NCBI GenBank assembly: GCA_024421095.1
Contig: JAHQYM010000015.1
Coordinates: forward strand, 1-37,894
Origin: Acidimicrobiia bacterium
GTDB taxonomy: Bacteria > Actinomycetota > Acidimicrobiia > Acidimicrobiales > Aldehydirespiratoraceae
Direction of reading: 5' to 3'
Length of the DNA: 37,894 bases
Positions 1-37,894 of the stretch are shown here, in pieces. Under the pieces are notes generated by a model that did no database searches, had not been told where the DNA came from, and was given only the letters and a program-made list of their open reading frames with translations. How positions within the stretch are numbered: position 1 is the first letter of the stretch; the number at the start of each line of letters is the position of its first letter. The translations under genes and the position numbers were made by a program.

Positions 1-415
1 ATCACGGGCACCGCGACTACACGGCGAACACTCACCCGACGGCAGCGACGGTACTGGGGCCATCACGGGCACCGTAAAAACGCGGCTAACACTCACCCGA
101 CGGTGGCGGCGCTACCGGGGCCATCACGGGCACCGCTACAACACGGCGAATACGCACCCGACGGTGGCGGTGGTACTGGGGCGATCACGGGCGCCGCGAC
201 TACACGGCGAACACTCACCCGACGGTGGCGGTGGTACTGGGGCGATCACGGGCGCCGCGACTACACGGCGAACACTCACCCGACGGTGGCGGCGCTACCG
301 GGGCGATCACTAGCACCGAAAAAACACGGCGAATACGCCCCCGACGGCAGCGACGGTACTGGGACCAGCATTAGAACCGCTACAACACGGCAAATTCGCA
401 CCCCTAGCAGGCGAA
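1..415. repeat. 61-bp tandem repeat array (about 6 full units plus one degenerate unit), truncated at the left window edge
   Basis: Unit starts 'atcacgggcaccg...' at 1, 62, 123, 184, 245, 306, and a decayed unit at about 367; constant 61-bp spacing. Confidence 0.95.
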
Positions 416-490
416 ATCGCTGCTTGAATAACCCAAGCCCAAATCTCATGTTTACGCGCCGGCTCTTATTTGCTGTACGATTACTTGGGA

Positions 491-1165
491 ATGACCGTGC
501 TAAACGCTTTTGTTCTCGGGGTTGACCTTGACGGTGTTTGTGCAGAGCACACCCTCGGTTTTCGGCGTATCGTTGCACGACGACTCAACGTTCCCGAAGA
601 ATCTTTGACCTTAGAGCGAACTTGGAACTTCAAAGAATGGGGATTTGAGCTAGAAGACTTTGAAGACCATCACCGCTATGCGGTCACCCAAGGTCGCATG
701 TTTCGGGACCTAGACGTGATCGAAGGGGCAGCCGAAGCCTTATGGCGGTTATCGGATGCTGGTGTTTGGATTCGCATCATCACCCACCGCCTTTACGTCA
801 ACTGGGGACACCAAATCGCAGCTAGCGACACCGTCGAATGGCTTGATAGGGTGCGTATTCCCTACCGTGACCTGTGTTTCTTAGGCAGCAAACCCGAAGT
901 TGAAGCCGATCTCTATATTGATGATGCCCCGCACAACATCGAAGCCTTACGTGAAGCTGGCAATGAGGTGATCGTTTTCGACCAGTACCACAACCGACAC
1001 GTTGAAGGCCTGCGGGCCACCAACTGGCAACAAGCCGAAGAAATCGTTATGCAAAGATTTGCCGAGCACTGCGGCCACCAAGGCGTGCAAACCCAATTTC
1101 GCGGTGTCTCTGGAGTGTTAGGCCAACGTCTCCCCAACCCCGAAAACAAAACTAACCACGACTAG
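491..1165 (+). CDS. 5'(3')-deoxyribonucleotidase-like HAD-family protein (NT5C-type)
   Basis: ATG at 491 (ORF extends to TTG 470); GVDLDGVCAEH HAD motif I, TH..V region, and LYIDDAPHN late-motif Asp pair. Confidence 0.75.
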   Translation: MTVLNAFVLGVDLDGVCAEHTLGFRRIVARRLNVPEESLTLERTWNFKEWGFELEDFEDHHRYAVTQGRMFRDLDVIEGAAEALWRLSDAGVWIRIITHRLYVNWGHQIAASDTVEWLDRVRIPYRDLCFLGSKPEVEADLYIDDAPHNIEALREAGNEVIVFDQYHNRHVEGLRATNWQQAEEIVMQRFAEHCGHQGVQTQFRGVSGVLGQRLPNPENKTNHD

Positions 1166-1180
1166 GCCGAAAACTCACGC
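1164..1180. repeat. Left copy of a 17-bp direct repeat flanking the RM module
   Basis: AGGCCGAAAACTCACGC, identical to 3353-3369. Confidence 0.9.
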
Positions 1181-1201
1181 CACACCCTGCCCTTTCGTTT
1201 T

Positions 1202-1942
1202 CTAGCCCTCCAGTAGGTCACTCACGTCGGATCGCTCATCCATGAACTTGACCAAACCACTGACCGTGTCGGCAACCGTGCTAAACGGAAGAAGTAGCAT
1301 CTCGTGCCGGTCAGTCTTCACGAGCACTTCCACACTCGACACCCTACTCCGAAGACTTGCACGGTCGGTGCTCAGAACCTCAACAACGGACTGGGTCAAC
1401 GTTGGCATTACCGACTCGGTTAGATCGTAGGCAAGGTTAGACCGATCTGATCCGCTGAGGATATTGAATGCGGCGAGTGACCTCAAAGGCGTTGACCGAT
1501 CCTTCTCCTCCCAGTCGAATTTTATGTGGTATTTTCTTAGCGTATCCACCATCCCTTGGAACCCGGTCGTGATGACCTCAACACCGAAACTCTTGATCAG
1601 GTCCAATGAATTATTTGACCAGTTGCCTGCTAATACTGCGGTGGACTTACGGATTGTTGGATAGGTCTTTCGCAAGTTGTAGTGCGCCACACAGAGCCAA
1701 CTTGCCTTGTCTCGATTGTGCTTTTTGTACCGTATGTACTTCGGGTCGAGGATCATCACAGGCTGGTCTTGCGCGTTCGATATCACTGCGTCAATCTGGT
1801 AGACGTTGTCGGTACCGTTCTTCATGCGCTGTGGCCCAATCTTGTGGCCGTACGATTGTACGACTGGTTCAAGGCGATCCAAAATTGATGCCTCAAACAA
1901 CTTGCCGATCTCTTGCCCTAATGCTGCAGCTGGATTGGACAT
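1202..1942 (-). CDS. Putative type II restriction endonuclease (PD-(D/E)XK-like)
   Basis: Start MSNPAAALGQEIG at 1942 overlaps the methylase stop (TAATG); motif QIDAVISNAQDQPVMILDPKYIR resembles D-Xn-(D/E)XK; adjacent to a DNA methyltransferase. Confidence 0.7.
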   Translation of the reverse strand: MSNPAAALGQEIGKLFEASILDRLEPVVQSYGHKIGPQRMKNGTDNVYQIDAVISNAQDQPVMILDPKYIRYKKHNRDKASWLCVAHYNLRKTYPTIRKSTAVLAGNWSNNSLDLIKSFGVEVITTGFQGMVDTLRKYHIKFDWEEKDRSTPLRSLAAFNILSGSDRSNLAYDLTESVMPTLTQSVVEVLSTDRASLRSRVSSVEVLVKTDRHEMLLLPFSTVADTVSGLVKFMDERSDVSDLLEG

Positions 1943-3210
1943 TAGCGGGTCACGGTGACAATGCTCTCGCGCAGAGGAACTTTGTGGCGTTGTGCGTTGC
2001 TTGGCCATTTGTTTCCTCTGTTGCGGATTACTTCAACACTGAAGGAAGTGAAACCAGCTCCCAATGCTAACTTGCCGATAAATTCGTCAGTCGGTACGTG
2101 GACACCATACGGCGCGGAGTCGCCCAACACGAGGATGAATGGGCAACCCGGTTTTAGGACCGAGTGAGCTTGCGTTATCACTCGTGCCATGTCCTCAAAA
2201 TATCCTGCCGTCATGAGGTCATACGATTTTTTTCCTGATTTCTGTTTGCGGAGAATCCCAAGCCTTGATACGGCATCGCTTAGCTCGGCATGGACTAGTG
2301 GGTCAATCGACCTGACTAACGACATTTCGATCGTTCGCGCCATCTTGTTCCGATGAACCTGCGTGGTCGCTGCCATCATCAGTTTGTTGCGGACATTGGC
2401 CGTAATATCAGCCCAACTGTCGTACAGTCCCCAAAAGTAAGTCTCGAGCCGAGTGCGGTCGGCGTAGTCGTAATTGTTGAGGTACGGTGGCGAGGTTAGG
2501 ATCATATCCACCTTCCTTTCATTTACATAAGAAGCGAGTTTTCGAGCATCTCCGTTAATCACGCTGTGAAATGACTCTATCTCAATGAAATTTTCGACAT
2601 CCTCAACCATAATTGCACAACGTTTTGTGAACTCATCAAATGCGTCTCGCCTCACTTTACGTTCAGCGAACTTGCTTGGTGCAATATATGGCCATCCCGC
2701 TCCCGCCGAGGTAGTATCGCGCAACGCAGCCGTCAACGCTAATTTGAAAAATGCTTGCCGCTCAGACCCCAATTCCAGGATGGCGGTCCTCAATGCATAG
2801 AGTGCGTCTAAGTTTTCTTGGTCGAAACACTTCTCCACCAACTCAGGCCATCCCGCCGATCTATAGCCCATTTCGGTGCGGATATCGGATGCGTGCTCAA
2901 GAAGCAACTTGGCTTCTTTCCCCAAAAGGTCGGTGTCATGGTTCAAGTCGAGTTTGGTGCGGGCTACCCAATGAACGAAGGGATGTGCCTCAACGCCGAT
3001 CGAATCGATGCCCAACTTCTTGGCTGCTAAAGATGTGGTTCCAGTCCCCAAGAAGGGATCGGCAATCAAACTACGTGTACTTAAGCCAAACTCGGCTGCC
3101 TTCGCCTCAACCAAACGATATGAGTAGCCGGCTGGATATGTGAACCAGCGGTGAACTGGAGCACTCAAACTGTCTTTGAATGTACCGTATTTTGCTACAG
3201 CGTTTGCCAT
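1942..3210 (-). CDS. DNA methyltransferase (N4-cytosine/N6-adenine type), modification subunit of the RM pair
   Basis: SAM-binding motif DPFLGTGTTSLAAKKLG and catalytic motif LTSPPYLNNYDYADRTRLE. Confidence 0.9.
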   Translation of the reverse strand: MANAVAKYGTFKDSLSAPVHRWFTYPAGYSYRLVEAKAAEFGLSTRSLIADPFLGTGTTSLAAKKLGIDSIGVEAHPFVHWVARTKLDLNHDTDLLGKEAKLLLEHASDIRTEMGYRSAGWPELVEKCFDQENLDALYALRTAILELGSERQAFFKLALTAALRDTTSAGAGWPYIAPSKFAERKVRRDAFDEFTKRCAIMVEDVENFIEIESFHSVINGDARKLASYVNERKVDMILTSPPYLNNYDYADRTRLETYFWGLYDSWADITANVRNKLMMAATTQVHRNKMARTIEMSLVRSIDPLVHAELSDAVSRLGILRKQKSGKKSYDLMTAGYFEDMARVITQAHSVLKPGCPFILVLGDSAPYGVHVPTDEFIGKLALGAGFTSFSVEVIRNRGNKWPSNAQRHKVPLRESIVTVTR

Positions 3211-3352
3211 GGTGCCAACCCGTTAGGTTTATTGGGGCTTACTCGTGAGCAGTTCGTACGCGGTTGAAATCTTTTCATGGCAACATCGTAACCGAAGTGT
3301 GTGACACTGTAGGTGATCCACTAGGCCGGCACTTTGAGAAAAATCGAAGCGG

Positions 3353-3369
3353 AGGCCGAAAACTCACGC
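3353..3369. repeat. Right copy of a 17-bp direct repeat flanking the RM module
   Basis: AGGCCGAAAACTCACGC, identical to 1164-1180. Confidence 0.9.
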
Positions 3370-3397
3370 TGCGAACGCCGCAAAGTCAACTTCGCAA

Positions 3398-4189
3398 TCA
3401 ACAATGATTGGTGCTTTCGTCTAGGGCTTGACGAAACTCTGCTACTAGCTCAGCCACACCATCAGGGCCGGCACCATCAAGCATTCGCTGTACCATCGCC
3501 GAACCCACCACCACACCATCCGCCTCCTCGCACACCTCCACAGCCTGTCGCGGTGTGCCCACCCCAACGCCCACCAGCACTGGAAGATCGGTCACGGCTT
3601 TGAGGCGTTTGGCGATCACTTTGGCACTCGCGGCGAGTTGTTCACGAACGCCGGTAATGCCTAGTAAACCAACTGCATAAACAAATCCACGAGAGCGCTG
3701 CGCGATGCGCGCCAAACGTTCATCAGAGGCGGTGGGTGCCCCTAAAAGTACTGTTTCGATAGCTTCCGCGTCAGCGGCTGTAGCCCAAGGCCCAAGTTCT
3801 TCAAGTGGAATATCTGGTAAAATAGCGCCGGCCACCGTGCTGCGAGCCAAAGATGCCGCGAAGCGCTGATAACCCATACGGTAGGCGATATTGCCATACG
3901 TCATCACCACCGTTGGCACACCAATATCGGCTCGGTGCAGCCGATCGAACACCTGTTGCGGGGTTACGCCAGCCGCCAACGCCCGGTCGTTAGCAAGTTG
4001 AATTGTGGGGCCGTCCATCACCGGATCAGAAAAAGGTATGCCGATCTCAACAGCATCAGCACCGGCGATAGCGGCAGCCTGCACCGTTTCGAGCCAGTCA
4101 TTCCCGAGTCCGCCGGTGAGATAAGGAACAAGACATTTGCCACCACGGTCGAGGCGCGCCCGAAGAGCCGCTTCGAGGACACCGGTCAC
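3398..4189 (-). CDS. trpA: Tryptophan synthase alpha chain
   Basis: LVPYLTGGLGN, GADAVEIGIPFSDPVMDGPTIQ; stop/start overlap with trpB. Confidence 0.95.
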   Translation of the reverse strand: MTGVLEAALRARLDRGGKCLVPYLTGGLGNDWLETVQAAAIAGADAVEIGIPFSDPVMDGPTIQLANDRALAAGVTPQQVFDRLHRADIGVPTVVMTYGNIAYRMGYQRFAASLARSTVAGAILPDIPLEELGPWATAADAEAIETVLLGAPTASDERLARIAQRSRGFVYAVGLLGITGVREQLAASAKVIAKRLKAVTDLPVLVGVGVGTPRQAVEVCEEADGVVVGSAMVQRMLDGAGPDGVAELVAEFRQALDESTNHC

Positions 4190-5388
4190 GCCAAATGTTC
4201 CATCATCTGAGCCACATCCTTGTCGCCTCGACCACTCAAGTTCAACAACACCGTCTGGCCCGCCAACTCATCTTTGGCTTGCATGATCCAACCCAGTGCG
4301 TGCGCCGGTTCAAGAGCCGGAATAATCCCCTCGGTTCGTGCCAGCAACTGAAATGCCTCAACAACTTGAGCGTCGCTGATCGGTTCGTAACGTGCCCGTT
4401 TGGTGGCAGCTAGGTGGGCGTGTTCGGGGCCGACCCCTGGGTAATCCAAGCCTGCGGAGATGGAATGAGCTTCCAGCACTTGTCCCCATTCGTCTTGCAT
4501 CAAATACGAATGTGATCCATGAACAACGCCCGGCACGGCACGACCCAGCGCCGCTCCGCCAGCCGGTTCAACACCAACCAATGCTGCTTCGGTGTCTACG
4601 AAACCAGAAAAAATCCCTGCGGCGTTGGAACCGCCACCAACGCACGCAACCACAACATCGGGGGCACCACCCAACAGCGAAGCGCATTGCTGAGAGGCTT
4701 CAACACCAATAACTCGATGGAACTCACGAACCATCCACGGATAAGGGTGTGGCCCCATTACCGAACCAAGGCAATAGTGAGTGGATTCGACTGCGCCAAC
4801 CCAATGTCGCATGGCTTCGTTGACCGCATCTTTAAGCGTTTGCGACCCCGATTGCGCGGCACGAACCTCGCTACCCAACAACTTCATGCGGAACACGTTG
4901 AGTTCTTGGCGGCGGATGTCTACCTCGCCCATATAAACGATGCATTCCATATCGAAAAGCGCCGCCGCGGTGGCGGTCGCCACCCCGTGCTGGCCTGCAC
5001 CAGTCTCAGCGACCAAACGCGTTTTGCCCATGCGTTTAGCCAGCAAAGCCTGGCCCAAGACACTGTTGATCTTGTGGCTACCGGTGTGGTTCAGGTCTTC
5101 GCGTTTCAACAAGATGCGGCACCCCAATTCGGCGCTCAAATTCTCGCAAATGGTGATCGGTGAGGGACGCCCGGCGTAGTCTCTGAACAGCAGATACAGT
5201 TCGTCACGAAAGACTGGATCAGCCCACGCTGAACGAAACGCTCGATCAAGTTCTTGGCAAGCCGGCACCAAAGTTTCGGGCACAAACATTCCCCCGAACT
5301 CCCCGAAACGGCCCGACTCGCTGGGGTCGCCCATGACACTGGTATTGCCGTATGGGTGAGTTGTTTTTTCTTGTGCGGATACAGCCAT
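4186..5388 (-). CDS. trpB: Tryptophan synthase beta chain
   Basis: GRFGEFGGMFVPETL, KREDLNHTGSHKIN, CVGGGSNA, NLSGRGDKD. Confidence 0.97.
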   Translation of the reverse strand: MAVSAQEKTTHPYGNTSVMGDPSESGRFGEFGGMFVPETLVPACQELDRAFRSAWADPVFRDELYLLFRDYAGRPSPITICENLSAELGCRILLKREDLNHTGSHKINSVLGQALLAKRMGKTRLVAETGAGQHGVATATAAALFDMECIVYMGEVDIRRQELNVFRMKLLGSEVRAAQSGSQTLKDAVNEAMRHWVGAVESTHYCLGSVMGPHPYPWMVREFHRVIGVEASQQCASLLGGAPDVVVACVGGGSNAAGIFSGFVDTEAALVGVEPAGGAALGRAVPGVVHGSHSYLMQDEWGQVLEAHSISAGLDYPGVGPEHAHLAATKRARYEPISDAQVVEAFQLLARTEGIIPALEPAHALGWIMQAKDELAGQTVLLNLSGRGDKDVAQMMEHLA

Positions 5389-6059
5389 TAGATATCGTCC
5401 TTCCAGTTGTAGGGCAGTTCCGAAACTTCGATTCGGTCACGTAAACGAACTTCTATGAACGCTCGGCGCGCGGCATCAATAAATCGCCTCATTTTGACAG
5501 GATCTTTCGAGCCGGGCAGACGTTCAACACCGCTCGAAACATCAACTCCCCAAGGAGCCGTTTTGTGGATGGCGCGGCTCACATTGTCGGCATCAAGACC
5601 ACCTGCCAACAGCACTCTCACACCCGAAAGCGGCATGTTCTCAATCAGATTCCAATCAAATGCTTGACCGCTGCCCGGTTGAGGTGAATCGATGAGCGCT
5701 ACATCGGCGTGGTAATCGGACACCTTGGCCAACCGCTGGTCGCTCGAAGCGAAAGCCTTAATCAACCGAGGCACACGTTTTTGGATTTCTTGAGATTGTT
5801 CTGGGGTCTCGTTGCCATGCAACTGTGCGGCACCTAAGCCAGCGCGATGCATGATGTGTACCACACGATCAGGAACTTCATTGCGAAACACCCCAACCGT
5901 CAAAACTTCAGCCGGGAGACGGCGCGCAATGTCGCGCACTCGATCAACAGCCACCTGCCGAGAAGAAGGCGCGAAAACGAAACCTACCGCGTCCGCTCCC
6001 AACGCCGCAGCGAGCAAAGCGTCCTGTTCGCTGGTTATCCCGCAGACTTTGATAAACAT
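5388..6059 (-). CDS. trpF: Phosphoribosylanthranilate isomerase
   Basis: VKVCGIT-like start (MFIKVCGITSEQDALLAAALGADAVGFVFAPSSRQV), LLAGGLDADNV, GVDVSSGVE. Confidence 0.95.
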   Translation of the reverse strand: MFIKVCGITSEQDALLAAALGADAVGFVFAPSSRQVAVDRVRDIARRLPAEVLTVGVFRNEVPDRVVHIMHRAGLGAAQLHGNETPEQSQEIQKRVPRLIKAFASSDQRLAKVSDYHADVALIDSPQPGSGQAFDWNLIENMPLSGVRVLLAGGLDADNVSRAIHKTAPWGVDVSSGVERLPGSKDPVKMRRFIDAARRAFIEVRLRDRIEVSELPYNWKDDI

Positions 6060-6095
6060 ACCTCTGACGCTAGCGTGTCAAAAGCAAAGTCTTCA

Positions 6096-6950
6096 CTAAT
6101 TCAGCGCACCCAAACGCGCTGAGACACCCTCAACGGTAACAGTAGCGCCGGGTTGCACCTTGCGCATCACCGTAGCCAGAGCAAAACTTTGAGCCGCCGA
6201 GGGTGCCGTGGCTGCCGAAGCCGCCGAGGTCACCCGACCAACGGCACTGCCTTGATAGCTGACGGTTGCACCCACGCTCAGGGATTGCTGCGCGATCAAA
6301 AGACGCAAAGGACGAGGCACATTCCCGCCGCGGCTGTCAATACGGGCCACTAGTTCTTGACCGGTGTAACAACCTTTCGTGAAACTCACGCTTTGGCTAA
6401 TGAAGTACGCGCCGGCCTCAGCGGGGATGGTGTTTTCGTTGATGTCTTGACCCAAACGGGGAACTCCGGCGAGTATCCGCGCTTGTTCCAGTGCCGTGTT
6501 GTCGACCGCAATGTTTGGTGGAGCTTCGATTGCGTAGCCAAGGAAATCTGTGCCAGAAAAACCGGGCCAAGAAAACTCTGCACATAATTTGGTTTGCGGC
6601 GGTTGGGTTTGCGGTGATGAGCTGTCTGTGCTCCCATCCTGGCGCAACGAGATCATCCGCCAACCTTCAAGCATTTGCAACTCAACCGCGCTACGCAACT
6701 TGAATCGTTGCAATCGATCTGCAAGGCGCTGAGCCCAACCCGCTTCAAGGTCTATGAAAAACTTTTCGTCGCTAACCCGATGCAACCGAAACCATGCGTT
6801 GAGCTTGCCGTGGGGTGCCAAAACCAAAGACCAAGCCGAAGAACCCTCGGTAATGGTTGTGACATCTTGAGAAATCTGGCCTTGCAAATACGCAGTTGCG
6901 TCAGCACCAGTTACCTCCAAGACATCTCGGTCGCTAACGCTCGCGAGCAT
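6096..6950 (-). CDS. ygfZ: YgfZ/GcvT-like folate-binding protein
   Basis: Signature KGCYTGQELVARIDSRG; N-terminal DATAYLQGQISQD. Confidence 0.9.
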   Translation of the reverse strand: MLASVSDRDVLEVTGADATAYLQGQISQDVTTITEGSSAWSLVLAPHGKLNAWFRLHRVSDEKFFIDLEAGWAQRLADRLQRFKLRSAVELQMLEGWRMISLRQDGSTDSSSPQTQPPQTKLCAEFSWPGFSGTDFLGYAIEAPPNIAVDNTALEQARILAGVPRLGQDINENTIPAEAGAYFISQSVSFTKGCYTGQELVARIDSRGGNVPRPLRLLIAQQSLSVGATVSYQGSAVGRVTSAASAATAPSAAQSFALATVMRKVQPGATVTVEGVSARLGALN

Positions 6951-6953
6951 GAC

Positions 6954-8480
6954 CTAACCTTGGCCTTGTTGACTCTGGTTGCGTGTCTCGCTCATCCGCC
7001 GAGCTGTCGGCACCGCCGCAAGCAGCGCTTTGGCTTTGTTGAGACACTCCAGGTATTCGTCTTCTGCTACCGAATCAGCCACGATTCCGGCACCGGCACT
7101 AACCGTGGCTCGATTCGAAGACACAATCATTGTGCGGATAGTGATAGCGGTGTCGATACCGCCGGAGCAGTCGAGGTAACCAACCACTCCCCCGTACGGG
7201 CCGCGTCTCACTGGTTCGAGTTCATCAATGATCTCCATTGCCCGCACCTTAGGCGCACCCGATAAAGTCCCCGCCGGCAAGGTGGCACGCAACACGTCAA
7301 TCGCCGTGGCCCCCTCTTTGAGCTTGCCCGAGACTTGTGAGGTGAGATGCATCACATGACTATAGTGTTCCAGAGTCATCATTTCGTCCACCTGCAGACT
7401 ACCGAATTCTATCACTCGGCCTATGTCATTTCGGGCCAGGTCGACAAGCATGATGTGCTCGGCTATTTCTTTGGGATGCTCCCGCAACTCGGCAGCCATG
7501 AGGCGATCTTGTTCATCGGTCTTACCTCGTTGCCGAGTGCCGGCGATCGGACGGGAAACCACCCGCCCATCAAGTAGTTGCACCATAGGTTCAGGTGAGC
7601 CGCCAACGATTTCGAGTTGGTCATGGCGCAAGAAAAACATGTATGGACTGGGGTTAAGTTGGCGCAACACTCGGTACACGTCGAAGGCTTGTGCATCAAG
7701 GTCGAAGCTGAACCGTTGAGCTAGCACGACTTGAAAGATGTCTCCCGCAACGATGAGTTCTCGTGCCGCTTCAACCGCTGCACAATACTCTGCTTGAGAC
7801 ATTGTGGAGGTCACTTCGGGGAAGGTTTCGACATCTTGGGCTGGAAGAAAGAGCGGTTCGTCGATCGGTCGCGAGCCTGCTCGACCCAAGGATTCAAGCC
7901 TGTGGACGGCATCTTCGTATACGGCATCAATCGTGGCTTGATCAGCATTGTCCGGTATTGGCGCATTGGCGATCAGCGTCACTTGCTGCCGCCAATGGTC
8001 ATACGCGGCGACTTCACCGATGATCGACATCACCGCGTCGGGGTAGCCAAGGTCATCTTCGGCTTCGTTGGGTAGGTTCTCAACCTCCTGTACCACGTCG
8101 TAACCAAGGAAACCAATTAGACCACTATGCAGCGGTGGTAAACCTGGCAACTCTGGGGTCTGGTAGTGGTCGAGAAGTCGTTCGAGGGCACAAAGAATGC
8201 CCCCGTTCGGGTCTATCTCAATACCGAGGTCGCCTTCAACGGTAACCTTTTGGGCTCGGGAGGTGAGGGTGGCGAGCGGACGGCGACCCACGAAAGACCA
8301 ACGGCCCCAACGATCTCCACCGTCCACAGATTCCAACAGGAAGCCCTCTTCGTCACCCACCACTCTTCTGAAGGCACTTACTGGGGTGGTGAGGTCGGCG
8401 AGCAGCACACGCCAAACCGGGATCATGCGATGATCTTGGGCTAAAGCACGAAACTCAGCTAGGTTGGGGCGAACCGTCAT
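6954..8480 (-). CDS. trpE: Anthranilate synthase component I
   Basis: LLESVDGGDRWGRWSFVG (LLES feedback motif), chorismate-binding core GTLSGAPKVRAMEIIDELEP..RRGPYGGVVGY. Confidence 0.95.
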   Translation of the reverse strand: MTVRPNLAEFRALAQDHRMIPVWRVLLADLTTPVSAFRRVVGDEEGFLLESVDGGDRWGRWSFVGRRPLATLTSRAQKVTVEGDLGIEIDPNGGILCALERLLDHYQTPELPGLPPLHSGLIGFLGYDVVQEVENLPNEAEDDLGYPDAVMSIIGEVAAYDHWRQQVTLIANAPIPDNADQATIDAVYEDAVHRLESLGRAGSRPIDEPLFLPAQDVETFPEVTSTMSQAEYCAAVEAARELIVAGDIFQVVLAQRFSFDLDAQAFDVYRVLRQLNPSPYMFFLRHDQLEIVGGSPEPMVQLLDGRVVSRPIAGTRQRGKTDEQDRLMAAELREHPKEIAEHIMLVDLARNDIGRVIEFGSLQVDEMMTLEHYSHVMHLTSQVSGKLKEGATAIDVLRATLPAGTLSGAPKVRAMEIIDELEPVRRGPYGGVVGYLDCSGGIDTAITIRTMIVSSNRATVSAGAGIVADSVAEDEYLECLNKAKALLAAVPTARRMSETRNQSQQGQG

Positions 8481-8492
8481 TGCTGTGGCAAC

Positions 8493-8915
8493 TCAACGAT
8501 GCGCGAGCGTGTTGAGATCGGTGACCGTACGGTAGTAGCAGGTAGGGCGAGTGTTGCCGCCTTCGTCTTTGGTGTGACACACCCCACCGCCAGTTTTACG
8601 AACTCGATAAAGCAGGCTGTTTTGCTCGCAGTTAACTTTCACTTCTACCAATTCTAGTTGGTCGCCACTCGTTGCCCCCTTGTGCCACAACTCTTCACGG
8701 GAGGTTGAGTACAGCACTGCCGAGTTGCGCTCAAGAGTGGCTCGGTAAGCCTCTTCGTTCGCATAACCAATGAACAACACATCACCGCTATCGACATCTT
8801 GAAGCACGACCGGCACCACTTGATGCCCGGCTCTACCAATCTTGGCTACTTTGTCGAAATCTATTTCAACGTGTAGGCCCTCTTCTAACTCCGCTTCGTC
8901 CATGTTTGCGCTCAT
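8493..8915 (-). CDS. hisI: Phosphoribosyl-AMP cyclohydrolase (HisI)-like protein
   Basis: LWHKGATSGD..VNCEQNSLLYRVRKTGGGVCHTK..TCYYRTV matches the HisI fold motifs. Start chosen at MSANMDEAELEEG; the ORF extends to 9017. Confidence 0.8.
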   Translation of the reverse strand: MSANMDEAELEEGLHVEIDFDKVAKIGRAGHQVVPVVLQDVDSGDVLFIGYANEEAYRATLERNSAVLYSTSREELWHKGATSGDQLELVEVKVNCEQNSLLYRVRKTGGGVCHTKDEGGNTRPTCYYRTVTDLNTLAHR

Positions 8916-9056
8916 AATGGGTTCGGTTTGGTGTACAACTCGCTCTTGCCCCCCAACTTGCTCCTGCCCTCCCAAGCACCACAACCTACCACCAAGCCGC
9001 CCCCCTACCAACAACATTAACGGTGCTCGGTGCGAAGCACGAAACTATCCGCGTAG

Positions 9057-10814
9057 TTAGGCGTGGCGGGGGTCTACCTCTATTCTTAGTCGGGCGTTGG
9101 GGCGGGGTGTAGACATCAGCGCATCCAAAAGTGGTTCGTGCTCATCGGCTTGTAGTAGCCAACGGTTGTCGGAAGGGCCGAGGACACGCACACCTGCTGG
9201 TTGACCCAACGCCTCAATGAACGGTTTTGCGCCTGCGCTCGAAATTAATGCCTGTGCGCCATAGGGGGCGATACCTGCGCTACGGCGGCGGTCACGTTCG
9301 GCTACCGCCACTAGGGCTGGGTCACCCAAAAGTAGTGCCCGCACAACTTCATGATCAGGTTGACGGGTTTGCAGCACCAATAAACCCCCAGCATCTCTAG
9401 GACCCAACAAACGGGCCGCCCGAGCCAGCAAGGCCATGGTTTGTTCCGCGGCTCTTTGGCGGGGTGCGAGCAGGTCTTGGTCGAGGTCCAAAAAAGCCAC
9501 AACCTCAACTTGATCTTGACGGTGCAACACCGCCTCTGTGCCTATAACCACACGCGTCTTACCAACTTGTGCAGATGTAGCCGTGACCTCATCAACCGCT
9601 TCACCTACCAGCGCCTCCAATTCCTCTTTCGCTCGGGTCACACCCACACGCAGGTTTTTTAGAACCGTGCTACCACAATGCACACAAACCGCTGGGCGTG
9701 ATTCGTTACCGTCTTTGGAGCGCAGTTCTTTGTCTGACAAGAGCATCGGCGAAGTTTCGTCAAGCGTGCGAACCAACTCCCCACAAGCCGCGCAAGACAA
9801 CAACCGCGCACGACCCTTGCGATTCAACACGCAAACAACCCGGCGGTCGCCACGCAAAACCTCGGCAATGCCTTCAGCAAACAAACCACCCTTGACTGGA
9901 TCTTCGTCACGGCGGTCAAACACCTTCACTAGTGGCCAACCTCTACGCTCAAACCCCCGATCAGGACGAAACAGACGCCCAGAGCGCAACGCCTCCAATG
10001 AAGGCACCGGGGAACTCAAAACTGCGGGCACACCCCGGCGACGCGCCCGTTCCAAAGCCACCTCGCGGGCGTTCCAAGTAGGTGCCGACTCTTCACTATG
10101 ACGTTCATCGTGTTCATCAAAAACCACCACAGCCCCAAGCCGCGGCATCGGCAACCAGGCAGCCGTTCGGGTACCCACAACAGTTACCCCGCTCGCCGCT
10201 AAAGCCCAATCCTTGGTGCCGAGCGCCACCCTTATCCCAGCACGCCGTAAAGCAATCCCCAAACGCCGTGCCCGTGCCGCACTCGCACACAGCAACAAGG
10301 CATCTCCACAACGGCATGCTTGAAGCGCCAATGCCACATCATCACTACTCGGTGGCGTTCTCAACACCGCAACACCATGCTCGGAAGCGAACTCAAATGC
10401 TTGCGCGAAGACATCTTTGGGGCCTGTCGGCACACTTTGGCGCGCCGATTGCTGCGGTATGCCAGCCAGCATCTTCGCTGGCGATGCCGCACGCAAGAAC
10501 TTCACCCGACTACCCGCCCAACGCCAAGCCGCCCAAGAAGCGAGTTCCAACATCTCAGCGCTTGGTCCCACTCCTCGCAGAGTGCTAAGCGATGCCAACG
10601 CAACCCCCGGAGGTGCCTGCACATCAAGCCCTGAAATCCAAGCCGACACCCTACGGCCCGCCAAGGGAACTCGCACCATTGAACCCACCGCTAGTGACTG
10701 AGCACGACCGTCAACCTGCCAAGCCTCAGGAACGAGGTAGCTAAACTCCTTGTTGAGAGCCAAGACATCAACAATGACCCGCACCACACGATTCTGGTTG
10801 GGGGTCTGAGTCAT
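9057..10814 (-). CDS. priA: Primosomal protein N' (PriA), actinobacterial helicase-degenerate form
   Basis: N-terminal VRVIVDVLALNKEFSYLVPE and Cys-pair zinc region SCAACGEL...CVHCGS; position downstream of metK. Confidence 0.85.
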   Translation of the reverse strand: MTQTPNQNRVVRVIVDVLALNKEFSYLVPEAWQVDGRAQSLAVGSMVRVPLAGRRVSAWISGLDVQAPPGVALASLSTLRGVGPSAEMLELASWAAWRWAGSRVKFLRAASPAKMLAGIPQQSARQSVPTGPKDVFAQAFEFASEHGVAVLRTPPSSDDVALALQACRCGDALLLCASAARARRLGIALRRAGIRVALGTKDWALAASGVTVVGTRTAAWLPMPRLGAVVVFDEHDERHSEESAPTWNAREVALERARRRGVPAVLSSPVPSLEALRSGRLFRPDRGFERRGWPLVKVFDRRDEDPVKGGLFAEGIAEVLRGDRRVVCVLNRKGRARLLSCAACGELVRTLDETSPMLLSDKELRSKDGNESRPAVCVHCGSTVLKNLRVGVTRAKEELEALVGEAVDEVTATSAQVGKTRVVIGTEAVLHRQDQVEVVAFLDLDQDLLAPRQRAAEQTMALLARAARLLGPRDAGGLLVLQTRQPDHEVVRALLLGDPALVAVAERDRRRSAGIAPYGAQALISSAGAKPFIEALGQPAGVRVLGPSDNRWLLQADEHEPLLDALMSTPRPNARLRIEVDPRHA

Positions 10815-10857
10815 CTGCGAGCGGTTATGCCACTGGGTCGCACAACCTCATTGGCAT

Positions 10858-12009
10858 TCAGAGGTTCAACGCCGACACCAGGTCGTCAACCCGGTCGGTG
10901 CGCTCCCAAGGGAAAAACCCATTCAGGCTCTCTCGACCAAAATGCCCGTATGCAGCGGTTTTCGCGTAAATGGGACGGCGCAGATCAAGGTCACGCAAAA
11001 TCGCGGCTGGCCGGAGATCAAAAACCTCCTTTATCGCTTTATCAATCGCCGCCTTGTCTACAGTTTCGGTGCCGAAGGTTTCGATCAGCACAGACACCGG
11101 GTTTTCCATCCCAATCGCATAAGCCACCTGCACTTCACAACGGCTAGCAGCTTTCGCAGAGACCAAGTTTTTGGCCACCCAACGTGCCGCGTAAGCAGCG
11201 GAACGATCCACCTTGGTTGGGTCTTTACCCGAAAAAGCGCCACCACCATGACGGGCCATACCGCCGTAGGTGTCAACGATAATCTTGCGTCCAGTCAGCC
11301 CGGTGTCGCCGACCGGCCCGCCGGTCACGAAACGCCCGGTCGGGTTAACATAAAAATTGGGGTTATCCGCAGCGAATTCGTGTGGCAAGACTGGTGCCAC
11401 AATGTGCTCCCAGAGATCTGGGCGGATCATCGAATCTCGGTCGATCCCGTCACTGTGTTGAGCAGAAATCAAAACGGTCTTGAGACGTACTGGTTGATGA
11501 TTTTCGTATTCAAATGTGACCTGCGTTTTCGCATCAGGACCCAGATAAGGAATCGTGCCGGCTTTACGAATTTCGGCGTGGCGTTCGGCTAAACGATGAG
11601 CTAAATGGATCGGTTGGGGCATCAAATCGGCTGTCTCATCGCAGGCGTAGCCGAACATCATTCCTTGATCACCGGCACCTTGCTTGTCGACTCCAACCGC
11701 GATGTCGGTAGATTGCTCGTCGATGGTCACCATGACCCCACAGGTGTTGCCGTCGAACCCGAAGGATTCACGGTCATAACCAATCTTGTTGATGGTTTGG
11801 CGTACCGTGCTGGCGATATCCACATATGCCTTGGTAGTGATCTCACCAGCGACAATGGCCAAACCGGTTGTAAGCATGGTTTCGCAAGCCACCCGACTCA
11901 TGGGGTCTTGAGCTAGCATGGCATCTAGGATCGTGTCTGAGATTTGGTCTGCCATTTTGTCTGGGTGACCTTCGGTCACGCTTTCGGAGGTGAACTCCCA
12001 GCGGGTCAT
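10858..12009 (-). CDS. metK: S-adenosylmethionine synthetase
   Basis: [51 protein letters not shown]. Confidence 0.98.
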
Positions 12010-13220
12010 TTCGGCTCCTTGTCCGCTTGATTGCATAATTTCGCTGCCTCATTGAGCACAACTTCCGCCACGGTCGTTTTGGTCGACAATGGCAGGTTGG
12101 TTGGTGGGCTGTCTGGTAGATAGATACTCACAATATTGGTGTCGTGATCGAAGCCTGCGCCGGCTACTGACACATCGTTGGCCACGATCATGTCGAGGTT
12201 CTTGAGTCGCAGTTTTTCTTGCGCATTTTGAGCTAGATCGTTAGTTTCGGCTGCAAAACCAACGAGGATTTGGCCCCGAGGTTTTTGTTTACCCAACTCC
12301 GCGAGGATATCTTCGGTGGCTTCTAGTTCTAGGTGTGGTAATCCTTGCGCTTTCTTGAGTTTGTGGGCGACATGGTGTTTGGGGCGGAAATCCGCCACGG
12401 CAGCAGCCATCACCACCAAATCAGCTTGAGGCGCTTCTTGAACACAAACTTGATGCATTTCCGCCGCGGTTACTACTTTCAAGATACGCATGTTATTGGG
12501 AGTTGAGTGATTTTCGGTGGTGACAAGCACCACCTCAGCACCCTGGTTAGCGGCGACTTGAGCGAAAGCGTGGCCTTGTTTACCCGAGGATCGGTTGCCA
12601 ATGAAACGAACCGCATCAATCGGCTCACGGGTGCCTCCCGCAGTAACGAGCACACGTTTAGCGCGCAGATAATCGGGTTGCAACGCGAACCTGGCCGCGT
12701 CAACAATCTCAGTTGGTTCAGCCATGCGACCCACGCCGCTATCCCCACCGGCGAGTAAACCACTTTCTGGGCCCACAAGACGCGCCCCACGAGCGGCCAA
12801 CACCGAAATATTTTCTTGCACGGATTGTTGTTCCCACATTTCTGTGTGCATCGCCGGGCAGATCACTAACGGTGCTCTACTAGCAAGCAGCGTAGCTGTC
12901 AAAAGATCAGCGGAACGCCCCACGCGGAGATCAGAAATAACCCGAGCGGTCGCCGGGGCAACCAACAACAAATCAGCGGCTTGCCCAATCTTGGTGTGTG
13001 GTATTGGTGTGTTGAGGTCGCCAAAAAGTGCTGTTCGTGCTGGTTCGCTAGCTAGCGCAGAAATGGTTGTGGTGCCGATCATCTGTTCAGCGGCTTTGGT
13101 CAATATCGGGGTGACGTGGGCACCGGCATCGACCAAACGGCGACACACCTCAATAGCTTTATACGCGGCAATACCACCCGAAACGCCAAGCACTATCCGT
13201 TTGCCTTGCAGCGTGGTCAT
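12006..13220 (-). CDS. coaBC: Bifunctional phosphopantothenoylcysteine decarboxylase/phosphopantothenate-cysteine ligase
   Basis: [51 protein letters not shown]; overlaps the metK start by ATGA. Confidence 0.95.
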
Positions 13221-13246
13221 GGCGCAAGCACCGCCATTATGTGGGC

Positions 13247-13543
13247 TCAAGCACCCAGTAATCTGTCAACGGATGAAATTGCGGTATCCGCTTGGGGCTC
13301 TAGCTCTCGCGGCACGATCTTGCGGGCGGCAATTTCTTCAAGGGCTATTGACAGGGGTTTGCTCGCCGTTGATGCTACCTGCGGTGGTATTGAAGACCCT
13401 TGACCCCGGCTCAACTGCCCAAGATAAGCAGTGATTTCACGGCTGCGCCTAGCCGCCAGAATAACTAAGCGGAACTTAGACCTGCTGTCTTCCAATAGAC
13501 CCTCAATCGGTGGGTTCATCATCGTGTCGTAACCGTGAGCCAT
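13247..13543 (-). CDS. rpoZ: RNA polymerase omega subunit
   Basis: MNPPIEGLLEDSRSKFRLVILAARRSREITAYL; conserved gmk-rpoZ-coaBC order. Confidence 0.9.
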   Translation of the reverse strand: MAHGYDTMMNPPIEGLLEDSRSKFRLVILAARRSREITAYLGQLSRGQGSSIPPQVASTASKPLSIALEEIAARKIVPRELEPQADTAISSVDRLLGA

Positions 13544-13585
13544 TTGCAGTCTCCTCAGGTGTCAGCGGGTGCAAGCGTGTACAGT

Positions 13586-14155
13586 CTAGCGCGAGGATCC
13601 GCAAGCGCGACGTTGTTGGATCACTGCTTCGAGTTCAGCCAAAGCTCGCTCGAAGTTGTCGTTGATGACGATTCGTGCACCGAGTTCTTGGGCCACGGCC
13701 AATTCGTTGGAGGCTTTGGCTAGCCGCGCGGCGATTTTTTCGGGGGGGTCGCCTCGGCCGATTAGCCGGTCTCGCTGTGCTTGGCGCGATGGAGCGTCTA
13801 CGAAGATGACTAGTGCTTCTGGAAAATGTGCGCGTATCTGCTGTGCTCCGAACACATCAATTTCGTAGAGCAGATCGTGTTTGGGGGGTGGTTGCACCAA
13901 GGGTGTACCTTGTCGATAATCCAGAAAGTCCACCCACTCCAAGAATCCGCCAGCCGCGATGTGTTGGTCGAAATACTCGCGGTTGGTGAAATGGTAAGCC
14001 TCCATTGGTTCACCTTTGCGCCGCAAGCGTGTGGTCCAACTACGCGACAACCAAAGCCGTTGGTCACGGTCCAACAAACTTGCGACTAGCGTTCCTTTGC
14101 CCACGCCACCGGGTCCGGAGATCACGATGACTAGCTGGTTTTCGAGAGTTATCAC
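13586..14155 (-). CDS. gmk: Guanylate kinase
   Basis: VIVISGPGGVGKGTLVASLL, SRSWTTRLRRKGE, EIDVFGAQQIRAHFPEALVIFVDAPS. Confidence 0.96.
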   Translation of the reverse strand: MITLENQLVIVISGPGGVGKGTLVASLLDRDQRLWLSRSWTTRLRRKGEPMEAYHFTNREYFDQHIAAGGFLEWVDFLDYRQGTPLVQPPPKHDLLYEIDVFGAQQIRAHFPEALVIFVDAPSRQAQRDRLIGRGDPPEKIAARLAKASNELAVAQELGARIVINDNFERALAELEAVIQQRRACGSSR

Positions 14156-14161
14156 CGCAAA

Positions 14162-14497
14162 TCAGCGGTCGGATGGTGCGTCGTCACTGAACGTCTTGAG
14201 CAGTTCAGCCCGTTGCCTTCTGCCGAGGCCATATAATCTGCGGTTTTCCGCAATGCCGATTGCTTCCATGGTGCGGCGGGCTCTGACTTTGCCCACTTTT
14301 GGAAGTGACTCGATGATCATTAGCACTTTGGTTTTGCCAACGATCTCGTTTTTGTTTGCGAGTTCAAGAACTTCGGCGAGCGACAAGGAGCCCATCTTGA
14401 GCTTGTGTTTCAACTCGCTGCGCTCTCGGCGGGCTGCTGCTGCTTTGGCTAATGCTGCGGTTCGGGCTTCGTCACTTAATTGTGGAGGTTTAACCAT
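14162..14497 (-). CDS. mihF: Actinobacterial integration host factor
   Basis: MGSLSLAEVLELAN..VGKTKVLMIIESLPKVGKVRARRTMEAIGIAENRRLYGLGRRQRAEL; adjacent to gmk. Confidence 0.93.
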   Translation of the reverse strand: MVKPPQLSDEARTAALAKAAAARRERSELKHKLKMGSLSLAEVLELANKNEIVGKTKVLMIIESLPKVGKVRARRTMEAIGIAENRRLYGLGRRQRAELLKTFSDDAPSDR

Positions 14498-14545
14498 TCC
14501 TCAAACCTTAGTGGTAAACGTTGCAGAAGGCAAGTTCTGAAGCAA

Positions 14546-15460
14546 TTAGTTGTGTGCTGAACCCACTAGGTCGCGCACTTGGGCTATGTCGTGGCGGTCG
14601 CACCAGGTGGTGAAATCCCGAAGAATTCGCAGTGGTGCTCTCGGGTCGGCGAACGTGGCAGTGCCCACTTCAACGGCGCAAGCGCCCGCCGCCAGAAACT
14701 GCACCACAGCTTCGCAATTGGTTACTCCGCCAACCCCCACAATCGGTAAGTCTGGGATCGCTTCGTGCACGTCGTAGCAGGCTCGAACCGCCACCGGTCG
14801 CATGGCCGCACCAGACAATCCGCCGCGCTTGGCACCAAGCAGTGGACGGCGGGTTTCAGGGTCTATCACCATGGCTAGTAAGGTGTTGGTCAAGACCACT
14901 GCTTGCGCGCCTGCGGACTGTGCAGCCGCGGCGATCTCCACGATGTCGGCCGCGTTGGGGCTGAGCTTGGCCCAACAAGGTAGCCCACTGTTGCGGCTCG
15001 CGGCAACGGCTTGTGCAGTGGCTTCGGCGCTGTGTGCAAACATGCGGTTACGGTCGTCAAGATTGGGACAAGACACGTTCACTTCAACCGCAACCAGGCA
15101 ATCGGGTGCCTTGCTGAGAACCACCGCGGCTTCGTGGTATTCGTCGATGTTGTTTCCCCAGATGCTGGCCACAACCGACGCTCCCGTAACCTCTAGGCGT
15201 GGAAGTTCATTTGCGAGCCAGTGAGCCAGGCTCGGGCCGCTAAGCCCGACGCTGTTTACCATACCGGCAGCAGTCGGCAATAGCCGAGGCGCCGGGTTAC
15301 CCTGCCAAGGGGTAGATTTCATTGATTTGACCACGATCGCGCCGAGTTCGCTAGGGCGCAGATAGCGGGCAAACTCCACACCGTGGCCTACCACACCTGA
15401 GGCTGTTAGCACCGGTGCGCGGAGTTCTACCGAACCGATGGTGGTGGCTAAGCTAACCAT
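14546..15460 (-). CDS. pyrD: Dihydroorotate dehydrogenase (class 1-like)
   Basis: [60 protein letters not shown]. Confidence 0.93.
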
Positions 15461-18400
15461 GCGGTGTTGGCCAGTCGAAGCCCCCCGGCGCGCCTAGATA
15501 GCCTCGTTGATGGTATTCCTGCAAGCTGCGTACCTGCAATGGGTAACGGGCCCAATCACGCAAGCCTTGCACTGCGGCTAGCGCCGCGGCGGTGGTGGTT
15601 AGTAGCGGCACGTTTGCGAGCCCGGCGGCGGCGCGAATGTTGGCACCGTCAGCGCGTGAACCGCGACCGCGGGGCGAGTTGACCACCAAAGCCACGTCGC
15701 CACGTTCAATTAGTTCCACCGCGTGGGTGCCACCGTTGTCGCCAATTTTGGCAACGATGGTGTCTACTGTCACCCCTTCGGCTTGTAGTTTGGCTGCGGT
15801 GCCTGAGGTGGCGGCGATGCTGAATCCGAGTTCGGTGAAACCTCGCCCGATGGCCACGCCAAGATGTTTGTCACGGTCAGCTAGCGACATAAATACTGTG
15901 GTATTCGGGGTATTTTTTTCGGGCAGACGGGTTCCTGCGGCGATTTGTGATTTCATGAACGCGAGCCCAGGGGTGAGGTCGATGCCCATTACTTCACCGG
16001 TGGAACGCATCTCTGGGCCCAGCAATGCATCCGCTTCAGGAAATCTGTTGAAGGGCAATACTGCCTCTTTGATGGCCACATGTTGGGCTGTGATTGGTTC
16101 GCTCAGCAGCCGTTCATGACGCAAGCTGGAAAGGGTTTCGCCCAGCATCACCCGGCTGGCTATTTTGGCTAACGGAACACCGGTGGCTTTGGCCACGAAG
16201 GGTACGGTCCGTGAAGCTCGCGGGTTGGCTTCGATCACGAAAACTTGGTTGTCTTTAACGGCGTATTGAACGTTGATTAATCCTTTGACTTCTAGTGCTG
16301 CGGCGATCTTTGAGGTGTAACTTTCGATCACCTCAATAGTCTTCGGGCTCAAGTTTGTTGGCGGGATTGAGCAGGCCGAATCGCCGCTGTGTACGCCCGC
16401 TTCCTCGACGTGTTCCATCACCGCGCCGATCATGAAGCCGCCTTGGTGGTCGCGTATTGCGTCAACATCCACCTCTGTAGCATCTTCCAAGAAGCGGTCC
16501 ACCAAAACCGGGCGTTGTGCAGACAATCCACCTTCGCGACCAAGCGAACCGAAGCCAGCTAACTGGTCCATTGCTCGCCTCAAGTCGGTGTCACTGTAGA
16601 CAATTTCCATGGCTCTGCCGCCGAGTACGTATGACGGGCGTACCAGCGCCGGGTACCCAATTCGTGCAGTGATTTCAAGAGCGTCAGCGATGTTTAGGGC
16701 GGTTCCGCCAGCGGGTTGAGGAATTTCGAGTTGTGCACAGAGTGCGTTCCAGCGTTGGCGATCTTCGGCGCTGTCAATGGCGCTTGACGAGGTGCCCACG
16801 ATTAGTTCTGAGGGTAACTTTTCTGCTAGTTTCAACGGTGTCTGCCCACCCAAAGAAACGATCACGCCCAGTGGTTTTTCGCTGTCGATAACGTTCATCA
16901 CATCTTCAAAGGTGAGTGGTTCAAAATATAGTCGGTCTGACGTGTCGTAGTCTGTGGAGACTGTTTCGGGGTTGCAGTTGACCATCACCGTTTCGTAACC
17001 AGCTTCTCGCAAGGCGAAGCTGGCATGCACACAGCAATAATCGAATTCGATGCCTTGACCAATACGGTTAGGCCCCGAACCCAAGATGATTACCCGTTCG
17101 CGCTGGCCGGGGCGAACCTCATCGGTGTCTTCATATGTTGAGTAGTGATATGGGGTTTCGGCATCGAACTCAGCAGCACAAGTATCGACCGTCTTGAAAG
17201 TGGCTTTAATGCCTAACGCTAATCGCCGTTGACGTACCTGGTCTTCTTCTTCGTTCCACAAATAAGCCAACTGTGCATCGGAGAAGCCCAGTTGTTTAGC
17301 CCGTTTCAGGTCGGCTTTATCGATGCTTGAAAGCGATTTGGTGGCGAGGTGGGCGCGTTCCTCGGTAATTTGCAGCATTTGATCCAGAAACCAAAGATCA
17401 ATTTTGGTTGCCTCATGAATGGTTTCGAGCGTTACACCGCGCCGCAGCAACGCTTCCAATTGGAACGGTCTGTCTGGAGTGGCAACCGCAACGGCGGCGA
17501 GCAACGAGGCTTCATCAAGCTGCTCCAACACGGCTTCAGCGGGGTCGCAGTTCAGTCCGTAGCGTCCTTGCTCAAGCGATCGTAACGCTTTTTGTAAAGA
17601 CTCGGGGAACGTTCTGCCGATGGCCATGACCTCACCGACGCTTTGCATAGACGTTCCCAATACCCCGCTTGTGCCGGGGAACTTCTCGAACGCCCAGCGG
17701 GGTATTTTGGTTACCACATAATCAATCGAAGGTTCAAACGATGCGGGTGTCTTCTTGGTGATGTCGTTGGGTATTTCGTCAAGGGTGTAACCCACCGCGA
17801 GCTTGGCAGCAATTTTTGCTATCGGGAACCCAGTCGCTTTTGAAGCAAGCGCCGAGGAACGGCTCACCCGTGGGTTCATCTCAATTATGATTTGGCGACC
17901 GGTCTCTGGGTGAACCGCCCACTGCACATTCGACCCGCCGGTTTCAACCCCCACCTTGCGGATACACGCAAAAGAACCGTTGCGTAGTTCTTGGTATTCC
18001 ACATCGGTTAGCGTTTGTGTTGGTGCTACGGTGATCGAATCGCCAGTGTGTACACCCATTGGATCGAAGTTCTCAATCGCGCATACCACCACGCAGTTGT
18101 CGCGGCGGTCTCGCATCACCTCAAGTTCGTATTCTTTCCATCCAGCGATTGATTCTTCGATCAGGATTTCCGAGATGGGGCTACATTCAAGGCCGTAACT
18201 GGCGATTTGATCGAACTCTTCGAGGGTGTGGGCGATCCCCGTACCTCGGCCACCAAGAATGTACGCGGGGCGAATGATCACTGGTAAACCAACCTCAGCT
18301 ACGACCTGGCGGGCCCTCGGGAGATCATGTGCAATGCCTGAGCGAGCCACTTCTAAGCCGATCTCGGTCATGGCTTTTTTGAATAGGTCTCGGTCTTCGG

Positions 18401-18797
18401 CGGTGGCGATTGCGGTGGCATCGGCGCCGATTAGTTCAACGTTGTGGGCGGCTAACGTGCCTTGCTGTTGCAGTTCCATGGCCAAGTTCAAGCCGGTTTG
18501 CCCTCCCAAGGTTGGCAATAGTGCCATGTTTGTTTTGGGGTGGTCGCGCTTTTCTTTTTCAATAATTTTGGTTAGTACCGCAGCATCAAGTGGTTCTACA
18601 TAGGTTGCATCAGCGAAATCTGGGTCGGTCATTATGGTCGCTGGGTTGGAGTTGGCCAAGATGACGCGGTAGCCCTCTTCTTGGATGGCGCGGCAGGCTT
18701 GCGTACCGGAATAATCAAATTCGCAAGCCTGACCGATGATGATTGGGCCAGACCCAATGATCAGAATTGAATCGATATCGTCACGTCGCGGCATCAA
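15453..18797 (-). CDS. carB: Carbamoyl-phosphate synthase large subunit
   Basis: 1114 aa; [28 protein letters not shown]-type start, two ATP-grasp halves, [21 protein letters not shown]. Confidence 0.98.
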
Positions 18798-19894
18798 GCA
18801 ACCGAGGGGTACTGATCCATGAGCCGTTTGAATTCATCAAAGAGATAACGGCTGTCGTGCGGGCCGGGGCCCGCTTCTGGATGATACTGCACACTAAAAA
18901 CTGGTAAACGTTTGTGGAACATGCCTTCAAGAGCTTCGTCATTGAGGCAAACGTGAGTTTCTACCACCTCGGGCACCGAACCAGTGGCCACCGCAAAGTT
19001 GTGGTTTTGGCTGGTAATTTCCACTGCGCCACTGCGCGTATCTTGTACTGGTACGTTGCCCCCGTGATGTCCAAACTTCATTTTGTAGGTGTTGCCGCCA
19101 AGCGCCAGCGCTAGAACTTGGTGACCTAAACAAATCCCGAAGATCGGCACCCGCCCCAACAATTTTGGGATTTCTTCAATGATCGTCCCAGCCATTTGGG
19201 GGTCTCCAGGACCGTTCGACAGAAACACCCCGTCTGGCGACTCCGCTAGAACCTGAGCCGCTGGCGTGGCTGCCGGCACAACCGTAACTGAACCTAGTTG
19301 CGACAACTGGCGCAACATGGTGGACTTGATTCCCAGGTCGTAGGCGATGATACGGCGTTTTGTGCCAGCAATGGTGTAGGGGGCTTTGGTGGTAACTACC
19401 CCCACCAAGTCCACACCTGAAGTTGTGGGGTCAGCTAGCGCGGCGGCGTGCAGGTCGGCAATGTCAGCCGAACCGAAAGCGGCAGACATGGCACCGTGTT
19501 CACGAATGTGTTTGGTGAGACGGCGGGTGTCGACACCAGCGATACCAGCAGTGTTATGTGCCACAAGATACGAATCGAGATCAGCGGCGGCGCGCCAGTT
19601 GCTGTGCCGGCGGGCTAGTTCACGCACCACGACACCGCTACAAAAAGGGCGACGGGCTTCGTCGTCTTCACTGTTGACACCGTAGTTGCCAATGTGCGGG
19701 TAGGTGAACGTGATGATCTGGCCAGCGTAAGACGGATCAGTGATGACCTCTTGATATCCAGACAAAACAGTGTTGAAAACCACTTCCCCACTGGTGATAC
19801 CGCTAGGCAAGGCAGCGCCAATCGCTTCGCCGCTAAAGATGGCGCCGTCCGCCAAAACTAACCGGTAGGCGCACAGTTCCTCAGAGCCGCTCAT
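18794..19894 (-). CDS. carA: Carbamoyl-phosphate synthase small subunit
   Basis: [73 protein letters not shown]. Confidence 0.98.
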
Positions 19895-21189
19895 CGTTGT
19901 GCGATGCCGTCTACCACCACGGCCTCTCCTTGATAAATTGTGTGACGCACTTTGCCTTTGAGAGCCATGTTCTCATAGGGCGTGTTGGAACTCAGGCTTG
20001 CTAGTTGCGCGCCCTTCACCTCCCAAACGAGTTGCGGGTCGATAACTGTGAGGTTGGCCGCACGACCCACCGCAACGGGCCCGCCGTGTTGGGATCTGAG
20101 GCTTGCGATAGCCGCCGGCTGCCACGACATGGCCGCCAAGATCGCCTCAAGACGCATATCTAAGTGTGTGTTGGCCACCGCAAATGCGGTCTCCAATCCG
20201 AGCATGCCTGGGGGTGCAGCAACGAACGTCTGTTGCTTGGATTCGGTCGTGTGCGGAGCGTGGTCGGTAGCGATGGCATCAATTGTGCCGTCTTTCAAAC
20301 CAGCTTTCACCGCTCCAACATCGGTTTGGGTGCGCAGCGGTGGATGAACCTTGAATAACGGGTCGAAACTGGCGCAGCAAGCATCGGTCAAAGAAAAATG
20401 ATGGGTTGTGGCCTCAGCAGTAACCGGCAAGCCCGCTTCTTTAGCGGCACGAATCATTGAGACTGAACCAGCGGTAGACACATGTTGGAAATGCACCCGG
20501 GTGCCAGTCAGACGACACAAAGCGATATCGCGCATCACCATCAACTCCTCAGCTTCGCCGGGTTGCCCGCCAATCCCTAACCAACTTGACCATTCACCCT
20601 CGTGCATATGCCCCGCTTCACTTAGCGTCTCAACTTCACAATGCTGCGCCAAAACAATGCTGTCCTGGGGGCATAGATGCCCAAGCGAGCCGGCGTATTC
20701 GAGCGCGCTGCGCATCAACTGGTCGTCTTGCACTCCCCTACCATCATCGGTGAAGATACGCACACCGGCACGAACCAACTCCGCGAAAGGTGCGAGCTTT
20801 TCGCCACGGCGGCCCACTGAGATCGCAGCGCTCGGCAGCACATCACAAATCCCTTCTTGGGCACACGCACGCACCTCGGCAATTACCGAAACATTGTCGG
20901 CATCGGGCGTTGTGTTGGGCATCGCCACGATGGCCGTGTAGCCACCGAGTGCCGCGGCTCGTGCCCCACTCGCAATAGTTTCTGCCGTTTCGTACCCGGG
21001 TTGGCGCAAATGCACATGCAGATCAACGAACCCAGGGCAAATCACACAACCACTCGCATCCAATGTGCGGTCGGCTGTGATATTTGGTTCGACTGCAAGG
21101 ATTGTGGCATCGGCACCAACCACAACATCGGCACGACGAGACCCTGCTTCGTCAATCACTGTTGCACCGCGGATTGCTAGCGTGCTCAT
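19891..21189 (-). CDS. pyrC: Dihydroorotase
   Basis: PGFVDLHVHLRQPGYE, AMPNTTP, IDAIATDHAPHT; internal ATG at 21189 preferred over 21204. Confidence 0.95.
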   Translation of the reverse strand: MSTLAIRGATVIDEAGSRRADVVVGADATILAVEPNITADRTLDASGCVICPGFVDLHVHLRQPGYETAETIASGARAAALGGYTAIVAMPNTTPDADNVSVIAEVRACAQEGICDVLPSAAISVGRRGEKLAPFAELVRAGVRIFTDDGRGVQDDQLMRSALEYAGSLGHLCPQDSIVLAQHCEVETLSEAGHMHEGEWSSWLGIGGQPGEAEELMVMRDIALCRLTGTRVHFQHVSTAGSVSMIRAAKEAGLPVTAEATTHHFSLTDACCASFDPLFKVHPPLRTQTDVGAVKAGLKDGTIDAIATDHAPHTTESKQQTFVAAPPGMLGLETAFAVANTHLDMRLEAILAAMSWQPAAIASLRSQHGGPVAVGRAANLTVIDPQLVWEVKGAQLASLSSNTPYENMALKGKVRHTIYQGEAVVVDGIAQR

Positions 21190-21200
21190 GCCACCTCGCG

Positions 21201-22151
21201 TCACGCCACAGCGCTTTCGCTGTCTACCAGATCGAGCCTTGAACCAATCAACGCGAAAAGTACCGCCATACGCGCTGGCACACCGTTGGCGACTTGTTCG
21301 CCAATTACTGAGTTGGGGCGCTCAGCAACTTCACCGGAAATCTCAACATCGCGGTTGATTGGGCCGGGGTGCATGATTAGCGCATCGTTCTTGAGACGAT
21401 TGGCACGTGCGGAGGTTAGTCCATACTCGTGATGGAACTCTCGCAGGGTGGGGATTGCGGCAGCAGCGCTCCGTTCGAGTTGCATGCGCAGCAAATAACA
21501 AATGTCGATATTGTCTAACACCTCGTTGATGTCGTGGGTGTGAGCGACTGGCCAGCCGTTTAGATTTGGCGGCAGCAACGTTTTCGGAGCCACAAAAATC
21601 ACTTCGGCACCCATTTTGGTAAAGCCGATGGCGTTCGAACGAGCCACACGCGAGTTCTTGATGTCGCCAATGATGGCGACCCGTTTGTTGTCGAGAGCGC
21701 CGAAATGGGCGCGTGCGGTGTAGAGGTCGGCGAGTGCTTGCGTGGGATGCTGGTTGCGTCCATCGCCAGCGTTGATTATCACCACATCAGTCCATTCACA
21801 AACTTGCCGTGATGCGCCCGAATCCGGGTGACGCACAACGATGCCATGCACACCTAGGGCGGAGATCGTTTCGATGGTGTCGCGCAGCGATTCACCTTTG
21901 TTGACAGACGAACGTTTCGCGTCGAACGTTATGGTGTCGGCAGACAAACGGCTTGCGGCGGTAGCGAAACTAATGCGCGTGCGGGTCGAATCTTCGTAGA
22001 AGGCCAAAGCCACTGTCTTGCCCCGCAGCGCCGGGATGCGTGGGATTTTTCGTTGGCTTACCTCCACATAGCCAGCCGTTAAATTGAGCAGGTATTCAAT
22101 GTTGTCGCGGTCGAGGTCTTCCATAGACAACAGATGGCGTAGTGCTTTCAC
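21201..22151 (-). CDS. pyrB: Aspartate carbamoyltransferase catalytic subunit
   Basis: FYEDSTRTRISFATAASRL, NAGDGRNQHPTQALADLYT, MHPGPINRDVEI. Confidence 0.97.
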   Translation of the reverse strand: MKALRHLLSMEDLDRDNIEYLLNLTAGYVEVSQRKIPRIPALRGKTVALAFYEDSTRTRISFATAASRLSADTITFDAKRSSVNKGESLRDTIETISALGVHGIVVRHPDSGASRQVCEWTDVVIINAGDGRNQHPTQALADLYTARAHFGALDNKRVAIIGDIKNSRVARSNAIGFTKMGAEVIFVAPKTLLPPNLNGWPVAHTHDINEVLDNIDICYLLRMQLERSAAAAIPTLREFHHEYGLTSARANRLKNDALIMHPGPINRDVEISGEVAERPNSVIGEQVANGVPARMAVLFALIGSRLDLVDSESAVA

Positions 22152-22714
22152 AAAAGTTCTCCTAAGAAAACGCCATCGCTGCGTACATCTACCATTTCGC
22201 TGTGACGTGTTGGCAGGTTCTTACCTACAAAGTCTGGACGGATCGGTAGTTCTCGGTGACCACGGTCAACCATTACCGCTAGTTGTATCGCCTCTGGCCG
22301 ACCATAACTGTGGATCGCTTCTAAGCCGGCGCGCACGGTGCGGCCGGTGTACAAAACATCGTCAACCAAGACGATGATTTTATTGGTGGGGTCGACCGGG
22401 ATGTGGGTTGCGGCTTCGCTGGAAATCGGGCGCAAGTCGAAATCGTCGCGGTGCATGGTGGCATCGAGGCTGCCTAGATTGACTGTGCTTCCTTCAATAG
22501 CGCCGATTGAAGCGGCTAAACGCTCAGCTAATCCCACACCGCCGGTTTGCAAACCGATGATTATGACATTTTCGCAACCCGAGTTGCGTTCGCATATTTC
22601 GTGGGCCATACGGTGGATCGCTCGGGCCACATCGTCGGCTGTCATTACCTGACTCTTGGTCTGGAAAACCGCGTTCTGGACTGCGCTTGCCCTTCGCCGT
22701 TCTCTTTCTGCCAC
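22148..22714 (-). CDS. pyrR: PyrR bifunctional pyr operon regulator/uracil phosphoribosyltransferase
   Basis: GLQTGGVGLAERLA, PTNKIIVLVDDVLYTGRTVRAGLEA; GTG start at 22714 preceded by GGGAG. Confidence 0.95.
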   Translation of the reverse strand: MAERERRRASAVQNAVFQTKSQVMTADDVARAIHRMAHEICERNSGCENVIIIGLQTGGVGLAERLAASIGAIEGSTVNLGSLDATMHRDDFDLRPISSEAATHIPVDPTNKIIVLVDDVLYTGRTVRAGLEAIHSYGRPEAIQLAVMVDRGHRELPIRPDFVGKNLPTRHSEMVDVRSDGVFLGELL

Positions 22715-22732
22715 TGCTTTCTCCCGTCCATT

Positions 22733-22750
22733 CGAGCCTCACGGTGCCCG
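22733..22750 (-). promoter_or_regulatory. Candidate PyrR-binding stem-loop in the pyr mRNA leader
   Basis: Minus strand CGGGCA-CCGTGA-GGCTCG; the hexaloop fits CNGNGA and the 3' side carries GAGGCU; 18 nt upstream of the pyrR start. Confidence 0.6.
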
Positions 22751-22798
22751 TTTTATGGTCGCCACTTGAAACTACCAGATGCATCGGTCGACACCACA

Positions 22799-23332
22799 CT
22801 AACAACCTGTGGATTTTCGGAGGGCGTAAACGGCTGGGTTTTGTGGCGTTGCGGGGCGCAATAGTTTGAAACCACAACGTTCCGCGAGTTGTTCTGAGTT
22901 GAGGTTTGCGTCCTTGATTTCGGCGATGATCACCGCGAGTGAACTCTCGAGCGCCCATGCAGAGAGCAGTTTCACTGCCCGAGTGGCGATACCTTGCCCA
23001 CGCGCCGGTGCCACTAACCACCAACCCATCTTGGCAGCACGCCGTTCGATGTTGATACTGTGCAAACTCACCTCACCTAGCAACTCGCTGCTATTCAGTT
23101 TTGCCACAACCAACTCCAAAGCCTGGCCTGCTTGGTGGCGAGTCTCAGCACGAGCGATCCAATCGCCGGCAGCGCTTAGGCTGCGCTTCTCTGGAACAAT
23201 TGAGCTAGCCACAATTTGGGGATCTTGCCAAGCCTCGGCTAGGGCTGGTGCATCATGGTTCTGCCAGGGTCGCAAGTAGATGAGATCATCACGCAAGTCG
23301 GGCACCTCCAATACCAACGTGCTCTCAGTCAT
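22799..23332 (-). CDS. GNAT-family N-acetyltransferase (RimJ/RimL-like)
   Basis: DLIYLRPWQNHDAPALAEAWQDP...GWWLVAPARGQGIATRAVKLLSAWALE. Confidence 0.85.
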   Translation of the reverse strand: MTESTLVLEVPDLRDDLIYLRPWQNHDAPALAEAWQDPQIVASSIVPEKRSLSAAGDWIARAETRHQAGQALELVVAKLNSSELLGEVSLHSINIERRAAKMGWWLVAPARGQGIATRAVKLLSAWALESSLAVIIAEIKDANLNSEQLAERCGFKLLRPATPQNPAVYALRKSTGC

Positions 23333-23341
23333 CTAATCAAC

Positions 23342-23794
23342 CTAGCCGTTTTCGGTACCTCGGATCTCGGCACCTCGGATCTCGGCACCTCGTATCTCGA
23401 TGGCCACGGCTCGTAGTAAACCGTTCAAAAAACGTGGCGATTCGGCGCCGCAATACTGTGTAGCCAACTCCACAACTTCACTTAGCACCACACCAGTCGG
23501 CACTTCGTCACGTTTCAGCAGTTCCCAAGTGGCAAGCCGCGCCAGCAAACGATCCAGCAAGGCGAGCCTTCCTACCGTCCAGTCTCGCAAATGTGTGCCG
23601 ATGACGTGATCCAACTCCGCAGTGCAACTAGTCACACCTTGCACCAACTCCAGCGCATAATCTCTTGGTGGAAGCGGTTTGGCCACCAAGAGCGTTTCTA
23701 GCGCATCACCAGTTACTTCAAGCTCATACAAAAAGTTGAGAGCTTCCTCTCGCGCTATTCGGCGGTCGCTAAGCCGATTCTCGCGGTTGGTCAC
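23342..23794 (-). CDS. nusB: Transcription antitermination protein NusB
   Basis: RIAREEALNFLYELEVTG, VGRLALLDRLLARLATWELL..EVPTGVVLSEVVELATQYCGAESPRFLNGLL; ATGA overlap with efp. Confidence 0.93.
   Translation of the reverse strand: MTNRENRLSDRRIAREEALNFLYELEVTGDALETLLVAKPLPPRDYALELVQGVTSCTAELDHVIGTHLRDWTVGRLALLDRLLARLATWELLKRDEVPTGVVLSEVVELATQYCGAESPRFLNGLLRAVAIEIRGAEIRGAEIRGTENG
23354..23398. repeat. Three in-frame 15-bp tandem repeats in the nusB 3' end
   Basis: ggtacctcggatctc / ggcacctcggatctc / ggcacctcgtatctc, encoding EIRGAEIRGAEIRGT. Confidence 0.95.
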
Positions 23795-24354
23795 GCGCGG
23801 CTTAGGTATTGGCCCGTACGGGTATCGATCTTGACCCGTTCGCCGCTAGCGATGAACAACGGCACTTGAATACTGAGCCCGGTTTCGAGGGTGGCTGGTT
23901 TGGTTCCACCTGAGGAACGATCGCCTTGCAAGCCTGGTTCAGTGTTGTCCACCGTGAGCTCAACAGCGGCAGGCAAATCGGTGCCGATAATCTCCGTGCC
24001 ATACATCAGCAGGATCACATTTGAGCCGTCTACTATAAAGTTGGTGGCGTCGCCTAATGTGGCGGGGGCAACGCTGAGTTGTTCAAAGCTCTCATTGTCC
24101 ATGAACACATAGTCTTCGCCGTCGCGGTAAATGAACTGCACTTCACGTTTATCGATGTTGGCGCGCTGCACCTTCTCAGCGGCTCTAAAAGTGCGCTCTA
24201 CAGTGCCGCCGGCCCGCAAGTTGCGCAGGTTCGTACGCACGAAAGCGTGACCTTTGCCGGGTTTTACATGTTGAAAATCAATTACTTGGAATAGTCCATC
24301 GTCAAGGTCTAAGGTCATACCGTTTTTTAGTTCGTTGGTTGTGATTACTGCCAC
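23791..24354 (-). CDS. efp: Translation elongation factor P
   Basis: TTNELKNGMTLDLDDGLFQVIDFQHVKPGKGHAFVRTNLRNLRAGGTVERTFRA. Confidence 0.98.
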   Translation of the reverse strand: MAVITTNELKNGMTLDLDDGLFQVIDFQHVKPGKGHAFVRTNLRNLRAGGTVERTFRAAEKVQRANIDKREVQFIYRDGEDYVFMDNESFEQLSVAPATLGDATNFIVDGSNVILLMYGTEIIGTDLPAAVELTVDNTEPGLQGDRSSGGTKPATLETGLSIQVPLFIASGERVKIDTRTGQYLSRA

Positions 24355-25445
24355 GAGGTCTCCTTAGAAAATTGTGTCAACGGGCGAGAGCCGTCTTCGT
24401 TGACGACCACTGTGTCTTCAACACGCACACCTCCGTAGCCGCTGAAATATACTCCTGGTTCAACTGTAATCACCTGGCCCGCCAAGAGTTCGGCTTGGTT
24501 GTTGCGGCGTATGGCCGGCAGTTCGTGAATGTTGAGGCCAACTCCATGTCCGGTTGAGTGCGTGAAGGCATCCCCGTATCCAGCTTCGGTGATGACCTCG
24601 CGGCAGACCTTATCGATCTCGCCTGCCGCGACGCCGGGACGCACAGCTGCCACACCAGCGGCTTGTGATTTACGCACAAGTTCATATAGCTCTAAAGCCC
24701 GTTCGTCAGGTTCGCCTACCATAAACGTGCGGGTCATGTCGCTGCGATACCCGTCCACCAACGCACCGGCATCAACCACCAACAAGTCACCATCAAATAA
24801 ACGTTTCGGGCTCGGTGTTTTGTGTGGCAGTGCGGAGTTAGCACCTGATGCCACGATTGTTTCGTATGCTGGCCCGTTAGCTCCGGCGAGGCGCATGCCA
24901 TCCTCAAGCATTCTGGCTATTTCTAGTTCGCTAACTCCGCGCATAAAGTGGCCGCAACACTCGCCTAGCACCGCATCAACAATTTTCGCGGCGGTTTCTA
25001 TGCGAGCCAATTCAGCTGGGTCTTTGACGCTTCTAAGTTCAGCGATGATTGCGCTTGTATCCACCAATGCAGCACTCAACGAGTCGTCCAAACGGCGTTG
25101 GTTGGCCCAACTAACGTGGTCGGCTTCAAGCGCTACCACTGAAGCATTTCCAACCGCTTCGGCCACCGCAGCCACAAATTGTGAGTTGATGCGAACCTCG
25201 ATTGAGCCACCAGCGGCTTGGGTTTGCACCGGGGCTTGCTCCGCGTAACGGCTATCGGTAATCAAGATGGCTTGGTCGGTACTGATGACTAGGGTGCCGG
25301 CTGAACCCGTGAAACCGCTGCACCAGCGGATGTTGGTTAAGTTGGTGACAACTAATGCATCAACGTCGATATCTGCAAGCTTCGCGGCAACGGCTTCCAC
25401 CCGTCCCTTCACAGTGAGCGGCGGCAAGTTGAGTGGTTGGTTCAT
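24345..25445 (-). CDS. pepP: Xaa-Pro aminopeptidase (M24 family)
   Basis: LLVVDAGALVDGYRSDMTRTF, HSTGHGVGLNIHELPAI, ITVEPGVYFSGYGGVRVEDTVVV. Confidence 0.93.
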   Translation of the reverse strand: MNQPLNLPPLTVKGRVEAVAAKLADIDVDALVVTNLTNIRWCSGFTGSAGTLVISTDQAILITDSRYAEQAPVQTQAAGGSIEVRINSQFVAAVAEAVGNASVVALEADHVSWANQRRLDDSLSAALVDTSAIIAELRSVKDPAELARIETAAKIVDAVLGECCGHFMRGVSELEIARMLEDGMRLAGANGPAYETIVASGANSALPHKTPSPKRLFDGDLLVVDAGALVDGYRSDMTRTFMVGEPDERALELYELVRKSQAAGVAAVRPGVAAGEIDKVCREVITEAGYGDAFTHSTGHGVGLNIHELPAIRRNNQAELLAGQVITVEPGVYFSGYGGVRVEDTVVVNEDGSRPLTQFSKETSWQ

Positions 25446-25891
25446 TTGCGGAGTTTCACAGCTACTGCTTCAATGGCGAGGCGATAGCCGACACCACCGA
25501 ATCCTACAATTGAACCGCTCGCTAATGGTGCTACCACCGAAACATGTCTCCAAGACTCACGAGCTTTGGGGTTAGACAAATGGAGTTCCACAATAATGCC
25601 TGCATACGTTGCCAAAGCATCGTGGAGTGCCCACGAATAATGCGTGAGAGCGCCCGGGTTGATCACAATCGCGGCGACGCGTCCTCTTGCTGCGTGGATC
25701 GCTTCAACCATTTCGCCTTCATGGTTTGATTGAAAGTGTTCAAGGATCAAGCCGTTGTTTTCGGCAGCTTTTGTGGCGGTAGCCACATGCTCGGCTAGCG
25801 TCTCAGTGCCATAAATTTCAGGTTCGCGCGTACCCAAAAGGTTAAGGTTCGGACCCGATAGCAACAAGATGTCAGCAGTGTCAGCGGTCAT
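25442..25891 (-). CDS. aroQ: 3-dehydroquinate dehydratase, type II
   Basis: LLLSGPNLNLLGTREPEIYG, FQSNHEGEMVEAIHAA, VINPGALTHYSWALHDAL, ELHLSN. Confidence 0.97.
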   Translation of the reverse strand: MTADTADILLLSGPNLNLLGTREPEIYGTETLAEHVATATKAAENNGLILEHFQSNHEGEMVEAIHAARGRVAAIVINPGALTHYSWALHDALATYAGIIVELHLSNPKARESWRHVSVVAPLASGSIVGFGGVGYRLAIEAVAVKLRK

Positions 25892-25969
25892 AGATATGCT
25901 TCCTAACCCAGCAGCCTAGTGCATCGACGGTTGGTTCGGCTCTTGGTGATGGTGGTGGCGGCGGTGGTG

Positions 25970-26992
25970 TCATCGCAGTTTGTTTAGCGCTTCGGCGAGG
26001 ACCGCTTTGTCTACTGCGGTTACTGTTTCCACACCGTTGGGGCCGTCGAGAACCATGGTTAAGCCGTCAATAGCTTTTTTGTCGCGCTCAAAAAGAGCTA
26101 GCAACTTTTTGCTGTCCAGACCTTCGGGCAACTTGGTGGGCAGACCGTAAGCAGTTAGAACTTGATAATGCGCGGCCAAGCGCTCCGCATTGATACGGCC
26201 AAGTTGATTTGCGACTTCAGCCGCGTAAGCAATGCCGACAGCTACCGCTTCACCATGTCGCAAGTTGTAATGCCCGGCGGTTTCAATGGCATGAGCGAGC
26301 GTATGCCCATAGTTGAGCACTGCTCGTTTGTTGCCTTCTCGTTCGTCGGCGGCAACTACGTCAGCCTTGATTTGGATGCACGCGGCCACAACTGCCTCAT
26401 CGGCTGTGGGCAACTCGGCGTTTGCGGCCTGAGCTTCGGGTACCGAGCCAAGAAAGTGATATTTGGCTACTTCGCCCAAGCCGCTGCGGTATTCGCGGGG
26501 AGGCAAAGTTGCTAGAGTGTCGGTGTCGCAAACCACCGCGGTGGGTTGCCAGAACGCCCCCACCAGATTCTTGCCTTCAAGTAGATTGACCCCGGTTTTC
26601 CCGCCAATAGCTGCATCAACTTGACCCAGCAACGTGGTAGCCACATTTATGAAGCGGACACCACGATGATAAACGGCGGCCACGAAACCAGCAACGTCGG
26701 TAACCACACCACCACCGACCGCCAACAGCACGTCAGCGCGCGTGAAACCGGCTATAGCCAGCTTTCGACAGATGTCTTCAACTACGGTCAAGGATTTTGC
26801 TGATTCGCTATTGTTGATGTGGATGGTGAGTTCTTTGCGGTCGGAATGCACGGTCCAAGGGATCGCTTCTTGGGTGATGATTGCGACTCGTTGGGCATTG
26901 GTCGGTATCAGTTCGGCGACTAAATCCAAAGCGTTTGAGCCCACGTAAACGGGATAACCGCGCTCACGTAACGCCACATTGATTAGCTGCAT
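25970..26992 (-). CDS. aroB: 3-dehydroquinate synthase
   Basis: LAVGGGVVTDVAGFVAAVYHRGVRFINVATTLLGQVDAAIGGKTGVNL. Confidence 0.97.
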   Translation of the reverse strand: MQLINVALRERGYPVYVGSNALDLVAELIPTNAQRVAIITQEAIPWTVHSDRKELTIHINNSESAKSLTVVEDICRKLAIAGFTRADVLLAVGGGVVTDVAGFVAAVYHRGVRFINVATTLLGQVDAAIGGKTGVNLLEGKNLVGAFWQPTAVVCDTDTLATLPPREYRSGLGEVAKYHFLGSVPEAQAANAELPTADEAVVAACIQIKADVVAADEREGNKRAVLNYGHTLAHAIETAGHYNLRHGEAVAVGIAYAAEVANQLGRINAERLAAHYQVLTAYGLPTKLPEGLDSKKLLALFERDKKAIDGLTMVLDGPNGVETVTAVDKAVLAEALNKLR

Positions 26993-27555
26993 TGATGCTC
27001 CACTTGTTGCGCTTGCACAACGCTATCGCCAGTGATCTTCTGGGAGTATGCTTGGCTGACGCAGGCAACGACTTCGCCAATAGACAATTCGGAGTTGTCA
27101 ATTCGCATGTGCGCTACCTCTTGATATGCGTGACGCCTAGCGGTGCTGTGTGCTCCTAACACGCTTGTGACCTTACCTTCAAGTAGCAACGGTCTGCCAC
27201 TAGCATCGCCGACCCGCGCCGCAAGCACATCTAGTGAAGCATCAAGCCACACCACAAACAGCGAAGCCTTCCGCAGCAACCTGCGATTGGCTTGGTTCAC
27301 CACTACACCGCCTCCCGTTGCGATTATCGCGGGAGGGTTGGCAAGGGCTCGCCGCAGAGCATTATGTTCACGCACCCGAAAACCGGGTTCGCTTTCGACA
27401 GCAAATATCTCGGCGACGCTAAGCCCGCAGTCTTGCTCAATCATTTCATCGAGGTCAAGGTGCGGAAGTGCTAGTTGTTTTGCCAAAGTGGTTGCGATGG
27501 TGGACTTCCCCGACCCCATAAGACCAACCAAAACAAGCGATATCGGTGTCATCAC
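26983..27555 (-). CDS. aroK: Shikimate kinase
   Basis: LVLVGLMGSGKSTIATTLAKQL, DLDEMIEQDCGLSVAEIFAVESEPGFRVREHNAL, ATGGGVV. Confidence 0.96.
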   Translation of the reverse strand: MMTPISLVLVGLMGSGKSTIATTLAKQLALPHLDLDEMIEQDCGLSVAEIFAVESEPGFRVREHNALRRALANPPAIIATGGGVVVNQANRRLLRKASLFVVWLDASLDVLAARVGDASGRPLLLEGKVTSVLGAHSTARRHAYQEVAHMRIDNSELSIGEVVACVSQAYSQKITGDSVVQAQQVEHQCS

Positions 27556-27617
27556 AACAAAACACTACCTGAAGCGCAGTGGGTCTCAACCATCCCTCGC
27601 CGCTCACCAATGCCGTC

Positions 27618-28385
27618 TCAAAGCGTTGAGTCGGTGGCGACACCAACGAACAGCATCACCATCAGGGTGGCCACAGCAAGAACCGGACCGAAAGGAAAAC
27701 TCTGCGCTAGCAACCGTTTGGGGTTTGCTGATGATCTCTGCGGGTCCGCCAGCATTCGTTGGTTCACTGTGCTTCTGAGTAAGGCTACGGTCACACCAGT
27801 TACTAACCCACCGAGGCTAGCCAACACCTGCGTCCAGAAAATCAACCCTACTACCATGCTTGCGTCTCCCCCATTGATACCCGCGAGCCAACCCAAATGC
27901 TGGCCCAGAAGCAACGCCAACTTCACATCACCAAAACCTAGACCGCGGGGTGACAGCAGATGCACCAGCAACAAGAACCCGCAGTATCCGCACATGCCGA
28001 TTGCCGCAAACTGTATGCCAGCAAAGTCGCCGCTGCGCAAAGCGCCAACGAGCATCAACAACGCAGTCACACCTAAGCCTCGAAAAATGAGACGGTCGGG
28101 AAGGCGATAGCTGTATAGGTCAACTAAAGACAAAGCTGTTAACGCGAACACTAGCGTCAACACGACTAGCCCCTCAATGTTGTGCCCGAAGCGCCACAGC
28201 ACCATAACCCAGGCGGCCGCACTAGCAATGTCTATCAGCGTGAGACGCAATGCGGGCCACCGAAGTTGGCGTAGCAGGTTCGCCTCCGATTCGGGACCTA
28301 ACGTTTGCACACTCAATGCTAGGGCGAGCCGTCCCGCGAGCAGTCCAGCTAGGATCGCCACACCGATCATCAACACAATTTCCAC
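27618..28385 (-). CDS. Prepilin peptidase (A24-type), apparently without the N-terminal cysteine motif
   Basis: Motifs LVDLYSYRLPDRL and LGFGDVKLALLLG; multiple hydrophobic segments. Confidence 0.85.
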   Translation of the reverse strand: MEIVLMIGVAILAGLLAGRLALALSVQTLGPESEANLLRQLRWPALRLTLIDIASAAAWVMVLWRFGHNIEGLVVLTLVFALTALSLVDLYSYRLPDRLIFRGLGVTALLMLVGALRSGDFAGIQFAAIGMCGYCGFLLLVHLLSPRGLGFGDVKLALLLGQHLGWLAGINGGDASMVVGLIFWTQVLASLGGLVTGVTVALLRSTVNQRMLADPQRSSANPKRLLAQSFPFGPVLAVATLMVMLFVGVATDSTL

Positions 28386-28579
28386 CGCCGTTGGTTCGTT
28401 TTGTTCCCCGAGATTACCGCCAGCTTTGAGCCTAATAGCAACTTCTGCAATCTTGGCACCAACGCGTCAGGCAAGTTGGTAGATGTTGTTTTGCCGCGGC
28501 CAGTGGCACGCAGTGGTAGGTCAGAATTTCACGGTCATCGCCAGCATCTCAAGTGTGCCCGTGGATCAGTGCCTACCCG

Positions 28580-29416
28580 TTATGTGGAACCTAGTTTAGG
28601 TAACAACGCGGCACGCATCTCAGCTATTGGTGCTGGTTCAGCGGTCCAATGCGTGATGGCCAGAGCCGCTTGGTGGACCAGCATCGAAAGTCCGTTGTGG
28701 GCATCAATGCCTTGTTTGCGGCATTCCCTTAGCCACGCGGTTTCAAGGGGGTTGTAGATAATGTCGACAACAATCTGGCCGCACCTCAAGTATTTGGGGT
28801 CTACCGGCAACTGCGGGTTTCCCGCCATCCCAACCGTGGTGGCGTTGACCACAATGTCGGCGTGAAGCAAATCTGTTGGCTTAGCGATGCTTACGTGCTC
28901 CGGGGCTAACGCAGCGCAGCGCGCGGCACGTTCTGGTGTGCGGTTGAGTAGCAAGATTCGCGCCGCACCGCTTTGTACGCAAGCCAAAGTGATGGCCCGC
29001 GCCGCGCCGCCAGCGCCTAGCACCGCGACTGTGGAGTTTGCAACTGTTGTTGATGTGTCTTCGTAGAGACCCGCGAGGAAACCGTCTCCGTCGGTGTTTT
29101 CGGCACGGAGTCGGTTGTTGCCGATACCTACAAGGCAGTTCGCCGCGCCGAGAATTGAAACCGTGTTCGAAGCCTCATCAGCGGCTTGGGCCGCAAGATC
29201 TTTGTGTGGTGTGGTGACCGATAGGCCAACTAGCCCTAGCGTGCGCATTGCTGATACTACGTGTTTGCCTTGATCCGCGCTGACCCTGAACGGTACGGAC
29301 ACCCAGTTGAGGCCAAGTGCTGCAAATGCGGCGTTGTGTAGTGTGGGTGATAGGGAGTGTGCAACAGGGTCGCCGATTACCCCAGCGACTCTAGTCGCCC
29401 CGGTTATTGACCTCAT
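28580..29416 (-). CDS. aroE: Shikimate dehydrogenase
   Basis: GVIGDPVAHSLSPTLHNAAF, SVTTPHKD, NTDGDGFLAGL, VLGAGGAARAI. Confidence 0.95.
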   Translation of the reverse strand: MRSITGATRVAGVIGDPVAHSLSPTLHNAAFAALGLNWVSVPFRVSADQGKHVVSAMRTLGLVGLSVTTPHKDLAAQAADEASNTVSILGAANCLVGIGNNRLRAENTDGDGFLAGLYEDTSTTVANSTVAVLGAGGAARAITLACVQSGAARILLLNRTPERAARCAALAPEHVSIAKPTDLLHADIVVNATTVGMAGNPQLPVDPKYLRCGQIVVDIIYNPLETAWLRECRKQGIDAHNGLSMLVHQAALAITHWTAEPAPIAEMRAALLPKLGST

Positions 29417-30882
29417 GAGCAGTAACCGAGTTCTTGACAGACTGCCACGGCCGCGTTGTGGTCGTCTATGTTGGTCGTGAAGGTGTGTGCTCCAGCTACA
29501 CCGTTGTGGTCTGTGCGAACCCAGAACAGCAGGTCGGGGTTGGGATCGGGTTGCAACGCGGCACGCAACGCGGCCTCGCCTGGTGCTGCTATCGGAGTTG
29601 GGGGAATCCCGCTGTTGAGGCGAGTGTTGTAGGGTGAATCTACCTGTAGGTCAGAGGCGGTTAGACCCTCGCTGAAGGATTTGTTTAGGGCGTAGTAGAC
29701 ACTGGCGTCCACGCCTAATGGCTCTCCTAACAGCAGGCGGTTGTACATTACTCTCGCCATTTGGGGACGGTCCACCGCGACCCTTGCCTCCTCTTCAATC
29801 AACGATGCGATTGTGATGATCTGATAGTCGCTAAGCCCTAGGGTTTCGATCACTGGGTCTTTGCCATATTCAGCAAGTAGCGCATCATAACGTGCATCAA
29901 AGGTGTTGCTCATGCGTTGGATGAACTTTGCTTCGTCTCGTAAGTCTGCTTCGGCAACATCGTAGGTAGCTGGGAAAAGCAATCCTTCGTACCAAGAGAA
30001 CTGGGCAATATTTTCGGGTAGGTATTTTGATTTGAAGTTTGAGTTATTGAGGGCTGCGTTTATTCCTTCACGCTCAAACCTGGAATTGACAAACAGCAGA
30101 CGATCGACAATTTCGGTTACCCGTAAACCTTCGGGGATCAAGAAACGTTGCCGCACTTCGGGTTCGGGTCCGAGGTTAAGGGTTTCGGTGAGTTCGGCGT
30201 ATGGCATGTTTTCATAAAGGGCGTATTCACCCGCCTCGAAAGTTGGTTCTTCGGTGCAGAACAAGAAGCCTGAAATGGTGATTTCGCCGCCGTTGGGGCC
30301 GTCACAACGAAGCCAATACCGAAATACGGTGGCATTGCCAATGACCTCGGCGTTGTTGAGGTTTGTGGCTATTTGGTTCACTGATTCTCCCGCACCGATA
30401 TTGAATTCCAGCGGTTCACCAAGTGCCCCCGGAGGAACGATCTGATCGTCAATCCAACTGTAAATTCGCCCGCGTACATTTACCACCACAAAGACGATCA
30501 ACACGACGATGCCGAACAGGCGCAGAGGTGTACCCCAATACTTGCGATAACGCACCCAATTTCGGTCTTGCACATTGTATTGGGGATCAACAACTGGGTC
30601 TATCGTCGGGTCGTCCTCGAAGATGTATTCCGTTCCTTCTGCATCAATACCAGCCGTTAGTTGCAGTCCCGGCAAAGCGATATAGTCGGGCAACGCCACG
30701 GAGTCGGTTGGTGGTGTTTCTTGATATTTTTCGAGTTGTTCCAAATTATCTGGAGGTGTAACGACGGTGGCAGCAACTTGTGGCTCGTTGGTTGTGTCGG
30801 GTTGTTCTTCAGAAAAACCGAGCAAAAAGTCCAGGATGCGGCGTTTTGGGTTTTGTTTAGGCACGCGAGGGTCCGGCATCAA
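29413..30882 (-). CDS. mltG: Endolytic murein transglycosylase MltG (YceG-like)
   Basis: IASLIEEEARVAVDRPQMARVMYNRLLLGEPLGVDASVYYAL, SPYNTRLNSGIPPTPIAAPGEAALRAALQP. Confidence 0.93.
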   Translation of the reverse strand: MMPDPRVPKQNPKRRILDFLLGFSEEQPDTTNEPQVAATVVTPPDNLEQLEKYQETPPTDSVALPDYIALPGLQLTAGIDAEGTEYIFEDDPTIDPVVDPQYNVQDRNWVRYRKYWGTPLRLFGIVVLIVFVVVNVRGRIYSWIDDQIVPPGALGEPLEFNIGAGESVNQIATNLNNAEVIGNATVFRYWLRCDGPNGGEITISGFLFCTEEPTFEAGEYALYENMPYAELTETLNLGPEPEVRQRFLIPEGLRVTEIVDRLLFVNSRFEREGINAALNNSNFKSKYLPENIAQFSWYEGLLFPATYDVAEADLRDEAKFIQRMSNTFDARYDALLAEYGKDPVIETLGLSDYQIITIASLIEEEARVAVDRPQMARVMYNRLLLGEPLGVDASVYYALNKSFSEGLTASDLQVDSPYNTRLNSGIPPTPIAAPGEAALRAALQPDPNPDLLFWVRTDHNGVAGAHTFTTNIDDHNAAVAVCQELGYCS

Positions 30883-31279
30883 GCCAAGATTGCAGCATCA
30901 CTGCGGCAGCCACTTTGTCAACAACTTGACGTCTAGCTGCGCCAATGAGTGTTTGTTTGCTGAGGCTGCGCTCGGCGCTTACCGTGGTCAACCGTTCATC
31001 GTGAGTCACCACATCAAGTTCTGTGTTTCTAGCTAAGGCTTTGGCTTCGCGGAGATAATTCTTGGCCGCTCGGCCGCGGGAGCCATCTAGGTTATAGGGT
31101 ATGCCAACGACGATTATCTCGGCTGCCCACTCGGTCGCTAATGCATCCAAGCGTTGATGTTCTTGGTTGCGGTTGCCTCGCCGTTTAACGACCTCTATCG
31201 GTGTTGCCACCGTGCCTGTCGAATCGCTGATCGCCACGCCAATTCTCTTTGATCCGAGGTCGACACCCATTGCACGCAT
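30857..31279 (-). CDS. ruvX: Putative pre-16S rRNA nuclease (RuvX/YqgF)
   Basis: MRAMGVDLGSKRIGVAISDSTG, VVGIPYNLDGSRG, DERLTTVSAERSL. Confidence 0.93.
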   Translation of the reverse strand: MRAMGVDLGSKRIGVAISDSTGTVATPIEVVKRRGNRNQEHQRLDALATEWAAEIIVVGIPYNLDGSRGRAAKNYLREAKALARNTELDVVTHDERLTTVSAERSLSKQTLIGAARRQVVDKVAAAVMLQSWLDAGPSRA

Positions 31280-31280
31280 A

Positions 31281-31895
31281 TCAAGTGAGTGTGGCCGCCG
31301 CACGCGCCAAGTTGAGCGCATCGTCAAGTGCTTCAGCGTTTTTTCCACCAGCTACCGCTAGTTGACGCCCGGCTTTCCCGCCCCCGCCGATGGCAACTTT
31401 GGCGTCGGCAATTAACGCACCGGCATCATAGTCGCTGTCAGCGCGAACAGCCGCCACCAACGCAACACCACCGCTGTCTAATGCGGTTCCTAACACCACC
31501 GCTGAAACCGTGCCCTGATTGCGAACTGCGATTGCTAAATCCCGTAATCCGTTGCGGTCTAAACCGTTTACTCGGGCTATCACTACGCCCGCATCGGCTT
31601 GTGCCGCCAAACTGGGGGCTTGGCCGATCGCTAGTTTTTGTTTGAGGATCGCTACCTCACGACGCAGCGATTTCGCTTCTTGGTGCAGGCGTTCCGCGCC
31701 TTCGGCTAGGTCTGCTGTGGGAACCCCTAAGGCGGTCGCTGCACGCTCGGCAGTCTTGTTGCGTTCACGGTAATACTCAATCGCGGCTTGCCCGCTCAGC
31801 GCTTCAACTCGGCGAAGATTGCTGCCTATTGAGCTTTCTGAGATGATCTGCACCGGCCCGATGTCGCCTAGGCACGCACATGCGTTCCGCCGCAT
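31281..31895 (-). CDS. alaS: Alanyl-tRNA synthetase C-terminal part, in a different frame from the N-terminal part
   Basis: GDIGPVQIISESSIGSNLRRVEALSGQAA and DHHA1-like C-terminus; collinear with the preceding ORF after a -1 shift. Confidence 0.85.
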   Translation of the reverse strand: MRRNACACLGDIGPVQIISESSIGSNLRRVEALSGQAAIEYYRERNKTAERAATALGVPTADLAEGAERLHQEAKSLRREVAILKQKLAIGQAPSLAAQADAGVVIARVNGLDRNGLRDLAIAVRNQGTVSAVVLGTALDSGGVALVAAVRADSDYDAGALIADAKVAIGGGGKAGRQLAVAGGKNAEALDDALNLARAAATLT

Positions 31896-33886
31896 AGTTC
31901 CGTTGAGTTCGGTCCAGCTTGCAGCACTCGAACCACATCGCCGTATTTGTCACCAAAAAAAGCGATTGCTCCGAGGCGTTGTGCTTCTTCCATCGTGGTT
32001 TCAAAATGATTACAATGTGCGTTTGTTAGCACTTGCGCGTTTACGTAATCTTCTATTTCGGTGATTTGTGGTGCGCTGAGCGCTTCGTAGTGACTGAAGT
32101 CGAAACGAAGTCGATCGGGGCCCACATAGGAGCCTTGCTGTTTAACGTGGTCTCCTAATATTGTGCGTAAGGCGCTGTGGAGCAAGTGGGTTGCGGTGTG
32201 GTTGCGGCGGATCAACTCGCGTCTTTGATTGTCTATTGTTGCGGTGACTTTTTGTCCTACTTCGGGGGTCCCGCTTACTGAACCGATTTGATGGACGATT
32301 AATCCGGGGACTCCATAACGAGTATCGGCCACGGTAATCTCTGCGGATTCGGTAAGGATTGATCCAGTGTCTCCGATCTGGCCTCCGGCTTCTGCGTAGA
32401 ATGGAGTTCGATTCAGTACCACGGTCTTGTCATCAAGGTAAATTATTTCGGCGGTCGATTCCGTTTCTTCACGGCCAGTAAAATGGGTCTCACCATGGTT
32501 CTGGAGAAGTGCGACTAACGGCGCGCTATCGGTAGTTGAGTCTTCGTGGCGCGCATCTTTGGCGCGTTTTTGCTGCTCGGCCATGGCCAGACGAAAGCCA
32601 TCTTTGTCAACCTTGATGCCATGTTCGTTAGTGATTTCTTCACTGAGTTCTAACGGGAATCCATAGGTGTCGTGCAGCAAGAACGCGGTAGCCCCAGATA
32701 GTTGCTGGGATGTTGCGCTGCTGTCGTCGGTGAGCAGTTTGCTCATTTCATTATCAAGAATGGCTTGGCCGGTGCGTAGCGTTTCACGAAAGCGTAGTTC
32801 TTCTCGTGCGATCACGTCTCTGATAAATGCAGCGTTCTTGACTAGATCTGGATAGTGGGGCCCCATAATCTCAACAACGCGGTCGACCATCTGACCCATT
32901 ACTGTGCTTTGTGCGTTGGCAGTGGAATCAACGCCCAATATGTAGGAGTGGCGCACCGCGCGCCGCAAGATACGCCTTAGAACATAACCTCGCGCTTCAT
33001 TGGAGGGGAAAACGCCATCACTGACCAACATTGATGTGCTGCGTGCGTGGTCGGCAACAATTCGGAGCGAAACTTTTTGTTCATCTGAGGCGGTGGCTAG
33101 GTCTACGCTGGTTAAGCCTGCGGCAGTTTCGAGCAAGGCGCGAAGTTCGTTGGTTTCCCATACCGAATCCACACCTTGAAGCACCGAAACCGTTCGTTCC
33201 AATCCCATACCGGTATCAATCGAAGGTTTCGGTAGGCGTGACTTGGTGCCGTCGCTTTGCTGTTCAAACTGCATGAACACTAGGTTCCAGATTTCGATGT
33301 AGCGGTCTTGGTCTCCGTATTTGGGCCCGCCTGCCGCACCAAATTCGGGGCCTTTATCCCAGTAGATTTCTGAGCAGGGGCCGCAGGGTCCGGTGGAACC
33401 CATCTTCCAATAATTGTCTTCATCAAGACGTTGTAGTCGGTCAGGTGGCACTCCTACTTGATTGACCCAAATTTCGGCCGCTTCGTCATCACTTAAATGC
33501 ACCGTAACCCAAAGCCGTTCGGGGTCAAGGGCTAAAACGTCAACCACAAATTCCCAAGCCCAGGTGATGGCTTCAGCTTTGAAATAGTCACCAAAACTGA
33601 AATTACCCATCATTTCAAAAAAAGTAAAATGGCGACTAGTGCGGCCGATTTCGTCAAGGTCGTTGTGTTTGCCGCCAGCTCGTACACATTTCTGGATGCT
33701 CACCGCACGGTTGAACGGTGGGATTTGTTCGCCAGTGAAGTAGGCCTTAAACGGCACCATGCCAGCGACCGTGAACAACAAGGTCGGGTCGTGAGGGATC
33801 AAACTCGCGGAAGCCTGATGGTGATGACCTCGCTTTTCAAAAAAGGAAACAAAGGCTTGGCGTACTTCGTTGGCATCCATAGACAT
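31868..33886 (-). CDS. alaS: Alanyl-tRNA synthetase N-terminal catalytic and editing part, ending at TAG after CGGTHVRA
   Basis: VRQAFVSFFEKRGHH..SLIPHDPTLLFTVAGMVPFK..FFEMMGNFSFGDYFK; RRNHTATHLLHSAL; STELCGGTHVRA*. Confidence 0.95.
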   Translation of the reverse strand: MSMDANEVRQAFVSFFEKRGHHHQASASLIPHDPTLLFTVAGMVPFKAYFTGEQIPPFNRAVSIQKCVRAGGKHNDLDEIGRTSRHFTFFEMMGNFSFGDYFKAEAITWAWEFVVDVLALDPERLWVTVHLSDDEAAEIWVNQVGVPPDRLQRLDEDNYWKMGSTGPCGPCSEIYWDKGPEFGAAGGPKYGDQDRYIEIWNLVFMQFEQQSDGTKSRLPKPSIDTGMGLERTVSVLQGVDSVWETNELRALLETAAGLTSVDLATASDEQKVSLRIVADHARSTSMLVSDGVFPSNEARGYVLRRILRRAVRHSYILGVDSTANAQSTVMGQMVDRVVEIMGPHYPDLVKNAAFIRDVIAREELRFRETLRTGQAILDNEMSKLLTDDSSATSQQLSGATAFLLHDTYGFPLELSEEITNEHGIKVDKDGFRLAMAEQQKRAKDARHEDSTTDSAPLVALLQNHGETHFTGREETESTAEIIYLDDKTVVLNRTPFYAEAGGQIGDTGSILTESAEITVADTRYGVPGLIVHQIGSVSGTPEVGQKVTATIDNQRRELIRRNHTATHLLHSALRTILGDHVKQQGSYVGPDRLRFDFSHYEALSAPQITEIEDYVNAQVLTNAHCNHFETTMEEAQRLGAIAFFGDKYGDVVRVLQAGPNSTELCGGTHVRA

Positions 33887-33952
33887 AGAAGTCTAGCGCT
33901 CGAAAGATGCTGATTCGGGTGACTAGTTGCCTAGCTTCGGATGTGGTCGGCG

Positions 33953-34222
33953 CTAGCGGTGCCGTTGCGCGCCGAAGTCGTTCTCGGCGCGCAATTCTTG
34001 TTCGGTTTGCCTCATCGTTTCGGTTCCTTCTTGTGCGGCATCACGTAGGTCTGTGATGAACTCTTTAGTTTGGTTGACGACTCGGTTTGTAGCATTACCT
34101 AAGTCGTGCCGCAGATTTTCGGGCGTGTAACGTTGTACTGCTCGTCGCAACCGGCGCTGAACGTATAGCGAGCTACCGACCCCTAGCGTGAAGCCAGTCG
34201 CAGCCCAAAATGTGCGTTTCAT
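33953..34222 (-). CDS. Small hypothetical protein with N-terminal hydrophobic segment
   Basis: 89-aa ORF overlapping the upstream DUF948-like stop (ATGA-type), upstream of alaS in an operon-like array. Confidence 0.65.
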   Translation of the reverse strand: MKRTFWAATGFTLGVGSSLYVQRRLRRAVQRYTPENLRHDLGNATNRVVNQTKEFITDLRDAAQEGTETMRQTEQELRAENDFGAQRHR

Positions 34223-34632
34223 TTAGCCTTCAACTTTCGTGGTTGTTTCGGTGTGTGCGCCGGTAGCGATTTGCGAACACGCCCTCGGCGAAGGATAACC
34301 GTGGCTCTTGTGGCACCTTTCATGATGGCCACAGTTCTTATCAGCGCGGGAGTAACAATCTTTTGAGTTAAGCGTGATGTGAAATCAGCAGTTGCCACTA
34401 CCCGTTCCACCTTTCCGATCACTTCATCTACTCGTTTGAGTTCGTCTCCTGCTTTGTTAACGGTGGTGCGTAAGTCGTTGAACATGGGCAAGCTTTCGCC
34501 ACGCAGTTCATCAATGGCCTCACGCAGTTGGCGTAAGGTAGCGATGAGCGCTTGGGTGGCGAGCACCAAAACCACCACCACGATTACACAAAGGCCGGTA
34601 ACAATGACCGCCGCTAAGTCTGCGGCGCTCAT
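34219..34632 (-). CDS. DUF948-like membrane protein
   Basis: N-terminal TM followed by LREAIDELRGESLPMFNDLRTTVNKAGDELKRVDEVIGKVERV. Confidence 0.7.
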   Translation of the reverse strand: MSAADLAAVIVTGLCVIVVVVLVLATQALIATLRQLREAIDELRGESLPMFNDLRTTVNKAGDELKRVDEVIGKVERVVATADFTSRLTQKIVTPALIRTVAIMKGATRATVILRRGRVRKSLPAHTPKQPRKLKAK

Positions 34633-34679
34633 CCGCGAACCAACATTTTAGGGTTGCATGCTCTAATATTCACGACTCC

Positions 34680-34696
34680 TTCAAGCCTAGCTTGAA
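34680..34696. repeat. Perfect 7-bp inverted repeat with 3-nt loop
   Basis: ttcaagc-cta-gcttgaa at the boundary between the housekeeping array and the defence relic. Confidence 0.8.
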
Positions 34697-34904
34697 CAGA
34701 GTATCCTCACGCAGCCAAATCCAAAGTAGCGTTCTCGGTCGTGACCAGATCTGGTTGGCAAACAAAGACCTTGATGGCGCAACCAACGTCTACCCGCTTG
34801 TTGATTTCCGGCCGCGCCGCGATGAAGCGATCAATCGACGCTACCTGCAAGGCCGCTACGGTGCAGTACCGGTTGTGGACCATGGCGAAGTCCGAGCCGG
34901 ATAG
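34692..34904 (+). pseudogene. C-terminal remnant of an AAA15-type (COG1106/RloA-like) ATPase
   Basis: GRDQIWLANKDLDGATNVYPLVDFRPRRDEAINRRYLQGRYGAVPVV resembles the C-terminal signature of this ATPase family; the ATPase core is absent. Confidence 0.7.
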
Positions 34905-34918
34905 GATCTAGTGGGTAA

Positions 34919-35203
34919 ATGAAGCGACCCAGAAGCGGCAGACCCCGCCGACCAACAGAGAGACGAGACCACCGCCAAATCATCCGCGTGCTCACCGAAG
35001 GAGCGGTGACCGAACCCAGCTATCTCGCACAGTGGGACCGTCGAAACCGCCATGTCCACATAGAACTAACCGAATCAGGCATGGGGCCGCTCAGCCTTGT
35101 TCAGCGGGCCCGTGACTATCAGCATGCCAACCAGCGCTCAAGACGCAACGGACGCGGTGTGGCATTTGACGAGTTCGACGGAAGGGCCGACCCACGACAC
35201 TAG
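34919..35203 (+). pseudogene. N-terminal remnant of an RloB-family protein, likely frameshifted and truncated
   Basis: RQIIRVLTEGAVTEPSYLAQW...GPLSLVQRARDYQ resembles the RloB N-terminus (EG.KTEP.Y); starts 14 nt after the ATPase remnant stop. Confidence 0.7.
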
Positions 35204-35303
35204 GTAGGTGCCGACCACGTACCGCAATATGCAGGATGTCGGTCAATAGTGCGGGTCGTTTGGAGTTGATTGCAGGTGTTATAGGACTTTCTCCTGAAGG
35301 ATC

Positions 35304-37894
35304 TCACAGTTTGAGGGCCCTTGTTAGGAAGCTGGCCATGTGGGCTCTGGTTACGGGCTGGTTGGGGCAGTATTGTAGTGGGTTTGTGTTGCAGCCTGTG
35401 GTTATGCCGGCGGTGGCGAGGGCGTTGATGTTGTTTGCGTGGGTGTTGTTGGGGTCTACGTCTGTGAAGCCGGCAGGGTCGGCTGCTGGGAGTTTGAAGG
35501 CTCTCGTTAGGAAGCTGGCCATTTGGGCTCGGGTGACGGGCTGGTTGGGGCAGTAGCGGAGCGGGTTTGTGTTGCAGCCTGTGGTTATGCCGGCGGTGGC
35601 GAGGGCGTTGATGTCTGCGGCGTGGCTGTTTGTGTCGTCAACGTCTGTGAAACCTGCTTCTTCGTCGGTGTTTAGGTTGAGGGCTCGTGTTAGGAAACTG
35701 GCCATTTGGGCTCTGGTGACTGGGTTGTTGGGGCAGTAGCGTAGTGGGTTGGTGCCGCAGCCTGTAGTGATGTTGGCGGCGTAGATGGCGGCGATTGCGG
35801 CGGCGTGGGTGTTGTCGGGGTCGACATCGCTGAACCCGGCGGGTTGTTCTGTACCGCCACCGTCGTCTTCTTCTGTGTCGGGGGCTGGGTCTGTGTCGCT
35901 GTCACCTGGGTCTGGGTCGGGGTCTGGGGTGGTGGGGGTGACGGGGTCGGGGTTGACGGGGGTGCCGCCGGGGTCGGGGTTGGTGGGGGTTATGGTGTTG
36001 GGGTCTCTTCTTTCTAGGAGGGTGATGGTGGCGTTTCGGAGTTGGGTGTTGGGGGTGTAGTGTCGGCTGAGGTCGGTGTTGCTGTTGGTGGCTGTGATTT
36101 GCAGCATGATGGTTTCCCGGGCGGTTTCGGTGGTGTCGGTGAGTATCACTTCCACCGGTTCTGAAAGCGATCCAGGATCGAACGTGACGGTTTTGTTGGG
36201 GATACGAAAATCTCCGGGGTTCTGGGCATCGACGTATTCGTCGGCGGTGCCGCCCACTACCGCTATGGTCACATCGAACGCGGTTTTGGCGGGTTTGGTG
36301 ACCGCCACCACCGGAAAGACACGACTGCCGCGTGGGGCGTTCCGAGCGTACGGCGCGCCGCGGGTGACCGGGTTCGAGAAGAACAGTTCCGCGCCGGTGG
36401 CGTCATCGTCTGTGATCGTCACGGTAGCGGTGTTCTGCCCGCTCACCGGGGTCCAGCTCGCCGTTTGAGCCGAAGCGTGAGCGGTGACGGTCACAGTGAA
36501 CGTCTCATCCTCTTCGACTATGTTGTCTGCCGTGGTGCGTACCGTCAAAGCTTTCGTGGTCTCACCCTCAGCGAGTTCCACCCCCTGCGGCGGCGCGTTG
36601 AGATCAGCCGAATCCGACCCACCGCCCGCATAGCCGTACGCGACCGAGAAATATATTCCCACACTAGGCGCGGGCTGCCCCAACGCGATCTGCAACACAG
36701 CATCATCACCTTCAGCCACCGCAGCGGGAGCGGTGATCTGATAGGTGGTGGAAATCGCAGCCACCGTCACCGCCACCGAACCCACCGACACGTTGTTGTA
36801 ATCCGTGTCGCTGCTCGTCACCGCATGGCTCACCGTAGCAGTGCCCTCAGCCACACCAGTAACAGTCAAAGGCTGGGCCGTGTCCCAGTTGCCTGTGGTG
36901 AACGTCACCGCACCCGACACCGTCGCATTCGCGGTTGGGCTGGCAGTCGGGGTGACCGTCACCTGCGCGGTGACCGTCACCTGCGCGGTGGGTTGCGTGT
37001 TCAACCGCAAAGTATACGTTGACGCCACATTCTCGAACACCGACAACGTCTGGGTGCTGACCGTCACCCCTGCCACGTCATCATCGGTGATCGTCACAGT
37101 CACGCCTGTGACCGCCCAACCCGACACGGTCGCCGACAACACGATCGTCTCGTTGCCCTCAGCGGCCACATCATCAGTGATCGACACGTTGGCAGTCGCC
37201 GATGTTTCCCCCTCGGCAACCGTGAACGCACCCGGCAACACAAAGTCCGCACCAGCAGTCGCAGTGCCGGTGGCGGTCAACGTCACCGACACCCCGCCCG
37301 ACGGGGCACGCCGGTTCAACGTCGCGGTCACCGCCACCATGCCCCCGCCCTCACTAACGCTGCTGTTGGCGGCGCTCAACGTCAACCCCGCCGGCGGACG
37401 CGTCAACATGTAAGTCACGGTGGTAATGGCATCCTCAGCGGTCACCACGACACTCGCCGGCAACGACGCGACCGGGATCGCCGTGCTCGCCGCGCCGCTC
37501 GCCACCGTCTGTGCAGACCCACCAGAGGGCGTAACGCTCACCGTCGCAGCAGCATGGTTGACCGTCGGCGTGACCATCACATGCGTCACCTCAGCGCCGA
37601 TCTGCAACTCATATGACGTGGTGGCTGACGCGAACGTCGGTGTCAACGGCACCGCCGCGTTGAACGCCGAACCATCGCTGCTCGACGTCACCGACAACGC
37701 GCTCAACGACGCATCGACCGACACCTCGCTATGCCCCAAATACTGAGCCAACCCGACCTCGGTGCGGTCAGTTGTCGCCAAATCGTAATCAGGGAACGCA
37801 CGCGACACCTCGCCAGCCACCACGATCTTGGGGGTAGTCTCGCCGGTTATAACATCGGTGTCGCTCCGCAAAGCAACTGCGTAGGCGTTGTCCA
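35304..37894 (-). CDS. Large cell-surface protein with cadherin-like/Calx-beta domains, Pro/Asp/Thr-rich linker and three C-terminal SLH-like repeats; N-terminus beyond the window
   Basis: ORF remains open past 37871 to the window end; Calx-beta text (AGADFVLPGAFTVAEGETSATANVSITDDVAAEGNETIVL); three copies of FTDVD.NNTHA..I.A....ITTGC.TNPL.YCPN.PVTRA.MASFLTRAL.L. Confidence 0.88.
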   Translation of the reverse strand, partial: DNAYAVALRSDTDVITGETTPKIVVAGEVSRAFPDYDLATTDRTEVGLAQYLGHSEVSVDASLSALSVTSSSDGSAFNAAVPLTPTFASATTSYELQIGAEVTHVMVTPTVNHAAATVSVTPSGGSAQTVASGAASTAIPVASLPASVVVTAEDAITTVTYMLTRPPAGLTLSAANSSVSEGGGMVAVTATLNRRAPSGGVSVTLTATGTATAGADFVLPGAFTVAEGETSATANVSITDDVAAEGNETIVLSATVSGWAVTGVTVTITDDDVAGVTVSTQTLSVFENVASTYTLRLNTQPTAQVTVTAQVTVTPTASPTANATVSGAVTFTTGNWDTAQPLTVTGVAEGTATVSHAVTSSDTDYNNVSVGSVAVTVAAISTTYQITAPAAVAEGDDAVLQIALGQPAPSVGIYFSVAYGYAGGGSDSADLNAPPQGVELAEGETTKALTVRTTADNIVEEDETFTVTVTAHASAQTASWTPVSGQNTATVTITDDDATGAELFFSNPVTRGAPYARNAPRGSRVFPVVAVTKPAKTAFDVTIAVVGGTADEYVDAQNPGDFRIPNKTVTFDPGSLSEPVEVILTDTTETARETIMLQITATNSNTDLSRHYTPNTQLRNATITLLERRDPNTITPTNPDPGGTPVNPDPVTPTTPDPDPDPGDSDTDPAPDTEEDDGGGTEQPAGFSDVDPDNTHAAAIAAIYAANITTGCGTNPLRYCPNNPVTRAQMASFLTRALNLNTDEEAGFTDVDDTNSHAADINALATAGITTGCNTNPLRYCPNQPVTRAQMASFLTRAFKLPAADPAGFTDVDPNNTHANNINALATAGITTGCNTNPLQYCPNQPVTRAHMASFLTRALKL

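What the first reader, a model, noticed from the sequence alone, without database searches (positions are those of the whole stretch)
1164..3369. Type II RM module bracketed by a perfect 17-bp direct repeat
Seen directly: AGGCCGAAAACTCACGC at 1164-1180 (overlapping the stop of the deoxyribonucleotidase-like gene) and again at 3353-3369 (just before the trpA stop). The RM genes lie between, with no transposase or integrase. Collapsing the two copies would leave a compact convergent junction of about 43 bp between the nucleotidase gene and trpA. Inference: the cassette was inserted with duplication of a target site, or can be gained and lost by recombination between the repeats.
Basis: partly seen in the sequence, partly recalled or inferred. 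Interest (0 to 1): 0.72.

Follow-up and report, generated by a model that had tools for sequence, protein, structure and literature searches.

The report
Restriction cassette between 17-bp repeats
A two-gene DNA-defence cassette sits in a gap between two housekeeping genes, flanked by the same 17 letters on both sides; relatives lack it there and a few distant ones carry it elsewhere, so it looks like one more self-contained defence cassette that hopped in and probably copied a bit of the landing site.

Summary
In detail: AGGCCGAAAACTCACGC occurs at 1164-1180 and 3353-3369 and nowhere else in the 2.72-Mb draft genome, even with 2 mismatches. It is not chance. Between the copies lie only a methyltransferase and a PD-(D/E)XK-type nuclease gene, coupled by a TAATG overlap.

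Insertion is well supported. All five congeners lack the module at the nucleotidase-trpA junction: two have a compact junction, three an oxidoreductase gene. Close homologues of the cassette (REase 70-72% identity) occur in three other Acidimicrobiia MAGs, each at a different locus and without a mobility gene. One of those loci is a 2-188-bp gap in 19 RM-free relatives. Those cassettes lack flanking repeats, so the 17-mer is not part of the cassette and more likely comes from the target.

Target duplication itself is not proven. The nearest RM-free relatives carry neither copy, but they are only about 80-88% identical in protein and their intergenic DNA no longer aligns. Excision by recombination between the repeats is untested.

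This matches RM 'insertion with long target duplication', described in Helicobacter. New member of a known kind; modest interest.

The parts
470..1165 (+). 5'(3')-deoxyribonucleotidase-like gene (NT5C), left host neighbour
   Evidence: PF06941 E=5.5e-38; conserved next to trpA in the genus
1164..1180 (+). left copy of the 17-bp direct repeat, overlapping the last 2 bases of the NT5C stop codon
1181..1201 (.). 21-bp spacer between left repeat and REase stop codon
1202..1942 (-). Type II restriction endonuclease-like gene, 246 aa, D51-x14-D66-x-K68 (PD-(D/E)XK) motif
   Evidence: weak PADLOC REase_II hits; motif conserved as D...(D/E)xK in 4 homologues; relative next to an MTase on an Erwinia plasmid; predicted alpha-beta-beta-beta-alpha-beta core
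1942..3210 (-). amino-methyltransferase gene (N6A/N4C type), 422 aa, motifs DPFLGTGTT and TSPPY; stop overlaps the REase start (TAATG)
   Evidence: PF01555 E=1.9e-12; PADLOC MTase_II E=1.4e-72; alignment
3211..3352 (.). 142-bp region upstream of the MTase, probably its promoter and the right end of the inserted DNA; not conserved in homologous cassettes
   Evidence: weak promoter-like match at 3218-3189; no DNA similarity upstream of the MTase in homologues
3353..3369 (+). right copy of the 17-bp direct repeat
3398..4189 (-). trpA, right host neighbour, followed by trpB and trpF
   Evidence: PF00290 E=6.3e-66; synteny in relatives

Best explanation
A two-gene Type II restriction-modification operon without mobility genes was inserted, as a unit of about 2.17 kb, into a compact convergent junction between the NT5C gene and trpA in the lineage of this Acidimicrobiia genome. 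The two 17-mers are best read as a duplication of host target sequence made at insertion (one copy either side of the incoming DNA), with the left copy still carrying the end of the NT5C stop codon. Shown: the exact repeat, its uniqueness, absence of the module from the same junction in five congeners, homologous naked cassettes at other loci in other genomes, absence of the repeat from those cassettes. Inferred: that the ancestor had one copy, that the duplication arose during insertion, and that the genes are an active RM system.
For: Perfect 17-bp pair unique in the genome and at both edges of the module. Five of five congeners have convergent NT5C/trpA without the RM; two have compact junctions like the 43-bp collapsed one. 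Cassette homologues (REase 70-72%, MTase 71-72%) in three other Acidimicrobiia MAGs all lie at different loci, DNA similarity stops at the cassette edges, and none has a repeat of 12 bp or more at its borders. The nadE site is a 2-188-bp gap in 19 RM-free relatives. RM G+C is 50.7% against 55.5% for the contig. Precedent: RM insertion with long and variable target duplication (PMC3031569, PMC1643837).
Against: No close RM-free relative shows a single 17-mer; the congeners have neither copy. The sister cassettes show no target duplication, so duplication is not a regular feature of this cassette's movement, although old duplications could have decayed. No Ku homologue was found in the genome, so a Ku-dependent end-joining fill-in route is not supported. 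In a related genus a comparable junction shows local tandem duplications without any RM, so a duplication could have preceded the insertion.
Confidence: 0.6

Rival explanations
1. The 17-bp sequence was already duplicated at the host junction (slippage), and the RM DNA later integrated between or next to the two copies, perhaps by short-homology recombination. The repeat then marks the site rather than the insertion mechanism.
For: Local tandem duplications at a tight gene junction are common in the related genus g44 without RM: 40-, 62- and 64-bp duplications of the nadE 3' end. Sister cassettes have no flanking repeats.
Against: No tandem 17-mer is seen in any relative of this genus; it needs two events instead of one.
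Confidence: 0.2
2. The 17-mer is a functional 3' element (terminator or trailer) that both minus-strand genes, REase and trpA, need downstream; in RNA sense it reads GCGTGAGTTTTCGGCCT 21 to 28 bases after each stop codon.
For: Both copies have the same orientation and similar distance downstream of a minus-strand gene; the scan finds a terminator-like stem just before the right copy.
Against: Only two copies in the genome, so it is not a general element; folding is no better than shuffles for either copy (z -1.18 and 0.07); fewer terminator-like sites than in shuffles.
Confidence: 0.08
3. The repeat is part of the mobile cassette itself (terminal direct repeats recognised by a trans-acting recombinase).
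For: It lies at both ends of the module.
Against: Absent from the four homologous loci, whose borders share no repeat longer than 11 bp.
Confidence: 0.05
4. Chance repeat or assembly artefact.
For: The genome is a fragmented draft (231 contigs), and the contig starts in a minisatellite 391 bp from its end.
Against: Null models give at most 11 shared bases; NT5C-trpA synteny on either side matches five relatives, and both genes of the module are intact.
Confidence: 0.04

Closest known systems
RM gene insertion with long target duplication (Nobusato et al. 2000, H. pylori 26695 versus J99; cited and described in PMC3031569 and PMC1643837)
   Same: RM genes without their own mobility genes, bracketed by direct repeats that look like duplicated target, at a locus empty in relatives.
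   Different: The single-copy state of the target has not been seen here; 17 bp is short for that class (length comparison from own knowledge; the original paper was not readable).
Autonomously transferred complete RM systems in small integration regions (Oliveira et al. 2014, PMC4176335)
   Same: A complete system in a small region between core genes, not on an identifiable mobile element, present in few members of a clade.
   Different: That study is a survey of location and size; it does not rest on flanking repeats.
Type II MTase-REase pair on Erwinia aphidicola plasmid p3_N2_6 (NZ_CP142283)
   Same: Same gene order, MTase 35-36% identical, REase-like partner 24% identical over 224 aa.
   Different: On a mobilizable plasmid, distant in sequence.
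Homologous cassettes in VYCQ01000023, JAPOTT010000011 and VXMP01000003 (Acidimicrobiia and an unnamed bacterium MAG of the same order)
   Same: REase 70-72% and MTase 71-72% identical, same TAATG-type coupling.
   Different: Other loci; no flanking repeat.

Membership tests
Type II restriction-modification system (separate MTase and REase) | DNA amino-methyltransferase with SAM-binding and catalytic motifs | tested here: met
   PF01555, PADLOC MTase_II 1.4e-72, DPFLGTGTT and TSPPY motifs
Type II restriction-modification system (separate MTase and REase) | Partner nuclease with a recognised catalytic motif and fold | tested here: met
   D-x14-(D/E)-x-K conserved in five homologues; PADLOC REase_II 1.8e-5, homologues up to 1.2e-56; predicted core as in PD-(D/E)XK nucleases, pLDDT 82. 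No Pfam match, and Foldseek matches are weak.
Type II restriction-modification system (separate MTase and REase) | Cleavage of a specific site and protection by the partner methylase | not testable with these tools
   needs expression or a methylome
RM insertion with long target duplication | RM module bracketed by direct repeats | tested here: met
RM insertion with long target duplication | The site is empty in related genomes | tested here: met
   five of five congeners lack the RM at the junction
RM insertion with long target duplication | The repeat is single-copy in the empty allele | tested here: inconclusive
   relatives have neither copy, but their junction DNA is not alignable
Composite or IS-linked transposon carrying an RM system | IS element or transposase at one or both ends | tested here: not met
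   only two genes between the repeats; the 17-mer has no other copy in the genome
Integrase-dependent island or integron cassette | Integrase gene with att or attC sites | tested here: not met
   no integrase between the repeats; no tRNA scan or attC search was made, so only the gene criterion was tested

The most novel reading that the evidence does not exclude
This RM family moves between genomes as a bare two-gene unit by its own means, repeatedly taking over gene-junction slots, sometimes where a dispensable gene (oxidoreductase here, DUF179/AlgH in the 1.8-Mb relative) has been lost, and occasionally duplicating the target.
Probability: 0.12. Interest if true: 0.6.

Novelty: new member of a known kind. 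Interest (0 to 1): 0.3.

Why it matters
How complete RM systems move without mobile-element genes is an acknowledged open question (PMC4176335 discussion). This is a clean small example in a phylum where it has not been looked at much (own impression), with one locus with repeats and several without, so it can be used to test whether target duplication is part of the process. By itself it does not settle the mechanism.

Tried and rejected
The 17-mer as a dispersed repeat: rejected, two copies only. The 17-mer as a piece of the 61-bp minisatellite at 1-391, which shares CGAA(C/A)ACTCAC: the array lies only at this contig end, and the likeness is about 11 bases, so set aside. A third partial copy at 3320 (ACTAGGCCG, 9 bases): within chance. 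The 17-mer as terminator: no folding signal. Ku-dependent end joining as the source of the duplication: no Ku found in this 98%-complete genome. Viral contigs: no relative of the MTase. Plasmids: no REase relative at E 0.01; MTase relatives below 40% identity. Phages: three distant MTase relatives only. Foldseek against the PDB gave only weak, low-TM matches, among them EcoO109I, Ecl18kI and other PD-(D/E)XK nucleases, used only as agreement with the motif. The primary papers on long target duplication (Nobusato 2000, Furuta 2010) are not in the library.

Full report
Observation. The sequence AGGCCGAAAACTCACGC is at 1164-1180 and 3353-3369 on the plus strand, both perfect. A search of the whole draft genome (2,717,722 bases, 231 contigs; the window is the whole of contig 48) with up to two mismatches finds only these two. 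Randomly placed window pairs of the same size and spacing share at most 11 bases unless they contain this pair. Within the window no other exact direct repeat of 15 bases or more has a spacing of 300-5000 bp outside the minisatellite at the contig start. In about 110 kb of control contigs the only pairs of 17 bases or longer belong to tandem arrays or to a conserved helicase motif. The repeat is real and not chance.

Anatomy. Left of the module is a deoxyribonucleotidase-like gene (NT5C, PF06941) whose stop codon overlaps the left repeat by two bases; right of it are trpA, trpB and trpF on the minus strand. Between the repeats there are two minus-strand genes. The first is an amino-methyltransferase (1942-3210; PF01555; PADLOC MTase_II 1.4e-72). 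The second is a nuclease-like gene that most likely starts at 1942, so that its ATG overlaps the methyltransferase stop (TAATG). It carries D-x14-D-x-K, conserved as D...(D/E)xK in four homologues, and a predicted alpha-beta-beta-beta-alpha-beta core. Its match to described restriction enzymes is weak by itself (PADLOC 1.8e-5) but clear through its relatives. That it is an active Type II restriction enzyme is inferred. The left edge is tight (21 bp from repeat to REase stop); the right edge holds 142 bp upstream of the methyltransferase.

Is it an insertion? In all five available genomes of the same genus NT5C and trpA are convergent neighbours, and none has the module there or a close MTase or REase homologue anywhere. 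In two of them the genes are separated by a short gap (about 20 and 90 bp from the stops, read); in three an FAD-dependent oxidoreductase gene lies between, as in a neighbouring genus. The oxidoreductase has no close homologue in this genome or in the two compact ones, and the genus tree implies at least three separate losses (some nodes are weakly supported). So the slot was emptied more than once, and here it holds the RM module. Whether the RM replaced the gene or entered after its loss is not known; a simple target duplication implies the latter.

Does the cassette move? A scan of one genome for each of 84,980 species gave three close relatives, all MAGs (two labelled Acidimicrobiia, one labelled only bacterium but the same sequence as a genome of this order), plus one distant one in Latescibacterota. 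The search used two short peptide patterns, so it is not exhaustive. Of 397 genomes of the order, only two others have the REase, and they are the only two in their genus of 22. Each close relative has the same two genes at another locus: between a TPR gene and a class-V aminotransferase, between nadE and a small conserved gene, and between two AMP-ligase genes. DNA similarity is confined to the cassette. At the nadE site 19 RM-free relatives have a gap of 2-188 bp, so that one is a clean insertion. At the TPR-aminotransferase site the RM-free relatives examined have about 580 bp that read as a DUF179/AlgH gene; the RM genome has no DUF179 match anywhere.

Where does the 17-mer come from? The borders of the homologous cassettes share no direct repeat of 12 bases or more, so the 17-mer does not travel with the cassette. 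That leaves the target. Duplication during insertion is the simplest reading. A pre-existing local duplication is a real rival, because tandem duplications of 40-64 bp at the end of nadE occur in several RM-free relatives of the other genus. The direct test, one copy in an RM-free relative, could not be made: the congeners have neither copy with up to two mismatches at the junction, but they are 80-88% identical in the flanking proteins, and their junction DNA does not align. No Ku homologue was found, so end joining by Ku is not a supported route.

Comparison with what is known. RM genes inserted with long and variable target duplications, and RM systems that act as mobile units, have been reported mainly in Helicobacter (PMC3031569, PMC1643837). 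A survey of 2261 genomes found that complete RM systems usually lie in small integration regions and seldom on mobile elements, and called their mobility unexplained (PMC4176335). The case here fits both. It is a new member of a known kind. The repeat makes it a good specimen, but the decisive empty allele is missing.

Verdict. Observation confirmed. Insertion of a bare RM cassette: likely. Target duplication as the origin of the repeat: more likely than not. Loss through recombination between the repeats: untested.

Noticed in passing
window 1-391: A 61-bp minisatellite (6.4 copies, 83% matches) at the contig end, upstream of NT5C; it matches nowhere else in the draft genome.
   Followed up: partly
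G001, G002, G003, G004, G005 NT5C-trpA junction (L027-L031): An FAD-dependent oxidoreductase gene between NT5C and trpA is present in three congeners and gone from two congeners and this genome, apparently lost several times.
   Followed up: partly
L079-L086, L090 nadE 3' end: Tandem duplications of 40 to 64 bp containing the nadE stop region at a tight gene junction; three copies in L083.
   Followed up: no
G070 (L049 5722-7736): The RM cassette stands where RM-free relatives have a DUF179/AlgH gene, and this 1.8-Mb genome has no DUF179 match at all.
   Followed up: partly
G000, G070, G119: The RM-bearing genomes are the smallest or nearly the smallest of their genera, and this window is poorer in G+C than its congeners (54.8 against 62-65% for the stretches compared).
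   Followed up: no
window 35304-37892: Open-ended large surface-type protein with Calx-beta-like repeats and three SLH-like repeats (183-bp DNA period) at the other contig end; domain names are from reading the sequence, not from a search.
   Followed up: no
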